DNA of 64,000 bases from an uncultured Pseudomonadota bacterium (GTDB taxonomy: Bacteria; Myxococcota_A; Bradymonadia; Bradymonadales; Bradymonadaceae), in contig CAJXPB010000005.1 in the NCBI GenBank assembly GCA_913057905.1, positions 186,001 to 250,000 of the forward strand, read 5' to 3'. The notes beneath the pieces were generated by a model that was not told the origin of the DNA, ran no database searches, and was given only the letters and a program-made list of their open reading frames with translations. Shown in pieces: positions 1 to 64,000 of this stretch. Position 1 is the stretch's first letter, and every line of letters begins with the position of its first letter. The position numbers were made by a program, and so were the translations under genes.

Positions 1-677
1 AGGGCGTCGTCTACTGCATCCAAGAGTGGGCCGACGAGCAGGGGTTCCGGCTCGACGGCTGCGAATACATCCTCCAGGGCTTCGGCAATGTCGGCTCTCA
101 CGCCGCCCGAATTCTGTCGCGGCTCGGAGCGGTGCTCGTCGCCGTCCAGGACCATACCGGGTCGATCTACAATCCCGACGGGATCTATCCCCGCAAACTC
201 ATCGAACACGTCGAAGACCACGAAGGCGTCTCGGGGTACTCGGGCGCCGAGGAGATCGACGACGAGGACTTCTGGGGCGTCGAAAGCGATATCTGCATCC
301 CGGCGGCCCTTGAGCTGCAAATCGACGAAGAGGTGGCCAAGAAGCTGGAGGCCGACCTTGTCGTCGAGGCGGCCAACGGTCCCACGACGCTCGATGCCGA
401 GCCGATCCTCGAGGATCGCGACATCGAGGTCATCCCCGACATCATGGCCAACGCCGGCGGCGTGGTCGTCAGCTACTTCGAGTGGGTCCAGAACAAACGC
501 TCGGAATCCTGGCAGCTCCAGGAGGTCGACAGTCGGCTCCACTTCATGATGAAGCGGGCCTTCCACGAGATGCGGTCGTTTGCTCGGGAGCACGACGTCA
601 ACAATCGGACCGCGGCTCTCGCGGTGGCCATCAACCGGCTCAACGGCGTATACGAAGAACGTGGAGTCTTCCCCTAA
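1..677 (+). CDS. Glutamate dehydrogenase, C-terminal part (5' end outside window)
   Basis: The reading frame is open from base 3 to the TAA at 675-677. The translated part is the NAD(P)-binding half of a Glu/Leu/Phe/Val dehydrogenase. It has the Rossmann motif GFGNVGSHAA near the start, then VVEAANGPTT and the conserved IMANAGGVVVSYFEW. This enzyme interconverts glutamate and 2-oxoglutarate plus ammonia in the cytoplasm. The substrate-binding N-terminal domain lies upstream of the window, so coenzyme choice and the exact amino acid substrate cannot be judged. The C-terminus is complete. The hydantoinase/5-oxoprolinase pair follows 28 bp downstream on the same strand, and an oxoprolinase would deliver glutamate to this enzyme. 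Confidence 0.93.
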   Translation, partial: GVVYCIQEWADEQGFRLDGCEYILQGFGNVGSHAARILSRLGAVLVAVQDHTGSIYNPDGIYPRKLIEHVEDHEGVSGYSGAEEIDDEDFWGVESDICIPAALELQIDEEVAKKLEADLVVEAANGPTTLDAEPILEDRDIEVIPDIMANAGGVVVSYFEWVQNKRSESWQLQEVDSRLHFMMKRAFHEMRSFAREHDVNNRTAALAVAINRLNGVYEERGVFP

Positions 678-705
678 ACTGGGTCGGAGGCGGTGAGACA
701 CCCGG

Positions 706-2751
706 ATGACGATGGCCGATGATACCGACGAGCCTGTCGACGAGATCGGGGTCGACACCGGTGGTACCTTCACCGATGTCGTCACTCGCGACGACGGCTC
801 CCTGAGGGTTCATAAACGCCTCTCTACGCCGGACGATCCGTCGAGGGCTATCGGCGAGGGTGTCGCTGAAGTGACGGCCGCCACCGAGCGGTTGCAGCGG
901 CTTATTCACGGTACGACGGTGGCGACCAATGCGCTCTTGGAGCGTGATGGCGCCCACCTGGCGCTGGTGACGACCGCCGGATTCGAAGACCTCCTCTCCC
1001 TCCGTCGCCAAGACCGTCCCTCCCTCTACGACCTGGATATTTCCCGGACGCCGCCTCTGTGCGAAGGGGAGGCCTGCTTCGGAATTCGAGAGCGCATCTC
1101 GCCGGACGGCGAGGTGCTCACCGAACTCGATGCTTCTTCTGTGGGCGCGACCGTTCAGGCGATCCGTCAGGGGGACTTCGGGGCCGTCGCGGTCTGCCTA
1201 CTGCACGCGTACGCCAACGACGACCACGAACGTCGAGTCGTCGAGACCCTCCGCGAGCAGCTCGACATTCCCGTCTCGGCGAGCCACGAGGTGGCGAAGG
1301 TATTTCGGGAGTATGAACGAGCATCGACGACGGCGGTCAACGGATACGTGGCGCCGACGATGGAGCGGTATCTTCGGCGACTCGAATCCAGGGTCGATTG
1401 CGACGACATTCAAATCCTGCAATCGAGCGGCGGGCGGGTCGGAATCGACTTGGCGTCGCGGTTTCCGGTCCACACGGTCCTCTCCGGTCCCGCCGGTGGG
1501 GTCGTCGGCGCCAGGGCGGCGGCCGGGCAGGTCGGCGTCGACGACGTGATGACCCTGGATATGGGAGGAACGTCGACCGACGTCAGCCTGTGCCGCGGCG
1601 ACGTGAGCCTGAGCCAATCCGCGACCATCGATGACTTGCCCATTCAGGTCCCCGCCATCGATATTCACACCGTCGGGGCTGGAGGTGGTTCGATCGGCCA
1701 TCTCGATTCCGGGGGCGGACTCCGGGTTGGACCCGAAAGCGCGGGCGCCGACCCGGGTCCGGTCTGCTACGGACGAGGCGGCACGAGACCCACCGTGACC
1801 GACGCGCACGTCGTCCTGGGTCGTCTGCGGGCCGACGCCTTTCTGGGCGGCGACATGGCTCTCGATGTCGAGGCGGCGAAGCGGGCGATCGGAGAGCTCG
1901 CCGAGGATGCCGGGCTGACCGAGCGGGAGGCGGCTCGCGGCATCCTGGAGGTCGCCGACGCGAAGATGACACGCGCATTGAAGGTCATATCGCTCGAGCA
2001 GGGCCACGACCCCAGGGATTTCTCGTTAGTCGCCTTCGGCGGTGCCGGTGCGCTCCACGGGTGCCGACTCGCCGACCGTCTGGGCATGCGTCGTGTCATC
2101 GTACCGATCAATCCCGGCGTCCTGTCGGCGTGGGGCATGTTGCATGCGGATTTTCAACGGCTCGTCCAGGGATCGGTTCTGGCGCCCGTCGATGACGTGC
2201 TCGCGAGGCCCGAGGACTTGAGAGATCACCTGGCCGAACTCGTCGACGAAGCCGTCGGCGATCTCGACACCTCCGCCGAGGCGTTCGACTGGGAGGTCGT
2301 GGCTCAACTCCGATACGAGGGCCAAAGCTACGAGGTCGACGTCCCGGTCGATTGGCCCGTCGCCGTGGATCGGGAGGTCGACGGTCCATTCGAAGATCCC
2401 TCCGATGACTTCGAGCGGGCCCACGAGCGCCTCTACGGGTATCGGGCCGAAGACCGCAGCATCGAATTGGTCGGGCTGCGCCTCAAAGCGACGCGGCCAC
2501 GTTCAGGCCCGGGCGGACCACGCACTGCAGATGATGGCGAGTCGGGCCCCTCTTCGTGGTCGGAGGCCACCGTCGGGTTCGCAGACGGTGACCACCGGGC
2601 CACGGTCGCGGCGCGCTCGAGTCTGACCTCGGGCGTCACCCTGTCGGGGCCGGCCGTGGTCACCGAATACAGTGCTACAACCGTCATCCCGCTGGGCTGG
2701 CGAGCTGAGCATCGGGACGGACACCTGGTCATCGACAGGGAGGAGCCGTGA
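706..2751 (+). CDS. hyuA: Hydantoinase/oxoprolinase subunit A (HyuA family)
   Basis: This 681-residue protein matches the hydantoinase A / 5-oxoprolinase A family, whose members use ATP to open cyclic amides such as 5-oxoproline or hydantoins. The phosphate-binding motif GVDTGGTFTDVV starts at residue 15, followed by IHGTTVATNALLER. The ASKHA-fold signatures LSGPAGGVVGARAAA, LDMGGTSTDVSL and VGAGGGSIG come later. Two ATGs (706 and 712) are in frame; a GGAGG around 685-690 precedes the first. The stop overlaps the GTG of the B subunit in a GTGA junction, so the two subunits are translationally coupled. Substrate is not decidable from sequence; the glutamate dehydrogenase upstream favours 5-oxoproline (inference). 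Confidence 0.93.
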   Translation: MTMADDTDEPVDEIGVDTGGTFTDVVTRDDGSLRVHKRLSTPDDPSRAIGEGVAEVTAATERLQRLIHGTTVATNALLERDGAHLALVTTAGFEDLLSLRRQDRPSLYDLDISRTPPLCEGEACFGIRERISPDGEVLTELDASSVGATVQAIRQGDFGAVAVCLLHAYANDDHERRVVETLREQLDIPVSASHEVAKVFREYERASTTAVNGYVAPTMERYLRRLESRVDCDDIQILQSSGGRVGIDLASRFPVHTVLSGPAGGVVGARAAAGQVGVDDVMTLDMGGTSTDVSLCRGDVSLSQSATIDDLPIQVPAIDIHTVGAGGGSIGHLDSGGGLRVGPESAGADPGPVCYGRGGTRPTVTDAHVVLGRLRADAFLGGDMALDVEAAKRAIGELAEDAGLTEREAARGILEVADAKMTRALKVISLEQGHDPRDFSLVAFGGAGALHGCRLADRLGMRRVIVPINPGVLSAWGMLHADFQRLVQGSVLAPVDDVLARPEDLRDHLAELVDEAVGDLDTSAEAFDWEVVAQLRYEGQSYEVDVPVDWPVAVDREVDGPFEDPSDDFERAHERLYGYRAEDRSIELVGLRLKATRPRSGPGGPRTADDGESGPSSWSEATVGFADGDHRATVAARSSLTSGVTLSGPAVVTEYSATTVIPLGWRAEHRDGHLVIDREEP

Positions 2752-4295
2752 ATGCCGTAGAACTGGAGATCTTTCGGCAGCTCTTTTCGTCGGTGGCCGA
2801 GGAGATGGGGGCCACGCTGATGCGCTCGGCGTTTTCGCCGAATATCAAAGAGCGCCGAGATTTTTCGTGTGCCATCTTCGATGCCGGCGGCGAGATGGTC
2901 GCCCAGGCGGCCCACATCCCCGTTCATCTGGGTTCCACGCCGCTTTCGGTCGCGGCTGCCCTCGAGGCAGTCGATATGGGCCGCGAAGGGCACGCGATTC
3001 TCAACGATCCCTTCAATGGCGGGACTCACCTTCCAGATATCACCGTCGTCTCGCCGGTGTGCGGCCCCGAAGGCGATGTCCGCTTTTACGTGGCCAACCG
3101 CGCTCACCACTCCGACGTCGGCGGTATCAGTGCGGGGAGCCTGCCGTTGTCATCTCACATCGACGACGAGGGGGTGCGTATCGGGCCCGTTCGATGGGGT
3201 GACGATGTCCATCAGAGAATTTGCGAAGCGAGTCGAACCCCCGATGAACGGAGGGGAGATCTGCAGGCCCAGATTGCAGCTAATCTGAGAGGGCGACGCC
3301 GGCTGCAGGAGCAGATGGAACGGCGCGGCTCTCGGATCTGGAGCGCGGCCGAAGATCTGCAGGATTCCAGCGAGCGATTCATGGCCTCGACCCTCGCCGA
3401 GATGCCCAACGGGCAGTGGACCTTTGACGACGTGCTCGACGGCGACGGCCGGGGCAATGGCCCCCTTTCGATCGAGTGCTCCCTGGAGATTCAAGGTCGC
3501 CGGGCGACGGTCGACTTTTCGGAGACGGCCCCTCAGACCGAGGGCCCGGTCAATGCTCCACGCGCGGTCACGGTGTCGGCGGTCCTCTACGCGTTTCGCT
3601 GCCTGGTCGGCGACCAGATGCCCTCGAACGGCGGATACATGCGTCGCATCGACGTCCAGACCGAACCTGGTTCGCTGGTCGACGCGGAGTATCCCGCTGC
3701 GGTCGCGGCGGGAAACGTCGAGACAAGTCAGCGAATCACCGACGTCGTCTTCGGGGCCCTCGCCGAGTGTGTGCCCGGGCAGGTTCCGGCGGCGTCCTGT
3801 GGTTCGATGAACAACGTCTTGATCGGCGGTCGTGACCCGCGAGGCGGGGACGACCGCGCCTTCACCTATTACGAGACGATCGCCGGCGGGAGCGGCGCCG
3901 GGCCCGGCTTCGATGGCGCCGACGCCGTCCACACCCACATGACCAATACGTTGAATACGCCCGTCGAGGCGCTGGAGCACGCCTACCCGTTTCGCGTCGT
4001 GGAGTATCGGGTTCGGCGCGGCTCCGGGGGGAGCGGTGAGTACTGCGGCGGGGACGGCGTGGTTCGTAGCTACGAATTTACGGGGCCGGCGGAAGTGACG
4101 TTGATGACCGAGCGTCGCGACCATGCTCCCTGGGGGCTTCAGGGAGGTGGCGATGCGGCCCGGGGACGCAATCTCCTTGTACGCGACGGCCGCGAGGAGA
4201 CCCTGCCTGCCAAGTGCAGCATCGAGGTCGACGCCGGAGACCTCATCCGTGTGGAGACCCCGGGCGGCGGAGGGTGGGGCCGCCCCGAGGGTTAG
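2748..4295 (+). CDS. hyuB: Hydantoinase/oxoprolinase subunit B (HyuB family)
   Basis: This is the partner subunit of the preceding gene, at 515 residues a normal length for the family. The family pattern is clear: an opening NAVELEIFRQLFSSVAEEMG, then RSAFSPNIKERRDFSCAIFD, NDPFNGGTHLPDI, NRAHHSDVGG and a late glycine-rich GGGGWG. The histidine/aspartate-rich NRAHHSDVGG segment is typical of the metal-containing active site of this family. Translation starts at a GTG overlapping the hyuA stop by 4 bp. At the 3' end the TAG overlaps the TAA of the convergent aldo/keto reductase gene by 4 bp, so no separate terminator exists here. Confidence 0.93.
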   Translation: MNAVELEIFRQLFSSVAEEMGATLMRSAFSPNIKERRDFSCAIFDAGGEMVAQAAHIPVHLGSTPLSVAAALEAVDMGREGHAILNDPFNGGTHLPDITVVSPVCGPEGDVRFYVANRAHHSDVGGISAGSLPLSSHIDDEGVRIGPVRWGDDVHQRICEASRTPDERRGDLQAQIAANLRGRRRLQEQMERRGSRIWSAAEDLQDSSERFMASTLAEMPNGQWTFDDVLDGDGRGNGPLSIECSLEIQGRRATVDFSETAPQTEGPVNAPRAVTVSAVLYAFRCLVGDQMPSNGGYMRRIDVQTEPGSLVDAEYPAAVAAGNVETSQRITDVVFGALAECVPGQVPAASCGSMNNVLIGGRDPRGGDDRAFTYYETIAGGSGAGPGFDGADAVHTHMTNTLNTPVEALEHAYPFRVVEYRVRRGSGGSGEYCGGDGVVRSYEFTGPAEVTLMTERRDHAPWGLQGGGDAARGRNLLVRDGREETLPAKCSIEVDAGDLIRVETPGGGGWGRPEG

Positions 4296-5275
4296 GCGTG
4301 TCCCATGACCGGTTTGGGGCGATACGGCCGTTCGAGGCGCTCGATCTCCGCGTCGGTGAGATCGATTCGCAGGGCGTCGACGGCTGACTCGAGCTGCCAC
4401 AGCTTGGTCGCCCCGATGATCGGAGCATCGACGTAGGGTTTGTTCAGCAACCAGGCGAGGGCGACCTGAGCGGGTTCGATCCCCCGTTTGTCGGCGATCG
4501 ATTCGACGGCATCCAGGACCGCGAAATCGCTGTCGCGATAATAGTAATGTTCGGCGCGGACGTCGCTTTTGGCGCGTTCGGTTTCGCCCTCGGAGCGATG
4601 TTTTCCGCGGTTGCCCGCCAGGAAGCCGCGCGCGAGAGGACTCCAGGGGCAGATTCCGACGCCCTGGTCGCGGCACATCGGGATCATTTCGCGCTCCTCC
4701 TCGCGATAGACCAAATTGTAGTGGTTTTGCATGCCGATAAAACGCGACCAGTTGTTGAGGTCGGCGGTGTGTTGAGCCTTGGCAAACTGCCAGGCGAACA
4801 TGCTCGAGGCGCCGATGTAACGGACCTTTCCCGACTCCAGGATCCGGTGGAGCGCCTCCATGGTCTCGGCGATCGGTGTGGTGTCGTCCCAGCGGTGAAT
4901 CCAGTAGATGTCGATATATTCGGTGCCGAGCCGCCGCAGCGAGTCGTCGACGGCCGACATCAGATGTTTGGCCGACAACCCTCGCTGATTCGGGCCGGGG
5001 CCCATCGGTAAGAACACCTTCGTGGCCAACACATATTGTTCGCGGTCGGTGAGATCGCTGAGTGCGGAGCCGACCACTCGTTCGCTCTCGCCGATCGAAT
5101 AGCCGTCGGCGGTGTCAAAGAAGTTGATGCCGAGCTCGAGCGCCTTCTCGAAGAACGGCCGGGACTCTTTTTCGTCCAAGACGTAGTCGCGCCACTGGGG
5201 ATCGCCATAGGTCATTGTACCGAGGCAGAGCTCCGAGACCTTCAGCCCGGATGAGCCGAGAGATACGTAGTTCAT
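4292..5275 (-). CDS. Aldo/keto reductase
   Basis: A 327-residue NAD(P)H-dependent aldo/keto reductase with a TIM-barrel fold, cytoplasmic. The catalytic tetrad can be read: Asp and Tyr in FFDTADGYSIGESE (about residues 52-58), Lys in ATKVF, and His in IYWIHRWD. The opening MNYVSLGSSGLKVSELCLGT is typical. Members reduce aldehydes and ketones, but the physiological substrate cannot be deduced. It lies 27 bp downstream of the PEGA/TPR gene on the same strand, so it may be co-transcribed with it. It converges on hyuB with a 4-bp overlap of stop codons. Confidence 0.95.
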   Translation of the reverse strand: MNYVSLGSSGLKVSELCLGTMTYGDPQWRDYVLDEKESRPFFEKALELGINFFDTADGYSIGESERVVGSALSDLTDREQYVLATKVFLPMGPGPNQRGLSAKHLMSAVDDSLRRLGTEYIDIYWIHRWDDTTPIAETMEALHRILESGKVRYIGASSMFAWQFAKAQHTADLNNWSRFIGMQNHYNLVYREEEREMIPMCRDQGVGICPWSPLARGFLAGNRGKHRSEGETERAKSDVRAEHYYYRDSDFAVLDAVESIADKRGIEPAQVALAWLLNKPYVDAPIIGATKLWQLESAVDALRIDLTDAEIERLERPYRPKPVMGHA

Positions 5276-5302
5276 CGATGCTGCCTTTGTCTGAAGAATG
5301 TC

Positions 5303-6319
5303 TTACCAGGTGAATTCGACGCCGGCCCGGGTCGGGGAGAGCCGGGGGCGGATACGAAGCGATGTTTTGGTATCCGTGGGCGTCGGTTCGGACGTTCGAG
5401 TGAGTGCGTCGCCGCGCAACCAGAGGACGAGTCCGGCGGCGAGGCCGGCGGTGCCCGCGGAGACGAGTCCGATGGCGGCACCGCGTCGCCGGCGTCCACG
5501 GTTTTCAAATCGAGTCGACGCGACCGCCTCGCGGTTCAAATCGTTTTCTGCCAGGCCCCAGAAGAGGCCGGCGGTGGCGTACAGCGGGATCGACGCAAGG
5601 GTCGTGAATAGACCGGCGCGTTTGATGGCGCGGCCACGTCGACGAAACTCCGACGTCACCCGTATCAGCGGGATCTGTTCGCGCCGAGTGGCCCCCGGGC
5701 GCATCTTCAGCGGACGTTGCTGTCGGATGTAGCCCTCTTTTTCGATCCGTACGGTCCATTGTTGGGGCCGAACACTTATCTTCAGCGGGGTCTCGCCGAT
5801 GGGAACCCATGCGCCGTTGTTTAATCGAATGTATGCATCGGCGCCGCCGGGAATGGAACCGACCTCGAGGTCTGACGCCTCGTCGTCGGAGAGCGAATCG
5901 AGCTGTTCGACTCGTGTACGGATCTTGCGTACGGCTCCGTTTTCGTCTTCGCTCGCTTGCCGCAAAAAGCGTTCGTAGTGACGGCGGGCCAGCGAGTAGA
6001 GTCCCACTTCGTGAAGGGACCGTCCCAGGGCCGCGAGAAGAAAGGGTGACTCCGATTGTTCGTAGGCCTTGCGATACAGGACGTAGGCGCGAGCGTAGTC
6101 GCCGGCCTCGAAGCAGGCGACTCCGTAGCTGGTGAGCGTGCGAGGATCCTGCGGCTCATCGGGCGCCAGCGTACCGGGACATCGGGCGGCGCGCTCGGCA
6201 GCCTCTTGGGCTGCGTCTTCGTCACCGGACTCCGGCGTCGCCGGATCTGCGGCGACGGGGGCCGACCCCAGGGCCAGCAACGCCACCACAATCAACGTTG
6301 AAACGATGCGTGAACCCAT
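5303..6319 (-). CDS. Secreted TPR/PEGA-domain protein
   Basis: Start chosen at the ATG at 6319, because translation from there opens directly with a signal peptide (MGSRIVSTLIVVALLALG, cleavage after APVAA). The 338-residue product has a TPR-like helical region (GVACFEAGDYARAYVLYRKA and LGRSLHEVGLYSLARRHYERF) around residues 60-125. A PEGA-type beta domain (VGSIPGGADAYIRLNNG ... PLKISVRPQQWTVRI) follows at about 155-205. Two hydrophobic stretches near 240-300 could anchor it in the membrane. PEGA/TPR proteins of this design are common in Myxococcota envelopes; the specific role is unknown. It is divergent from the Ser/Thr kinase gene across a 174-bp shared promoter region. Confidence 0.85.
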   Translation of the reverse strand: MGSRIVSTLIVVALLALGSAPVAADPATPESGDEDAAQEAAERAARCPGTLAPDEPQDPRTLTSYGVACFEAGDYARAYVLYRKAYEQSESPFLLAALGRSLHEVGLYSLARRHYERFLRQASEDENGAVRKIRTRVEQLDSLSDDEASDLEVGSIPGGADAYIRLNNGAWVPIGETPLKISVRPQQWTVRIEKEGYIRQQRPLKMRPGATRREQIPLIRVTSEFRRRGRAIKRAGLFTTLASIPLYATAGLFWGLAENDLNREAVASTRFENRGRRRRGAAIGLVSAGTAGLAAGLVLWLRGDALTRTSEPTPTDTKTSLRIRPRLSPTRAGVEFTW

Positions 6320-6425
6320 GGATGAGATCTGCAGAATCGGAGCCGGCCGAAATCGGACGCATCGTAGGGTACGGTCCGTGCATCTGAAAGGCAACGTCGT
6401 GGTGAATCGATTCAACGTCGATTCA

Positions 6426-6454
6426 TTGCCTCGAGACCCGGGCTCGGGTATTAT
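6426..6454 (+). promoter_or_regulatory. Predicted sigma-70-type promoter of the Ser/Thr kinase gene
   Basis: A TTGCCT (-35, 6426-6431) and TATTAT (-10, 6449-6454, 5/6 to consensus) are separated by exactly 17 bp. The predicted start is near 6461, giving a leader of about 33 nt before the TTG start codon at 6494. The same TTGCCT-N17-TATWWT layout appears before the DUF1592 gene at 63.5 kb. Confidence 0.45.
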
Positions 6455-6493
6455 TCCAATTCCGCGTTCCGACCCTCCAGACCCACGGACGGT

Positions 6494-8176
6494 TTGTCAG
6501 ACGCCGCACCACAGTCGGATGCCGAGTACCAGAGAGTGTGCTGGCAGTGCGGAAGCACCTACCAGGGGGACCGCGAGACCTGCCCCGAAGATGGTGCTCA
6601 GCTCGTCGAACTCGACCCGAGTGAGACTCAGGATATTCTCATCGGGCGGGTCTATGACTACAAGTACCGGATCATCGGCAAACTCGGTGAAGGGGGCATG
6701 AGCGACGTCTACAGTGCGAAACCCGTCGACGGGGATCGTGACGTCGCCCTCAAGATTCTGAAGGCGGATTTTCTGCGCGACGAAGAAGTGCGCAAGCGCT
6801 TCATGTACGAGGCGCGGACGATATCGAATCTGGAACACCCCCATGTGGTCGATCTGTTCGACTTCGGCCAGTCGCCTGACGGCAGCTTCTATATGGTCAT
6901 GGAACTGCTGGAGGGACAGTCGTTGTCGAGCTGTCTGTCCGATGGAGATCTGGACTACGGCGAGATTCTGGACATCGCCACGCCTATCTGTGGGGTCCTG
7001 GCCGAAGCCCACGACCGCGGCGTGATCCACCGGGACCTGAAACCCGAGAATATTTATCTGACCGACGATGGAGCCGACGAGTGGCTCGCCAAGCTCCTGG
7101 ACTTCGGCATCGCCAAGCATCTGCGCCACCAGACAGTGATGACGAAGTCGGGGGCTCTCTGGGGAACGCCCGCATACATGAGCCCCGAGCAGGCGGCTGG
7201 CGAATCGGTGACCGAAGCAGTCGACCAGTATGCCATCGGAGTGATTCTCTTCGAGATGGTTACCGGGGTCCTGCCGTTTCGAGCCACCACTTCGATGGGC
7301 TATGCGGTCAAGCACATGAATCAGACGGCCCCGCACATGACCGAAGTGCCGGGGCTGAAGTCAGTCCCAACCCGCCTGGCGGACCTCGTCGCCGCCATGC
7401 TTCAAAAGGACCCGAGTTTGCGACCCCCGTCGATGCGGGCGGTCTCCGAGGAACTCGACACGATCCGTGACGAACTCGCAGAGCCCGGGTTGCTCGACTT
7501 CGTGCCCGCTACGGAGGTCAAACGCTCGGCGATTTCGCCGGCCAAAGATCCGAAAATAGGCGGAGAGAATCGGGACTTTCGGGAGCAGGGCGGGTCTCTG
7601 GTCGACAAGGATCAGGGTGTGCCGGACAAAACGCTTCAGGGAGAGCCGCCGGGCATGGTGGATGGCGACGGCGAACGCCCCGTGCGCCCGACTCGCGAGA
7701 CAAACCCGGACGACTGGGGGCATCTCGAACATCGGCCCTGGTGGCGGGAACCTTCGACGTGGTTTGTGGCGATGTCGGCGCTCACCGTCGCCGTCGCCAT
7801 GATTCTGTACAAACCTTGGAATCTCGTCGACTCGAATGCGGCGCAGTCGACGCAACCGGCCGAGTCGGCTGACGACGTATTTGCGCCCGGCGAGGTGCAG
7901 CCTCCCTGGGACTTTATGTCTTCAGGGGACCGACTACGCCGGAGGCTCGAAGAATTTCAGAGTGACGCGGTGAGTCGGGCTGCCGGCCGGGGTGTCTGGA
8001 TTTCGAACCGCGCGCGCAATATCGCCGTCGCGATCGACGGAGATACGGAACCGCGGCCGGTTACGGGAGAGCCATCCGGACGCGCTGGTGAATCGAATTC
8101 GGTGTCGGGTCACGAACCGGCCAACATCTTCGAACAGGACGACAGCGTCCGAAAGGCCGTCGAAGGGACGTTCTGA
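6494..8176 (+). CDS. Transmembrane Ser/Thr protein kinase with N-terminal zinc ribbon
   Basis: A 560-residue Hanks-type kinase starting at TTG. Residues 16-34 (CWQCG ... TCPEDG) look like the short zinc ribbon often seen in myxobacterial kinases. The kinase domain runs from about residue 59 to 330, with a glycine loop LGEGGMSDVY, catalytic Lys87, HRDLKPEN (Asp181), DFG at 203-205 and GTPAYMSPEQ. A single membrane helix (about 422-439) separates the cytoplasmic kinase from a roughly 120-residue external tail with no recognised sensor fold. It should phosphorylate protein Ser/Thr in signalling; substrates are unknown. No phosphatase or FHA gene lies nearby. Confidence 0.93.
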   Translation: MSDAAPQSDAEYQRVCWQCGSTYQGDRETCPEDGAQLVELDPSETQDILIGRVYDYKYRIIGKLGEGGMSDVYSAKPVDGDRDVALKILKADFLRDEEVRKRFMYEARTISNLEHPHVVDLFDFGQSPDGSFYMVMELLEGQSLSSCLSDGDLDYGEILDIATPICGVLAEAHDRGVIHRDLKPENIYLTDDGADEWLAKLLDFGIAKHLRHQTVMTKSGALWGTPAYMSPEQAAGESVTEAVDQYAIGVILFEMVTGVLPFRATTSMGYAVKHMNQTAPHMTEVPGLKSVPTRLADLVAAMLQKDPSLRPPSMRAVSEELDTIRDELAEPGLLDFVPATEVKRSAISPAKDPKIGGENRDFREQGGSLVDKDQGVPDKTLQGEPPGMVDGDGERPVRPTRETNPDDWGHLEHRPWWREPSTWFVAMSALTVAVAMILYKPWNLVDSNAAQSTQPAESADDVFAPGEVQPPWDFMSSGDRLRRRLEEFQSDAVSRAAGRGVWISNRARNIAVAIDGDTEPRPVTGEPSGRAGESNSVSGHEPANIFEQDDSVRKAVEGTF

Positions 8177-8203
8177 TTCGGTCCCGTCTTCGCGGACCTC
8201 GAC

Positions 8204-8836
8204 TCAATCCTTCGGCGAGAAGCTGAAGGGTTTGTTGACCTCGGCGCGCCCGCCGTCCGGTCGGGGAAAGGTCCATTCGCTCGCCAGTCCCTCCAGGCAG
8301 TTGTTGACCCTCTCACTCATCAATGTCTCGCCGATGGCGTTGGCGCGGGCGACGGTTCCGTCGGTATCGATGATGAGATTCAGGGTCACTCGGCCGGCCA
8401 GGGACGGATCCTGTTTGAGCGCTCGCTCGTAGCAATCCTGAGCTTCGGGCGCATATGTTTCGAATGCATCGACCAGCGCGTTGCGGTCGATCGCTCCACT
8501 CGCAGGGCGACGCCGATTGTCCGTCGGGGCCGATCCGGTCGTTCCGGTCTGCTCGGGCCTGTCGACGCCCTCGAACTTGCCGGCGAGGTACCTCGACTGG
8601 TCACTGACTCGGACTGCCAGATCGATTCCGTCGGTCTCGGCCTCTTCTTTGGCCTTCGACATATCGACCGATGGCTCCGGTTTAGGGGCCTTCTGTGCGG
8701 TCGTATCGGGCTCGGGGGCCGGCCCCGATTCTTCGCTGTCGCAGCCATCACAGCCGACGGCAAAGGTGCAAAGCGTCGCCGCGATGGCGAAGGGCAAAAG
8801 CCGGGAGGCCAGGATTGAAGACGTCGGTTTTGACAT
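8204..8836 (-). CDS. AgmX/PglI C-terminal domain lipoprotein
   Basis: A 210-residue lipoprotein: a signal peptide ending in the lipobox FAVGC (Cys about residue 29), then a low-complexity Pro/Glu/Lys linker. The C-terminal domain of about 95 residues has CYERALKQDPSLAGRVTLNL, IIDTDGTV and WTFPRPDGG. This matches the AgmX/PglI (TonB-C-like) domain found in many copies in Myxococcota, first described in gliding-motility proteins. Precise function is unknown. The conserved Cys pair (CYERA ... NNCLEG) could form a disulphide. It converges on the kinase gene with a 27-bp gap. Confidence 0.85.
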   Translation of the reverse strand: MSKPTSSILASRLLPFAIAATLCTFAVGCDGCDSEESGPAPEPDTTAQKAPKPEPSVDMSKAKEEAETDGIDLAVRVSDQSRYLAGKFEGVDRPEQTGTTGSAPTDNRRRPASGAIDRNALVDAFETYAPEAQDCYERALKQDPSLAGRVTLNLIIDTDGTVARANAIGETLMSERVNNCLEGLASEWTFPRPDGGRAEVNKPFSFSPKD

Positions 8837-8997
8837 TTTTAGCCTGTGCGTCTACCGCAGTGAAGTCTCATTATGCACTAGGGCCGATGGTTCCGTCGCG
8901 AAAGTACATGCACCTCCGGAGCGGTTCAAGCGCACCGATCGCAGATGCGACGGCCGTCGTGCGGAGTAGATGAATCCTCCCCGGAATCGGGAAAATT

Positions 8998-10332
8998 ATG
9001 CAGCTTGGCGACACCCTCAATATTTCGATCGACGACATCGCCCAGGGCGGGGACGGCGTAGGGCGTATGGACGATGGACGTGTCGTCTTCGTGCCCCGGT
9101 GCCTGCCGGGCGAGCGCGTCGAAGGGAAGATCACCGAGATTCGGGACAACTTTCTGCGCTGCGAGCTCGTCGACATCCTCGAGCCGTCACCGGTTCGGCG
9201 CGAGCCGGAGTGTCCGCATTTTTCGGAGTGTGGGGGCTGTCAATTTTGGCATACCGACTACCAGCAGGAGCTCGACTTCAAGACAGGGGCGGCCATGGAG
9301 GCGCTCCGGCGGATCTCCGCGATCGAGGAGTGGCCCGAACCGACGATCGTCGAGGCGCCGGAGACCACCCGATACCGGACACGCGCGACGTTTCACCGCC
9401 GCCCTCGAGACGGCGACGACGGACGAGGCATCGGGTTCTTTGCCCCGGGGACCAACCGTCTGGTGGAGGTCGAGGACTGCCCGATCACCAGAGAGTCGGT
9501 GTGCAGAGCGCGACGTGACGTCGAGGACGGGCTCCAGGATCTCGGCGACGTCGACATCATGGTCGAATCGGCCTCGGAGGATGCCTCGGTGATCACGATC
9601 CGTGTCGATGAGTTGCCCGGGGAGCCGCCGGAACCTCTGGTGGACTTTGCAAGCCGGCTCGGCGACATCGACTCGATCCGCGGGCTGCGGATCGTCGGAG
9701 GGGACCGGGTCTGGGAAGAGGGCGACTGTACCGTCGACGGGGATCAGATCCTGGCCGAGCTGCCGATCGAATCGCTCCGGATGCCCGCCGGTCTGTTCCG
9801 ACAGTCGAATCGAGCCGCCAACGAACGGCTCGTCGAGGTGGTCGCCGAATCCGTCCAGCAGGGCGGGGGAGGGACCGTTCTGGAGCTGTTTTCAGGGGCG
9901 GGTAATCTCTCGTTCGCCATGGTCGACGAGGCCGATGCCCTTCTGGGCTTCGAGGTCGATGAACGAGCCGTCGAATTGGCCAACACCATCGCCATGTTCG
10001 CCGGTATCGACACCTGGATGTTTCGGGAGGCCGACCTCGCCGATGGGTTCCACGAGGCACTGAAGCCGGAGGAACACGGGATCTTCGATCAGATCGTGAT
10101 GGACCCGGCCCGGGGTGGGGCCCCGGATGTCAGCCGCGAGATCGCGAGTCTCCAGCAGGAGGTCTCGCCGGACCGTATCACGTACGTCTCATGCGATCCT
10201 CCGGCGCTCGGTCGCGATCTGGCCGTGATGGCCGAGGGAGGCTGGAAGCCCGTCGGTCTGACGATGCTGGATATGTTTCCGAGGACGGCTCACCTGGAGG
10301 TGGTGGCCGTGCTGGAGCGGTCGGCCGAGTAG
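8998..10332 (+). CDS. rlmD: 23S rRNA (uracil-5-)-methyltransferase, RumA/RlmD family
   Basis: A 444-residue class I SAM methyltransferase of the TrmA/RumA family. An N-terminal TRAM domain (about residues 1-60) binds RNA. Four cysteines (CPHFSECGGC near 70-80 and a Cys in VEDCPI) fit the [4Fe-4S] site of RumA. The SAM motif LELFSGAGNLSF lies near 300, and the nucleophile loop YVSCDPPALGRDL near 396. It would methylate C5 of a uracil in 23S rRNA. RlmC or TrmA specificity cannot be fully excluded, although the iron-sulfur cysteines favour RlmD. A 13-bp tandem duplication spans its stop codon. Confidence 0.9.
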   Translation: MQLGDTLNISIDDIAQGGDGVGRMDDGRVVFVPRCLPGERVEGKITEIRDNFLRCELVDILEPSPVRREPECPHFSECGGCQFWHTDYQQELDFKTGAAMEALRRISAIEEWPEPTIVEAPETTRYRTRATFHRRPRDGDDGRGIGFFAPGTNRLVEVEDCPITRESVCRARRDVEDGLQDLGDVDIMVESASEDASVITIRVDELPGEPPEPLVDFASRLGDIDSIRGLRIVGGDRVWEEGDCTVDGDQILAELPIESLRMPAGLFRQSNRAANERLVEVVAESVQQGGGGTVLELFSGAGNLSFAMVDEADALLGFEVDERAVELANTIAMFAGIDTWMFREADLADGFHEALKPEEHGIFDQIVMDPARGGAPDVSREIASLQQEVSPDRITYVSCDPPALGRDLAVMAEGGWKPVGLTMLDMFPRTAHLEVVAVLERSAE

Positions 10333-10352
10333 AGCCACAGAGTAGAGCCCCA
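10327..10352 (+). repeat. 13-bp tandem direct repeat across the rlmD stop codon
   Basis: GAGTAGAGCCACA (10327-10339) is followed at once by GAGTAGAGCCCCA (10340-10352), one mismatch. The first copy carries the TAG stop of rlmD. Probably a small local duplication without function. Confidence 0.7.
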
Positions 10353-10362
10353 GAGTGTCCGA

Positions 10363-10611
10363 CTACTTCGCCGTTCCGGCATCCGGGGCGTTCGGGGTCG
10401 ATGCGTCCGAGAGCACCGGGTCCAGTTTGTCTCGCATCTCGGAACTCTCGGAGTCGACCTTCTGACGAAGAGCCTCGATCCGCTCGGATACGTTGCCGGC
10501 ATCGGGGCTCGAGACCGCCGGCGGGTCGTCACAGCCCACGGAGCCCACGGCTCCTACGACCGCGAGGGCCGCCGCTCCAAATACCATGGCGACACGGGCG
10601 CGAAGTGTCAC
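10363..10611 (-). CDS. Small lipoprotein, function unknown
   Basis: An 82-residue product with a hydrophobic signal segment and the lipobox GSVGC at about residue 27. A short charged helical stretch (SERIEALRQKVDSESSEMRD) and an Asp/Pro/Ala tail follow. The GTG start at 10611 overlaps the TGA of the upstream gene (GTGA), which argues for a real, coupled gene; an ATG at 10587 would also keep the signal peptide. It would be anchored in the cell envelope by its lipidated cysteine. I recognise no family. Confidence 0.6.
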   Translation of the reverse strand: MTLRARVAMVFGAAALAVVGAVGSVGCDDPPAVSSPDAGNVSERIEALRQKVDSESSEMRDKLDPVLSDASTPNAPDAGTAK

Positions 10612-11120
10612 CGTCGAGCTCTCCGTCGCGCCGGCGATTCCTCTTCGACCGAGTCCTCCAGAATAAACGGAATGTCACCTTCGGAGATATTCTGGATGAG
10701 CTGGCAGAGGTCCCACATCAAAAACTTCAGGTCGGGAAACGTCGACATCTCGGTGTCCCAGAAGTGGACGCCCGAGTAGGTTCCCCGGTCTCTGTCAGAC
10801 AGCCGAAGGTGGACGTTCTTTTCTTCGCCCTCCCGGTCGCGTCGAGCTGGGGAGGCCTCCCAGAAAGGATATTCGAGCAGCAGCTCGAACAGATGCTTCT
10901 GGTCTTTCCAGGACATCTGAATGCTGTGCAGACACTGGGCATCATCCTCAAGGTTTCGCCATCCCAGCAGCGTCCAGCCATTCCCGGACATCTGCAGGGT
11001 GGTCATCCCTTCTTCGAGGTTGCGACCCCCAATCTGGCAGAAGAAATGCAAGCCCTCGGTCTTTCGATGCTGGATAGCCTGGTTGAGCCGGCGCTCCAGA
11101 ATCTCATTCGGGTCCGACAC
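10608..11120 (-). CDS. Hypothetical protein
   Basis: A 170-residue soluble protein starting at GTG, with a good GGAGG Shine-Dalgarno sequence 7-10 nt upstream. It has no signal peptide or membrane segment. The composition is mixed, with many aromatic residues (WTLLGWRNLEDD, MWDLCQLIQNI) and an Arg-rich tail. I do not recognise the family. It is translationally coupled to the small lipoprotein gene downstream, so the two probably act together. It is divergent from the glycosyltransferase gene across 232 bp. Confidence 0.7.
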   Translation of the reverse strand: MSDPNEILERRLNQAIQHRKTEGLHFFCQIGGRNLEEGMTTLQMSGNGWTLLGWRNLEDDAQCLHSIQMSWKDQKHLFELLLEYPFWEASPARRDREGEEKNVHLRLSDRDRGTYSGVHFWDTEMSTFPDLKFLMWDLCQLIQNISEGDIPFILEDSVEEESPARRRARR

Positions 11121-11352
11121 GGATGGACCTCCGTCGGGAAGAGTGGTGACACCCGCGTTTATAGTTCTCTCGGCGAGCGACCGTCAAGTTTGGACCCCCG
11201 CCCGATCCGGGCCCGAAGAGATCGGGCCGTCATTCCGAGAATTGACTTTTGGGGAGGGGATTTTCTACACACGGTGAGTCTCAAGAAGGACGCACTGTCC
11301 GCGCATTCACTCGAAGCCGAGCAGGCTTCGCACCGACGCGACGTATTCGCCC

Positions 11353-13701
11353 ATGACCGATCAGACCTCCGAGAAGCCCCCGTCGGACCCGACCGACGAG
11401 TCGCCGTTCAGCTTACTGGACCTCCCGACTCTGGGTCCCGGCGCCAAGCGCATCTGGGCCGGCCGTCTGCTGGTCGTCCTCGCCGCGGCGGCGGTGTTGA
11501 TCCCGCTGGCGGGCTCGTTTGGTCTCTGGGACCCCTGGGAGACCCACTACGGGGAAGTGGCCCGTCAGATTACCGAACGAAATGACTGGATCAGCACCTG
11601 GTGGGGGAGCCACTGGGAAGACGCTGCCGGGAACTCCGAGGGCTCCTACTTCTTCTCGAAGCCGATCCTGTTGATGTGGTTGATGGCCATCGGCCTCGAG
11701 ATCTTCGGGTTCAGCGAATGGGGGATCCGCCTGGGCGTCGCGCTCATCGGGATCGTCGGACTCGGCGCCGTCTATGCGATGGGCGCCAGTATTTTCCGGC
11801 GACGCACGGGCGTCCTGATGGCGGCGGTCCTTGGAACGTCGCCGTTCTGGTTCTTTCTGGGACGTCAGGCTCAGACCGACATGCCCTTCGTGGGTCTGAT
11901 GACCATCGGACTGTGCGCCTTCATGATGGCGGTCTTCGGACGGGATCGAAACGAGCCCGCCGACCGGCTCGGCTACGGCCTGGCGACCGGTTTCTTTGGG
12001 CTCGTCACGATCCCCCAGGCATGGTTGGTTCTGGTCGGGCTGGCGCGGTGGCGTGGCGGCGAAAACGTGGTGATGGAGCCGATCACACAGTCGGTTACGC
12101 TGGGTCTGTCCATCGGCGGCATCCCGATCGCCGCCGGGGGATGCCTCCTGGCTGTGTCGCTGTGGAAGGGCCGGCACGAGGGGACCGACGACCGGAATAC
12201 CCGCCGCACGCTCGCCCGATGGGGCCTGGGGGCGGTCTGGATTCCGCAGGCGCTCATCCTGGTGGCGGCGTTGGTGGGAGCCTTCCTTGCCGGCGCCAAC
12301 CCCGCCAGAGCCCTCGAGGGGTGGTGGGTGTGGGGACCCACGCAATCGTCGCTGTACGCCACATGCTTCGGGGCGGCCCTCTACCTGTTTCTGGCCCAAC
12401 CCGACCCCACGCGCCGGTCGATGCGGCTGTTGACCTTCTATGTGTTCATCGCCCTGGCCACCCTGGCCAAAGGACTCCTCGGGTTTCTGTTGCCCGGAGC
12501 GGTCCTGTTTTTCTACATCCTTCTGACCCGGGAATGGCCGCTTTTGAAGCGCGTCGCCCTGGTGCCGGGGACCTTAGCCTTCGTGGCCGTCGGGTTTCCC
12601 TGGTACGCCGCCATGTTGATTCGCCACACCCGCGGCTTCTGGCAGCGCTTCTTCGTCCACGACCACTTCAAGCGACTCGCCTCCGGGGTCCACAGCATCG
12701 ACGACGGCAGCTTCGAGCACTTCATCCGGTGGCTCGGCTACGGACTGTTTCCGTGGTCGGCGCTCGTGCCCGCCGCCCTGGGTCGGCTCTTTACCGGACG
12801 GGGCCTCGAGATCGACGAGGACCGCGGGCGAGCGACGCTGATGCTTCTGCTGTGGACGATCATCGCCTTTACCCTGTTCACCCTGTCGTCGACGAAGTTC
12901 CACCACTACATCTTTCCGGCGGTGCCGCCGCTGGCGTTGCTGGTGGCGCTGACGATCGACGACTTGCTGGACCGTGAAGTTCCGGAACCCTGGCCGCTGT
13001 ACCTCATCGGCGCCGGTGTGTTTGCACTTCTCGCCTGGGACATGATCCACGATCCCCAGCTTCTGAAGGACCTGTTTACCTACAAGTACGACCGTGAGTG
13101 GAACGGCGAAGCCTGGAACAGCGGATTCCGCTTCTGGCTGACGGTGGTGTCGATTCCGGGTGCCATCGGGATGCTCTGGCTCGTCGCCCGGGCGCGCGTC
13201 GTGCGCCGCGCGGCGGTAGGCCTGATCTTTGTGACTGGACTGGGCATGGCGATCTTTGGACTCGATGTCTACATGCCGACCATCAGTTCGACCTGGAGCC
13301 AGAAGGGCGTCTGGGACGCCTACTACTCGCTGTGTACCCGTATCGATGGGCCGCCCGGAGCCGACCCGAAGAAACGATTCTGTGAGGAGGAGGCGATCGC
13401 CTACAAGCTGAACTGGCGCGGTGAGACCTACTACACCCAAAACGAAGTCCTCCCGCTGCGAGACGACGAAGACTGGGATCACTTCGTCGACGAACAGGGC
13501 AACGAGCCCTTCTACGGGATCATGCAACGCAGCCGGTATCAGGGCGCGTTCAAGCGGGCCCTGCCAAATCGCTGGGAGGGGAAAAGCTGCGTGCTCTACG
13601 AGGGGAATATCAAGTTCGTGCTCACCAAGGTTCCGTGCACCGAAGCGGACCGACGACGGGCGCGAAAACTCGGCCTCCTGGAGCCGGACGACGGGAAGTA
13701 A
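11353..13701 (+). CDS. Membrane glycosyltransferase, ArnT/PMT (GT39/GT83) family
   Basis: A 782-residue polytopic membrane protein with about 12-14 hydrophobic segments. After a short N-terminal tail and the first helix comes DPWETHYGEVARQITE, the acidic-residue motif placed like the catalytic Asp/Glu loop of ArnT and protein O-mannosyltransferases. FSKPILLMWLMA follows and fits the family. These enzymes use polyprenyl-phosphate sugars to glycosylate lipids or proteins on the outer face of the inner membrane. The length is above the usual 550-600, the excess lying in extra helices around residues 200-330 and a soluble C-terminal part (about 655-782). The acceptor is unknown. Confidence 0.85.
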   Translation: MTDQTSEKPPSDPTDESPFSLLDLPTLGPGAKRIWAGRLLVVLAAAAVLIPLAGSFGLWDPWETHYGEVARQITERNDWISTWWGSHWEDAAGNSEGSYFFSKPILLMWLMAIGLEIFGFSEWGIRLGVALIGIVGLGAVYAMGASIFRRRTGVLMAAVLGTSPFWFFLGRQAQTDMPFVGLMTIGLCAFMMAVFGRDRNEPADRLGYGLATGFFGLVTIPQAWLVLVGLARWRGGENVVMEPITQSVTLGLSIGGIPIAAGGCLLAVSLWKGRHEGTDDRNTRRTLARWGLGAVWIPQALILVAALVGAFLAGANPARALEGWWVWGPTQSSLYATCFGAALYLFLAQPDPTRRSMRLLTFYVFIALATLAKGLLGFLLPGAVLFFYILLTREWPLLKRVALVPGTLAFVAVGFPWYAAMLIRHTRGFWQRFFVHDHFKRLASGVHSIDDGSFEHFIRWLGYGLFPWSALVPAALGRLFTGRGLEIDEDRGRATLMLLLWTIIAFTLFTLSSTKFHHYIFPAVPPLALLVALTIDDLLDREVPEPWPLYLIGAGVFALLAWDMIHDPQLLKDLFTYKYDREWNGEAWNSGFRFWLTVVSIPGAIGMLWLVARARVVRRAAVGLIFVTGLGMAIFGLDVYMPTISSTWSQKGVWDAYYSLCTRIDGPPGADPKKRFCEEEAIAYKLNWRGETYYTQNEVLPLRDDEDWDHFVDEQGNEPFYGIMQRSRYQGAFKRALPNRWEGKSCVLYEGNIKFVLTKVPCTEADRRRARKLGLLEPDDGK

Positions 13702-13978
13702 CCCTCCAGTCGGCTTCTACTTTCGGCTCATTCCTGTTACAGTCTGCGGCGGCATGCGGACGCTGACCACCTTGAAGAGGCGGCTGAGGTGTTATCTTCT
13801 CTCCGAACCTCGTGGCAGCCCGTGACGGGATCGGACCCCTCGGGTCGGGATCTCCGCGCGCATGTCACCGCGAACTATTGAGACGCGAATTTGTAGATCG
13901 GCCTTCTGAATGGATGAACGTGGGAGCGTACGGCTCCGAGCTGCAGAAGGTCACACGTTCCTAGCGTTGGAGACACAT

Positions 13979-15244
13979 ATGACGGACAAGGCGACGCTGA
14001 TTCTGGATGGTACTGAATACGAGTTCCCCGTAGTCGAAGGCACCGAAGGGGAGGTCGGCATTCAGGGAACTAGCTTGCGCGGAGATTCGGGCGCGATCTT
14101 TCTGGACCCGGGCTACGGTTCGACCGGCTCGTGTACCAGCGAGATTACCTTCATCAACGGTGAAGAAGGAGTCCTGCGCTACCGCGGTTATCCGATCGAA
14201 GAACTCGCCGAGGAGGCGAGTTTTGAAGAGGTGATCCACCTTCTGTTGGAGGGGCACCTGCCGAACCGATCGGAGCTGTCGGCGCTGCGCGACCGACTCG
14301 CCAGACACGCTCACCTGTCGGAGGACACCATCGAGGTCCTGCAGGCGTTGCCGCCGCAGGCCCATCCGATGAGTATTCTTCAGACCGTGGTCTCGAGTCT
14401 GGGCACCATCTACAACGACGACGATGAAGAGACGGCGATGTACCGCCTGCTGGGCAAGATGAAGGCCCTGGGGGCGGCCATCTACCGGCGCCGCATCGGC
14501 GAGCCGTATCTGACCAGCGACCCCGATCTCAGCTACGCCGGCGACTTTGCCCATCTGGCGTTCGGTAGCCCGACCGGCGGCTCCGAGGTCTCGGAGGTCG
14601 TGGAGACGGCTCTCAATCAACTTCTGATTCTGCACGCCGACCACGAGCAAAACTGCTCGGCCTCGACCAGCCGCATGGTCGGGAGTGCGCGCAGCGACGT
14701 GTACGCGTCGGTCTCGGCGGCGGTGGGCGCCCTGAGCGGTCCGCTGCACGGCGGGGCCAACCAGAAGGTCATCGAGATGCTCCACGAGATCCACGAGTCG
14801 GACAAGGACGTCGATACCTTCATCGAGAAGGCCAAAGACAAATCCGACGACTTCCGGCTGATGGGCTTCGGCCACCGGGTCTACAAGAACTTCGACCCGC
14901 GAGCGAAGATCCTGAAGAATTCGGCCAACGACTTGCTCGACGAGCTCGGCCAGGACGATCCCTACCTGGAGATCGCTCGCCAGCTCGAGCAGACGGCGCT
15001 CAACGAGGAGTACTTCACGAAGCGTCGACTCTACCCGAACGTCGACTTCTACAGCGGGACAGTCTACTACGCTCTGGACATCCCGACGGACATGTTCACC
15101 GTGATGTTTGCCCTGGGCCGTCTCCCCGGCTGGATCGCCCAGCGCAAGGAGATGCTCGACGAGGAACAGCGCATCCACCGGCCCCGGCAGGTCTACGTCG
15201 GCGAAAACGAACGTCATGTCGAGCCGATCGAACAGCGCGACTGA
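13979..15244 (+). CDS. gltA: Citrate synthase (type I)
   Basis: A 421-residue citrate synthase, which condenses oxaloacetate and acetyl-CoA at the entry of the TCA cycle. ATG 13979 is chosen over an upstream in-frame ATG (13910): it has GGAG at 13969-13972, and translation from it begins with the standard type I opening (TLILDGTEYEFPVVEGTEG). The active site is visible: His in GPLHGGANQ, His in GFGHRVYKNFDPRA and Asp in YPNVDFYSG. Length and N-terminal beta region match the type I hexameric, Gram-negative form. It converges on pccB and shares a strong terminator with it. Confidence 0.97.
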   Translation: MTDKATLILDGTEYEFPVVEGTEGEVGIQGTSLRGDSGAIFLDPGYGSTGSCTSEITFINGEEGVLRYRGYPIEELAEEASFEEVIHLLLEGHLPNRSELSALRDRLARHAHLSEDTIEVLQALPPQAHPMSILQTVVSSLGTIYNDDDEETAMYRLLGKMKALGAAIYRRRIGEPYLTSDPDLSYAGDFAHLAFGSPTGGSEVSEVVETALNQLLILHADHEQNCSASTSRMVGSARSDVYASVSAAVGALSGPLHGGANQKVIEMLHEIHESDKDVDTFIEKAKDKSDDFRLMGFGHRVYKNFDPRAKILKNSANDLLDELGQDDPYLEIARQLEQTALNEEYFTKRRLYPNVDFYSGTVYYALDIPTDMFTVMFALGRLPGWIAQRKEMLDEEQRIHRPRQVYVGENERHVEPIEQRD

Positions 15245-15264
15245 CAATCCGTATCGACCCACGC

Positions 15265-15304
15265 AAAAAAGCCGCCCACTCGGTCTCCCGAGTGGGCGGC
15301 TTTT
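15265..15304. terminator. Bidirectional rho-independent terminator between gltA and pccB
   Basis: A 13-bp perfect GC-rich stem (15271-15283 with 15288-15300) with a 4-nt loop is flanked by an A-run on the left and a T-run on the right. It therefore works on both strands, ending gltA (+) and pccB (-). Confidence 0.95.
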
Positions 15305-15330
15305 GTATGGAACCCGGATGAGTTACGCGA

Positions 15331-16875
<1,545 letters not shown>

Positions 16876-16924
16876 AGTCAATATCGGGGTCAGAGTGAGA
16901 AATCGGGTGTCCAGGCGAGACGTC

Positions 16925-18481
16925 CTATTCGGCCGCTTCGGACCGTGAGTCGCGCCCGGTTGCTTCGTCGTACAGTTCCGCGTAGGCATCCGCCGAACGC
17001 CCCCAGGAGAAGTCCTGGGTCATGGCGCGTTCCATCAGTGGACGCCACTGGCGGTAATTCGTGTAGCGATCCAGGGCCCGTTCGATCGTCTGTCGCAGCG
17101 GGCGGACGTCGAATTCGTCAAAGACGAAGCCCGTGCTGTCGGGATCGTCGCTGTCGACGTCGACGACCGTGTCGGCGAGGCCGCCGGTCTTGTGTGCGAT
17201 CGGCAGGGTGCCGTATCGCATCGCGTACAGTTGGGTCAGCCCGCAGGGCTCGGACTTGCTCGGGGCCAGCAACATATCGGAGCCGGCCTGGTACAGGTGC
17301 GCGAGGCTCTCGTGGTAGCCGAGATGGGCGCCCACCCAACGTTCGTGCTCGTCGGCGAGCTCGCGGATCTTGTCCTCGTATCGTTGCTCGCCTTCGCCCA
17401 GAAAGAGGACCTGAAATCCGTTTTTCGGGTCGTCGATGCCGTCGAGAAGTTCCTCGATGGCCGGAAGGAGAATATCGAGGCCCTTCTGTTCGTCGAGTCG
17501 ACCCACGAAGCTGAGCAGTGGAATCATCGGCCGGATGGCCAGTCCAAATCGGTGCTGGAGCTCGGCCTTGTTCCGGCGCTTGCCGTTGAGGCCTTCGCGG
17601 TCGTAGCGCACCGGGATGAACTTGTCGTGATCCGGCGACCAGACCGAGTAGTTGACGCCGTTGAGAATGCCGGTCAACTCGTCGCCGCGAGCATCGAGCT
17701 CCTCGTGCAGTCCCTCGCCGCCCGATTCGGTCCGGATCTCTTTGGCGTAGGTGGGACTGACGGTGTTGACCCGGTCGGCGTACTTGATGCCCCCTTTCAG
17801 GAAGTTCACCGCTCCGTCGTGCAGTAGCTCGTCGTCGGCGTCAAACTTGCGGGGAAGCCCCGTTTCATCGAAGGAATCGGCGGGGAATTGACCCTGGAAT
17901 GCCAGATTATGAATCGTCAGGACAAAGGAGGTATCGTCCAGCGAGTCTCCGAAGTAGTGGCTTCGGTAGACCGGCGCCAGCGCCGTGTGCCAGTCGTTGC
18001 AGTGGACGATGTCGAACGGGATGTCGAATTGGCGCACGAATTCGACGATGGCCCGACTGAAGAAGGCGTAGCGGTCACAGGCATCGGGATCGTCGTCGCC
18101 GGCCCCGTAACTGAGCACATCCTCGGCGCCGAAATGGTCGTCGGCCTGGACGAAGAAAATTCGGACGTCCTCTGATATGCGCCCCTCCCAGATCGTGGCA
18201 TCGACCTTGGATTGATGCTTGGACTTTCGCGGCACCTCGAGGGTGGTCAGGCGACGGCCCAGGTGCAGATCATCCGGGTCGAGGTGACCGTACAGAGGTG
18301 CGAATAGCGAGACGCGGTGACCTCGGTCGCAGAGCGCTTCCGGAAGCGATGCAGCGACATCTCCGAGGCTTCCCGTCTTCGCAAAGGGCGCGACCTCGCT
18401 GGTCGCAAACAAGACATTGTGGCGTTTCGCGGGGTCGACACCGTCCGAAGAGGGTGTATCGATGAGTTTGGTCAAGTCCAT
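16925..18481 (-). CDS. glgA: Glycogen (starch) synthase
   Basis: A 518-residue GT5 glycosyltransferase that adds ADP- or UDP-glucose units to growing glycogen. Visible are the N-terminal [16 protein letters not shown] (family KTGGLGDV; here Gly to Ser), [21 protein letters not shown], and the C-terminal [19 protein letters not shown] with the catalytic Glu. An ATG at 18481 gives this start. A TTG at 18523 overlapping the galT stop (TTGA) would add 14 residues and is also possible. It lies just downstream of galT, giving a sugar-nucleotide/glycogen transcription unit. Confidence 0.95.
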
Positions 18482-18519
18482 AATGTTCCGCTCATGTCCA
18501 ACGGAGTGAATGCGATGGC

Positions 18520-19515
18520 TCAATACGTATCTGTGGCAATCTTGCGCAGATGCGCTGCCGCTGATTCAGGGGGCGTCGAGTTGATATGCCAACCGGACCC
18601 CCACTCGAATCCAGCCTGGTTCGACAGGGCCGGAATGATTTCGATGTGCCAGTGGAAATGCTCCAATGGCCCGGCCCGCAGCGGCGCCGTGTGCACCGCC
18701 ATGTTGTAGGGCGGATCGTCCAGCGCCTGATGCAATCGATCGAGTACAGCGCCGAGTGCATCGGCGATCGCCGCGTTCGTCGTCGAACCGGTGGCCTGGA
18801 ACTCGGCAGCGTGTCCGCGCGGGGTTACCCATAGTTCAAACGGAAAGCGGGACGCAAACGGCGCAAACGCCACGACCGCGTCATTGGCATAGACGAGACG
18901 GTCGCCCGAGTCGAGATTGTGCTCGGCCAGGTCGCAGAAGACGCAGCGCTCGTGGCGGTCGAAATAGCGTCGGCTCCCCTGCAGTTCGGCCTCCAGAAAC
19001 GTCGGAACCATCGGCAGGGCCATCAGTTGGCTGTGGGCGTGTTCGACCGTGGCACCGGCTCGCGCCCCCTGGTTTTTGAAAAGCAGGGCGTACTCGAGCC
19101 GTGTGTCTTCGGCCAACTCGGCCAGACGACTTCGCCATGATCCGACGACCCGTTCGAGTTGATCGGCTTCCAGGTCGGTGAGGCTGACGACGTGCCTGGG
19201 AGATTCGACGACAACTTCATGGGTTCCCAGACCCGCGCGTCGCTCAAACAGCGGCGACGGACTTCCGGGATCGTCGGCGTCGGAGCGGACGGCCGGGTAC
19301 TTGTTCGGCACGATTCGGACGTCCCAGTGGTCTGAATCTTTGGGAAAATCGACGATCGAAGGGGGCGTCGCCGATTCATGCCCGGGACAAAACGGGCAGT
19401 ACTCCGACTCGAGGCGATCCTCGTCGTCGAAGGTCATCTCCCGGGGGCGCTGAGCTCGATCGGGCGCGATGATGACCCAACGGTCTGTGACCGGATCTCG
19501 GCGATATTCGGACAT
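18520..19515 (-). CDS. galT: Galactose-1-phosphate uridylyltransferase
   Basis: A 331-residue GalT of the HIT superfamily. ATG 19515 gives MSEYRRDPVTDRWVIIAP, the normal opening, with AGGAG 11 nt upstream. Zinc-binding CPFCPGHE, the VEHAHSQLMALP motif and the C-terminal FHWHIEIIP histidine motif are intact; a second Cys pair sits in CVFCDLAEH. The enzyme exchanges UMP between UDP-glucose and galactose-1-phosphate (Leloir pathway), or acts on related hexose-1-phosphates. Its coupling to glgA suggests that it supplies hexose for glycogen (inference). Confidence 0.95.
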   Translation of the reverse strand: MSEYRRDPVTDRWVIIAPDRAQRPREMTFDDEDRLESEYCPFCPGHESATPPSIVDFPKDSDHWDVRIVPNKYPAVRSDADDPGSPSPLFERRAGLGTHEVVVESPRHVVSLTDLEADQLERVVGSWRSRLAELAEDTRLEYALLFKNQGARAGATVEHAHSQLMALPMVPTFLEAELQGSRRYFDRHERCVFCDLAEHNLDSGDRLVYANDAVVAFAPFASRFPFELWVTPRGHAAEFQATGSTTNAAIADALGAVLDRLHQALDDPPYNMAVHTAPLRAGPLEHFHWHIEIIPALSNQAGFEWGSGWHINSTPPESAAAHLRKIATDTY

Positions 19516-19650
19516 CGAAACCCGACTCCTGTAGAGCATTCAGTCGGCGTGATTCGCCCGGCGTACATCGGAAAGCGCTTAATCGCGTCGAACGGTAGCT
19601 GACCCGAAGGAAGGGCGTCAAGGTGGCGGGGGGTGGAGGCCACGCAGTCC

Positions 19651-19693
19651 AAAAAAAAATGGCCCCGCACCCGGCGGAACCGGATGCGAGGCC
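19651..19693 (-). terminator. Rho-independent terminator of the cold-shock gene
   Basis: On the minus strand, a 14-bp stem with two G-T pairs (arms within 19661-19693) and a 5-nt loop is followed by A and nine T (complement of 19651-19659). It sits 88 bp after the cold-shock stop codon and separates that gene from galT. Confidence 0.93.
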
Positions 19694-19780
19694 GTGTCAG
19701 GGTGTCAGACGATCACTGGGCCCTCGGTCGGGTGCGACCGAGCCCGCCGTCCGCTCCCCTGGGGAAGCCGTCGGAAAGGC

Positions 19781-20017
19781 TTACGCCTCTCGGGACGTGT
19801 CCGACTCGCGTTTTTCGGCGCGTATGACTTTCGAAGCGTGGTATCCCTTGGCTCCGCGCTCGAGTTCGAAGTCGACGGTCTCGCCCTCACGCAGGGTCTT
19901 GAATCCGTCTTCCTGGATCTGGCTGTAATGGACGAAGATGTCCTCATCGAGATCCGAGTGGATGATGAACCCGTAGCCTTTGGCGTTATTGAACCATTTC
20001 ACCGATCCGGTCTTCAT
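19781..20017 (-). CDS. cspA: Cold-shock protein (CspA family)
   Basis: A 78-residue single OB-fold RNA/DNA-binding protein. RNP1 (KGYGFI) and RNP2 (DIFVHYSQI) are intact, with the usual GSVKWFNNAKGYGF opening and ETVDFELERGAKG. ATG 20017 has GGAG upstream; the reading frame stays open further upstream but that stretch resembles no cold-shock protein. The protein melts RNA secondary structure at low temperature or in stationary phase. It is transcribed alone from a sigma-54-type promoter about 165 bp upstream, with a long leader, and ended by a strong terminator. Confidence 0.96.
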   Translation of the reverse strand: MKTGSVKWFNNAKGYGFIIHSDLDEDIFVHYSQIQEDGFKTLREGETVDFELERGAKGYHASKVIRAEKRESDTSREA

Positions 20018-20168
20018 AACTACTCCGCTGGTTGAAGTTCCTCTACTGAATTGGCCATGAAGGGAGACTTGTTGGCCTCCATCATGAGCCGCGCGTGACA
20101 AGCCCCCGGGAGCCACCTCCGATGGGGAACCGATATCTGTCACGTTCGACCGACTCTGGTCGTGTGCC
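20018..20168 (-). promoter_or_regulatory. Predicted ~150-nt 5' leader of the cold-shock gene
   Basis: If transcription starts about 12 nt after the sigma-54 element, the mRNA has a leader of about 150 nt, similar in length to the structured leaders of E. coli cspA. The stretch is non-coding by my reading. I did not find a convincing match to the E. coli cold-box. Confidence 0.4.
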
Positions 20169-20179
20169 CCACTGTTAGG

Positions 20180-20195
20180 AGCAATCTCTGTGCCA
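20180..20195 (-). promoter_or_regulatory. Consensus sigma-54 (-24/-12) promoter of the cold-shock gene
   Basis: Read on the minus strand the site is TGGCAC-AGAGA-TTGCT, matching the core consensus TGGCAC-N5-TTGCW at every defined position, with the invariant GG and GC exactly 10 bp apart. It lies in the 279-bp gap between the histidine kinase and the cold-shock gene and points at the latter. Confidence 0.7.
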
Positions 20196-20296
20196 CGGTC
20201 TCGAACATCTGGAGATGATGTCTTGTCCCCGGGAACGGTGGGGCATCGAACCGAGAGGATCGCGGGCGAGAAGGAACGGTGAGTTCTGCAACGTTT

Positions 20297-21538
20297 TCAG
20301 AGCCAAGAAATACTCTGCAACTCTTGCAGAATCCGGCCTCCGTCGGTCTCTGCTGCGACGTCGGAGTCGGCTTTCGGCAGCGAGAGCCGAACCGCAGCTC
20401 CACGGTGGGAGTCGTCGCTGAGGATTCGGACTCGCCCGCCATGAGCTCGCGTGATCTTTCGGACGATTGGGAGTCCCAGGCCGGTGCCGGCGGCCTTGGT
20501 CGTAAAGAAGAGATCAAAGGCCCGCCGGGAGGCGGATTCGACGAAGCCCGGTCCAGAATCGACGACGTCGACCCAGACTTCCGAGCGGCCCCAGGAGGGT
20601 CTCAGTTCGATCGATCCCGCGGTCTCCATCGCCTCGACGGCGTTTTGCACGAGGTTCAGCAACGCCTCCTCGAGAAGATCGATGTCGGCATAGATGGATC
20701 CGGAAGTGTCGGCACCCGGCTGCGGTGCGTCCATCGCGGTTTGTGTGAGAGTAATATCCGCCGATGCCAGCGTCGCCGTATGAGCATCCAGGAAATCCGC
20801 CAGAAACTCCTCGATGTCGATGCGAACCGGCTGCAGTATCAGGGGTCGGGAAAAGTCGTTTAGCTCGCTGGTGAAATTCGCGATCCGTCGGATTTCCTCG
20901 CGAACCGCCGTCAACATCGTCGCATAGCCGCGGCCGTCTTCGTTCCCTTCAGGTCCGTTCTCTCCTCCATTGTCGCCCAGCAATTGGCGCTCCAGTAGCG
21001 ACAGATGCAGAGAGATCGAATTGAGGGGATTGTAGATCTCGTGAGAGAGTCCCGAGGCCAGAGAGGCCACGGAGTCGAGGCTGCCGCGCAGGTCTGCCCG
21101 GTGTCGGGCCTCCACCAGACGAAGCACTTCAAAGTCGAAGGCCTTCTCCAGGCTTGCCCGCGTGAGTTCGCGCTGGCGCGACGTCGGGAAGTCCGAGCAT
21201 CTCTGAATGTGATGGCTCAGGTGGCGACGCAACCGATGGAGCGTTGCCAGCAGACATTCAGTCCACGGGCTCGCCGAATGTACCATCCGCTCGAGCGCTC
21301 CGGAGTTCTTTGGTCTGTCCCGGGCAAAGGGTTCCTCAAAGAGGCGACCGAGCCAGTCCGAGAGTGCACGCGTGAACCTCTCCATCGAGTCGGCGGGTTC
21401 GTCGACAGACAGATCTCTGCAGGTCTTGTCGACGATCGCGTCGACGGTCGGAGCGAGACGTTCCCCGAGCTTGGCAATCCGCTCGACATCCGAATCATCG
21501 AAGTCGATGAATCGAACGAGTTCGTCGTGGGGCTCCAT
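20297..21538 (-). CDS. Histidine kinase with N-terminal globin-coupled-sensor-like domain
   Basis: A 413-residue soluble sensor kinase. Residues about 1-140 resemble the protoglobin / globin-coupled-sensor fold: FIDFDDSDVERIAKLGERL ... AIVDKTCRDL, then WLGRLFEEPF and a His at 87 (ERMVHSASPW) placed like the proximal haem ligand. Haem binding is inferred. The transmitter has SGLSHEIYNPLNSI (phospho-accepting His166), an N box LLNLVQNAVEAME, G1 VVDSGPGF and FFTTKAAGTGLGLPI. No membrane segment is present, so it would sense an internal signal such as O2, NO or redox state. No response regulator gene is adjacent. A near-consensus sigma-54 element precedes it. Confidence 0.85.
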   Translation of the reverse strand: MEPHDELVRFIDFDDSDVERIAKLGERLAPTVDAIVDKTCRDLSVDEPADSMERFTRALSDWLGRLFEEPFARDRPKNSGALERMVHSASPWTECLLATLHRLRRHLSHHIQRCSDFPTSRQRELTRASLEKAFDFEVLRLVEARHRADLRGSLDSVASLASGLSHEIYNPLNSISLHLSLLERQLLGDNGGENGPEGNEDGRGYATMLTAVREEIRRIANFTSELNDFSRPLILQPVRIDIEEFLADFLDAHTATLASADITLTQTAMDAPQPGADTSGSIYADIDLLEEALLNLVQNAVEAMETAGSIELRPSWGRSEVWVDVVDSGPGFVESASRRAFDLFFTTKAAGTGLGLPIVRKITRAHGGRVRILSDDSHRGAAVRLSLPKADSDVAAETDGGRILQELQSISWL

Positions 21539-21587
21539 GGCGTGAGCTCGAAGGGGGCGGCTGGCACGTCGTCACCACAGAAGTGAT

Positions 21588-21604
21588 TTCAACTTGCGTG
21601 CCAA
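21588..21604 (-). promoter_or_regulatory. Near-consensus sigma-54 element upstream of the histidine kinase
   Basis: Read on the minus strand the site is TTGGCACG-CAAG-TTGAA. It fits YTGGCACG-N4-TTGCW except for the C of the -12 GC (here A). It lies 50-66 bp before the ATG. The mismatch is at a normally invariant base, so activity is uncertain. Confidence 0.3.
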
Positions 21605-21704
21605 CCGGCCAGCCCCCCGTGCGCCCTCGATTGTCCCTTGAATCTGCGCGTAAATCGTGCGCGGCTTCGCGACCCGCCGAAGAACTTGCGGTCATCCCGT
21701 CCAG

Positions 21705-23105
21705 CTACATCGAACCGACTCTTCCCATAAACAGAGTGGCTCCGCTCTCCTGGTGCCGGATGGCGAAGATGAACGGGCGGTCGACGGTGACGTCGGTGTA
21801 CTCGGGCATCGAGGTGATCCCCATGCCCGCCGCACTCGCTGCGGCCGCCTCGGTCCCTTCCTCGTCGACTGAGATGTATGCCTTGTGCTGGACGTTCTGG
21901 ATGAAGAGTTTTTCGGCGGGAGACATCGCCGAGAAGTCGGCCTTGTCGGGGTCGAACGGCGAGGTCATACCGAGCTCCGAGAGCATCTTCTTGGCCGAGA
22001 AGCCGGAGGTAATCTCGAACTTCGGCATCTGGATGTTCACGGCCTTGGAGCCCAGCTTGTCGACGACTTTCTGGATGAGAGCCGGTGAGAGGTTCGATTC
22101 GACGGCGTCGAACTTCCCGGCGTCCGGGATGATCATGAGCATAGAGGTCGAGCCGCCGACGTAGGGCAACTCGACGGCCTGCCAGTTCGAGCCGGAGGCG
22201 TGGCGGAGGCCGCTACGAGCCCGCTGACTCATCATCTTCACGCTGCTCGTCGAGCCGTCGATGTTCGTGAACTGACCGTCGGAGGTCTGACTGGTCTGGA
22301 AGGGCGACTTCCAGCCCGCCTTAAAGTAGATGGCGTCGGTCAGCATCAGACGGGTGTTTGTTTGCACCGAGCCCTGAGGGAGCAGGTCCTTGATCTTCTG
22401 GGCCGTCTTTTGAGCGACCCATTCGTTGATCGTTTTGCGAGCCTCCTCGGGTGAAGAGGCGAACGGGGCGGTCTGCATCGACGCGCCGTACTGAGTACCC
22501 AGCGTCTCGAGGTAGGAGCGGTTGACCGGAAAATCCGGCTGTACCCAGAGACCCTGCGCCAGGTTGAGTTCGAAGGGATCGCCCGAGGATTCTCCGTCCG
22601 TGTTCTTCTTCGTTGCCTCGGAGGTCAGGGTTCGATTGAGATGATTGAAGGCGCGGTGCAGCTCGGAGTCGTCGGGCCGAAACGACATCGACTCGCGCAT
22701 CTGTGAGGCCGTCTCGCCGTCGGCGCCGGCGTAGACCATCGCCATGACCGTCGAGAGGCTGTGGGGCGAGAAAAAGAGGTTGCCCTCCTCCGATTTGGCC
22801 AGCTGATTGTAGAGGTCGACCCCGAAATACATATTCCCGGTGGTCAGAGACTCGACGACACCCTGACTCATCTGCTCCTCGCTGCGTTGTGTATCCGTTC
22901 CGAGCGATTCTCCCGGAGCGGCCGTGACCGTTTCAGGGGCCTGCGGTTCGGCGGGTTTCTGGGCCTTTTTCTTCTTCGATGTCGCATCCTTCGACTGACC
23001 GTCGGAGGTCTCGCAGGCGGCGAGCCCGAACGTGGCGGCGCCGAAGGCAACCAGCAAGATCAGGCCTAGAGGAGTCGCGAGGTATGTCGATTTCAGGGTA
23101 TCCAT
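21705..23105 (-). CDS. Serpin-family protease inhibitor, lipoprotein
   Basis: A 466-residue bacterial serpin. ATG 23105 (GGAG 5 nt upstream) starts a signal peptide ending in the lipobox GLAAC (Cys about 31), followed by a Lys/Pro-rich linker of about 50 residues. The serpin fold then spans about 90-466: LYNQLAKSEEGNLFFSPHSLSTVMAM, LTDAIYFKAGWKSPF and a C-terminal PFIFAIRHQESGATLFMGRV. The reactive loop hinge, EEGTEAAAAS from residue 415, is the small-residue type of inhibitory serpins. Counting from the hinge puts the scissile bond near Thr-Ser (GIT/SMP), give or take two residues. It is the last gene of the nadE-Nudix-pncA operon. Confidence 0.93.
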   Translation of the reverse strand: MDTLKSTYLATPLGLILLVAFGAATFGLAACETSDGQSKDATSKKKKAQKPAEPQAPETVTAAPGESLGTDTQRSEEQMSQGVVESLTTGNMYFGVDLYNQLAKSEEGNLFFSPHSLSTVMAMVYAGADGETASQMRESMSFRPDDSELHRAFNHLNRTLTSEATKKNTDGESSGDPFELNLAQGLWVQPDFPVNRSYLETLGTQYGASMQTAPFASSPEEARKTINEWVAQKTAQKIKDLLPQGSVQTNTRLMLTDAIYFKAGWKSPFQTSQTSDGQFTNIDGSTSSVKMMSQRARSGLRHASGSNWQAVELPYVGGSTSMLMIIPDAGKFDAVESNLSPALIQKVVDKLGSKAVNIQMPKFEITSGFSAKKMLSELGMTSPFDPDKADFSAMSPAEKLFIQNVQHKAYISVDEEGTEAAAASAAGMGITSMPEYTDVTVDRPFIFAIRHQESGATLFMGRVGSM

Positions 23106-23122
23106 AGGTGCTCCGGGTTGAA

Positions 23123-23785
23123 TCAATTATCAGACATCATGAGTTCGACGATTCCGCTGTCGACCAGGCGTGCGCCCGCGTCGCGCATCTCGGCGAACGC
23201 CCGATCGACGTCGCCACTTTCGTTTTCGACTCCTGCACATCCATCGACGACGACCCAGGTGTCCAGATCCAGGCGCCGACAACTGTCGAGGACGGAGTAT
23301 TTGACGCAGTAGTCGGTGGCAACCCCCGCGACGAAGAGTCGGTCGATGCCGTTGGCCTGCAGGAAGTCCCCCAGCCCGGTCGGCTTTCGGTGGCCATTGT
23401 CGAAGAAGGCGCTGTAGCTGTCGATGGCCGGGTCCGTCCCCTTCTGAAAGACGCGGTCGATCCCGTCGGTATTCAGTTTGGGCACGAATTCGGCGCCCTC
23501 GGTCCCCTGCACGCAGTGATCCGGCCACAGGATCTGGTCGAGCCCGTCGAGGTCGATGACATCGCCGACCCGGCCCTCGGGGTGGTTCGAGGCGAAGCTT
23601 CCGTGGTCCGGGGGATGCCAGTCCTGACTGGCGACGACCAGCTCGAAGTGTTCCATCAACCGATTCGCCACCGGAGGGACGCGGTCGCCGCCGGCTGCAG
23701 GGAGTGCGCCGTCGGGCATGAAGTCATTCTGCAGGTCGACGAGGAGAAGGGCCGTATCGGTCGATTCGGGGTTCTTGGAGTCCAT
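23123..23785 (-). CDS. pncA: Nicotinamidase/pyrazinamidase
   Basis: A 220-residue isochorismatase-fold amidase converting nicotinamide to nicotinate for NAD salvage. The catalytic triad is present: Asp17 (LLLVDLQNDF), Lys115 (FQKGTD) and Cys160 (VATDYCVKYS). Metal ligands are in SQDWHPPDHGSFASNH (Asp55, His57, His61 and/or His68). It starts 21 bp after the stop of the Nudix gene and ends 17 bp before the serpin ATG, within a five-gene minus-strand unit. Together with nadE it covers two steps of the nicotinate route; pncB and nadD are not in the window. Confidence 0.96.
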   Translation of the reverse strand: MDSKNPESTDTALLLVDLQNDFMPDGALPAAGGDRVPPVANRLMEHFELVVASQDWHPPDHGSFASNHPEGRVGDVIDLDGLDQILWPDHCVQGTEGAEFVPKLNTDGIDRVFQKGTDPAIDSYSAFFDNGHRKPTGLGDFLQANGIDRLFVAGVATDYCVKYSVLDSCRRLDLDTWVVVDGCAGVENESGDVDRAFAEMRDAGARLVDSGIVELMMSDN

Positions 23786-23806
23786 TGGTCTTACGGTGAT
23801 CTGAAG

Positions 23807-24481
23807 TCAATCCACGAACGGCGACGGAGGTACGGCGGTCGTTCGACGATAGGCCTCCGGACGAAATCTGCCAACGTCATCTTCGATCCAGTCGACCAGA
23901 CACTGGCTGTCCAGAAAGCGGCGCAGCGCGGTCTTGTCGACCGTGTGGCCGAGGACCGTTTCGTACAGTCCGACCAGTTCGGCGAATGCGAACGTGTTCT
24001 GAAACACGGCACGGCCGATCGGTCCGTTCCGCGCCCGGGACCTGAGGCTCGTCAGGGCGGCCGGCACAAGTTCGTCGTGGTCAAACCCCAGCGAGGGCAG
24101 GTCTTCGGCGGAAAACCATCCGACCTCCCTGGCATCGGAGGCGGCCTCCGGCGCCAATCGGTCCCGCGCGGCCAGGCCCCAGTAGGCGGCCGTGATGTTT
24201 CGGCCACGGGGGTCTCGATCCGGGGCATCGAAGATGTCGAACCGTTCGAGTTCGATCGGAGCTTCGGCGGCATCGAGACCGGTCTCTTCGGCGAGTTCCC
24301 GGCGAACGGCAGTGTCGGCGGTCTCATCGATCTCGACGAATCCGCCGGGGGTCGCCCACTGCCCTTCAAAGGGTGGATCATCGCGGCGAACCAGCAGCAC
24401 CTGAAGCTCACCTCGCCGGGGCGCGAACAGCGCGCAGTCGGCGGCGAACGCCGGCCGGGGGTAGTCGTAGGTAAAGGCCAT
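23807..24481 (-). CDS. Nudix protein with C-terminal winged helix (NrtR-like)
   Basis: A 224-residue protein. ATG 24481 is only 5 bp after the nadE stop; longer in-frame readings overlap nadE. Residues about 5-140 form a Nudix domain with an intact Nudix box (GFVEIDE ... RELAEETGL), so hydrolysis of ADP-ribose or a related nucleotide is possible. The remaining residues (PIGRAVFQNTFAFAELVGLYETVLG ... TALRRFLDSQ ... GRFRPEAYRR) fit the winged-helix DNA-binding domain of NrtR regulators of NAD metabolism. It could be an NAD-responsive repressor of this operon, an ADP-ribose pyrophosphatase, or both. The NAD-gene context favours NrtR (inference). Confidence 0.87.
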   Translation of the reverse strand: MAFTYDYPRPAFAADCALFAPRRGELQVLLVRRDDPPFEGQWATPGGFVEIDETADTAVRRELAEETGLDAAEAPIELERFDIFDAPDRDPRGRNITAAYWGLAARDRLAPEAASDAREVGWFSAEDLPSLGFDHDELVPAALTSLRSRARNGPIGRAVFQNTFAFAELVGLYETVLGHTVDKTALRRFLDSQCLVDWIEDDVGRFRPEAYRRTTAVPPSPFVD

Positions 24482-24486
24482 GTCAC

Positions 24487-26505
24487 TTACTCCGAACTCG
24501 AGGAGCCATCTCTGGCCGCGATCCAGTCCCACATCTCGTCGATTTCGCGGTCGAATCCGCCCGAGAGGATCGGGAATCGGCACCACGTCTTCGGGTCGAG
24601 ATTCTGGTCATCCAGATGAAACGATGGCGCGTAGCGCTCCCGCTTCCACTGGTTTTGGCTCCATCGTCGGAAGAAGTCCTCTACCCATTCTCCCAGGGTC
24701 TGGAGGTCGCGGTGTTCGACGTCGTCGATGAGGCACTGAAGGACCTCGAGTGGATCGTATCTGCTGCCGATCGCCAGCCGTTCGATTCGATCGAGGATCA
24801 CGTAGGGCATTAGGTCGGATTCGTCGGTTTGGCCGGCCGAGGCCGGGCGAAGCTCGGCGCTGGGTTGCTGGCGTGTGACGGCCTCGAGCGCGGGGATCGC
24901 TTCACATCCGGCAGGGCCCTGATCACGCATCCAATTCAACCAGCGCCGCAAAAAGGCCTTGTCGATCCCGGCGATGGGGCTGAGACCGCCGGCGGTGTCG
25001 CCATCCATTGTCGTGTAGCCGACAGCCGCCTCTGACCGGTTGCTCGTCGCAAGGAGAAGTGCGTTTTTCAGATTTGCGAGCATCCAGATCCCCGGAGCTC
25101 GAGCCCGCGCCTGGATATTCTGAAGGGCGATGTCGTCTTGCTGCCACGTCAATTTGCGTTCGACCGTGTCCTCGAGCAGTTCCGTGTAGTCTCCGACGAG
25201 GCCGTCGACATCCCATTCATTGTAGGTCGCGCCGATGGACTCGGCGACCTGGGTGGCGGCCGTTCGGGTTTCCTCGGAGCTGTTGCGCGTGGCCTGGTAC
25301 ACGCAGGTCAGCAGGGCCTCGACGATATCACGAGCAGAGGATTCGGCGTCGACTGCTCGCAGCGCGTCGATGTGGCCGAGCTTTTCGGCCACGCCGTCGG
25401 CGCCGAGTTCGTCGACCGCCAGCCGTACCATTTGTGCGACCAGTACAGCCGTTGCACTCGAGTCAGCGCCGCCGCTCAGCGAGACGACAAATCCGTCGGA
25501 GTGGCTCTTGCGCAGGTAGTCGAACAGGCCCAGACAGACCGCTCGGGTGAATTCCTCCTCCTTGAGGGTGTCGCTGTCTTCCCACTCGGGCCCGTCGGTG
25601 CCTCGAGCCGACGGCGTTCGTTCCGGGAAAGACCAGTCAACTTCAACCGCGTCGCGCTTGGCGGCACTGGAATCGGGTTCCCAGCTCGCCAATTCGGCGC
25701 GCTCCATTCTCGTGCGGTCCACATCGATCTGGGCCGACGTGACGACCACATCTTCGTACGAGAACCGCGGCCCCGAGGCATGCATCTCGCCGCCCGAGGC
25801 GATCATCGTGCCGCCATCATAGATGATGCGTCCCGATTCGTTGCCCAGCAGATTGGCGTACAGATAACTGACCCCGAAGGCGCGGGACCCGTCGAGCACG
25901 AACCGTCGCCGGATGGATTCTTTGCCGAAGGCGAAATGACTGGCCGACGGATTGAGGATGAGATCGACGCCGCGACGCGCCATGCGTGCTCCCGGCCGGT
26001 CGGCGACCCATGCATCCTCGCAGATCTCGAACCCCAGCCGCACGCCCCCGACATCGAAGTAGATGTCGCCGATGGGGACCTCGCCGCCGACGTCGAGGGT
26101 GTCGCGCCAGCCGGGCTCCCAGGCTTTGAACCACCGGGGTTCGTAGTGAACGCCGTCGCCGGCCAGATTCTGCTTGGCGACGATCCCCTCGATTGAGCCG
26201 TCGACGAGCAGGGCCGAGGCATTGTAGGTGGCGCCTCGGTAGAGGACGGGAAGACCCACCGAGCAGATCAGCTCGTCGGTGTGGGCTCGGATCTCCCCGA
26301 GCATCTGCAAGGCTCTGCGGGCCGTTGCCGGCGAGTGGAAGGCGTCTTCACACCCGTATCCGGTGACGCACAGCTCCGGCAGGCAGATGACGTCGATATC
26401 TGCACTTCGCGCTCGCTGCAGGGCCTCGACGATCCGGTCACGGTTGCCGTTCCAGTCCAGGGGGGTCTGGTTGAGTGCGGCGGCGGCGACGTTGAGTAAT
26501 TGCAT
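24487..26505 (-). CDS. nadE: Glutamine-dependent NAD+ synthetase
   Basis: A 672-residue two-domain enzyme. ATG 26505 begins MQLLNVAAAALNQTPLDW; the longer in-frame reading overlaps the upstream gene. The N-terminal nitrilase-type glutaminase has its Glu-Lys-Cys triad in CLPELCVTGYG, AKQNLAGDG and GFEICEDAW. The C-terminal synthetase has the ATP pyrophosphatase P-loop SLSGGADSSATAV and ATSNRSEAAVGY. It amidates nicotinic acid adenine dinucleotide to NAD+ using ammonia channelled from glutamine, the last step of NAD synthesis. It is second in the operon, 32 bp after the TPR-like gene. Confidence 0.96.
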   Translation of the reverse strand: MQLLNVAAAALNQTPLDWNGNRDRIVEALQRARSADIDVICLPELCVTGYGCEDAFHSPATARRALQMLGEIRAHTDELICSVGLPVLYRGATYNASALLVDGSIEGIVAKQNLAGDGVHYEPRWFKAWEPGWRDTLDVGGEVPIGDIYFDVGGVRLGFEICEDAWVADRPGARMARRGVDLILNPSASHFAFGKESIRRRFVLDGSRAFGVSYLYANLLGNESGRIIYDGGTMIASGGEMHASGPRFSYEDVVVTSAQIDVDRTRMERAELASWEPDSSAAKRDAVEVDWSFPERTPSARGTDGPEWEDSDTLKEEEFTRAVCLGLFDYLRKSHSDGFVVSLSGGADSSATAVLVAQMVRLAVDELGADGVAEKLGHIDALRAVDAESSARDIVEALLTCVYQATRNSSEETRTAATQVAESIGATYNEWDVDGLVGDYTELLEDTVERKLTWQQDDIALQNIQARARAPGIWMLANLKNALLLATSNRSEAAVGYTTMDGDTAGGLSPIAGIDKAFLRRWLNWMRDQGPAGCEAIPALEAVTRQQPSAELRPASAGQTDESDLMPYVILDRIERLAIGSRYDPLEVLQCLIDDVEHRDLQTLGEWVEDFFRRWSQNQWKRERYAPSFHLDDQNLDPKTWCRFPILSGGFDREIDEMWDWIAARDGSSSSE

Positions 26506-26537
26506 GATGACGCCCGGTGCAGGGGAATCGAACTGGT

Positions 26538-27128
26538 TTAGTCGGTCGGGAGCGTCGACTCGGTGTGTTCGATGTGGTCGATGATCTCTTTGGTGCGGTC
26601 GGCCAGTCGGACAACCTCGCGTGTGCGGCGGATCTCGAGGGCGTCCCGGAGGTCCGTGAGGGCCGACTCGGTCTCTCCGATTCGCCATGTGATGATCCCT
26701 CGTCGCTCGAGGCCGAAATCGAGGTAAATCCCAAGTTTGTCGTCGGCTTTGGCCCGGTCGACCAGTGTGTCGCATGCCTGCCGTGCCTGTCGCCACGCTT
26801 CCGGGGACTCGGGTCGGTCGCCGAGGGCGTGGATCCGGCGGAGTTCCGACAGAAACTCGGCACGCCGACGCCCCATGTCGTGCCAGATGTCCCGGGCCTG
26901 CTCGGCGTATTCGGCGGCGGATTCGAACCGACCATCGAGCCTGAGGTGGTCCGCCAGTCGATTCAGCACTCGCGCCAGCCGCGTCACGTCCAGTTCCTCG
27001 GGGTCTTCGGCGAGGGCCTCGCGCACCGAACGGAGGTCGTTGGCCTCCGACTCGAGCGCCTCCTGCAGCTCACCGGGATCGTCGGCTCGCTCGCGGAGGG
27101 AGCTGTCCAGATGCGTCGTGACCTGCAT
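26538..27128 (-). CDS. TPR-like hypothetical protein
   Basis: A 196-residue acidic, Arg- and Glu-rich, all-helical protein, starting at the ATG at 27128. The pattern VLNRLADHLRLDGRFESAAEYAEQA and ERRGIITWRIGETESALTDLRDALEI resembles two TPR helix pairs. No signal peptide is present, so it is cytoplasmic. It is the first gene of the NAD-synthesis operon, so it may be a scaffold or adaptor, but no function can be assigned. It is divergent from the ABC transporter operon across 218 bp. Confidence 0.75.
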   Translation of the reverse strand: MQVTTHLDSSLRERADDPGELQEALESEANDLRSVREALAEDPEELDVTRLARVLNRLADHLRLDGRFESAAEYAEQARDIWHDMGRRRAEFLSELRRIHALGDRPESPEAWRQARQACDTLVDRAKADDKLGIYLDFGLERRGIITWRIGETESALTDLRDALEIRRTREVVRLADRTKEIIDHIEHTESTLPTD

Positions 27129-27245
27129 GCGGCCTCGTGGGTGCGATCCAAAACCAGAGGGTGAGGGTGACACCCGCCAAGCGGGATCGAAAGGTGTAAC
27201 GACAATACAGCCGAAAACAAAGAGATCCTCTGGCCGTACTGATGC

Positions 27246-27273
27246 TTGACGCCAACTGTTGGATGTCTAGAAA
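27246..27273 (+). promoter_or_regulatory. Predicted promoter of the GldA/F/G-like operon
   Basis: TTGACG (27246-27251, 5/6) and TAGAAA (27268-27273, 4/6) are separated by 16 bp. They point at the ATPase gene, whose ATG lies about 70 nt downstream of the predicted start. Confidence 0.35.
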
Positions 27274-27346
27274 CAACATTCGGCGATATCAGGAGTGTTC
27301 GCACGAGACAGTTGCATACACGAGCGACGCGACCGGGAGTCAATGG

Positions 27347-28345
27347 ATGTCTGAAGATGGTAACTCTCGCAACGATCCTTCGATCGTGGTCGACGACGTC
27401 GTGAAGGCCTACGGCGATTTCCGGGCCCTCAACGGGATCAACTTCGAGGTCCAGCCCGGCGAAATCGTCGGGTTCCTGGGGCCGAACGGGGCCGGGAAGA
27501 CGACGACGATGAAGATTCTGACCTCGTATATGGCAGCCACCGAAGGGACTGCCCAGGTCGCCGGGTTCGACGTCCACGCCTCCCCCGACGAAGTCCGCCA
27601 GCGCACCGGATACCTTCCCGAAAACGTGCCGCTGTACGAGGGGATGCTCGTCCATGACTACCTGAAGTTCGTCGCCGAGGTGCGAGGTGTCGAGCCCGGC
27701 CGTCGAGAGGAACGCATACGCCGGGTCGTGGAGCTGACGGGTCTGGAGGCAGTGGTCCACCGCGCGATCCGTGAGCTGTCGAAGGGATACCGGCAGCGGG
27801 TCGGACTGGCTCAGTCGATCATCCACGAGCCCGAGGTCATCATTCTGGACGAACCGACCACCGGGCTGGACCCGAACCAGATCGTCGAGATTCGAGACGT
27901 CATCACCGGTATCGGCCAGGAAAAGACGGTCATCCTGTCGACGCACATCCTCCAGGAGGTATCGGCGGTCTGCGACCGGGTCATCATCATCAACGAGGGT
28001 GATATCGTGGCCGACGACGACCTCGAGTCCCTGGAAGATGCGGTCGCGGAGACCGAGCCCGGACTGAGCGTCTCTTTCGGTCCCGAGGCCGACGCCGAGA
28101 CCCTGAAGCAGATGCTAGTCGAACTGGAGGGGGTCGATGATGTGACCGAGGAGCCCGGCCGCCGCGGCACCCACGTGTTTCGGATCGAGACCGACGACGA
28201 GGAGACGGCACGGCGGTCGCTGTTTCGGGCTGAAGCCGACCACGATCACGGCATGGAGAGCCTCTCGCGGGCTCAGCCTTCCCTCGAAGAGATCTTTCGG
28301 GTCTACACCGAGGGGTCGACCGAAGAGGGCCGCCGGGCCTCCTGA
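27347..28345 (+). CDS. ABC transporter ATP-binding protein (GldA-like)
   Basis: A 332-residue ATPase of the ABC-2 export type. ATG 27347 follows a GGGAG and gives a short polar N-terminus before the domain. Walker A GPNGAGKTTTMK, Q-loop region YLPENVPLYEG, signature ELSKGYRQRVGLAQ, Walker B VIILDEPTTGLDPNQ and the switch His in LSTHILQEV are complete. A C-terminal extension of about 90 residues carries an acidic domain, as in many GldA/NatA-type proteins. It powers the permease encoded next. With the two following genes it forms the GldAFG-like cluster described for gliding Bacteroidetes and widespread in Myxococcota. Confidence 0.95.
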   Translation: MSEDGNSRNDPSIVVDDVVKAYGDFRALNGINFEVQPGEIVGFLGPNGAGKTTTMKILTSYMAATEGTAQVAGFDVHASPDEVRQRTGYLPENVPLYEGMLVHDYLKFVAEVRGVEPGRREERIRRVVELTGLEAVVHRAIRELSKGYRQRVGLAQSIIHEPEVIILDEPTTGLDPNQIVEIRDVITGIGQEKTVILSTHILQEVSAVCDRVIIINEGDIVADDDLESLEDAVAETEPGLSVSFGPEADAETLKQMLVELEGVDDVTEEPGRRGTHVFRIETDDEETARRSLFRAEADHDHGMESLSRAQPSLEEIFRVYTEGSTEEGRRAS

Positions 28346-28402
28346 ATCGGCGGCCGACGGCAGTCCATGTGCACTCTGTGACGTTACGGAGACCCAAGAG
28401 TC

Positions 28403-29116
28403 ATGCTCAAAAACATCGGATTCGTACTCAAGCGGGAACTGGGCGCCTACTTCAATTCGGTGGTCGCCTACATCGTGGTGATCCTCTTCTTGCTGATCAC
28501 CGGGGCACTGTTCTGGCTCAATTATTTTCAGCAGATCAACCTGCTGTCACTGCGCGGTTTCTTCAGCCAGGCTCCGTTGTTTCTGGCGTTTTTCGCGCCG
28601 GCGGTCACCATGGGCCTGTTCGCCGAAGAGAAGCGCATGGGCACGCTGGAGCTTTTGATGACGATGCCGCTGAGCGATTTCGAGATCGTGATGGGCAAGT
28701 TTCTGGCAGCTCTCAGTCTGCTGGCGGTCGTCTTTACGATGACACTGGCCTATCCGATCACCCTGTCGATGCTGGGAGACCTCGACTGGGGTGCGGTCGC
28801 CAGCGGATACATCGGCCTGCTTCTGCTCGGCGGCACGTACGCGGCCATCGGGCTCATGGCCTCAAGCTGGACGCGCGACCAGGTGGTCGCCATCCTGACC
28901 GCTTTTTCGATCTGCTTTTTCCTGTACCTCATCGACCAGTTGGTCGGGCAACCGACGGGGACGATGGCGCGCGTAGTCGACTACCTGTCGACGAATTCGC
29001 ACTTCAACAACCTGGCGCGCGGCGTCGTCGATATCCGCGACGTCTTCTACTACATCTCGGTGACCGGCGTCGCTCTGCTGGTCGCTCAGGTCAGTATCGC
29101 CTCCCGGCGGTGGTGA
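28403..29116 (+). CDS. ABC-2 type permease (GldF-like)
   Basis: A 237-residue inner-membrane protein with six predicted helices. It opens with IGFVLKRELGAYFNSVVAYIV and has the ABC-2 signature region GLFAEEKRMGTLELLMTMPLSDFEIVMGKF between helices 2 and 3. It is the membrane partner of the preceding ATPase, 57 bp upstream. In gliding Bacteroidetes the homologous GldF is needed for motility, but the transported substrate is not known there and cannot be inferred here. Confidence 0.93.
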   Translation: MLKNIGFVLKRELGAYFNSVVAYIVVILFLLITGALFWLNYFQQINLLSLRGFFSQAPLFLAFFAPAVTMGLFAEEKRMGTLELLMTMPLSDFEIVMGKFLAALSLLAVVFTMTLAYPITLSMLGDLDWGAVASGYIGLLLLGGTYAAIGLMASSWTRDQVVAILTAFSICFFLYLIDQLVGQPTGTMARVVDYLSTNSHFNNLARGVVDIRDVFYYISVTGVALLVAQVSIASRRW

Positions 29117-29160
29117 GTGCCACGAATTTCCTTGTCCCTTGAGACGAGATTGCTTCGACG

Positions 29161-30912
29161 ATGAGTACCGACGAGACACGCGATAAACGAGAAGGAAAGG
29201 GGCGCGACGTCAGTCGCAAACGTCAGTGGATCAGCGGGACCAACGCCATCGTGGTGGTCGCCGCGGCGATCGGCATTGCGATCCTGGCCAACGCCATCGT
29301 CAGTCAGATGTCGGGCCTTCGGCTCGATCTGACTGAAGACCAGATCTACACGCTCTCGGAGCCGAGTCGGAACGTGGTCGAGAACCTGGAGGAACCGGTC
29401 CAGGTCAAGGCCTTTATTTCGGCGGATATGCCCCCTCCGCATCACACCCTTCGTCAGCGGGTCAAGGACCTGTTGACCGAATACGCGGCGTCGGGCGGCG
29501 ACAACTTCGACTTTCAGGTCGTCGCACCCGATGACAACCCCGAGACCGAGGACGCAGCCAAGGGGTACGGCTGCGAGAAGGTCGGGATCGGCCAGCGCGG
29601 CAAGGACAAGGTCTCGCTGCGGGCCGTCTTCAAGTGCGTGACCTTCCTTCAGGGTGACAAACAGGAGGTCATCAAGGAACTCCAGGGAGGCGCCGGGGCC
29701 CGTGGAAACTTCGAATACGAATTCACCAAGGCGCTGATGAACCTGACGGACCGCGAGCCCCGGAAGGTCGCGTTCGTGAAGGGATTTGGCGGTCCAGCCG
29801 ACAACCAGCAATTCTCCCGGCAGATCGGCCCGGTCTTCGACCGATTGTACGGCGACCTGATCAAGCCGACCACCATCGATCTGTCGAGCAAGTCCCGGGT
29901 CCCCGACGACATCTCGGCGCTGGTGCTTTTGAACCCCGTCCAGCCGTTTAGCGGCAAGGCAAAATACGCCATCGACCAGTTCATGCAGCGCGGCGGGAGC
30001 GTGGGATGGTATCAGTCGAGTACCGGCATCGACCGCCAGATGCAGCGCAAAATGATGCAACAGATGGGGGCGAGGGCACGGCAGATGCCGAGCGTGCGAA
30101 AGCCGTTGAAACCCGGGCTCAGCTCGTTCTTCGCGACCCACGGCATCCAGCACAACCGGGATCTGGTGCTGGACCGTCAGAATGCGCTGGCGATGGGGAT
30201 GATTCGGACCGAACGCGGATTTGCCCGGGTCAGCCACCCGGCGGTCTTCACGATTCCAAAGGTCAACCGGCAGCTTCCGTTTGCCAAGAGCATGAACACG
30301 CTCGCCATGCCTGCTCCGTCGAGCCTGACCATCAAGGCCGCGGCTCGAGGCGACGACAAGATCGAGGTCTTCGAGGTGTTGCAGACGGCCGATTCGGCGG
30401 TACGCCGACCGAGCCCGCCGAAGTCGCTATCCTACAAGGATCTGCAGGACCCCGTGGGATCCGAAGAGCCCGGGCCCTTCGTGCTCGGCGCGGCTCTTCA
30501 GGGGAATCTTCCGAGTTACTACGACGAGCACAAGATCCCCGAGGGCGTCACCGGAAAGAACGGTGGCTCCACGGGGGCCGACCAAGCTGCCAACAGCCGG
30601 CTGTTGGTCATCGGGAGTGGCACCTTCTACCGGCCCGTCCAGTCGCTGGGCTACAGCCAGCGGCTCGCTCAGATGGGCAGTCAGTTCTTCATCAGCAGCA
30701 TCGAGTGGCTGGTGCAGGACAGCTCCCTGACCGAGATTCGTAGCAAGTCGATGCCGCGGCTTGTCGGCGAGGTCGACTCCCGCATGAAACGGGCGATCCA
30801 GTTCGTCAATATCGCGTGTGTGCCCGCTCTCTTCGCGCTGATCGGAATCGGAATGATGTATCGGCGCCGTCGCCGGCGCGAGAAGCTGACATGGAGTGGA
30901 GACGATCTATGA
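29161..30912 (+). CDS. GldG-family ABC transporter auxiliary protein
   Basis: A 583-residue protein with one N-terminal membrane helix (about residues 30-50, TNAIVVVAAAIGIAILANAIV). Next comes the GldG/ABC-auxiliary opening LRLDLTEDQIYTLSEPSRNVVENLEEPVQVKAF. The large domain outside the membrane (to about 545) is closed by a second helix (IQFVNIACVPALFALIGIGMMY) and a basic tail. It would assemble with the ATPase and permease of this cluster. Its stop overlaps the ATG of the DUF4340 gene (ATGA), so both are translated together. The exported substrate is unknown. Confidence 0.92.
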   Translation: MSTDETRDKREGKGRDVSRKRQWISGTNAIVVVAAAIGIAILANAIVSQMSGLRLDLTEDQIYTLSEPSRNVVENLEEPVQVKAFISADMPPPHHTLRQRVKDLLTEYAASGGDNFDFQVVAPDDNPETEDAAKGYGCEKVGIGQRGKDKVSLRAVFKCVTFLQGDKQEVIKELQGGAGARGNFEYEFTKALMNLTDREPRKVAFVKGFGGPADNQQFSRQIGPVFDRLYGDLIKPTTIDLSSKSRVPDDISALVLLNPVQPFSGKAKYAIDQFMQRGGSVGWYQSSTGIDRQMQRKMMQQMGARARQMPSVRKPLKPGLSSFFATHGIQHNRDLVLDRQNALAMGMIRTERGFARVSHPAVFTIPKVNRQLPFAKSMNTLAMPAPSSLTIKAAARGDDKIEVFEVLQTADSAVRRPSPPKSLSYKDLQDPVGSEEPGPFVLGAALQGNLPSYYDEHKIPEGVTGKNGGSTGADQAANSRLLVIGSGTFYRPVQSLGYSQRLAQMGSQFFISSIEWLVQDSSLTEIRSKSMPRLVGEVDSRMKRAIQFVNIACVPALFALIGIGMMYRRRRRREKLTWSGDDL

Positions 30913-32459
30913 AACGTGGAACACTGATCGCGCTCAGCATCTTCGTCATTCTGTTGGGGGTCTATTTTCTGACGACCGAATCTCCTCCGTCGAAGGTCTC
31001 GAGTCCCTGGACTATCTCGGCCGTCGAAGCGGCGAGCCGCATCGAGTTGCAACGAAGCCCCGAGGCCGGCTCCGGGTCGGCCGCGCAGGCCGATGCGGGT
31101 GCCGAGCAATCAGCAGATTCCGGCGACCAGGCGCGAGAACGGGTCGTCTTCGCCAAACGCGACGGTGAGTGGCGCATGGTGGAGCCCGTCTCGGGGACCC
31201 TGCGCGATTCGACGGTGACGACCCTCGAGAATGCCTTCTCCAATCCCATCCGGACCGACGACCTTCAGCTCGACGCCGAGCGGGCCGGCGAATACGGTGT
31301 CGACCAGGCGAAGGGCGTCCGGGTGCGGGTCTTCGCCGATGACGCCGAATCGCCGGCGATCGACCTGATCGTCGGGGACCGGAAAACGATCGAAAAGACC
31401 GGGGTCGAGCGGACCTACGTGCGAAAGCCCGACGCCGCGCGCATCTATCGGGCCCGTACCGGTCTGGGAAACTTCGTGCGAAAATCCGTCGACTCCTATC
31501 GCGACAAGACGATTTTGGACGTCGAATCTTCGGCGATCGGCGAGATTCGCGTCGACCGTTCGGACGGGCCGTCGATTGTCTTGGCCCGCTCTGACGGAGC
31601 GTCTGGCGAGAGCGCCGACTGGAGACTTGCGAACCCGAGCGTGTCGTGGAGCCTCGATTCCGAGGAAATCAAGAGTGTGGTCGACACGCTGTCGACCCTG
31701 AGCGCCAAGGGGTTTGCCGATGATCGTCAGCTGGGTTCGCTCGGGCTCGACGAGCCCGTGGCGACGGTGACGGTTTCGACCAAAGAGGGTGACACCGCCG
31801 CGGAGCTCGAATTGGGCCGTGTCGATTCGGAAGACTCGACGTCGTGGTTCGCCAAGCGCACCGATCGACCGTATCACTATGCTCTCAGCAAGTACGCCGG
31901 CAGAAAGCTCGACATCACGCTCGATGCCATTCGCTCGAAGAATCCGCGTCCCATCGACACATCGTCGGTGCAATCCGTCGAATTCACCGGAGGAGACGGT
32001 CTGTTGGTGACCCGGGGCGAAGACGGGTGGAGCCTGGAGCATCCCTCCACCGACACATCCGTCAGCTCATCGAAGATCGAGGGCCTCGTCGAACGGGTCG
32101 CCAACTTGACTGTCACGGGTTTCCCGGAGGTTGGGCCCTCCGAAGCGGGACTCGTCGGGGCCAGGGACCGAGTCGTCCTGAATACCGACTCCGGCCGGGT
32201 GGTTATCCGACTGGGCGACGCCGCCGGAGAGGGGCGATACGTCGGATACGCCGGCGACGACGAGGTCTTTACCGTGGCGGGATTTGTGGCCGACAAACTG
32301 ACTCCCTCGGCCGACGCGGTCACCGGCTCGAGCGGCCCGTCCGCCGGTTCGGCGGCCCCGGGCGGTCAGCGCGAAAAGCGTCAGAAGATCGAGGTGCTGC
32401 GGGGTGGAGAAAACAAGCTGAAGAACCTGAAGCAACTCAAACAGCAACTTGGAAAGTGA
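30909..32459 (+). CDS. DUF4340 domain protein
   Basis: A 516-residue protein with an N-terminal membrane anchor (MKRGTLIALSIFVILLGVYF). Repeated beta-rich segments typical of DUF4340 follow: REWRMVEP-type WRMVEPVSGTLRDSTVTTL, then WRLANPSVSWSLDSEEI and WSLEHPSTDTSVSSSKI, plus V-VGDRKTIEKTGVERTYVRKP. DUF4340 genes regularly accompany GldG-type ABC clusters, and the ATGA overlap with gldG supports a shared complex. The molecular role of the domain is not established. The tail (EKRQKIEVLRGGENKLKNLKQ) is basic and helical. Confidence 0.88.
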   Translation: MKRGTLIALSIFVILLGVYFLTTESPPSKVSSPWTISAVEAASRIELQRSPEAGSGSAAQADAGAEQSADSGDQARERVVFAKRDGEWRMVEPVSGTLRDSTVTTLENAFSNPIRTDDLQLDAERAGEYGVDQAKGVRVRVFADDAESPAIDLIVGDRKTIEKTGVERTYVRKPDAARIYRARTGLGNFVRKSVDSYRDKTILDVESSAIGEIRVDRSDGPSIVLARSDGASGESADWRLANPSVSWSLDSEEIKSVVDTLSTLSAKGFADDRQLGSLGLDEPVATVTVSTKEGDTAAELELGRVDSEDSTSWFAKRTDRPYHYALSKYAGRKLDITLDAIRSKNPRPIDTSSVQSVEFTGGDGLLVTRGEDGWSLEHPSTDTSVSSSKIEGLVERVANLTVTGFPEVGPSEAGLVGARDRVVLNTDSGRVVIRLGDAAGEGRYVGYAGDDEVFTVAGFVADKLTPSADAVTGSSGPSAGSAAPGGQREKRQKIEVLRGGENKLKNLKQLKQQLGK

Positions 32460-32466
32460 GGCGAGG

Positions 32467-33420
32467 ATGGCAACGGCAGAGATCGGGTTCGTCATGGACC
32501 CGCTGGATGGAATCATCCTGAACGAGGATACGACCTTTGCGTTCATGCTCGCCGCCCACCAGCGCGGGCACGATATCTTCTTTATCCGGCCCGAAGACCT
32601 GTACGCTCGGGGCAACGAAGCCCGGGCGCGGATCCACCCGGTCACGGTCCGTCGAAAACAGGGAGACCACTACGATCTGGGGGAAGGTCGACGGCGGCCG
32701 CTCCACGAGCTCGACGCCGTGCTGATGCGCAAGGACCCTCCGTTCAACGTCGACTACCTGCACGCCTCCCACCTGTTGGAGCTCGCCTCCGAGCAGGGAT
32801 GTTTCGTCCTCAATGATCCGACGGGTCTGCGCGTGGCGAACGAAAAGCTGTACGCACTCCACTTTCCCGAGCTGATCCCGGATACGCTGGTCACCCGGGA
32901 GCGCGAGGTTATCGAATCGTTCATGGAGGAGCACGGCGGCCGGTGTGTGATCAAGCCGGTCGACGGACATGGCGGCGCGGCCGTCTTCGTGCTCGATAGT
33001 GGCGATCGGAATTTCAATTCGTTGTTGGAACAGATGACCCGGGAAGGCGAGAGACGCGTCGTCTGCCAGACGTACGTCCCCGAGGCGCGTCGCGGCGACA
33101 AACGAATTCTTCTTCTGGACGGGGAACCGATGGGTGCCATCCTGAGGGTGCCGCCCGAGGACGACCACCGCGGTAATATCCACGTCGGAGGGTCGGTCGA
33201 AAAGACCGAGTTGACCGAGCGGGACCGCCGGATCTGCGAAGAGGTCGGACAGCGGCTTCGGCGCGACGGCATCTGGTTCGCCGGCATCGACGTGCTCGGC
33301 GACGTGTTGACCGAGGTCAACGTCACCAGCCCGACGGGTATCCAGGAGATGAGTCGTCTCGACGGCGTCGACGGGTCGGGTCAGGTCATCGAGTGGGTCG
33401 TCGATCGGGCTCTGGGGTGA
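32467..33420 (+). CDS. gshB: Glutathione synthetase
   Basis: A 317-residue ATP-grasp enzyme adding glycine to gamma-glutamylcysteine. ATG 32467 follows GAGG closely. Family marks: IGFVMDPLDGI near the N-terminus, VLMRKDPPFNVDYLHASHLLE, the ATP-grasp lysine segment CVIKPVDGHGGAAVF, and the C-terminal WFAGIDVLGDVLTEVNVTSPTG with metal-binding residues. It is only 7 bp from the DUF4340 gene, so it is read from the transporter operon. The matching first-step ligase candidate is 8 kb away at 41.1-43.1 kb. This suggests the organism makes glutathione. Confidence 0.95.
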   Translation: MATAEIGFVMDPLDGIILNEDTTFAFMLAAHQRGHDIFFIRPEDLYARGNEARARIHPVTVRRKQGDHYDLGEGRRRPLHELDAVLMRKDPPFNVDYLHASHLLELASEQGCFVLNDPTGLRVANEKLYALHFPELIPDTLVTREREVIESFMEEHGGRCVIKPVDGHGGAAVFVLDSGDRNFNSLLEQMTREGERRVVCQTYVPEARRGDKRILLLDGEPMGAILRVPPEDDHRGNIHVGGSVEKTELTERDRRICEEVGQRLRRDGIWFAGIDVLGDVLTEVNVTSPTGIQEMSRLDGVDGSGQVIEWVVDRALG

Positions 33421-33426
33421 GTGATA

Positions 33427-34479
33427 CTAACTGAAGAGCCCCTTTGAGGACTTTTCCTGGACCGACTCGCGCAGTCCTCGGTCCGACTGGAGTACCTCCA
33501 GATAGTCGGGAGGGCCCGTCCAGCTTCTGGGCTCGAACCGGCTTCTCGGCGCCAGGCTGCGCGCCCGCCGGATGAGCTGGTCGATAAAGGCCTGGGGCAA
33601 CGTCAGGTCGTCGTCGGCCGGCGCCTGTCCCTCTTCGAGTCCGTCGGCGAAACGGTCGATGACGTCGGGCGACAGGTGGCGCCGACGCATCAAATCCTCG
33701 AAAGAATTGGTCAGCTCGAGCATGCCGAACCCGTGGCGGTGCATCATCGCGGCGGCGATCCTGAGTACGCCCTGAGCCCCCATCGTTCCGTCGGCGAAGA
33801 GGACGACTGCAGCCTGAAAATAATTGACGATCGGCACCACGCGCGGGCCGAAGACCAGAAACCGTCCCGGCGGCGTCTTCTCTTCGAGGTGGATCAGAAT
33901 ACGGCGGGCGGTGTCCTTCGGCTCCAGCGTCGCCGCCAGGGCCTGGATGTTTCGGCGCATCTCGTCGTGGACGTCGGCCTCGATGAGGATCTCGCGCAGG
34001 GTATCGCGGCTGACCCGGTCCGCGGCGATGTCGGCGTACAACGAGTAGATGAAGGCATCTTGCTCGGCGTCGTCGCCGAACATCGTCTCCGGGGCCAGGG
34101 GTGTTTCGGCACGCAGACGAAGCAGGGTGCTCAGTTTGAACCCGACCTGACCGCGGACCGCTCCGAATTGCCCGGAGAGGATGTAGCGTAGCGTGGGCTT
34201 GAGCACGAAGATGTCCGGTTCGATGCCGTCGAGCTGGAACTTCTGCTCCAGCGTGTTGCGCATCTGAGAGGGACTTCCCGAAATGAAGGTCACCAGCGAG
34301 TCGGCGTGCTCGTGTTTTAGCTCCCGCAGCAACTCCACCGCCCCCGGGACGTTGACCTTCTCTTCGGCGGTCTGAAGTGCTGTTTTGATGAGATCCCGTA
34401 CGGTATCGAATTCCGTGCGAAGGTAGGTCTTATCGAGATCCCATCGGAAAATGTGGGTTGGTACGCTCTGTTCAGGCAT
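33427..34479 (-). CDS. HAD-fold protein related to App1/LNS2-type phosphatases
   Basis: A 350-residue protein starting at the ATG at 34479; longer readings run antisense to the next gene. HAD motif I is FRWDLDKTYLRTEF near residue 12, motif II FISGSPSQM, and a late metal loop MFGDDAEQDAFIYSLYADI. This pattern (DxDxT ... SGSP ... GDDxxQDxxIY) matches the App1/LNS2-like phosphatidate phosphatase group. Phosphatase activity is therefore likely; the substrate (lipid or soluble) is unknown. The C-terminal third (MMHRHGFGMLELTNSFEDLMRRR ...) is helical and family-specific. It converges on gshB with a 6-bp gap. Confidence 0.75.
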   Translation of the reverse strand: MPEQSVPTHIFRWDLDKTYLRTEFDTVRDLIKTALQTAEEKVNVPGAVELLRELKHEHADSLVTFISGSPSQMRNTLEQKFQLDGIEPDIFVLKPTLRYILSGQFGAVRGQVGFKLSTLLRLRAETPLAPETMFGDDAEQDAFIYSLYADIAADRVSRDTLREILIEADVHDEMRRNIQALAATLEPKDTARRILIHLEEKTPPGRFLVFGPRVVPIVNYFQAAVVLFADGTMGAQGVLRIAAAMMHRHGFGMLELTNSFEDLMRRRHLSPDVIDRFADGLEEGQAPADDDLTLPQAFIDQLIRRARSLAPRSRFEPRSWTGPPDYLEVLQSDRGLRESVQEKSSKGLFS

Positions 34480-34533
34480 CCGTCGACTCGACACCCCGAA
34501 AGACGGGCACTTCATCGTGCGGCGAGGGTACCA

Positions 34534-34550
34534 CCCGCACCCCGTGCGGG
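34534..34550. repeat. Perfect 7-3-7 inverted repeat between divergent genes
   Basis: CCCGCAC-CCC-GTGCGGG lies midway between the App1-like gene and the metalloprotease gene. No T-run follows, so it is not a terminator. It could be an operator or a chance GC palindrome. Confidence 0.35.
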
Positions 34551-34663
34551 AAAGGAAGCGATGGAATCGAGGGAATGAGCCCGCGAACTTCGAACGTTTG
34601 AGCCCCTGCAGGGTGGCTGGTACAGTGCCCGAAGATTTCACTGAAGAGCGGCCGGGTGCTTTG

Positions 34664-36349
34664 ATGGCATGTGAGAGTTCGACCACAGCGCAGCGGCGAC
34701 GGGACGGCCGGCTGTGGAGCCGGAGGGCGCTCATCGCCGGGCTCGTTGGGGTCGCGGCTCTGGTGGCGCTTCTGGCGGGTTGCCACCAGTCCGATGCCAT
34801 CGGGGGGTCGGAAGGTACGATCTGGCGCCCCGACGATGTGGAGGCTGACGAGATCGATATGGGCCGTGACGGCGACTCCGGCTCGGACGATGCCGACGAT
34901 GCGATCGAGGTCGACGTGCCCCGGGAACCCGACCCCACGGGGGCGGCCTGTGGGTCCTCGCGGACCTGCGACGGGGACCGCTGTTTGAGCGGGGAGTTTC
35001 CCGGCGGGTACTGCAGTCGCACGGGGTGCGACGACGGGCGCGGTTGCAGCGGCACCGATGCCGCCTGCGTCCAGCTCGATGATCTCGGATCGATCTGTGT
35101 GGACGGATGCACCCGGAACTCGGATTGTCGCGACGGATACCAGTGTTTGCTCGTCGAACCGAATGGTGTGTGGGGCTGTCTGCCCGAGGGGCGTCGACGG
35201 GGCCCCGAGTTTTCCGGCACCCGTCAGGTGTTGGATTTCCGGTGTGAGCCGCGGGTCGTCTCACAGCAGGCTGACTCGACGACCTATGCATTCGATTTCC
35301 AGCTCGACCAGGGTGTCGACGGATTCCTCGCCGTTCCGCTGACGTTATCCGGCGAGATTCGGCCGATATCGCTGGAGACCCCGAGTCAGACCCTCGATTT
35401 GGTCGAAGGCTACCGCCACCACAATACACCCGCCACCTTCCAGCTCGACCCGGCGGAACTGACGGGTTTCGGCACCTTCGGGCGGGTCTCGATGGAGTGG
35501 CCTATCCTGGTGCCCTACGCCCCGAAGCATCAGGAACTCGTCGAACCCGGGGGCGCGTACACCATTCAAATCAGGAGCCGATCGCCGGAGTCTCCCTGCT
35601 TCTATCTGCTCCAGAATCGCGGTCGCCCGACCCTCGATCTGAATGTCTACATCGTCGGGTCCGATCCGATGAGTGATGAGACCGCCGCGACGAACCCGGA
35701 TCTATCGGAGGTACTCTCGCGTACGCAGACGCTTCTGGGTCGCGGTTCGATCGAACTCGGAGAGATTCGGTTTCCCGCGGTCTCCGAGGCGGTCGTCCAG
35801 GAGTTCAGTCGAGTGACGACCCGTCTGGATGCACTTCGGCTGATGGCGTACGGACGGCCGCCGGACGACACCCGGGACGGTCATCTGTCGATCGATGTCT
35901 TTATGGTCGAGGATCTGGCATTCGATGGTGAGGGCGCCGCCAGCGTGCTGGGGTTGTCGGCCGGGCTGCCCGGCAGCGCCGGGATGCATGGCAACGCCCG
36001 AAATGGCGTGATCATGCAGACGACCGACCTCGGATTCGACAACGACCACGTCGCCCACATCCTCGCCCACGAGCTGGGGCACTTCCTGGGCCTTCGCCAC
36101 ACCACGGAGGCGAGCCACGACACATCGAATGCGCCGCAAGTCGAGCGGGTACTGGGAACAACCGATCCCATCGATGACACCGCGGTCTGCGACGACATCG
36201 CCGACAAACTCGTACGGAGTCCCAGCGACTGTGGCGACTACGACAATCTGATGTTTCCGATGGCTCCACCGCCGGGGTCGGACGCGGAGCCGCGGCTTAC
36301 CGAAGGCCAGTCGACCGTGCTGAGTCGAAATCCGCTGGTCAAGCAGTGA
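34664..36349 (+). CDS. Matrixin-like zinc metalloprotease lipoprotein
   Basis: A 561-residue envelope protein. ATG 34664 starts a signal peptide with an RRALIAGLVGVAALVALLAGC lipobox (Cys about 36), then an Asp-rich linker. A small Cys-rich region (about 90-175, some 13 Cys in CGSSRTC, CSRTGC, CRDGYQC) is likely disulphide-bonded. A beta domain follows, and then the metzincin zinc motif HELGHFLGLRHTTE (His469, Glu470, His473, His479) with a plausible Met-turn (NLMFPM, about 533-538). It should be a secreted protease tethered to a membrane. Substrate unknown. It resembles pre-peptidase lipoproteins of Myxococcota. Confidence 0.85.
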   Translation: MACESSTTAQRRRDGRLWSRRALIAGLVGVAALVALLAGCHQSDAIGGSEGTIWRPDDVEADEIDMGRDGDSGSDDADDAIEVDVPREPDPTGAACGSSRTCDGDRCLSGEFPGGYCSRTGCDDGRGCSGTDAACVQLDDLGSICVDGCTRNSDCRDGYQCLLVEPNGVWGCLPEGRRRGPEFSGTRQVLDFRCEPRVVSQQADSTTYAFDFQLDQGVDGFLAVPLTLSGEIRPISLETPSQTLDLVEGYRHHNTPATFQLDPAELTGFGTFGRVSMEWPILVPYAPKHQELVEPGGAYTIQIRSRSPESPCFYLLQNRGRPTLDLNVYIVGSDPMSDETAATNPDLSEVLSRTQTLLGRGSIELGEIRFPAVSEAVVQEFSRVTTRLDALRLMAYGRPPDDTRDGHLSIDVFMVEDLAFDGEGAASVLGLSAGLPGSAGMHGNARNGVIMQTTDLGFDNDHVAHILAHELGHFLGLRHTTEASHDTSNAPQVERVLGTTDPIDDTAVCDDIADKLVRSPSDCGDYDNLMFPMAPPPGSDAEPRLTEGQSTVLSRNPLVKQ

Positions 36350-36432
36350 CGTCGATATTCGAATTGGAGGGGGACCTTGGTATGCACGGGGCGCCGTCGC
36401 TTCGATGATTACTCTCCCGACGCGAGGAACGC

Positions 36433-37446
36433 ATGCGCTGCTACGAGATCCGGGACGACTTTGGGCTGGACAACCTTCGGTTGACCGAGCGCCCAGACCC
36501 CCAGGTGGGCCACGGAGAGGTTCGTCTGAAGATGCGGGCGTGGTCGCCGAACTACCGCGATATCCTGATGATCCAGGGGGCCTATAATCCCAATCAGCCC
36601 CTTCCCCTGATTCCGTTTTCGGACGCAGTCGGAGAAGTGGTCGAGGTGGCCGACGGCGTCGACCGCGTGTCGGTCGGGGACCGGGTATGCCCGATCTTTG
36701 CCAGGGATTGGATCGCCGGTCGACCGACGAAAAAACGACTGAAGACAGCACTCGGCGGGCCGCTGGATGGTACGTTGGCCGAGCAGATGGTCCTGCCGGC
36801 GCGGTCCGTGGTGGAGGTTCCCGAATATCTCAGTGACGCGCAGGCCGCGACGCTCCCCTGTGCGGGGGTGACGGCGTGGAACGCGCTGATGGAGCAGGGC
36901 GACGTGAAGGCGGGGGATACCGTGACGACGCTCGGGACGGGGGGCGTCTCGAGCTTTGCTCTCTTATTCGCCAAGGCCGCCGGTGCCGACGTCATCATCA
37001 CCTCCAGCAGCGAAGCCAAGCTCGAACGCATGGCCGGTCGGGGCGCCGACGCCGGTATCAACTACGAAGAGGTGCCCGAGTGGGGCGATCGCATCAAGGA
37101 GCTGACCGACGGGGTCGGCGCCGATCATATCGTAGAGGTCGGCGGGGCCAACACACTGGAACAGTCGGTGCGAGGGGTCCGGATCGGCGGGCGCATCAGC
37201 CTGATTGGAGTGTTGGCCGGCGCCATCGAGGATTTCAATGTCGTCCCCGTGTTGATGCAGAACATACGCATCCAGGGGGTGATCGTCGGCCACCGGGAGA
37301 TGTTCGAACACATGTGCTCGGCGCTCGAGGCCAACGAGATCCGTCCCGTGGTCGATACCACCTTCGGGTTCGACGATGTCCACGAGGCGTTGAACTATGT
37401 CATCGAGGGACGTCACATCGGCAAGGTCGCGATCGAGGCATCCTGA
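36433..37446 (+). CDS. Zinc-type (MDR) alcohol dehydrogenase / quinone reductase-like
   Basis: A 337-residue medium-chain dehydrogenase/reductase, start supported by GAGGAA. The GroES-like N-domain has GHGEVRLKMRAWSPNYRDILMIQG, and the Rossmann domain has TLGTGGVSSFALLFAKAAGA. The Cys cluster of the structural zinc is absent and the catalytic-zinc Cys/His positions are not conserved (SPNYRD where zinc enzymes have a Cys). A zinc-independent NAD(P)H oxidoreductase is therefore likely. It starts a co-directional run with D-2-hydroxyacid dehydrogenase and phosphofructokinase. Substrate not assignable. Confidence 0.88.
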   Translation: MRCYEIRDDFGLDNLRLTERPDPQVGHGEVRLKMRAWSPNYRDILMIQGAYNPNQPLPLIPFSDAVGEVVEVADGVDRVSVGDRVCPIFARDWIAGRPTKKRLKTALGGPLDGTLAEQMVLPARSVVEVPEYLSDAQAATLPCAGVTAWNALMEQGDVKAGDTVTTLGTGGVSSFALLFAKAAGADVIITSSSEAKLERMAGRGADAGINYEEVPEWGDRIKELTDGVGADHIVEVGGANTLEQSVRGVRIGGRISLIGVLAGAIEDFNVVPVLMQNIRIQGVIVGHREMFEHMCSALEANEIRPVVDTTFGFDDVHEALNYVIEGRHIGKVAIEAS

Positions 37447-37482
37447 ACCCAGATAATCCATTTTAAACCAATCGACGAGACG

Positions 37483-38457
37483 ATGATGTCGATCTGCATT
37501 CTGGACGGTCATACGACGAATCCGGGAGATCTGAGCTGGGAGCCGCTGCGCGAGCTCGGCGAGCTCGAGATCTATGAACGCACTCCGCCCGAGGCCGTCG
37601 TCGAGCGGGCCCGGGGAGCCGACGTGCTGGTGACAAACAAGACCCGCATCGACGAGGCGGTCCTCTCGGAGCTCTCAGAGGTTCGTTTCATCTCGGTCCT
37701 GGCGACGGGCTACGATGTTGTGGATCTCGATGCCGCCGATCGCCGCGGAATTCCGGTCTCGAATGTGCCGGAATACAGCACGAATTCGGTGGCCGAGCAC
37801 GTCTTCGGATTGATGCTCGAGTTGCTGCGCGGTGTCGGGGAGCACGCCCGGGATGTCGCCGACGGTGCCTGGGAAGAGGCCGACGACTTTACGTTTTGGA
37901 ACCGTCCTATCCGAGAATTGAAGGGCAAGACACTCGGGGTGATCGGATGGGGGCGAATCGGCCGACGTGTCGGCGAGCTGGCAGATGCCTTCGGCATGGA
38001 GGTGGTGGCGTCGAATGACACCTCGAACCGGGCCCCGGAATGGTCCGGGTTTGAGTTCGCCGATACCGACGAGGTGGTCTGCCGGGCAGACCTGCTTACA
38101 CTGCATTGTCCGCTGACCGACGAGACGCGGGGGCTGATCGATGCGGACAGTCTCGAGGCGATGAAGCCGTCGGCCCGGCTGATCAATACCTCGCGGGGAC
38201 CGGTGGTCGATGAAGCGGCTCTGCGGGACGCGCTCAACAGCGGCAGCATCGCCGCTGCGGCCGTTGATGTGGTGTCTGCCGAACCGATCGAATCGGACAA
38301 CCCACTGTTGGATGCCGACAACTGTCTGATCACCCCGCATAATGCCTGGACGAGTATCGAAGCGCGTCAGCGGCTCGTGGAGACGACCGCCGACAACATA
38401 CGGAACGCGCTGGACGGACAACCGATCAACGTAGTCAACGCACCGGACGGATCATGA
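37483..38457 (+). CDS. D-2-hydroxyacid dehydrogenase (glycerate dehydrogenase-like)
   Basis: A 324-residue NAD-dependent dehydrogenase. The nucleotide motif is GVIGWGRIGRRVGELADAFG, and the catalytic Arg is in INTSRGPVVDEAAL. The Glu of the Arg-Glu-His triad is in VDVVSAEPIESDNPLL and the His in CLITPHNAWTS. Hydroxypyruvate/glycerate dehydrogenases have the same C-terminal LITPHxAW pattern, so a glycerate or related substrate is plausible. Two ATGs (37483, 37486) are possible starts. Its stop overlaps the pfk start (ATGA), which links it to glycolysis. Confidence 0.93.
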   Translation: MMSICILDGHTTNPGDLSWEPLRELGELEIYERTPPEAVVERARGADVLVTNKTRIDEAVLSELSEVRFISVLATGYDVVDLDAADRRGIPVSNVPEYSTNSVAEHVFGLMLELLRGVGEHARDVADGAWEEADDFTFWNRPIRELKGKTLGVIGWGRIGRRVGELADAFGMEVVASNDTSNRAPEWSGFEFADTDEVVCRADLLTLHCPLTDETRGLIDADSLEAMKPSARLINTSRGPVVDEAALRDALNSGSIAAAAVDVVSAEPIESDNPLLDADNCLITPHNAWTSIEARQRLVETTADNIRNALDGQPINVVNAPDGS

Positions 38458-39566
38458 AGGTAGGAATCTTGACAGGTGGTGGGGATTGTCCCGGCCTCAA
38501 CGCGGTGATCCGAGCCGTGTCGAAGGCGCTGATCCTGCAGCACGGCGCCGAGGTCGTCGGGTTCAAGGATGCGTTCGAAGGGATGGTCGAGCGTCGGTAT
38601 AGCAAGCTCGATTATCGAGACGTCAGCGGGATTTTAACCCGCGGCGGGACGATCCTCGGGACCTCGAACAAGGCCAATCCCTTCGAGTATCATGCCCGCG
38701 ACGGCGAAGACGTCTCCGATGAAATCGTCGACCTGTATCGGGAGCTGGAACTCGACGGCGTCGTCGCCATCGGCGGGGACGGGACCATGTCGATCTGCCA
38801 CCGACTCCAGGAGAAGGGGGTCAACTTCGTGGGCGTGCCCAAGACCATCGACAACGACGTAGCCCACACCGACATGACCTTCGGCTTCGATACCGCGGTG
38901 TCGATCGCCACCGAGGCCATCGACCGCCTTCACACTACCGGTCAGAGCCACAACCGGGTGATGATCCTGGAGACGATGGGCCGGTATTCGGGGTGGATTG
39001 CGTTGCACGCCGGCCTGGCGGGCGGAGCCGACGTTATCCTGTTGCCCGAGTTCCCGTACGAACTCGACGAAATCGAGCGGGTCTGTGCGCAGCGCGAGGA
39101 TCGTCAGGAATTCACGATCATCGCGGTCGCCGAAGGAGCCCGGCCCGTCGGTGGTGATATGACGGTCAGAGAGACCGACGAGTCGAGCACCGATCCCGTA
39201 CGACTCGGTGGGGTGGGAAACGTCCTCAAACAGCAGCTCGAGTCCCGACTCAACAGCGAGATTCGGACGACGGTGCTGGGACACATCCAGCGCGGGGGAA
39301 CGCCGACGTCGTTCGATCGACGCCTGGCCACCAATTTTGGGGCCTACGCGGCATCGCTGGTCGCTCGCGGCAGTTACGGCCGGATGGTCGCGCTGCAGGA
39401 CAATCATCTGACGAGCGTCCCGCTGGAGAGTGTGGCCGACACCAATCGGCGCGTTCCCGAGGATTCGATGTACGTCGCGTCGGCAGCCGCCGTGGGGACG
39501 TCGTTTGGCCGGTCCGATTTCGATATCGAGGTCGCCGATCTCGGCGACGACGTGCCGCTCATCTAG
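38454..39566 (+). CDS. pfkA: 6-phosphofructokinase (G104/K124 type)
   Basis: A 370-residue phosphofructokinase phosphorylating fructose-6-phosphate. The opening MKVGILTGGGDCPGLNAVIRA is canonical; the catalytic segment is PKTIDNDVAHTDMTFGFDTA and a substrate segment is METMGRYSGW-like (LETMGRYSGWIALHAG). The phosphoryl-donor positions are informative. GGDGT carries Gly110 (E. coli Gly104, the ATP-type residue), while VPKTIDND carries Lys130 (E. coli position 124, Lys in pyrophosphate enzymes, Gly in E. coli). This Gly/Lys combination is known from ATP-using members of the PPi-related clade, so ATP is the likelier donor. It is translationally coupled to the upstream dehydrogenase. Confidence 0.95.
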   Translation: MKVGILTGGGDCPGLNAVIRAVSKALILQHGAEVVGFKDAFEGMVERRYSKLDYRDVSGILTRGGTILGTSNKANPFEYHARDGEDVSDEIVDLYRELELDGVVAIGGDGTMSICHRLQEKGVNFVGVPKTIDNDVAHTDMTFGFDTAVSIATEAIDRLHTTGQSHNRVMILETMGRYSGWIALHAGLAGGADVILLPEFPYELDEIERVCAQREDRQEFTIIAVAEGARPVGGDMTVRETDESSTDPVRLGGVGNVLKQQLESRLNSEIRTTVLGHIQRGGTPTSFDRRLATNFGAYAASLVARGSYGRMVALQDNHLTSVPLESVADTNRRVPEDSMYVASAAAVGTSFGRSDFDIEVADLGDDVPLI

Positions 39567-39600
39567 GTAAATTCGATTCCGCCAACCGAATGGAGACACC

Positions 39601-40263
39601 ATGTCTCGCACGACAATCCAGATCGACGAAGCCCTCAACGACTACCTTCGAGAGATTTCGGTTCGAGAGACGGAGGTGATGGCCGAGCTGCGGGAGCGGA
39701 CGGCGTCGATGGAGGCGGCGAACATGCAGATCAGCGCCGAACAGGGGGCGTTGATGACGTTGCTCGTCGAGCTGATGGGAGTCGAACGGGCCATCGAGAT
39801 CGGCACGTTCACGGGCTACAGCGCCCTGTGCATCGGTCGGGCCCTCCCCGAGGATGGTGAGCTGGTGTGCTGCGATGTCGACGAAGAGTGGACCTCGATC
39901 GCCCGAGACTACTGGGCCAAGGAGGGCCTCGACGATCGCATTCGACTGGAGCTGCGGCCCGCCTTGGAGACGCTCGAGGCGCTCATCGACGACGGCCACC
40001 GGGGAGACTTCGACTTCGCCTTCGTTGACGCCGACAAGGAAAACTACGTCGCGTACTACGAAGGATGCATGGACCTGGTGGGCCCGGGCGGACTGCTGGC
40101 CTTCGACAATGTGCTGTGGAGTGGCTCGGTCGTCGATCCCGAGGATGACGACCCGTCGACGAAGGCGATCCGCCGGCTCAACGACACCGTGGCCGACGAC
40201 GATCGCGTCACGCCCTCGTTGGTTCCGATCGGAGACGGACTTCTGCTTGCCCGCAAACGATGA
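39601..40263 (+). CDS. O-methyltransferase, caffeoyl-CoA OMT family
   Basis: A 220-residue SAM-dependent methyltransferase of the class I cation-dependent type. Motifs: RAIEIGTFTGYSALCIGRAL (SAM loop), GELVCCDVDEEW, and DFDFAFVDADKENYVAYYEG (metal and SAM site). LLAFDNVLWSGSVVDP follows. Bacterial members methylate catechol-like small molecules; no specific substrate can be named. It follows pfk by 34 bp and precedes the MEMO-like gene by 16 bp, so it is likely part of one transcript. Confidence 0.93.
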   Translation: MSRTTIQIDEALNDYLREISVRETEVMAELRERTASMEAANMQISAEQGALMTLLVELMGVERAIEIGTFTGYSALCIGRALPEDGELVCCDVDEEWTSIARDYWAKEGLDDRIRLELRPALETLEALIDDGHRGDFDFAFVDADKENYVAYYEGCMDLVGPGGLLAFDNVLWSGSVVDPEDDDPSTKAIRRLNDTVADDDRVTPSLVPIGDGLLLARKR

Positions 40264-40279
40264 TCCGTGGAGGTGCGCG

Positions 40280-41119
40280 ATGAAGGAGTGGCTCGAGAAA
40301 TTGTTCGGACGCCAAGAGCGCAACATTCGCGAGCCGCAATTCAGCGGACACCAGTATCCGGCGGATGCCGACAAGCTCGAGTCGGTCGTCCGCGAGGCGA
40401 TCGACCGGGCCCACGCGGCTGCCGACGGCACCCCTCGCGGATTGATCTCGCCGTACGGGGATTACGAATTGGCTGGGTCGACGATGGGGGAAGCCTGGGC
40501 ACGACTCGCCGTGGCCGATGGGATCGATCGGGTACTCCTGGTCGGCTCCTCCGGGCGCGTTCCGTTTCGTGGAATGGCGGTCGCTAGGTTCGATGGGATG
40601 CGCTCCCCGCTCGGCGTCGTCGATGTGGACCTGGAGGCGGTCGGCGCGCTTCTGGAACGCGATGACGTCCGTCCGATCGAGGCGGCCTTCGAGCCGGCGG
40701 CGAATCTCGAGCTGCAGATTCCGTTCCTGCAGGCGGCGCTGGGGGAGGTCGAGATCGTCCCCATGCTCGTCGGCGACGCCGATCCCGCCGATGTCGCCGA
40801 CGTCTTCGAACAGTTCGGCGGCGGACAGACGGTCGTCGTGGTGGCCGCCAATCTGAGTGAAGGTCACGCCCAAAGCGAGGCGACCGAGATCGACGGCGAG
40901 ACCGTCCGGGCCATCGAATCACTCGAGGCCGACGGAGTGGGCCGCCGCAAGACGACCGGCCGGCTGCCCATCCAGGGGTTGATCGGCTGGGCCGACCGCC
41001 ACGGCCTGCAGGTCCGGTGTCGAGCCATGGCCACCTCCGCCGACGGCGGCGGGCCCTCGCGGCAGGTAGTCGGGTATGGAGCCTTCGAGGTTGTCGGCGG
41101 CGCCCCCGCCACGGACTGA
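40280..41119 (+). CDS. MEMO-fold protein with substituted metal ligands
   Basis: A 279-residue protein of the MEMO1 / AmmeMemoRadiSam protein B family, start supported by GGAGG. The fold signatures are visible but each conserved metal-site residue is changed. PHAGY reads SPYGDY (His to Tyr59), GPSH reads GSSG (His to Gly92), HSLEVQLPFL reads ANLELQIPFL (His lost) and CGRxPI reads TGRLPI (Cys to Thr226). The SSDLSHY block reads AANLSEGH. I therefore expect no metal-dependent catalysis and a binding or scaffold role. No AMMECR1 or radical-SAM partner gene is nearby. It converges on the CBS-fused ligase gene with a 4-bp gap. Confidence 0.8.
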   Translation: MKEWLEKLFGRQERNIREPQFSGHQYPADADKLESVVREAIDRAHAAADGTPRGLISPYGDYELAGSTMGEAWARLAVADGIDRVLLVGSSGRVPFRGMAVARFDGMRSPLGVVDVDLEAVGALLERDDVRPIEAAFEPAANLELQIPFLQAALGEVEIVPMLVGDADPADVADVFEQFGGGQTVVVVAANLSEGHAQSEATEIDGETVRAIESLEADGVGRRKTTGRLPIQGLIGWADRHGLQVRCRAMATSADGGGPSRQVVGYGAFEVVGGAPATD

Positions 41120-41123
41120 ATCT

Positions 41124-43088
41124 TCAGGAGTCGTCGGAGTCGGCTTCATCCAGCCCTTCGAGTCGCTCGGTCAGCAACGCCCGGGCGATATCCATGAACT
41201 CCGTCTCGGTCACCAGGCCGACGAGCTTGTCCGAGTCCTCGCTGGCGACGACGGGCAGCGCCGAGATCTCTTTTTCGCGCATCAGTTGGATCGCCTCCAG
41301 GGTCGTCGTCTCGGGGGTGACGGTGTACAGCTCATCGGCGGGAAGCATCACGTCGGCGACTTCGATGTCTTCGGCCAACGCCTCGGGGTCTCCCTGCTGT
41401 TCGGCGAAAAGCTGGAGCAACGTGCGGTGAGTCACCAGTCCGACCAGCCGGTGTTCCGTGTCTTCGACGGGCACGTGGCGCAGATGCTCCCAGTTCATGA
41501 CGTTGGTCACCAGATCGACGATCTGGTCCTCGTTGACCGTAAAGAAATCGGTCATCATGTACTGGCTGACGTACAGGTAGTGTTCCTCCCAGGGAACCGA
41601 CTCCTCGAGTTCCGCCAGAGACCACTCCGCGACCGGCTTGCGGTCAGAACCGTTCTCGACGACCCCGCGGGTCACCGCGGCGAGCCGTTCCCCGAGCCCC
41701 TTCTCGTCGTCCATGTTCTGGAAGGAGCGGAGCATCCATTGTGAACCGGTCTGTTCGTTCTGAATGCGACGGTCGATGATCGAGAGATACCGCTCGATGT
41801 CACGGTCGTCGATGCCCGAACTCTGCAGGCCCTCGGCGGCCAGCGGGAGCAGCTTGCCCTGAATCAGGTCGGCGGCCGGATACGTCTCGCCATCCATCCA
41901 GGTCAGCGGCGCCGAGATCCCTTCTCGGGCGGCCGAAAAGAAGTTCGTCTTCGCCGTGTTGAATTCCATCGCCTCCTTCGGGTCGCCGTATTCGCTCAGA
42001 AAGCCGCTCATGAGGCCAAACCAGAAGGCGGCGTTGGCGACCTCGTCGACGGGGGTCGGCCCCGACGGCATCACCCGATTTTCGATCCGAAGGTGCGGTT
42101 TGCCGTTGTCCGAGACCCCGTAGCAGGCGCGGTTCCAGCGATAGACGGTGCCATTGTGCAACGAGAGGGCGTCCAGGTTCGGCGTCTCCCCGGCATCCAG
42201 TTTGGCGATGGGATCCTCTTCGACGTCGACGCCGAAGAGAAGTCGAAACCGGGCGATGTCCTGTTTGTAGACCTCCAGGACCGAATCTTCGATCCAGTCG
42301 TTCCCGAAGGTGACCCGGGGTTCGAGCTCCCGGTGGTGCAACTCGGTGGTCCGGGTGTCGATCGATTGCTGAAACAGCGCAATCCGTGTCTCGTGCCAGA
42401 GCCGTTTGCCGAACAGCAGCGGCGAGAACGTCGACAGGGCCAGCACCGGTGCCGAGGTCACCTGCGCGATATTGTAGAGGGTGGCAAACTCATCGGGTTC
42501 GACCTGGAAGTGGATCTGGAAGCTCGTATTGGCGGCCTCCAACATCACGGAGTCGTGGGTGACGCTGAATTCGTCGATACCCTTGATGTTGAATTCATAG
42601 TCGGTGCCCCGCAGCTCGGTCATCGCCTCGTTGAGCGCATGATAGCGCGTCCGGTCGGTCATGTTGTCGAGGGTCAAGTCCGACTTCCGGATCGTCGGAA
42701 GTATGCCGGTCAACGCGATATCGGCGTCGTGGCCCGCGGCGTGTTCCCGGGCGATGCTCAGGCACTCATCGAGCTGCTCTTCCATCTGCCGCAGGCAATC
42801 CCCCTCGAAATCCGTCGGGTAGGCGTTGAACTCCATGTTGAATTTGGCCAGCTCCGTGACGAATCGGTCGTCCTCGATGTCGCCCAGCACGGCATCGTTG
42901 ATGGGAGCCGGGCGGTAGGAGGAGTCGACCAGGAACATCTCCTGTTCGGCTCCGATCCGGCGAACCCCGGTCTCGAAGCGTCCGTCATCGAGCATGCGCT
43001 CCAACGCGCGAACGTCTCTGAGCAGAGCGCGCATGAATTCGTTGCGTTCCTCGGCTTCCATGCCGGGTGTGTCCACTTCTTCGCCCAT
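41124..43088 (-). CDS. Glutamate-cysteine ligase-like (GCS2) enzyme fused to a CBS pair
   Basis: A 654-residue fusion; ATG 43088 is used because the longer reading has no family match. Residues about 20-490 form a GCS2-type carboxylate-amine ligase: RRIGAEQEMFLVD, FNMEFNAYPTDFEGDCLRQME, TSFQIHFQVEP and HLRIENRVMPSGPTPVDEVAN. The C-terminal part carries two CBS motifs (VSQYMMTDFFTVNED ... LVGLVTHRTLLQLF, then VADVMLPADELYTVTPETTTLEAI ... LVGLVTETEFMDIA), a module that usually binds adenine nucleotides. It may make gamma-glutamylcysteine for gshB, with energy-state control by the CBS pair (inference). Another carboxylate-amine ligation is possible. Confidence 0.85.
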   Translation of the reverse strand: MGEEVDTPGMEAEERNEFMRALLRDVRALERMLDDGRFETGVRRIGAEQEMFLVDSSYRPAPINDAVLGDIEDDRFVTELAKFNMEFNAYPTDFEGDCLRQMEEQLDECLSIAREHAAGHDADIALTGILPTIRKSDLTLDNMTDRTRYHALNEAMTELRGTDYEFNIKGIDEFSVTHDSVMLEAANTSFQIHFQVEPDEFATLYNIAQVTSAPVLALSTFSPLLFGKRLWHETRIALFQQSIDTRTTELHHRELEPRVTFGNDWIEDSVLEVYKQDIARFRLLFGVDVEEDPIAKLDAGETPNLDALSLHNGTVYRWNRACYGVSDNGKPHLRIENRVMPSGPTPVDEVANAAFWFGLMSGFLSEYGDPKEAMEFNTAKTNFFSAAREGISAPLTWMDGETYPAADLIQGKLLPLAAEGLQSSGIDDRDIERYLSIIDRRIQNEQTGSQWMLRSFQNMDDEKGLGERLAAVTRGVVENGSDRKPVAEWSLAELEESVPWEEHYLYVSQYMMTDFFTVNEDQIVDLVTNVMNWEHLRHVPVEDTEHRLVGLVTHRTLLQLFAEQQGDPEALAEDIEVADVMLPADELYTVTPETTTLEAIQLMREKEISALPVVASEDSDKLVGLVTETEFMDIARALLTERLEGLDEADSDDS

Positions 43089-43342
43089 AGTGTCGTGACC
43101 TGTTTTGGGGTCGAGGTGTGTGTCGGGTGCCCAGTCCCTGGGGCCAGCGATTCGGCGCAGCGATATACACAGGGATACGGGGACGGGGAACGTGCCGTAA
43201 AGGTCAATTATCGCCGAACCGGTCACATATTTCGCACGAGGCCGGTCCGTGTCAACGCCGGGGGGTTCAAAACAGGGCGTCAGTGGTTAAGTTCTCGCCG
43301 CTGTCGAGGTCGGGCAGCTCCGCTCTCCACACTGGAGGACCT

Positions 43343-44689
43343 ATGAAAGACTCAAATGCACTCGAGAGGTCATCAAACGCCGGTGTTGTCGGCAGGAAAC
43401 CCAGGGTCGTCATTCTGGGTGGCGGATTCGCCGGGCTCAACGCTGCCAAGAGTCTGGCGGGCGCGCCCGTCGAGGTCGTGCTCGTCGACAAGGAAAACTA
43501 TCATCTCTTTCAGCCGCTTTTGTACCAGGTGGCGACGGCCGGGCTCAGCTCCGGCGACATCGCCACGCCGATCCGGTCGATCCTGCGACATGAGGACAAC
43601 GTCAGCGTCCGGATGGCCGAAGCGACCGGCATCGACCGCGACAGCCGGCGTGTGGACCTGGCCGACGGGTCGATTTTCTACGATTATCTGATGGTGGCGA
43701 CGGGGACGCGTCCGAAGTACTTCGGGCCGGACCGATGGCGCAAACACTCGACCCCGTTGAAGACGGTCGACGATGCCATCGCACTTCGCCGCCAGATTCT
43801 GTACGCCTTCGAGCGGGCCGAACAGGCGGACGACGCCGAGACGATCGAAGAGTGGCTGACGTTCGTGGTCGTCGGCGGCGGTGCCACGGGGGTCGAGATG
43901 GCGGGAGCGATCCGCGAGATCGCCGCCGAGGTGATGGTGCGTGATTTCCGCACCATCGAGCCCGAGGAGGCACGCGTCATTCTGATCGACGCGATGCCCG
44001 CAGTGCTCAACGGGTATCCCGAGGAGTTGTCCGAGCATGCCCGCCAAGAGCTCGAGGACCGAGATGTCGAAGTTATCCTCGATTCTCCCGTCGAAGACAT
44101 TCGGGAGGATCGGGTCGAGGTCGACGGCCAGACCATCCAGACGCGCACCGTCGTCTGGGCGGCTGGAGTCGAGCCGACGCCGTTGGTTCAGAGTCTGGGG
44201 GTCGAGACGACCGACGGCGGTCAAGTGCCGGTGGCTCCGGACCTGCGTCTGCAAGAGGACTCCAGGGTCTTTGCTCTGGGAGATATCGCGTATCTGGAAG
44301 ACGACGACGGCCAGCCGCTGCCCGGCATTGCTCCGGTGGCCATCCAGCAGGGGAACCACGCGGCTCGGGCGATCCGTGATTTGGTCGACGGGGAGTCGAC
44401 CCAGGCTTTCGACTACAGGGATCGAGGCATGATGTCGACGATCGGGCGGAAATCGGCCGTCGGGGTCGTGGGCAACTGGCATCTCAAGGGGTTTCTGGCG
44501 TGGCTGGCCTGGCTCTTTATCCATCTGCTCTTTCTCATCGGATTCCGCAACAAGCTGTCGGTGATGATCAATTGGGCGTACTCCTATATAGCCTTCGGCC
44601 GCGGGTCGCGACTGATCGTCGGCGACGTCCATGAGCGCAATGCGCTTCCCGCCGAAACCGACACGGACTCCGAGTCCGAGGCAGCCTGA
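43343..44689 (+). CDS. ndh: Type II NADH dehydrogenase (NDH-2)
   Basis: A 448-residue monotopic flavoprotein; ATG 43343 has GGAGG 6 nt upstream. The FAD motif is RVVILGGGFAGLNAAKSL, followed by the NDH-2 hallmark NYHLFQPLLYQVATAGLSSGDIA. The NAD(P)H motif is FVVVGGGATGVEMAGAI, and quinone-site features lie in IAPVAIQQGNHAARAI. A hydrophobic C-terminal segment (FLAWLAWLFIHLLFLIGFRNKL) binds it to the membrane. It passes electrons from NADH to quinone without pumping protons. It is divergent from the CBS-fused ligase across 254 bp. Confidence 0.95.
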   Translation: MKDSNALERSSNAGVVGRKPRVVILGGGFAGLNAAKSLAGAPVEVVLVDKENYHLFQPLLYQVATAGLSSGDIATPIRSILRHEDNVSVRMAEATGIDRDSRRVDLADGSIFYDYLMVATGTRPKYFGPDRWRKHSTPLKTVDDAIALRRQILYAFERAEQADDAETIEEWLTFVVVGGGATGVEMAGAIREIAAEVMVRDFRTIEPEEARVILIDAMPAVLNGYPEELSEHARQELEDRDVEVILDSPVEDIREDRVEVDGQTIQTRTVVWAAGVEPTPLVQSLGVETTDGGQVPVAPDLRLQEDSRVFALGDIAYLEDDDGQPLPGIAPVAIQQGNHAARAIRDLVDGESTQAFDYRDRGMMSTIGRKSAVGVVGNWHLKGFLAWLAWLFIHLLFLIGFRNKLSVMINWAYSYIAFGRGSRLIVGDVHERNALPAETDTDSESEAA

Positions 44690-44728
44690 CCGGGTTGACC
44701 GACCACTTCTTCTCGCACACCGATCAAA

Positions 44729-45613
44729 GTGGAGCACCGAGAGACGTCCGATGCGACCATTCCGAGGGGGTTACTGTATATGGCCGGCAGCGCCTTCTTC
44801 TTCAGCATCATGAGCGTGCTGGTGAAGTGGGCCGGCCAGACTCTGCCCTCCCAGGAGATCGTTTTTTTCCGCAGCGCCGGCGTCATGGGACTCGCACTGG
44901 GTCACCTGCGGATGGAGGGGATCGACCCCTGGGGAAACAACCGGCGACTGCTTCTGGTGCGCGGGCTCGTGGGCTTCGTGGCGCTGAGTTGCTTTTACTA
45001 CGCGTTGACCGAGTTGCCCCTGCCCGACGCCACGCTGATCCAGTATACGAATCCGATCTGGACGGCGCTTCTGGCTGCGATTTTCCTCGGGGAGTTGCTG
45101 GGGATCGTCGAGATCCTGGGATTGATCGCCAGCCTGGTCGGCGTGGTCCTGATCCAGCAGCCGACGTTTCTGTTCGGGGGTCAGGCGCGCCTGCCGCCCG
45201 AGGCCGTGCTGGTCGCGATCTGCGGGGCGGTGGCGGCGGCGGGGGCCTACGTCATTGTCCGGCGCCTGCGCCGCACCGAACACACCCTGGTCGTGGTGTT
45301 TTATTTCGCCTTTATTGCCACGATCCTCTCGATTCCGACGGCGGCCCCGACGGCACAGTGGCCGACCGGCCTCGAGTGGGGCATCCTGCTGGGGATCGGC
45401 GTGGTCACCTACCTGGCGCAGGTCATGCTGACTCGGGGGTTGCATCTGGAGAAAGCAGGCCGGGCCACGGCCATCAGTTATCTTCAAATCGTCTTTGCGT
45501 TCGTCTGGGGCATGCTGTTGTTCGGAGAATATCCGACGCCATTGAGCGTCGTGGGAGCCGTGTTGATTATTGGGAGTACGGGGGCGATCGCCTGGTTGCG
45601 TTCGCGCTCATAG
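44729..45613 (+). CDS. EamA/DMT-family transporter
   Basis: A 294-residue inner-membrane protein with ten hydrophobic segments arranged as two EamA repeats (GLLYMAGSAFFFSIMSVLVKW and AVLVAICGAVAAAGAYVIVRRL). GTG 44729 is used because the following residues align with the family N-terminus. An ATG at 44780 has a better GAGGGG site but would cut into the first helix. Relatives export metabolites or amino acids; the cargo is unknown. It is 16 bp upstream of the archease gene, so it may share its transcript. Confidence 0.9.
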   Translation: MEHRETSDATIPRGLLYMAGSAFFFSIMSVLVKWAGQTLPSQEIVFFRSAGVMGLALGHLRMEGIDPWGNNRRLLLVRGLVGFVALSCFYYALTELPLPDATLIQYTNPIWTALLAAIFLGELLGIVEILGLIASLVGVVLIQQPTFLFGGQARLPPEAVLVAICGAVAAAGAYVIVRRLRRTEHTLVVVFYFAFIATILSIPTAAPTAQWPTGLEWGILLGIGVVTYLAQVMLTRGLHLEKAGRATAISYLQIVFAFVWGMLLFGEYPTPLSVVGAVLIIGSTGAIAWLRSRS

Positions 45614-45628
45614 GGCGTCGAGGAGAGC

Positions 45629-46054
45629 ATGGTACGGGACGGTGACGACAGCGGGTATCGCGAACTCGACCACACTGCCGATCGACGGATCGAGGTGTGG
45701 GGGCCGGACCTGGCGAGCCTGCTGGCGGCGGCTTCGCGGGGGATGTACTCGATCTGCGATCCCGAGACCGACCCTTCGACGCGAGTGACCAAAGACTTTC
45801 GGCTCGAAGCGTCCGACCGGGCGACCCTGCTGGTCGAGTTCCTCTCGGAACTGCTGTATCGTCTCGAAGTCGACTCGACTCTCTTCGATGCGTTCGAATT
45901 CGACTTCGGAGACGGTGTCGCAGACTGCCGGGCGTCCGGAGTTCGCGTCGTCGGACTCTCCGACGAGATCAAGGCCGTCACCTGGGAGGACGTCTTCGTC
46001 GAGGAGGAGCCGCAGTCGGGCGTCGTCCGAGGAGCCGTGACATTCGATATCTGA
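45629..46054 (+). CDS. Archease (RtcB activator)
   Basis: A 141-residue protein with the archease hallmarks: the opening [27 protein letters not shown], metal-binding Asp/His in [19 protein letters not shown], and [14 protein letters not shown] near the end. Archease speeds guanylylation of the RNA ligase RtcB and broadens its nucleotide use. The rtcB gene begins 37 bp downstream on the same strand, the expected partner. Confidence 0.96.
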
Positions 46055-46091
46055 TCCGAGTCAACACTTGGAACCTCAGAAAGGAGCGACG

Positions 46092-47543
46092 ATGTTCAAC
46101 ATCGATTCCCTCGTCAAAATCAGCGGCTGGGAGTGGGAGATACCCGTCTCTCACCGGCCTGACATGCAGGTTCCGGTTCGGATCTTTGCGACCCGGACTC
46201 TGCTCGAACAGATCCAGGAGGACCGATCGCTCGAGCAGGCCGTCAACTCCGCCACGTTGCCCGGGCTGGTCGGTCAGGTCATCGTCATGCCCGATATGCA
46301 CCAGGGATATGGCTTTCCGATCGGCGGCGTGGCCGCCACACGGTATCCGACCGGTGTCGTCTCGCCGGGGGCTATCGGCTACGACATCAACTGCGGGGTG
46401 CGACTGTTGGCGTCGCAGGTCCCCTACGAGCAGGCGGAGCCGCTGCTCGACAAACTCGCCGACGCATTGGAACGCCGTTGCCCCGCCGGCGTGGGGGTCG
46501 GTGGAAAGCTGAGTCTGTCATCGGACCAGCTCCGAGAGGTCGCCGAGCGCGGGGCCCGGTGGGCGCTGGATGAAGGGATGGCCACAGAAGACGACCTTGC
46601 GCGAACCGAGGAGGGCGGTTGCCTCGACGGCGCCGACACGGATGCCGTCAGCCAACGGGCCACCGAACGCGGGCGAGATCAGGTCGGTACCCTCGGGTCC
46701 GGAAACCATTTTCTGGAGGTCGAGCGCGTCGACGAGATCTATGACTCGGAGGCCGCCGAGGCGATGGGCCTCCGCGAGGATATGCTCACCATCATGATCC
46801 ATACCGGCTCCCGCGGGTACGGCCACCAGATTTGCACCGAGTACACCAACAGTTTTCAGAACGTGATGAAGGAGTACGGGATCGAGTTACCCGACCGCCA
46901 ACTCGCCTGTGCTCCCATGGACTCGCCGGAGGGTGAGAACTATCTGCGGGCTATGCGATGTGCTGCCAACTTCGCGTTCACGAACCGTCAGGTGCTGACG
47001 GATCTGGCGCGCTCGGGGTTCGAAGAGACCTTTGCGGGGCAATTCGACGACCTCGACCTCCGGCAGGTCTACGACGTGGCCCACAACATGGGCAAGATCG
47101 AGGAACACACCATCGACGGCGAGACTCAGAAGGTCTGCGTCCACCGAAAAGGCGCCACGCGAGCCTTCGGCCCCGGTCACGCCGACCTGCCCGACGACTA
47201 CCGCGACATCGGTCAACCGGTCATCATTCCGGGCAGCATGGGCACGGCCTCCTGGGTACTGAAGGGGACCGCCGAGAGCATGACTCGAACCTTCGGGTCG
47301 ACCGCCCATGGCGCCGGACGCACGATGAGCCGGCGACAGGCCAAAGAGGAAGTGTGGGGCGAGGACCTGGCCGATACCCTCGAGCGGCGCGGCATCCGCG
47401 TGCGTGCCAAATCCTTCGCCGGTCTCGCCGAAGAGGCCCCGCTGGCTTACAAGGATGTCGACGGCGTCGTCGATACGATCGGCCACTCGAAAATCGCCGG
47501 GAAGGTGGCTCGGCTGGAGCCCGTCGCCGTCATCAAGGGATAG
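46092..47543 (+). CDS. rtcB: RNA-splicing ligase RtcB
   Basis: A 483-residue GTP- and Mn-dependent ligase joining 2',3'-cyclic phosphate and 5'-OH RNA ends. ATG 46092 follows AAAGGAG; an upstream in-frame TTG would add eight residues. Metal and catalytic motifs are complete: [24 protein letters not shown] (Cys101), [29 protein letters not shown], and the guanylylated His406 in TAHGAGR. Length matches the family. It serves RNA repair and possibly tRNA maintenance; no tRNA genes or cyclase (rtcA) are near. Confidence 0.97.
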
Positions 47544-47546
47544 GGA

Positions 47547-48152
47547 TCAGACCGGCGGCTCGATCGGATAGACCTTCGCCAGACGTGACCGCAGGGTGTC
47601 GGCATCCTCGAACCGGATCGCGCTCATGGCACAGGCCCGCGCCCCGTTGCAGTTGAGTTCCCGGTCGTCGACGAACAGACAATCCCAGGGGTCGACCTTC
47701 AGCGTTCTCGCCGCCGTCAGATACGCCTCGGCCTCGGGCTTGCGAAAACCGGTCCGGCACGAGACAAACGTCCAGTCGAGATAGCTGCGAATGTCGAGCT
47801 TTCGGTCGATGATCTTCCACCAGATCGGATAGTTCGACAGAGCGTGCATATCGACCCCGGCTTGCGCGAGGTCTTCCAGCAGTGCTTTCATGCCGGGCAC
47901 GAATTCGTAGGCTTCGTGCAGGTGGTCTCGAAACGCCTCGCGATCCGCATCCGACAGGCCGTCGAGATAACGCTCGAAGAATGTGGGCTCATCGATCAGA
48001 CCGCGCTCGAAATCGACCCACGCCGACGGGTCTTTCTGTTGGTTCAGCGCTTCGAGCGACATGTCGAAGAACTCGGGGATCGCGTCGTGATAAGGATCTT
48101 CGACGACGGTACTCATGATGTCGAGCAGCAACACGGGATGGGTCGACGGCAT
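47547..48152 (-). CDS. HAD-superfamily hydrolase with altered motif I
   Basis: A 201-residue HAD-IA-type protein starting at the ATG at 48152. Motif I is LLLDIMSTVVEDPYHDAIPEFF, in which the second acidic residue of DxDx(T/V) is Met and the third position Ser. Motif II is HALSNYP, motif III the Lys of GFRKPEAEAY, and motif IV CLFVDDRELN. A plant and cyanobacterial HAD subgroup carries a similar DVMDT sequence, so the change is probably lineage-typical rather than decay. Without the general acid, efficient phosphatase activity is doubtful. It converges on rtcB with a 3-bp gap. Confidence 0.85.
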   Translation of the reverse strand: MPSTHPVLLLDIMSTVVEDPYHDAIPEFFDMSLEALNQQKDPSAWVDFERGLIDEPTFFERYLDGLSDADREAFRDHLHEAYEFVPGMKALLEDLAQAGVDMHALSNYPIWWKIIDRKLDIRSYLDWTFVSCRTGFRKPEAEAYLTAARTLKVDPWDCLFVDDRELNCNGARACAMSAIRFEDADTLRSRLAKVYPIEPPV

Positions 48153-48188
48153 CGGTACAACCTTTTGGATTCGACGACTGCGATTAGG

Positions 48189-48220
48189 TTGACACGACAG
48201 ATTCCGGAGACGATCTCCGG
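48189..48220 (+). promoter_or_regulatory. TTGACA box with adjacent 7-3-7 palindrome upstream of the rhomboid gene
   Basis: A perfect TTGACA (48189-48194) is followed by CCGGAGA-CGA-TCTCCGG (48204-48220) in the shared 127-bp region between the HAD and rhomboid genes. No good -10 hexamer is visible 16-18 bp downstream. An operator is possible but unproven. Confidence 0.3.
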
Positions 48221-48279
48221 AGGGCCACGTCCGGGCGACCGAACACCGGGCGGGGCAGATGTAGCAGATTCCCAAGCCG

Positions 48280-50499
48280 GTGACGACCTTGACTGATAAA
48301 TTCCGAGACGACGACGAGACCAACGATTCGAATTCGCCGGAGGGCGAAGACTCGACTCAGCAGGGGGGTGAGGACTCGAGTGACGAGGTGATCGAGGCGG
48401 TCCCCTACGACGAACCACCGGTTCAACAGGAGCCGTCCGACGACCCGGGTCGTGGCAATCGGGCGTGGCCGGAGGGGATGCCCTCGGAGCTGGGTGCTCT
48501 CTTCGGCATGCAGGGGGGCGCCCAGCAGCCCCGTCAGCGTTCCGTCTTTCGCCTGCGGGCTCCGACGATGTGGTCGGGGCGACTTCGACTGCTGATGATG
48601 GTCGCTCTGGGATACTGGGCGCTCTCTTCGGTTCCCGGTGCCTTCGCCGGGGCCGTGGGGTGGTGGACCTGGATCGAGCTGGTCGGCATCCCGCTGTTCG
48701 TCGTGGGAAACTACGCGTGGCGATGGTTCCGACTGCCCGACCAGACCCAGGAGGTCCGGCTGGAAGACGACCGTGTCTATTTGCCCAAGGGGCCGGACGT
48801 CGGGTCGGTCACCGAGGTCGAATACACCGAACTTCGCGCGATCATGCCCATGCGGCGAGGGACCACCGAGATGCTCCTCGTCGACACCGAATCGGGGCAA
48901 TTTATCTACTCGTCGGATGACTTCGAGGACGCTCAGGCCACCCAACTGCTCCGCGAAGCGTTCCAACGAAAGGTCGCCGAACATCCGGACAGCGAGTCGA
49001 TCAGGCAGAGGCTTCAGGATCTCGAAAACCTCTCCCGCCGGATCGGCAATAATGATACGCAGGTCACCTTTGGTCTGCTGGGCCTGATCGTTGCGATCTA
49101 CGGCATCGAATACATGACCGGGGCCCTGCAGGGGTACAACCTGCTTCGGTTCGGCGCGAATTCAGCCCCCCTGATCGACGCCGGGCAGTGGTGGCGGCTG
49201 ATCTCGGGCAATTTCCTGCACGGCGGCTTCATCCACATTCTGTTCAACGGGGTCGCGCTCTTTTTTCTGGGCCTGTACATCGAGCGCCTGCTGGGGAGCT
49301 GGCGGTTTTTGGGCATCTTTCTGTTGTCGGCGGTCGGAGGCGCGCTCGGATCGTACTGGTTTACCGAGGCCCCGATGTCGGTCGGGTCATCGACGGCGTT
49401 GTTCGGGCTGATCGCCGCCTTCGGTGTCATCCACATCAAGTACTGGCGGGATCTGCCACCGCCGTACCGGCAATCGATTCAGTGGTGGGTCTTCATTCTC
49501 ACCGCGAACGTCGGGATTTCGTTCGTGCCCTTTATCGACACCGCGGGCCACTTCGGCGGGTTGTTGACCGGAGCGGTCGTCACCGGGGCGGCGACGGCCG
49601 GAATGTCGGAGTTCGATCCCTCACTGGAGGCGCCGGGCTGGTGGCGCGGGCTGACCGGCGTGACGCTTCTGGTCTTCGCCGTGGCCGGAGGACTCGCGAT
49701 CAGTCACGCCATCAAGGACCCGAGCGGCGATCTGAATACCCTTCTGAGCGCTCAGTACGAACGCGCTCAGCAGCGTAACGACGCCCAGAGCCTCAATCAG
49801 ACGGCGTGGCTGTTTGCCACACAGAAAAACGTCGAGACCAGTCAGTTGGAGACGGCACTGGAGTCGGCCCGGCAGGCCGTCGACATCGATTCGGCGCCGG
49901 CGTTCCGCGATACGCTGGCGACCGTCCACTACCGGCTCGGATTGCGTTCCAGCCGCGACCAGCGGCGTCAGCATCTCGCGACGGCTGTCGAGCTCGAACG
50001 CGGCGTTCTGAAAGCCGTGCGCGAGGGAAAGGCTCAGGGTCCCTCCGGGGGGATGGTCGAATCGGTCTCCAGCGAGATGTGGTCGACCTCGGAGGGCTAC
50101 TACGCCACCCAACTGGGAAGATTTCTGGAGGCCTACACCGACGACTTCGGTCGATTCGTCGTCGGGGAACCGCCCGAACACGACATCGAGGTCGGCCTGA
50201 CGCGGCGATCCGGGAAGCCGGCGCTGGAAGTGGATCTCACAGAATCCCACCCCGGGCCGGTCGAACTATTCGCCCTCGCATTTCGCGAGAATCGCCGCAT
50301 TGGCGTCGCCCACGTCTGCATCGCCGAAGGCAGTCGGGGCGCGACCCTGCAGCAATTCGATGGCCAACCCGACAGTGTGCCTGCCGATGAATCGACCCAC
50401 GTCCGGGTGGCCTTTGTGGCCACCGAGAAGCCGAACTGCGAGGACGCCCACAGTGCGGCCTGGTGGTCGACCTCCCAAGAGGTCGCTCGTCTCCCCTGA
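48280..50499 (+). CDS. Large rhomboid-family intramembrane protease with soluble extensions
   Basis: A 739-residue protein starting at GTG. A 95-residue acidic disordered N-terminus precedes two extra membrane helices and a PH-like/soluble segment (about 145-255). The rhomboid core follows (about 265-470): HGGFIHILFNG, the catalytic Ser371 in VGSSTALFGL and His424 in DTAGHFGGLLTG. The usual GxSG reads GSST, but Ser and His are both present. The C-terminal 260 residues contain a TPR-like part (LNQTAWLFATQKNV ... ALESARQAVDIDSAPAFRDTLATVHYRLG) and a beta domain. It would cut membrane proteins within the bilayer; targets are unknown. Confidence 0.9.
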   Translation: MTTLTDKFRDDDETNDSNSPEGEDSTQQGGEDSSDEVIEAVPYDEPPVQQEPSDDPGRGNRAWPEGMPSELGALFGMQGGAQQPRQRSVFRLRAPTMWSGRLRLLMMVALGYWALSSVPGAFAGAVGWWTWIELVGIPLFVVGNYAWRWFRLPDQTQEVRLEDDRVYLPKGPDVGSVTEVEYTELRAIMPMRRGTTEMLLVDTESGQFIYSSDDFEDAQATQLLREAFQRKVAEHPDSESIRQRLQDLENLSRRIGNNDTQVTFGLLGLIVAIYGIEYMTGALQGYNLLRFGANSAPLIDAGQWWRLISGNFLHGGFIHILFNGVALFFLGLYIERLLGSWRFLGIFLLSAVGGALGSYWFTEAPMSVGSSTALFGLIAAFGVIHIKYWRDLPPPYRQSIQWWVFILTANVGISFVPFIDTAGHFGGLLTGAVVTGAATAGMSEFDPSLEAPGWWRGLTGVTLLVFAVAGGLAISHAIKDPSGDLNTLLSAQYERAQQRNDAQSLNQTAWLFATQKNVETSQLETALESARQAVDIDSAPAFRDTLATVHYRLGLRSSRDQRRQHLATAVELERGVLKAVREGKAQGPSGGMVESVSSEMWSTSEGYYATQLGRFLEAYTDDFGRFVVGEPPEHDIEVGLTRRSGKPALEVDLTESHPGPVELFALAFRENRRIGVAHVCIAEGSRGATLQQFDGQPDSVPADESTHVRVAFVATEKPNCEDAHSAAWWSTSQEVARLP

Positions 50500-50583
50500 A
50501 CCCGGGCTTGAAACGCCCGGCGCCGCGACGACACTCCACATAGCACGGTTCGGCAATGATTCTGGCTCATTCGGGAGGACGCC

Positions 50584-51528
50584 ATGCGACGCACTGGATT
50601 GATTTCGTTGTTTGCCTTTGTGCTTCTGTTTTCGGTCGGCTGCAAAAACGGTGAGGGAAAACCGGACGAGACTGCTCAGGCCGAAGAAGCGACGCAGAAA
50701 AAGTCGAAGGACAACAAGGACAAAGAGATGACATCGAGCGACGACGAGACGGAAGGGATCACCTCGAAGATGGCCGATGAGCACGAGGGCGACGAGCCCG
50801 AGGCCAGCCCCCTGACCGAGATGGAACCGGCTCAACCGGTCGTCGGCCGCTCGGTGTCGTACGGAACGGTCGACGGCCAAGAGCTGACCGGATACGTCGC
50901 TCAACCCGAAAATGCGGGCAGCTCGCTACCCTCGTTGATCGTCATCCACGAGTGGTGGGGGCTCAACGACAACATTCGGAAGATGGCCCGTTTTCTGGCA
51001 GGGGAGGGCTACAGGGCGCTCGCCGTCGATCTGTACGATGACAAGGTCGCCGAAAGCCCGGACAAGGCTCAGCAATTCATGGGCGCGGCCATGAAAAATA
51101 AAGAGGCCGTGAAAACAAACCTCAAGGAGGCGTACCGCTATCTGCACGAGGACCGATCGGCCCCGCGAGTGGGCGTCATCGGATGGTGTTTCGGCGGCGG
51201 ATGGTCTCTGCAGACGGCGCTGATGTACCCCGACGAGATCGATGCGACGGTCATCTACTACGGAGAGCTGGTCACCGACCGAACTGCATTGAAGACACTG
51301 CAGATGCCGGTGGTCGGTTTCTTCGGGGCCGAGGACAACGCCATTCCACCCTCGACGGTGCGCACCTTCGAGTCGACGCTCAAGGACCTGGGCAAAGACG
51401 CCGAAATGTACATCTACGAGGGGGCCAACCATGCCTTCGCCAATCCCTCGGGCAAGCGGTACAATCCGAAGGCTGCGGCCGACGCCTGGAAGAAGACGAC
51501 GGCGTTCCTCGAAAAGCATCTGAAGTAG
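50584..51528 (+). CDS. Dienelactone hydrolase family lipoprotein
   Basis: A 314-residue protein with GGGAGG before the ATG. A signal peptide ends in the lipobox FSVGC (Cys20), followed by a Lys/Glu-rich linker to about residue 90. The alpha/beta-hydrolase domain has the dienelactone hydrolase triad: Cys202 in GWCFGGGWS, Asp251 in GAEDNAIPP and His283 in GANHAFAN. IVIHEWWGLNDNIR is the oxyanion region. The cysteine nucleophile sets it apart from serine esterases. Lipid-anchored members are common in Myxococcota; the substrate is unknown. Confidence 0.93.
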   Translation: MRRTGLISLFAFVLLFSVGCKNGEGKPDETAQAEEATQKKSKDNKDKEMTSSDDETEGITSKMADEHEGDEPEASPLTEMEPAQPVVGRSVSYGTVDGQELTGYVAQPENAGSSLPSLIVIHEWWGLNDNIRKMARFLAGEGYRALAVDLYDDKVAESPDKAQQFMGAAMKNKEAVKTNLKEAYRYLHEDRSAPRVGVIGWCFGGGWSLQTALMYPDEIDATVIYYGELVTDRTALKTLQMPVVGFFGAEDNAIPPSTVRTFESTLKDLGKDAEMYIYEGANHAFANPSGKRYNPKAAADAWKKTTAFLEKHLK

Positions 51529-51615
51529 TGTGATTGCGATTTTGGATCGCTGCGTTAGCATTCGGTCCGCTGGCCGTCTGCCAGCTCGATTGAGTGGCTC
51601 CGACAGCGGACCGGT

Positions 51616-53340
51616 GTGACCGAAGAGAACCCACAAGTCGACCGTATCGAATGCCCCGGTTGCGGGGAGCTGTACCGATTTCGGCCCCGGGAGGGGTATC
51701 CGACGCCCGCGTCGGTTCCGTGTCCCGTCTGTCCGGCGCGGATCCCGGTGGGCGGTCCTCGGTCCCGCAACTGGGTCGAGACGACCCATGCCGAGGTCTT
51801 CGGCCGGGCTCCGACACCCGCTCCCGTTCCCGAAGAGGAGTCCGTCGAAACGGCTCCCGCCGCATCGGCTCCCGCTGCATCTGGAGAGGTAGACTCCACG
51901 GACGAGCGGACGCGGGAAGAGGGCCCGTCCAAGCCGGCCCGCCGCGCCTTGGTGGGAATCTCGGCCTGGTGGGTCGTCTTCGGGTTTCTCATCGGAGGGG
52001 CCGCCGCCGCAGGGGTCTTTGTCTGGCTGGACCGCACCGAGGAACCTACGCCTCGAGCCAGGGCAGAGGCCCCGGTCGAATCGCCCGACACCGGCTCGGA
52101 GTCTTCGGCTTCGAGGTCCGATGAAAAGGCGTCGCAGGGTGCGGCCGCCCGCCCCGAAACACCAAAACCGCCCAGTCCGGACGAGGTCCGCACCGCCGTA
52201 GATGCGGCCAAGAAGCGGGTTCGCGCTGCTCCCGACGAACTCGGCTACATCACGTCATTGTTGGAGGTCGACCACTACGGACCGGCGCGAACCCGGGCCC
52301 TCGACGTACTGACCGCGTCTGGGGTCGGTTCGAATCGTGAGGCCGCCGATCTGTACCGACGGTCGGTGCGGCAAGACCCCGCCTTCGACCGGCGCATGCT
52401 CACGCTCGGCGAAGACGTCGACATCGGTGCGATTCACAGCCTCGGTGGCGGATGGTCGATATCGTTTCGCATGACCTATCGTGGCCGGACCCGGTATGCC
52501 TTCAAGCCGATGCAGAAAAACTGGACCGAGGGATGGCGCGCCGAGATCGCCAGCGACCGGCTGTGTCAGGTGTTGCCCTGCGGGTTCGACATACCGCGGA
52601 ATCGGCCCGCCAAGATCCGCCGAGACCGCTTCGAGAAGCTCTATCGAAAGGTCTGGGACGAAGACCAAAAGGAGTACGCCGAGCGGTTCGACGACCTCGT
52701 CTGGACCACCGAAATCGGCGACGACGGTCAGGAGCACGAATATCTGTACGGGACCCTCAAGGACTGGGTCCCCGATTTCGTCCGCTGGCCCCTGGAATAC
52801 ACGACGGTCTGGGAACCCTGGCTCGATGCACGCCAGCCTCCGTCGGTGCTCGATCAGCCACTCGAAGAGGCCTTGGCCCCGTTCAAAGACAAGGGTACCG
52901 CGCCGTTTTACCGGCGCATCGTCTCACAGCGAGGCGACGCGACGACGCGCTCGATGGCGCGGCAATTGTCGAATATTCTGGTCTTCGATTTTCTGGTCTC
53001 GAACTGGGATCGATTCAGCACGGCCACCCAGTACTACGGGGTCAACAACCAGTTCGCCGACGGGCGGTTCGTCTCGATCGACAACGGGGCGGCCTTTCCG
53101 ACCATCCACTTTCCCGACGTGCGCGAGCGCCTCTCGCCAGTCAGCCGGTTCAGTCGGCGGATGATCACCGCCATCAGGGCGCTGAATCCCGAGACGTTGA
53201 ATCCGGTACTGTTTCCCAATCCATCGATCGACGAGCGGGCGCGTCTGGAGGTCTTCTGGAGTCAGCGAGACCGCCTGCTCGACCGCATGCGCACCCTGGT
53301 GTCCACCCACGGCCGTGACGCCGTCTACGCCTTCGAATAG
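51616..53340 (+). CDS. Membrane protein with FAM20/CotH-like atypical kinase domain
   Basis: A 574-residue protein starting at GTG. A zinc ribbon (Cys13, Cys16, Cys36, Cys39) is followed by a Pro/Glu-rich linker, one helix (about 111-138) and a second disordered linker to about 190. The C-terminal domain has the residue pattern of the FAM20C / Four-jointed / HipA-like kinase fold: Lys297 in RYAFKPMQ, Glu310 in AEIASDRL, Asp465 in VSNWDRFST and Asp489 in SIDNGAAFP. Basic residues before the helix predict that the kinase domain lies outside the inner membrane. Kinase activity is inferred from motifs only; a non-enzymatic relative is possible. Confidence 0.65.
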   Translation: MTEENPQVDRIECPGCGELYRFRPREGYPTPASVPCPVCPARIPVGGPRSRNWVETTHAEVFGRAPTPAPVPEEESVETAPAASAPAASGEVDSTDERTREEGPSKPARRALVGISAWWVVFGFLIGGAAAAGVFVWLDRTEEPTPRARAEAPVESPDTGSESSASRSDEKASQGAAARPETPKPPSPDEVRTAVDAAKKRVRAAPDELGYITSLLEVDHYGPARTRALDVLTASGVGSNREAADLYRRSVRQDPAFDRRMLTLGEDVDIGAIHSLGGGWSISFRMTYRGRTRYAFKPMQKNWTEGWRAEIASDRLCQVLPCGFDIPRNRPAKIRRDRFEKLYRKVWDEDQKEYAERFDDLVWTTEIGDDGQEHEYLYGTLKDWVPDFVRWPLEYTTVWEPWLDARQPPSVLDQPLEEALAPFKDKGTAPFYRRIVSQRGDATTRSMARQLSNILVFDFLVSNWDRFSTATQYYGVNNQFADGRFVSIDNGAAFPTIHFPDVRERLSPVSRFSRRMITAIRALNPETLNPVLFPNPSIDERARLEVFWSQRDRLLDRMRTLVSTHGRDAVYAFE

Positions 53341-53419
53341 AGATGCGTCGGTTGCCCTTGCGGGACGACCTCGGTATGGGAACGGCGGCTGATCCCTTCC
53401 CTTTCGCGAGGCTGTATCG

Positions 53420-55264
53420 ATGGCAGACGGCGGTGATCACGAGCAGAAGCGGCGGGAGCTGATGGGGCATCCTGCCGGCCTCTTCGTGCTGTTTATGGTC
53501 GAGCTGTGGGAGCGCTTCAGCTTCTACGGCATGCGGGCGCTTCTGACGCTCTATATGACCAAACAGCTCCTCTTCAGCGACGAAATCTCCTACGGGATTT
53601 ATGCCGCCTACGGGGCGCTCGTCTATGCCACCCCGGTCATTGGCGGCTTTCTGGCCGACAGACTGCTCGGTTACAAGAAGGCGATCACCGCCGGAGCGAT
53701 TCTCATGGCGGTGGGTCACTTCACCATGACCTTCGACGCCGAGGTGTTGTCGACCGTACTCGCACCCTTCGGGGCAACCGCCCTCGAGGGCAACGTCCTG
53801 AAGATACCGGGACTCGTCGAGTTCGACGCCACGCTGTTTCTGTACACCGCTCTGGCCCTGCTGATCCTGGGCAACGGCTTCTTCAAGCCGAACATCTCGA
53901 GTCTGGTCGGCAAGCTGTACGACGACGACGAGGTCGACGAGAGCAAACGCGACGGCGGCTTCACGATCTTCTACATGGGGATCAACATCGGCGCGTTCCT
54001 CGCCGGGATCGTCTGCGGAACCGTCGGCGAAACCTACGGGTGGCACTACGGATTCGGACTGGCCGGATTCGGCATGCTCGCCGGGCTGATCATCTTCTGG
54101 AATTTCGGGTATCTCGTCGGCGACAAAGGCGAGGCCCCGGACCCCGACAGGCTCGATGCCCCCTTTCCCTTCGGTGTGGCCCGCGAGCGAATGCTCAAAT
54201 GGGGGGCCATGTTGGCCGCGGGTGGCGTGGTCGTCTATCTGGTTCAGGCGAGCGTCCTGACCGTCGTCGGCCCCTGGATCGGCACTCTGCTGGATGCGCT
54301 TTCGGGACTGTTTGGAAGCGGGGTCTCGGGCGGAGCGGTGACGACGTACCTGATCGGGTTGACCGGTCTGTTGGCGCTCCTCGCCATTCAGACCGGGCTG
54401 TTTGGGATTCTGTTTACCTACCTGACCAACTTTCAGGCCGTCATCGTCGGCACGCTGATCGCCGTGCCCAATGTCGCGTATATGATCACCCGCCACGAAG
54501 TGATGGGCGGGCTCTTGTTGCTCGTAGGCATCGGCGTCTTCGGCTGGCTGATCTCGTTTGCCATCAACAGTGACCCCGTCGACCGCGACCGGCTGATCGT
54601 CGTCATGGTGTTGATCTTCTTTTCGATGACCTTCTGGGCGTTCTTCGAGCAGGCCGGCAGCTCGATGAACCTGTTTACCGACCGCAACGTCGACCGCTTT
54701 GTCTGGGGCTGGGAGGTGCCGACGACCTGGTTCCAGTCGGCCAACCCCCTGTTCATCATGCTGCTCGCACCGGTGTTTGCCTGGTTGTGGCAATTTTTGA
54801 AGGCCCGCGAATGGGAGCCGCGTACGCCGACGAAGTTCGGTCTGGGGCTGCTGCAATTGTCGATGGGATTCGGAGCGCTCGTGGTGGGTGCCCAGTTTGC
54901 CGGGCCCGACGGAAAGGTCGCCATGGTCTTTCTGCTTCTCGCCTATATGTTGCATACGACCGGGGAGCTCTGTCTGTCGCCGGTGGGTCTGTCGATGGTC
55001 ACCAAATTATCACCGAAAAAAGCCGTCGGCGCGGTGATGGGCGCGTGGTTTTTGTCGACCTCGTTCGCCCACTACATCGCCGGGCTCTTCGCGCAGTTCG
55101 CCAGCGCGCCGGAGGGCTCGAAGATGGGGCAGCTTCCGGTCGACCAGAGATTGGCGATCTACACCGATCTCTTTGGAACCATCGCCATAATCGCCCTATG
55201 TGTTGGGCTTCTTTGCTTTGCCCTCGTGCCCTGGCTGAACAAAAAGATGCACGGGGTTCACTGA
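53420..55264 (+). CDS. POT-family proton-dependent oligopeptide transporter
   Basis: A 614-residue inner-membrane transporter with about 14 helices. The family marker ELWERFSFYGMRALLTLYM (ExxERFxYYG) sits near residue 30, GGFLADRLLGYKKAI is the loop 2-3 motif, and FFKPNISSLVGKLY and FWAFFEQAGSSMNLF are further POT signatures. It would import di- and tripeptides with protons. The two amidohydrolases downstream could process peptide-derived compounds, although they lie 23 bp away and a shared role is inference. Confidence 0.96.
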   Translation: MADGGDHEQKRRELMGHPAGLFVLFMVELWERFSFYGMRALLTLYMTKQLLFSDEISYGIYAAYGALVYATPVIGGFLADRLLGYKKAITAGAILMAVGHFTMTFDAEVLSTVLAPFGATALEGNVLKIPGLVEFDATLFLYTALALLILGNGFFKPNISSLVGKLYDDDEVDESKRDGGFTIFYMGINIGAFLAGIVCGTVGETYGWHYGFGLAGFGMLAGLIIFWNFGYLVGDKGEAPDPDRLDAPFPFGVARERMLKWGAMLAAGGVVVYLVQASVLTVVGPWIGTLLDALSGLFGSGVSGGAVTTYLIGLTGLLALLAIQTGLFGILFTYLTNFQAVIVGTLIAVPNVAYMITRHEVMGGLLLLVGIGVFGWLISFAINSDPVDRDRLIVVMVLIFFSMTFWAFFEQAGSSMNLFTDRNVDRFVWGWEVPTTWFQSANPLFIMLLAPVFAWLWQFLKAREWEPRTPTKFGLGLLQLSMGFGALVVGAQFAGPDGKVAMVFLLLAYMLHTTGELCLSPVGLSMVTKLSPKKAVGAVMGAWFLSTSFAHYIAGLFAQFASAPEGSKMGQLPVDQRLAIYTDLFGTIAIIALCVGLLCFALVPWLNKKMHGVH

Positions 55265-55287
55265 CGACATCGAACTGAGTTCTGACC

Positions 55288-56736
55288 ATGATGCATGACA
55301 TGACTGACGCGTTGACACGAGTATTGCGCCTCGGCGTGGCCCTCGGGGCCATCGCCTTGGTCGGTGCCGGGTGCGCCGGCTCGACAAAGGCCAAAAAAGA
55401 GGGCGATGTCACCTGGCCGCCCGCCGACGACGAACCGCGTGACCTCACGCCGGTGACCGTCGAACCCGAAACCGTCGTGATCCAAAACGCGACGGTGATG
55501 ACCGCAACGGGCGAGACCCTCGAGTCGGGCTCGATTCTGCTGGAGGACGGCGACATCGCCGAGATCTCCGACGAGACGATCGAGCCTCCCGAAGGCGCCA
55601 AAATCGTCGACGGCGAAGGAAAGTTTGTGACACCCGGGTTGATCGATACCCACTCCCACATAGGTGTCTACTCAGTGCCCGGCGTCCAGGCTCACGCCGA
55701 TGGGAACGAGGCGACGTCGCCGACCACCCCGGAGGTCGACGCCGCCGACAGCACGTGGCCGCAGGATCCCGCCTTTGGCCGTGCGCTCGCCGGGGGCGTG
55801 ACCGCCCTGCAGATTCTACCCGGCTCCGCCAACCTGATGGGTGGGCGGACGGTGACCCTCGAGATGCATCCGGGGATCTCCTCTCGAGCCATGGTCTTCG
55901 AGGGGGCGCCCGGCGGCATGAAGATGGCCTGCGGCGAGAACCCGAAGCGTGTCTATGGCAGCCGGGGCCGAATGCCGTCGACCCGGATGGGCAATCATGC
56001 GTATCTGCGCAAGATCTTTCAGGACGCCGCCGAACTTCGGGACACGTACGAAGACTATCGCGAGAAACTGAAGAATCACTCCGAAGGCGACAAACCGACG
56101 CCTCCGTCGCGTTCGCACGCCCTCGAGAATGTCATCAGCGTGCTCGAGGGGGAGATCTTGCTCCATGTCCATTGTTATCGCGCCGATGATATCGTGCGGT
56201 TTCTCGAACTCGCTGATGAGTTCGATTTCGAGATCCGGTCGATTCATCACGGCCTTGAGGCCTACAAGGTACGAGACATCCTGACGAAATGGGACATCTC
56301 GGTGTCGACCTGGGCCGACTGGTGGGGCTACAAGATGGAGATGCACGACGGCATTCCCTACAACGCCGGGCTCATCTCCGATGCCGGGGGTCGAGCAGTG
56401 ATTCACTCGGATTCGCCGATCGGGGTACAACGGCTCAATCAGGAGGCGGCCAAAGCCTTCTATAAAGCCAAACATGCAGGCCTGGATGTGACCGTCGACG
56501 ACGCCCTGCGCTGGATAACGGCAAACGCCGCCTGGACGCTGGGCATCCTCGACAAGACGGGCACGCTCGAGGAGGGCAAACGTGCCGACGTCGTCGTCTG
56601 GTCGGACCATCCCTTCAGTACGTACGCCGAAGCCGAGAAGGTCTGGGTAGAGGGCCATCGCGAGTTCGACCGCAGCCGTGAGGGCGAACCCTGGAGCGAC
56701 TTCGAGGTCGGCCAGGGCGAGGGGGTGCGCCGATGA
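55288..56736 (+). CDS. Amidohydrolase lipoprotein with intact metal site
   Basis: A 482-residue metal-dependent hydrolase. The N-terminus (several ATGs; the first at 55288 is used) has a signal peptide and lipobox VGAGC. The amidohydrolase barrel shows VTPGLIDTHSHIG (His122, His124), LLHVHCYRADDI, SIHHGLEAYK and VIHSDSPIG (catalytic Asp), plus the C-terminal GTLEEGKRADVVVW. All usual metal ligands can be read. It would hydrolyse an amide or imide in the periplasm; substrate unknown. It is translationally coupled (ATGA) to a second, degenerate paralogue. Confidence 0.93.
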   Translation: MMHDMTDALTRVLRLGVALGAIALVGAGCAGSTKAKKEGDVTWPPADDEPRDLTPVTVEPETVVIQNATVMTATGETLESGSILLEDGDIAEISDETIEPPEGAKIVDGEGKFVTPGLIDTHSHIGVYSVPGVQAHADGNEATSPTTPEVDAADSTWPQDPAFGRALAGGVTALQILPGSANLMGGRTVTLEMHPGISSRAMVFEGAPGGMKMACGENPKRVYGSRGRMPSTRMGNHAYLRKIFQDAAELRDTYEDYREKLKNHSEGDKPTPPSRSHALENVISVLEGEILLHVHCYRADDIVRFLELADEFDFEIRSIHHGLEAYKVRDILTKWDISVSTWADWWGYKMEMHDGIPYNAGLISDAGGRAVIHSDSPIGVQRLNQEAAKAFYKAKHAGLDVTVDDALRWITANAAWTLGILDKTGTLEEGKRADVVVWSDHPFSTYAEAEKVWVEGHREFDRSREGEPWSDFEVGQGEGVRR

Positions 56737-58151
56737 GAGATTCTCCGAACCAAACAGGAACGACGACGATGAAGGCAGCGACCGAGACCGAAATTTCGAG
56801 TCGGCCCTGGTGGCTTGCACTGATCTGGCTGACGGGGGCGGCCGCCATTGTTTTGACCGCGACACCTGCCGGGGCACAGACCGTGATCCGTGGTGGCGAA
56901 GTGATGACCGCGTCCGGCGACACGTTCGAAGAGGGCACGGTCGTGATCGGCGCGGACGGGACCATCAAGGCCGTCGGCCAAGCTGACATGGACCTCCCAT
57001 CGATGGAGGGCGAGCCCGAGGTTGTCGATGCGTCGGGCAAAGTCGTGACCCCGGGGCTGGTCGACGTAGGAACCCGCCTGGGACTCGCGGAGGTCTGGGC
57101 CGTCGGTTCAACCCGGGACCACGATCGTGGCGGTCAGAGTCGAATCCGGGCCGCCTTCCGGACTTCCGATGCATTCAATCCCGATTCGACGGCGATCCCG
57201 GTGACCCGTACTGGCGGCGTCACCTCGGCGGTGATCGTGCCGGCGGGCGGCATTGTCGCCGGGCAATCGGCCTGGATCGACCTCAAGGGTAACCAGGTCG
57301 GTCATGCGCACGTCACCGAGTCGACAGTCGGTATGCATATCCAGCTCGGTCCGCGGCGCGCACGTCGCTGGGGGCTTCGTTCGCGGGCTGCCGTCCTCGA
57401 AGAACTTCGCGAGCTGTACGACAATGTCACCTACTTCGACGAGCACCGCGAGGACTTCAACCGCAATCGCATCCGACCGATGGAGGCGAGTCGACTCGAC
57501 CTGGAGGCCCTGGTGCCCACGGCCGAAGGCGAGCTGCCAGTGGTGTTTCACGTCAATCGGGCCGACGAGATTCTCCGGGCGCTGGAGTTCTCCGACGAGG
57601 TCGGACTCGACCCGATCATCGCCGGCGGCGCCGAGGCATGGAAGGTCGCCGATCGCCTCGCCGAACGCCGGGTGCCCGTGATCGTCAACCCCCACGCGAA
57701 CCTTCCCGCACGGTTCAGTGCGCTGGGCGCACGGGCCGACAGTGCCGCGCTGCTGGCCGAAGCCGGCGTTCCGGTCATTATCTCGACCTTCGGAACCCAC
57801 AACGTCCGAAAGCTCCGTCAGCTCGCCGGAAACGCCGTGCGAGCCGGTCTGAGCCACGAAAAAGCGATCCGGGCCGTGACCGAAACACCCGCGGCGGCCT
57901 TCGGGCAAGACGAAGGCTACGGCAGTCTTCAGGCCGGCAAACGCGCGAACGTGGTCGTCTGGAGCGGCGACCCCTTCGAGATGTCGAGCCGCGTCGACGC
58001 GATGTTCATCGACGGAGAATCGGTGACGACGAACAACCGGCATCGAGAGCTGATGGAACGGTATCGAACGCTGGATCGTCGCGGCGAACCGGCGGATCAA
58101 CGGTCGGACGATGAATCGGCGGATTCGACGAGCGGGTCAACATCCGAGTAG
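56733..58151 (+). CDS. Amidohydrolase-like protein lacking metal ligands
   Basis: A 472-residue paralogue of the preceding protein. The N-terminal signal is cleavable (LTATPAGAQ), without a lipobox. Aligned to its neighbour, the metal positions are changed: HSH becomes VGT (112-114, in VTPGLVDVGTRLG), the HH of SIHHGLEAYK becomes AG in IIAGGAEAWK, and HSDSPIG becomes STFGTHN. One His remains in VFHVNRADEI. The fold and the C-terminal GSLQAGKRANVVVWSGDP are preserved, so it is probably a stable pseudoenzyme working with the upstream subunit. The 4-bp overlap supports equal synthesis of both. Confidence 0.85.
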   Translation: MRDSPNQTGTTTMKAATETEISSRPWWLALIWLTGAAAIVLTATPAGAQTVIRGGEVMTASGDTFEEGTVVIGADGTIKAVGQADMDLPSMEGEPEVVDASGKVVTPGLVDVGTRLGLAEVWAVGSTRDHDRGGQSRIRAAFRTSDAFNPDSTAIPVTRTGGVTSAVIVPAGGIVAGQSAWIDLKGNQVGHAHVTESTVGMHIQLGPRRARRWGLRSRAAVLEELRELYDNVTYFDEHREDFNRNRIRPMEASRLDLEALVPTAEGELPVVFHVNRADEILRALEFSDEVGLDPIIAGGAEAWKVADRLAERRVPVIVNPHANLPARFSALGARADSAALLAEAGVPVIISTFGTHNVRKLRQLAGNAVRAGLSHEKAIRAVTETPAAAFGQDEGYGSLQAGKRANVVVWSGDPFEMSSRVDAMFIDGESVTTNNRHRELMERYRTLDRRGEPADQRSDDESADSTSGSTSE

Positions 58152-58298
58152 GGGCTCGGTGGAACTGAACAGACAGGTCGGCCCGGGGGGCGAGGAGCGC
58201 CGGTTGGGTTCACGCGGATCTATTGCGTGCTTACCATTGGGGTAGGTGTAGTGTTGAATCGGTGAGCCTCTGTTCCGTGTACCTCGAGGAGAGCGATC

Positions 58299-58703
58299 AT
58301 GACGACCGCGGAAACTGATGCTGATACGCCTGGACGTGCGTCAGACGTGGGGTTTGGCCTGTGGGCCGTGACGATCCTCCTCGCCCTGATCTACATCATC
58401 GCCGGGGTACCCAAACTGGGGGCCCTCGACTTCATGCACCACCGTTTCTCGGAGGTGTGGGGCTATCCGGTGTGGTTCGAGTACCTGATCGGGGCCCTGG
58501 AATTCATCGGGGGCATTCTGTTGATCATCCCCGCGACGGCCTTCTGGGCCGCGTCGATGCTTTCGGTGATCATGGTCGGCGCGATCTACACCCATCTCGC
58601 TCTGGGAAATCCCGCGTTTACCCCGGTTCCACTCATCTGCTTGGGCCTTCTTATCTACGTCGCTACCCAGAGAGTTCCAGGGCAGGGTGGTGACCGATTT
58701 TGA
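58299..58703 (+). CDS. DoxX-family membrane protein
   Basis: A 134-residue protein with four membrane helices and GGAG before the ATG. The helix-1 segment LLALIYIIAGVPKLGALDFMHHRF and helix-2 ALEFIGGILLIIPATAFWAA are typical of the DoxX/DUF417-like small membrane proteins. Members are linked to quinone or thiol redox chemistry in some organisms, but most are uncharacterised. It is followed by a DUF4442 gene after 19 bp. Confidence 0.88.
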   Translation: MTTAETDADTPGRASDVGFGLWAVTILLALIYIIAGVPKLGALDFMHHRFSEVWGYPVWFEYLIGALEFIGGILLIIPATAFWAASMLSVIMVGAIYTHLALGNPAFTPVPLICLGLLIYVATQRVPGQGGDRF

Positions 58704-58722
58704 GTTTCTGTGAGGACAGATC

Positions 58723-59229
58723 ATGAATGTCGACGCCGAATTACTTCCGTTTGTCTCCGAGATGCGCCAGGGAAATCCGGTGCGTTCGATGTGGGACCGG
58801 CTCAGCGAAATCCCCGGAGGACGTGCGGTTTTCTCGAAACTCCTGGGGTGGTGGGCGCCCTACACTGGGACGATCAAGCCCAGGGTGGCAGAGCTTCGCG
58901 AGGGGTATGCGCGGGTGGAGATGGCCGACCGCCGAGCCGTCCGCAACCACCTCGATTCGATTCACGCGATGGCGCTGGTGAACCTGGCGGAAGTCGCCTC
59001 GGGGCTGTCGGTCACCTACAGCCTTCCCGATGACTATCGGGGGATTCTGGTGGGATTCGACATCGATTATACAAAAAAAGCCCGGGGCCGATTGACGGCC
59101 GAGGGCGATGTCGTGGTGCCGGATTTTGACGGTGAGCGTCGGGAGTTGGAGGTGCCCGTCGTCACGCGCGACGAAGACGGCGAAGTCGTCACCGAGGCGA
59201 CGGCCCGGTGGCTTATCGGTCCAAAGTGA
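58723..59229 (+). CDS. DUF4442 hotdog-fold protein (putative thioesterase)
   Basis: A 168-residue cytoplasmic protein with GAGG before the ATG. The pattern TIKPRVAELREGYARVEMADRRAVRNHLDSIHAMALVNLAEVASGL is that of the PaaI/DUF4442 hotdog thioesterase group; RNHLDSIHAMAL carries the usual Asn/His region. It likely hydrolyses acyl-CoA esters or binds them. The C-terminal strands (VVTRDEDGEVVTEATARWLI) complete the fold. It abuts the stop of the convergent small gene with no gap. Confidence 0.88.
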   Translation: MNVDAELLPFVSEMRQGNPVRSMWDRLSEIPGGRAVFSKLLGWWAPYTGTIKPRVAELREGYARVEMADRRAVRNHLDSIHAMALVNLAEVASGLSVTYSLPDDYRGILVGFDIDYTKKARGRLTAEGDVVVPDFDGERRELEVPVVTRDEDGEVVTEATARWLIGPK

Positions 59230-59541
59230 TCAACCCGAGGATTTCTGGGTATCGGAGTCGTCGACGATCGAGAGCCCGGCTTTTCGGCGTTCTCGGTCGT
59301 GGTCGATGTCGGCCTGACGGGCGTCGGGGTCCATCAGATTGATGGCATCCTGGAGGTCTCCGACTTGCCCAGGGGCCATGCGGATGCGTCGGTGGGTGAC
59401 CCATCCAAGGTCATTGCCGTGGCGCTGAAGCCGAACCTCGAGGGTCGGGACTTCTCCCGGCTCGCCGACCTGGACGAGCTGGATGCGGGAGTCCTCACCA
59501 TCGCCTGCCATTACACCGAGTTCTTTTTCCACTGTCGCCAT
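59230..59541 (-). CDS. Small conserved-looking protein behind a Fur-box-like promoter
   Basis: A 103-residue soluble acidic protein starting at the ATG at 59541, with no signal peptide. The core LEVRLQRHGNDLGWVTHRRIRMAPGQ looks like a compact beta domain that I have seen in small uncharacterised bacterial proteins; I cannot name a function. The tail is rich in Asp and Arg. A well-formed promoter lies 43-71 bp upstream, flanked and overlapped by two Fur-box-like palindromes. Iron or metal control is therefore likely and the gene is probably real. The opposite-strand reading across the same region has no such support. Confidence 0.65.
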   Translation of the reverse strand: MATVEKELGVMAGDGEDSRIQLVQVGEPGEVPTLEVRLQRHGNDLGWVTHRRIRMAPGQVGDLQDAINLMDPDARQADIDHDRERRKAGLSIVDDSDTQKSSG

Positions 59542-59582
59542 ATCTTTGTCGGTAACATCGGTTCCACTGGATGTCCGACGAA

Positions 59583-59599
59583 ATTGATACCCATTTTCA
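59583..59599 (-). promoter_or_regulatory. Fur-box-like operator 1, overlapping the -10
   Basis: On the minus strand it reads TGAAAATGGGTATCAAT. Against the 7-1-7 Fur core TGATAATNATTATCA the first 15 bases match at 12 positions, counting the central base as free. It covers the -10 hexamer of the small gene's promoter. Confidence 0.5.
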
Positions 59600-59612
59600 T
59601 TCCCCCTGTCAA
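59584..59612 (-). promoter_or_regulatory. Sigma-70-type promoter of the small minus-strand gene
   Basis: Minus strand TTGACA (59607-59612, 6/6) and TATCAA (59584-59589, 4/6) lie 17 bp apart. Predicted start near 59577, leader about 36 nt. Confidence 0.6.
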
Positions 59613-59613
59613 C

Positions 59614-59630
59614 TGAAAATGGATATCAAT
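59614..59630 (-). promoter_or_regulatory. Fur-box-like operator 2, just upstream of the -35
   Basis: On the plus strand it reads TGAAAATGGATATCAAT, again 12 of 15 positions to the Fur 7-1-7 core. It is an inverted copy of operator 1 (one mismatch in 17), with 14 bp between them holding the -35 box. Confidence 0.5.
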
Positions 59631-59653
59631 TGCAGAAGCCCCCGGGTCAGGGC

Positions 59654-59689
59654 AAAAAAAAGAGGCCGCGCCCGTGATGGCGCGGCCTC
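59654..59689 (-). terminator. Rho-independent terminator of the ferritin-like gene
   Basis: A perfect 11-bp GC-rich stem (59662-59672 with 59679-59689) with a 6-nt loop is followed on the minus strand by eight T (complement of 59654-59661). Confidence 0.95.
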
Positions 59690-59716
59690 AAACGTTCTCG
59701 AGTTCGATCGGTCGGG

Positions 59717-60181
59717 TCAGCCCGTCTGGGAGGCTCCCGTCGGCAGGTCCTGCTCGCCGAAGCTGACTTCCTTGGTCAGAAGAATCAGCTCATCGACGTG
59801 CTCCTGCTCTTCGGAGATGTGGTCCTCCAGCCAAAAGGCGGTACCCTTGTTGGCTGCATCGGCGTACTCGAGGGCTTCCTCGTAGGTTTGCAGCGCTTCG
59901 CGTTCGAGTTTCAGCGCGGCTTTCAGCATCCCTTCGGGGTCGGCGGCCTGGCGGATGCGCGCCGGCTCCACGGTCGGCACACCACCGAGCGCCGAGATTT
60001 TGTGGCCGACGATCTGGGAGTGGTCGAGGGCCTCTTCGCTGGCATCTTCAAAGAAGTCTTCGAGGTGCGACTTCTCGGTGCCCGTCAGCATCGTCGCGTG
60101 GTTCATGTACTGGACGATCCCGGCGAGCTCCCAGGAGAGGGCTTCGTTCATCTTTTCGAGAAAGGTGTCTTTGCGGCTCAT
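59717..60181 (-). CDS. Ferritin-like (bacterioferritin-type) di-iron protein
   Basis: A 154-residue four-helix-bundle protein starting at the ATG at 60181. Iron ligands fit the bacterioferritin/ferritin-like layout: Glu in ALSWELAGIVQYMNH, ExxH in SEEALDHSQIVGHKI, Glu in LKLEREALQTYEEAL and ExxH in ISEEQEHVDEL. The spacing QYMNHATMLTG and GGVPTVEPARI is typical of bacterioferritin-like ferroxidases. It probably oxidises and stores iron or acts in oxidative stress; haem binding is uncertain. It has its own terminator and a 172-bp upstream region with two AT-rich palindromes. Confidence 0.9.
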   Translation of the reverse strand: MSRKDTFLEKMNEALSWELAGIVQYMNHATMLTGTEKSHLEDFFEDASEEALDHSQIVGHKISALGGVPTVEPARIRQAADPEGMLKAALKLEREALQTYEEALEYADAANKGTAFWLEDHISEEQEHVDELILLTKEVSFGEQDLPTGASQTG

Positions 60182-60235
60182 GGTGTCCTCGTTGGGTGCA
60201 AGTTGCGCGAAAAAAGAGTCCTGTCCGACACCCCG

Positions 60236-60263
60236 AGGATAGGCAGAGACCGCCAAACGTCAA
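60236..60263 (-). promoter_or_regulatory. Predicted promoter of the ferritin-like gene
   Basis: Minus strand TTGACG (60258-60263, 5/6) and TATCCT (60236-60241, 4/6) lie 16 bp apart, with a leader of about 48 nt. A weaker TTGCAC-based promoter further upstream is also possible. Confidence 0.35.
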
Positions 60264-60299
60264 GTGTTATCTTGTATTATGTATGTGAAGTTAAGTGCA

Positions 60300-60318
60300 A
60301 ATGAAATCTAATTTCATT
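60300..60318. promoter_or_regulatory. AT-rich palindrome 1 upstream of the ferritin-like gene
   Basis: AATGAAAT-CTA-ATTTCATT is a perfect 8-3-8 inverted repeat (9-3-9 if one base is added on each side). Its half-site is identical to that of palindrome 2. It lies about 120 bp before the ferritin start, in a locally AT-rich patch unlike the rest of the window. Confidence 0.65.
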
Positions 60319-60334
60319 TTCGGTGTTAAGCTAT

Positions 60335-60353
60335 AATGAAATTCGATTTCATT
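60335..60353. promoter_or_regulatory. AT-rich palindrome 2 upstream of the ferritin-like gene
   Basis: AATGAAAT-TCG-ATTTCATT is a second perfect 8-3-8 inverted repeat with the same arms, centred 35 bp from palindrome 1. It ends right at the stop codon of the DUF1552 gene. It has no GC stem or T-run, so it is not a terminator. Confidence 0.65.
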
Positions 60354-61736
60354 TCAGGTCGTGATGCTCGACAACGGGCCGCTGCAGAAGCGTTCATCGC
60401 CGAATGTGTCGTTGGGCAGGTCGAGGCCGTAGGCCTTGCCCAGGGCGGCCAGCAGGTCGTTGTGTTCCTTGCTGCCACCGTATTCGACGTATCGGCCGGT
60501 GCGGAATTGTCCATCGACGTTTCCGGCCAGCACGAAGGGCATATCGGCGTGAGAGTGGGTGTTGCCCTGCGAGATCTCCTGGACCCACAGAAGGCAGGTG
60601 TTGTCGAGCATCGTGCCGTCGCCCTCCGGGATCGAGTCGAGCTGGCGCAGAAGATACGCGAACTGTTCGGCGTGCCACTTGTCGCGCTCGATCCACTCCT
60701 GGCGGGCCCCGTCATTCGAGGGGCCGGCGTGCGACAGGGCGTGGCCGTCACCCATGCTGTTTAGCCACGGGTAGCGGATGTGGTTGACGGCGTTCGAGAC
60801 CTGGATGGAGACGACGCGCGTCAGGTCGCATGCCATGGCCATGATCCCCAGGTCGAGCTGGGCCTGCATGACCTCGGGCATCGTGTCTTCGTTGTCGGGG
60901 TCACGCTGCTCGGGCCGAGACGGCTTGACGCAGGCGTCGCCGTTCATGCCGTTCTGATTGAGGCGACGTTCCAGGTCGCGGATCTTTTCGAAGTGTCGGT
61001 CGAGCCGCTCCCGGTCGGACTGGCTTACCTTCGACTGGATACGCTTGAACTGATCTTGGACGGTATCCAGCACCGAAGCGCGCTTCTGGCGGATCGTGTC
61101 GCCGGCCCCATCGTCGGTCTGAAAGTCCGAGAAGAGTTGGTCGAAGACCGCTCGTGGGTCGTTCTGAGGGGGGAGCGGCTGGCCCGGGCCCGCGTACGAC
61201 AGGCGAGTCCGAACGCGAGAGCCGCCGTGGCTGTCGGCCCGGACGCCCAACTCCAGACTTTTGAAAGGCGTCTCCTGGCCGATCTTCTGTGCGATCGCCT
61301 GGTCGATCGAGATGCCGTCTCCCCAGCCGGCCAGGGAGCCGTCGTTCCCGACCATCTCGCCTTCCTGGAGCGGGCGGCCGGTCAAGACGCCACCCATGCC
61401 GTTTTGGTGCGGTCCGCCGGGTCCCGCCTCGACGGCGTTCATTTCCAACCCCCGCATCAACAACAGTTTGTCCTTCAGGTCACGAAGCGGTGCCAGGGAC
61501 TCGCCCAGATCGAAGTCGGTCTCCGACGAGTCGTTGCTGGGCCACCAATCGTCGGGCTCGACCCCGTTGGGGTGAAAAAAGACGACGAACCGCTTGGGGA
61601 ACTGTCCATTCGAAGCGTTCGAGCCGGTGGCAGCCCGGGCGGCTCCGGGAATGCTCGCGTTCAAGAAAGGGAGCGCGATGGCCGTGCCACCGAGTCCCCG
61701 CAAAAAGCTGCGTCGACTGAATCGGCGCTTGGTCAT
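60354..61736 (-). CDS. DUF1552 exported protein (Tat signal)
   Basis: A 460-residue secreted protein starting at the ATG at 61736. The twin-arginine signal FSRRSFLRGLGGTAIALPF predicts folded export. The DUF1552 pattern follows: KRFVVFFHPNGVEPDDWWP, GGPHQNGMGGVLTGRPL, SIDQAIAQKIG, SLELGVR and late TCLLWVQEISQGNTHSHADMPFVLAG. Members occur in Planctomycetes and Myxococcota and resemble alkaline-phosphatase/sulfatase-type folds; function is not established. Its start overlaps the stop of the DUF1592 gene (ATGA), the usual partner. Confidence 0.92.
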   Translation of the reverse strand: MTKRRFSRRSFLRGLGGTAIALPFLNASIPGAARAATGSNASNGQFPKRFVVFFHPNGVEPDDWWPSNDSSETDFDLGESLAPLRDLKDKLLLMRGLEMNAVEAGPGGPHQNGMGGVLTGRPLQEGEMVGNDGSLAGWGDGISIDQAIAQKIGQETPFKSLELGVRADSHGGSRVRTRLSYAGPGQPLPPQNDPRAVFDQLFSDFQTDDGAGDTIRQKRASVLDTVQDQFKRIQSKVSQSDRERLDRHFEKIRDLERRLNQNGMNGDACVKPSRPEQRDPDNEDTMPEVMQAQLDLGIMAMACDLTRVVSIQVSNAVNHIRYPWLNSMGDGHALSHAGPSNDGARQEWIERDKWHAEQFAYLLRQLDSIPEGDGTMLDNTCLLWVQEISQGNTHSHADMPFVLAGNVDGQFRTGRYVEYGGSKEHNDLLAALGKAYGLDLPNDTFGDERFCSGPLSSITT

Positions 61737-63496
61737 GGTTGACTCCCTGAGCTGGATGCGGCCTGCCGGGCTTCGCGGTAGCGGAACGCCTCGGAGGTCG
61801 CCAGCGATTTGAGCAGTTCTCGGAAGTTCCCGCCCGAATCCTGGAAGGCTTGCTGGACGTGGTAGAGGGCGCAGGCTTCGTGTTGGCTCGGCGCGCGCCC
61901 CATGGCGAACCGGAACCAATTCGAGGAGATGCAGCGTTTGACCTGCGAGCTGTCCTTGAGCTTGTCGGCCAGGTTGACCGCGCCGTCGAAATCACCCTCT
62001 ATCTCGGGTGTCTCCGTCTGGGCGAGGGTCCCGCTGCTGTCGACCTGGCGGCCGTTTTCGCTGGTGCGCCATCGGCCCATGCTGTCGTAGGTCTCGAATC
62101 CGAATCCGATGGGATCGATCAGCTTGTGACACGACGCACAGGCGGGGTCTTCGGTGTGCTGTCGGAACCGTTCGCGCGTGGTCGCGTCGGGGTCCGGGTC
62201 CGGCGGCTGCAGGTCCGAAGAGGGCGGTGGCGGCGGGATGTGCTGGCACAGAAGTCGTTCTCGCACCCAGACTCCGCGTCGAATCGGCGAGGACTGATTG
62301 GCGTTTGCCAGCAGGGCCATCATGCCCGGCTGGGTCAGCAGGCCGGCCCGCTGGTCCTGGGGAAACCGGTAGGCCTGCATGTCCTCGGCGGTGATATCGG
62401 TCGGTTCGCCGGCCGTCTCGTAGATGCCGACGAGCGGGTCGTTCAGAAAGACGAGCGACGAGGTAAAGAGGTCGCGTACAGTCCCACCACCCTCGAAGTA
62501 GGTGTGTTCGATGAACGCGCGAACGCTCTGTCTCCATGCCCCGGGCATGGCGGACTTGTAGGCCGGAAACCGCTCGGAGTCCTTGACGACCGAGTCGAGC
62601 TTCCCGAGACCGAGCCACTGCCGATGGAACTGTTGGACAGCGCGCTCGGCCTTTGGGTCATCGAGCATTCGATCGACCTGGGAGCGAATCTCCGATTCGG
62701 TCGACAGGTTGCCCTGCTGTGCCGCACTCCTGAGCGCGGCGTCGGGCGGCGAGGCCCACAAAAAATACGACAGTCGGCTGGCCATCTCCCAGTCATCGAC
62801 CGGCACCGATCCCTCGTCGACCGACGGATCGATAAACTCCAGACGGTACAGAAACTGCGGTGACTGCAGGGCCGCCTGAATCGACATCTCCACGGCGGTC
62901 GGAAATCCGTGGTCGGCCAGGGCCCCATCGAAGAGGGCCTCGAAGTCGGCCATCTCACCGTCGGTCGGCGGGCGTCGAAAGGCCTTGGTCAAAAAGTCGT
63001 CGAGGAATTGCTCGCCGCACGTCGACTCCCCGACATCCAAGGGATTGCAGGGGACGAGCTCATCGAAGTGGTCTTCGACGGCCTGTGCCGCAACGGTCTC
63101 GGACGCGGTCATGAAGTTTCGGACCCGCGTCTTGCTGGCCACGTGGGTTGTGGCGTGGTTCTCGAATCCGTTGACCTTGTTTTCGGCGGGCAGAGACTCT
63201 GCGGCATCGCCCTCGTAGCCGACGAGATCTCGGACGGTGTGGTCGTACTCATAGTTGGTGAGCAGACGCGCCGGCGCTGGCCCGGCCGAGGCACCATCGA
63301 GCTTGCGGCAGGCCTGAGCCGAAGGGGCCTTCAGATCGGGCTCGAACGTCGATTCTTCGGGGGCCTCGGTGCTCGATTCTTCATTCGATCCGTCGCCGTC
63401 GGAGGGGTCCCAGGTCGATGTCGATCCGAAGCCGCAGCCAGCCCCGATCAGGAGACCGGCCAGCGAGATGGCAGTAAGTTCAGTCGAAACGTTCAT
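61733..63496 (-). CDS. DUF1592/DUF1588-type (planctomycete cytochrome-like) lipoprotein
   Basis: A 587-residue lipoprotein; ATG 63496 gives a signal peptide with lipobox LIGAGC (Cys about 21). Domain order fits DUF1587-DUF1595-DUF1592-DUF1588-DUF1585. LLTNYEYDHTVRDLVG is near residue 80, FLTKAFRRPPTDGEMADF near 165, SRLSYFLWASPPD near 240 and DPACASCHKLIDPIGFGFE near 475. A C-terminal CISSNWFRFAMGR follows. CASCH is a CxxCH haem-c motif, typical of DUF1588. Such proteins pair with DUF1552 proteins; an electron-transfer role is suspected but unproven. Coupled to the DUF1552 gene. Confidence 0.92.
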   Translation of the reverse strand: MNVSTELTAISLAGLLIGAGCGFGSTSTWDPSDGDGSNEESSTEAPEESTFEPDLKAPSAQACRKLDGASAGPAPARLLTNYEYDHTVRDLVGYEGDAAESLPAENKVNGFENHATTHVASKTRVRNFMTASETVAAQAVEDHFDELVPCNPLDVGESTCGEQFLDDFLTKAFRRPPTDGEMADFEALFDGALADHGFPTAVEMSIQAALQSPQFLYRLEFIDPSVDEGSVPVDDWEMASRLSYFLWASPPDAALRSAAQQGNLSTESEIRSQVDRMLDDPKAERAVQQFHRQWLGLGKLDSVVKDSERFPAYKSAMPGAWRQSVRAFIEHTYFEGGGTVRDLFTSSLVFLNDPLVGIYETAGEPTDITAEDMQAYRFPQDQRAGLLTQPGMMALLANANQSSPIRRGVWVRERLLCQHIPPPPPSSDLQPPDPDPDATTRERFRQHTEDPACASCHKLIDPIGFGFETYDSMGRWRTSENGRQVDSSGTLAQTETPEIEGDFDGAVNLADKLKDSSQVKRCISSNWFRFAMGRAPSQHEACALYHVQQAFQDSGGNFRELLKSLATSEAFRYREARQAASSSGSQP

Positions 63497-63544
63497 CGAG
63501 TCGTCGACGCATCGGGCCACGGGATCGTACCGGGTACGCACGCA

Positions 63545-63573
63545 AATATAACGGGCCAGCCCACCCGAGGCAA
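63545..63573 (-). promoter_or_regulatory. Predicted promoter of the DUF1592-DUF1552 operon
   Basis: Minus strand TTGCCT (63568-63573) and TATATT (63545-63550, 5/6) are separated by 17 bp. Predicted start near 63538, with a leader of about 42 nt. Confidence 0.5.
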
Positions 63574-63604
63574 ACGGCAACCGCCCGGGTTGGCGGCAAA
63601 ACGC

Positions 63605-64000
63605 CTACTCGACGACGTCGAAATCATGGACGGGTTCACCGGCGATATCCGAGAGGATGTCCAGGGCGGCGGCGGCTCCGTCCCCAGCCGAGATGATCGC
63701 CTGGATCTTTTGGCTGCGGGTCGCCCATCCGACGGCGTAGCAGTCGTCGACGTTGGTTCGGCCGTTTCGGTCGACGTCGGCGACCCCTTCGGCCATCTCT
63801 ACGTCCAGCGCCTGGAGGTGGGCATCGTTGGTCGTGCCGATGACGATGTAGTCACCGGAGTAGGTGTCGCCATCGTCGGTCTCGATCGAAAAGCCGTCGC
63901 CGTCTCGGTTCAAGTCGACGACCTTCGACTCGTGCAGGGTGGCTCCAAAGTCGGCCACCTGGTCGCGGGCGCGCTGCTGAAAATCGGACCCGGTGATCTC
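63605..64000 (-). CDS. FAD/NAD(P)-dependent oxidoreductase, C-terminal part (5' end outside window)
   Basis: The frame is open to the window edge (132 codons visible). The segments DGDTYSGDYIVIGTTNDAHLQALDVEM, then DRNGRTNVDDCYAVGWATRS and QKIQAIISAGDGAAAALDILSDIAG are the C-terminal FAD-binding part of thioredoxin-reductase-like flavoproteins. The phrase DCYAVGWATR replaces the usual GVFAAGD. The CxxC redox motif, if any, would lie outside the window, so thioredoxin reductase activity cannot be claimed. It is followed by the 108-bp promoter region of the DUF1592 operon. Confidence 0.85.
   Translation of the reverse strand, partial: EITGSDFQQRARDQVADFGATLHESKVVDLNRDGDGFSIETDDGDTYSGDYIVIGTTNDAHLQALDVEMAEGVADVDRNGRTNVDDCYAVGWATRSQKIQAIISAGDGAAAALDILSDIAGEPVHDFDVVE

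Follow-up and report, generated by a model that had tools for sequence, protein, structure and literature searches.

Phosphorylation outside the cytosol has been studied mainly in animals, in which Fam20C is the Golgi casein kinase and phosphorylates secreted proteins at S-x-E, and Fam20B is a xylosylkinase. Fam20C is controlled there by the pseudokinase Fam20A, which has Gln at the position of an extra Glu of Fam20 that matters for activity (Glu213 of ceFam20, five residues before the canonical ion-pair Glu, Glu218), and animal Fam20 proteins carry four conserved disulphides (PMC5865150). The word 'bacteria' is absent from that paper, which deals with Fam20 evolution. Within the Legionella, human and amoeba data set of another survey, FAM20 was specific to eukaryotes or to Metazoa, and four Legionella families clustered with the FAM20/CotH group (PMC9758233); CotH itself has been described as resembling Fam20C (PMC12189002). 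Beyond such remarks on CotH and Legionella, our full-text literature search returned no paper on bacterial Fam20 homologues, a result which does not establish their absence from print.

Here we describe a kinase of this kind encoded in a stretch of 64,000 nucleotides (the window), part of a 4.25 Mb assembly of an uncultured bacterium of the family Bradymonadaceae. Our computational analysis demonstrates its homology to Fam20, its fold, the conservation of four catalytic residues and the conserved pairing of an active with a degenerate copy; from the evidence given below, we also infer its topology and export. Two results, the occurrence of relatives across Myxococcota and the active/degenerate pair in the window's family, are new with respect to a first-pass annotation that had been made from the DNA letters. 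Overall, we think it probable that the protein is a kinase of the Fam20 superfamily that is exported and stays anchored in the inner membrane, where it would face the periplasm and phosphorylate envelope proteins or glycans, with a regulatory paralogue at its side.

The open reading frame was recovered exactly where the first-pass annotation had placed it (Table 1), and a chance frame is ruled out because matches are present in 24 of the 26 genomes of the order. From N to C terminus, a zinc ribbon is joined through a Pro/Glu-rich linker to a hydrophobic helix, and another linker then leads to a short helical segment ahead of the kinase domain. The earlier description of a zinc ribbon on a membrane protein agrees with what we see, namely two CxxC pairs (starting at residues 13 and 36) and one hydrophobic segment, located near residue 120 by a hydropathy scan. 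In a Pfam scan Zn_ribbon_4 matched the window protein at E=0.012, which is under its cut-off, and most of the full-length homologues likewise carry the two CxxC pairs.

Table 1. Features of the kinase gene and its predicted product, with positions counted from the first letter of the window.
Feature	Position	Strand	Basis or remark
Fam20-type kinase gene	51616..53340	+	574 aa; GTG start at 51616, stop at 53340; orthologues across the order
Zinc ribbon near the N-terminus (roughly residues 13-40; CxxC at 13-16 and 36-39)	51652..51735	+	Sequence; sub-threshold Zn_ribbon_4 match; recurrence in homologues
Single transmembrane helix (about residues 120-138), N-terminal flank basic	51973..52029	+	Hydropathy scan
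Portion predicted to be extracytoplasmic, residues 185-574 (kinase domain after a short stretch of helix)	52168..53337	+	AlphaFold2; Fam20 best match
Lys297 of FKPMQ	52504..52506	+	Invariant in 19/19 orthologue rows
Glu305, matching in position the extra Fam20 Glu (Glu213 of ceFam20)	52528..52530	+	Position table; variable among orthologues
Glu310, ion-pair Glu	52543..52545	+	Invariant, 19/19
Cys317-x4-Cys322, sole cysteines past the helix; possible disulphide	52564..52581	+	Both in 18/19 group A rows
Asp465 of NWDR, predicted catalytic base	53008..53010	+	Invariant in 19/19 orthologue and 40/40 distant rows
Asp489 of IDNG, predicted metal ligand	53080..53082	+	Invariant in 19/19 orthologue and 40/40 distant rows

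The relation to Fam20 was assessed by running three profiles against the sequences of the PDB: one of 18 orthologue rows, one of 39 rows led by the window protein, and one of 23 rows led by L118, a distant relative from Myxococcaceae. The 23-row profile brought all six PDB Fam20 sequences to the top, for instance human FAM20C (4.7e-23), zebrafish Fam20C (6.5e-20), FAM20A (1.1e-14), worm Fam20 (4.8e-11) and hydra Fam20 (1.4e-10), and the next protein was PI4KII with an E-value of 0.27. At the level of sequence, the relation to Fam20 is one of homology beyond a shared fold. The 39-row profile reached FAM20C at 1.8e-16, and L118 alone reached FAM20A at 2.9e-8 in a single-sequence phmmer search. 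With the 18-row orthologue profile the Fam20 sequences were again on top, weakly so (E 0.008-0.11), and the window protein by itself, run against the PDB, gave three chance matches and no Fam20; it is the broader profiles only that are decisive for the assignment. In Pfam, PF06702 (Fam20C) scored 17.3 bits on the window protein, below the curated cut-off of 26.8, and 30.0 bits, above the cut-off, on the distant relative L108. Across the class, 57 genomes were scanned and none held a match above the cut-off of this Pfam family, so that these Fam20-type kinases would probably escape standard annotation. When 39 members were scanned at E<=0.1, Fam20C was matched by 22 of them, FAM198 by six, HipA_2 by one (E 0.0072) and PI3_PI4_kinase by one, and CotH was absent among the 13 Pfam families matched. 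An NCBIfam search of the window protein returned a chance match only.

Structure prediction gave a high-confidence kinase-like model of residues 185-574 (AlphaFold2; pLDDT 94.8, pTM 0.91), which bears out the kinase fold proposed earlier. In Foldseek the model matched just eight PDB chains at E<=0.001, all of them Fam20 or PI4KII, and in VIA-align nine Fam20 entries led with Z scores of 17.6-18.6 over 260-281 aligned residues, followed at lower scores by PI4KII (14.8-15.9 over 223-235 residues) and CtkA (14.7-15.1). The model of L118 (pLDDT 88.1, first 32 residues unstructured) is nearer to Fam20 than that of the window protein: nine Fam20 entries, aligned over 256-265 residues at 18-26% identity, score 21.6-22.8, and PI4KII scores 16.9-17.9. 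The affinity to secretory-pathway kinases that the first-pass annotation had seen in the motifs is therefore upheld by the model together with the profile-to-sequence homology. Of the families it had named for comparison, Fam20 holds, whereas CotH and HipA do not hold as the nearest relative: against a Z score of up to 18.6 for Fam20, CotH reaches 12.0-12.2, with the lack of any CotH match among the 39 members, and HipA reaches 10.1-11.4 (10-12 for HipA/HipT), with HipA_2 in a single member.

The structural rank of PI4KII, next after Fam20 and fourth in Foldseek, raises the alternative of a PI4KII-type lipid kinase, whose target would be the head group of a lipid exposed on the outer side of the inner membrane. 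We regard this as very improbable, given that the profiles reach Fam20 at 1e-16 to 1e-23 and PI4KII at 0.27-0.48 (23-row and 39-row profiles), that Fam20 aligns over more residues, and that many relatives resemble lipoproteins or soluble exported proteins.

The catalytic pattern was found at the residue numbers given by the first-pass annotation, with Lys297, Glu310, Asp465 and Asp489 lying in FKP, AEIA, NWDR and IDNG. Invariant in the window protein and its 18 orthologues (19/19) are K297, E310, D458, N463, D465, R466, D489 and N490; these 19 rows constitute group A, from which two contig-end fragments were left out (L049 from G020 and L050 from G016). Among 40 distant rows, hand-picked as one per genome from a listing of 108 matching genomes, E310, D465 and D489 are kept in all 40 and K297 in 38, the other two having Arg. 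Some deviations were seen in the pattern-found set: L098 and L099, two lipoprotein-like relatives that come from metagenome bins, retain the K and both D residues and have Gly at the ion-pair Glu (E310), and in L111 K297 is replaced by Arg and E310 by Asp. Non-classical kinase-fold families can have other chemistries (PMC10870513), and an AMPylation or glutamylation enzyme like SelO or SidJ would thus be conceivable; with the full K/E/D/D set kept and a nearest characterised family that transfers phosphate, we give this reading very little credence.

Several features set the substrate site apart from that of animal Fam20B and Fam20C. In the numbering of PMC5865150, E310 aligns with Glu218 of ceFam20 and E305 with Glu213, and the latter position is acidic in 11 of the 19 orthologue rows and 7 of the 40 distant ones. 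The same paper reports, in the K-beta10/K-alpha9 loop, Lys in animal Fam20B and Arg in Fam20C, a position which, by our own reading of the FAM20C alignment, we equate with the residue after DNG. The window protein has Ala there (DNGA; the orthologue rows read DNGA or DNSA in 18/19 and DNST in 1/19), and it has DRF where animal Fam20 has DRH, as DRF or DRY is found in most rows. The sugar-contact residues of Fam20B are therefore not all kept, which argues against a Fam20B-like glycan kinase whose target would be an envelope sugar (LPS, exopolysaccharide, peptidoglycan or glycoprotein) and not a protein. Such an enzyme, which we hold to be possible but on balance unlikely, would on the other hand fit several observations: hydra Fam20, a glycan kinase, shares first place with Fam20C among the structural matches; the Fam20C loop motif Clash1, reported to hinder sugar binding, is not seen between K297 and E310 of the window protein; the Cys-containing Clash2 motif is absent, the kinase domain having two cysteines only; and the xylosylkinase activity of Fam20B is reported to be older in animals than the protein kinase activity of Fam20C (PMC5865150).

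The placement of the kinase domain outside the inner membrane, as the first-pass annotation had it, with the zinc ribbon inside, is well supported but not proven, since it draws on a charge bias, a cysteine pattern and a moderate enrichment of export signals. Among the Bradymonadales rows, 40 have a predicted helix; its N-terminal flank is more positive than the C-terminal one in 34 of them (N-in bias, as expected if the N-terminus is cytoplasmic), and 35 of the 40 have exactly two cysteines in the several hundred residues past the helix. The single group A row without the Cys317/Cys322 pair, L045, has neither residue, and the degenerate paralogues described below (group B) have both in 21 of 23 rows, the other two not being aligned there. 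The paired loss in L045 is in keeping with a disulphide formed where the environment is oxidising, and we consider a bond between Cys317 and Cys322 possible.

Distant relatives are mostly devoid of both the zinc ribbon (by a CxxC scan) and the long linker, and their kinase domain is preceded by a helix or by a signal of the lipobox, Sec or Tat-like kind. Three rules for detecting such signals were tried. A strict lipobox rule found 7/40 relatives against 16/226 control ORFs (p=0.06) and overlooked obvious lipoproteins; a loose hydrophobic-core rule was undiscriminating (37/40 against 128/226); and an intermediate rule, the third, found 23/40 against 72/226 (p=0.0037, uncorrected for the choice among three rules), with most of the 17 relatives that it missed showing a signal by eye. 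Taken together, these counts suggest a moderate enrichment of export signals over control ORFs. We know of no pathway that supplies ATP to the bacterial periplasm, and this problem would be solved by a cytoplasmic kinase using ordinary ATP, with the helix inverted or not in the membrane and the zinc ribbon outside, an arrangement to which the 6/40 rows without the N-in charge bias could also be accommodated. The bias of the other rows, the cysteine pattern and the apparent export signals of distant relatives, among them lipoboxes and signals of twin-arginine-like type, lead us to consider that arrangement improbable.

The window's genome contains exactly two copies of the kinase. The second (L051), an open frame of 912 aa with 38% identity and the same layout, has Leu in place of K297, Ala in place of E310, Gly in place of D465 and Arg in place of D489. 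In all 21 genomes of the window's family an active-type copy (group A) is accompanied by at least one group B copy, the presence of group A in G016 and G020 resting on the contig-end fragments. In a quick tree, group B is a separate clade of 23 rows (SH-aLRT 98), with L074 and L076, from the other family of the order, left out; the placement of the B rows of G001, G005, G006 and G009 is less sure because of long or uncertain branches. All four catalytic residues are kept in 19/19 group A rows and 0/23 group B rows, two of the latter being gapped at K297/E310. At D465, group B has Glu in 10 rows, Asp in five, Asn in four, Gly in two and other residues in two; at D489, His is found in 12, Asp in three and other residues in eight. 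Nevertheless the dead copy is maintained, at least in one genus, as its kinase-domain dN/dS there (0.061-0.095) is like that of group A (0.072-0.088), and this demonstrates computationally that the paralogue is under purifying selection in that genus. By analogy with Fam20A and Fam20C, the paralogue most likely serves the kinase as a regulatory partner, and a physical pairing of the two would be our guess. Group B loci of other genera have recurrent neighbours, namely a DUF72 gene at 14/20 loci, a GATase1-like membrane protein at 11/20 and a Tat-exported DUF4159 protein at 10/20; in the window's genome, the group B copy has none of these three beside it.

The first-pass annotation had called this kind of kinase rare in bacteria, which fails for Myxococcota because a profile search found relatives in 115 of 377 genomes of that group (93/235 among good-quality ones). 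Beyond Myxococcota, coverage comes from one scan of genome contigs with patterns taken from the window's own group. Viral contigs and plasmids gave no match to the kinase family, and a mobile element was ruled out on this ground. We also observed a Polyangiaceae protein with a lipobox-like N-terminus in which a Fam20-like kinase domain and an FGE-sulfatase domain (PF03781, E=6.9e-9) are fused (L096:5939-8077 and L184).

In comparison with the window, conservation of the genes around the active kinase ends at the genus, and an operon-based function was rejected, as none of the window's neighbours recurs beside the kinase in other genera. A POT transporter and two amidohydrolases recur beside it only in G003, of the same genus. 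These adjacent amidohydrolase genes (PF07969/PF01979; 55288-58151, +), near the kinase only within the genus, overlap by a few bases. Two genes before the kinase lies a rhomboid-family protease (PF01694; 48280-50499, +) with long N- and C-terminal extensions, and further features of the window include, at 45629-47543 (+), a small archease-like ORF followed directly by an RtcB RNA ligase gene (PF01139).

In the reading that we favour, the zinc ribbon would lie in the cytoplasm, one helix would span the inner membrane, and the kinase domain would face the periplasm. There, using a divalent metal, it would most likely pass the phosphate of a nucleotide on to hydroxyl groups on envelope proteins or glycans. 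Lys297 and Glu310 would place the nucleotide, Asp465 would serve as the base, and Asp489 would sit on the metal. Nucleotide phosphate as donor and envelope hydroxyls as substrate are guesses of ours, and the same applies to a role of the zinc ribbon in docking or sensing on the cytoplasmic side and to a Fam20A-like regulation of the kinase by the degenerate paralogue. A bolder, joint reading would see in Bradymonadaceae a periplasmic Fam20C/Fam20A-like system, in which a dedicated pseudokinase would allosterically control the kinase and zinc ribbons would tie both to the cytoplasm, and in the exported Myxococcota kinases a prokaryotic equivalent of the animal secretory-pathway kinases and perhaps their origin. 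Cultured bradymonads have been described as predators (PMC7460792, PMC11509652), and in this joint reading the kinase of such a predator could use ATP from lysed prey. As a whole we find it doubtful, and put it forward tentatively. If true, exported Fam20 homologues and an active/dead pair would offer a prokaryotic system for kinase action where ATP is scarce, and the pair would bear on how pseudokinase activation evolves. Furthermore, bacterial Fam20 homologues bear on the origin of the animal Fam20 kinases.

Several known systems resemble the one described here to differing degrees. The CotH spore-coat kinase and HipA/HipT have a kinase-like fold in common with it, and no antitoxin gene of the kind to be sought for HipA/HipT was identified adjoining the window kinase. 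PI4KII shares the fold, as the second-best structural match to the window model, whereas the sequence similarity is not significant (E 0.27-0.48). The likeness to Fam20A is that of a degenerate paralogue retained with an active kinase, here in 21/21 genomes of the window's family; while Fam20A has Gln at the Glu213 position, the bacterial paralogue is mostly without D465 and D489. With Fam20C and Fam20B the bacterial protein has a homologous kinase domain and the FKP, AEIA, DR and DNG motifs in common, and these enzymes are non-cytosolic in animals, as is predicted for the bacterial kinase. Unlike them, it adds a membrane anchor and, in its predicted topology, a cytoplasmic zinc ribbon; it has neither DRH nor a Lys or Arg after DNG, its extra Glu is variable, and the four disulphides of animal Fam20 are impossible in a kinase domain with two cysteines only. 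Judged from these sequence comparisons, the bacterial kinase is not an orthologue of Fam20A, Fam20B or Fam20C, but a member of the Fam20 superfamily with a specificity of its own.
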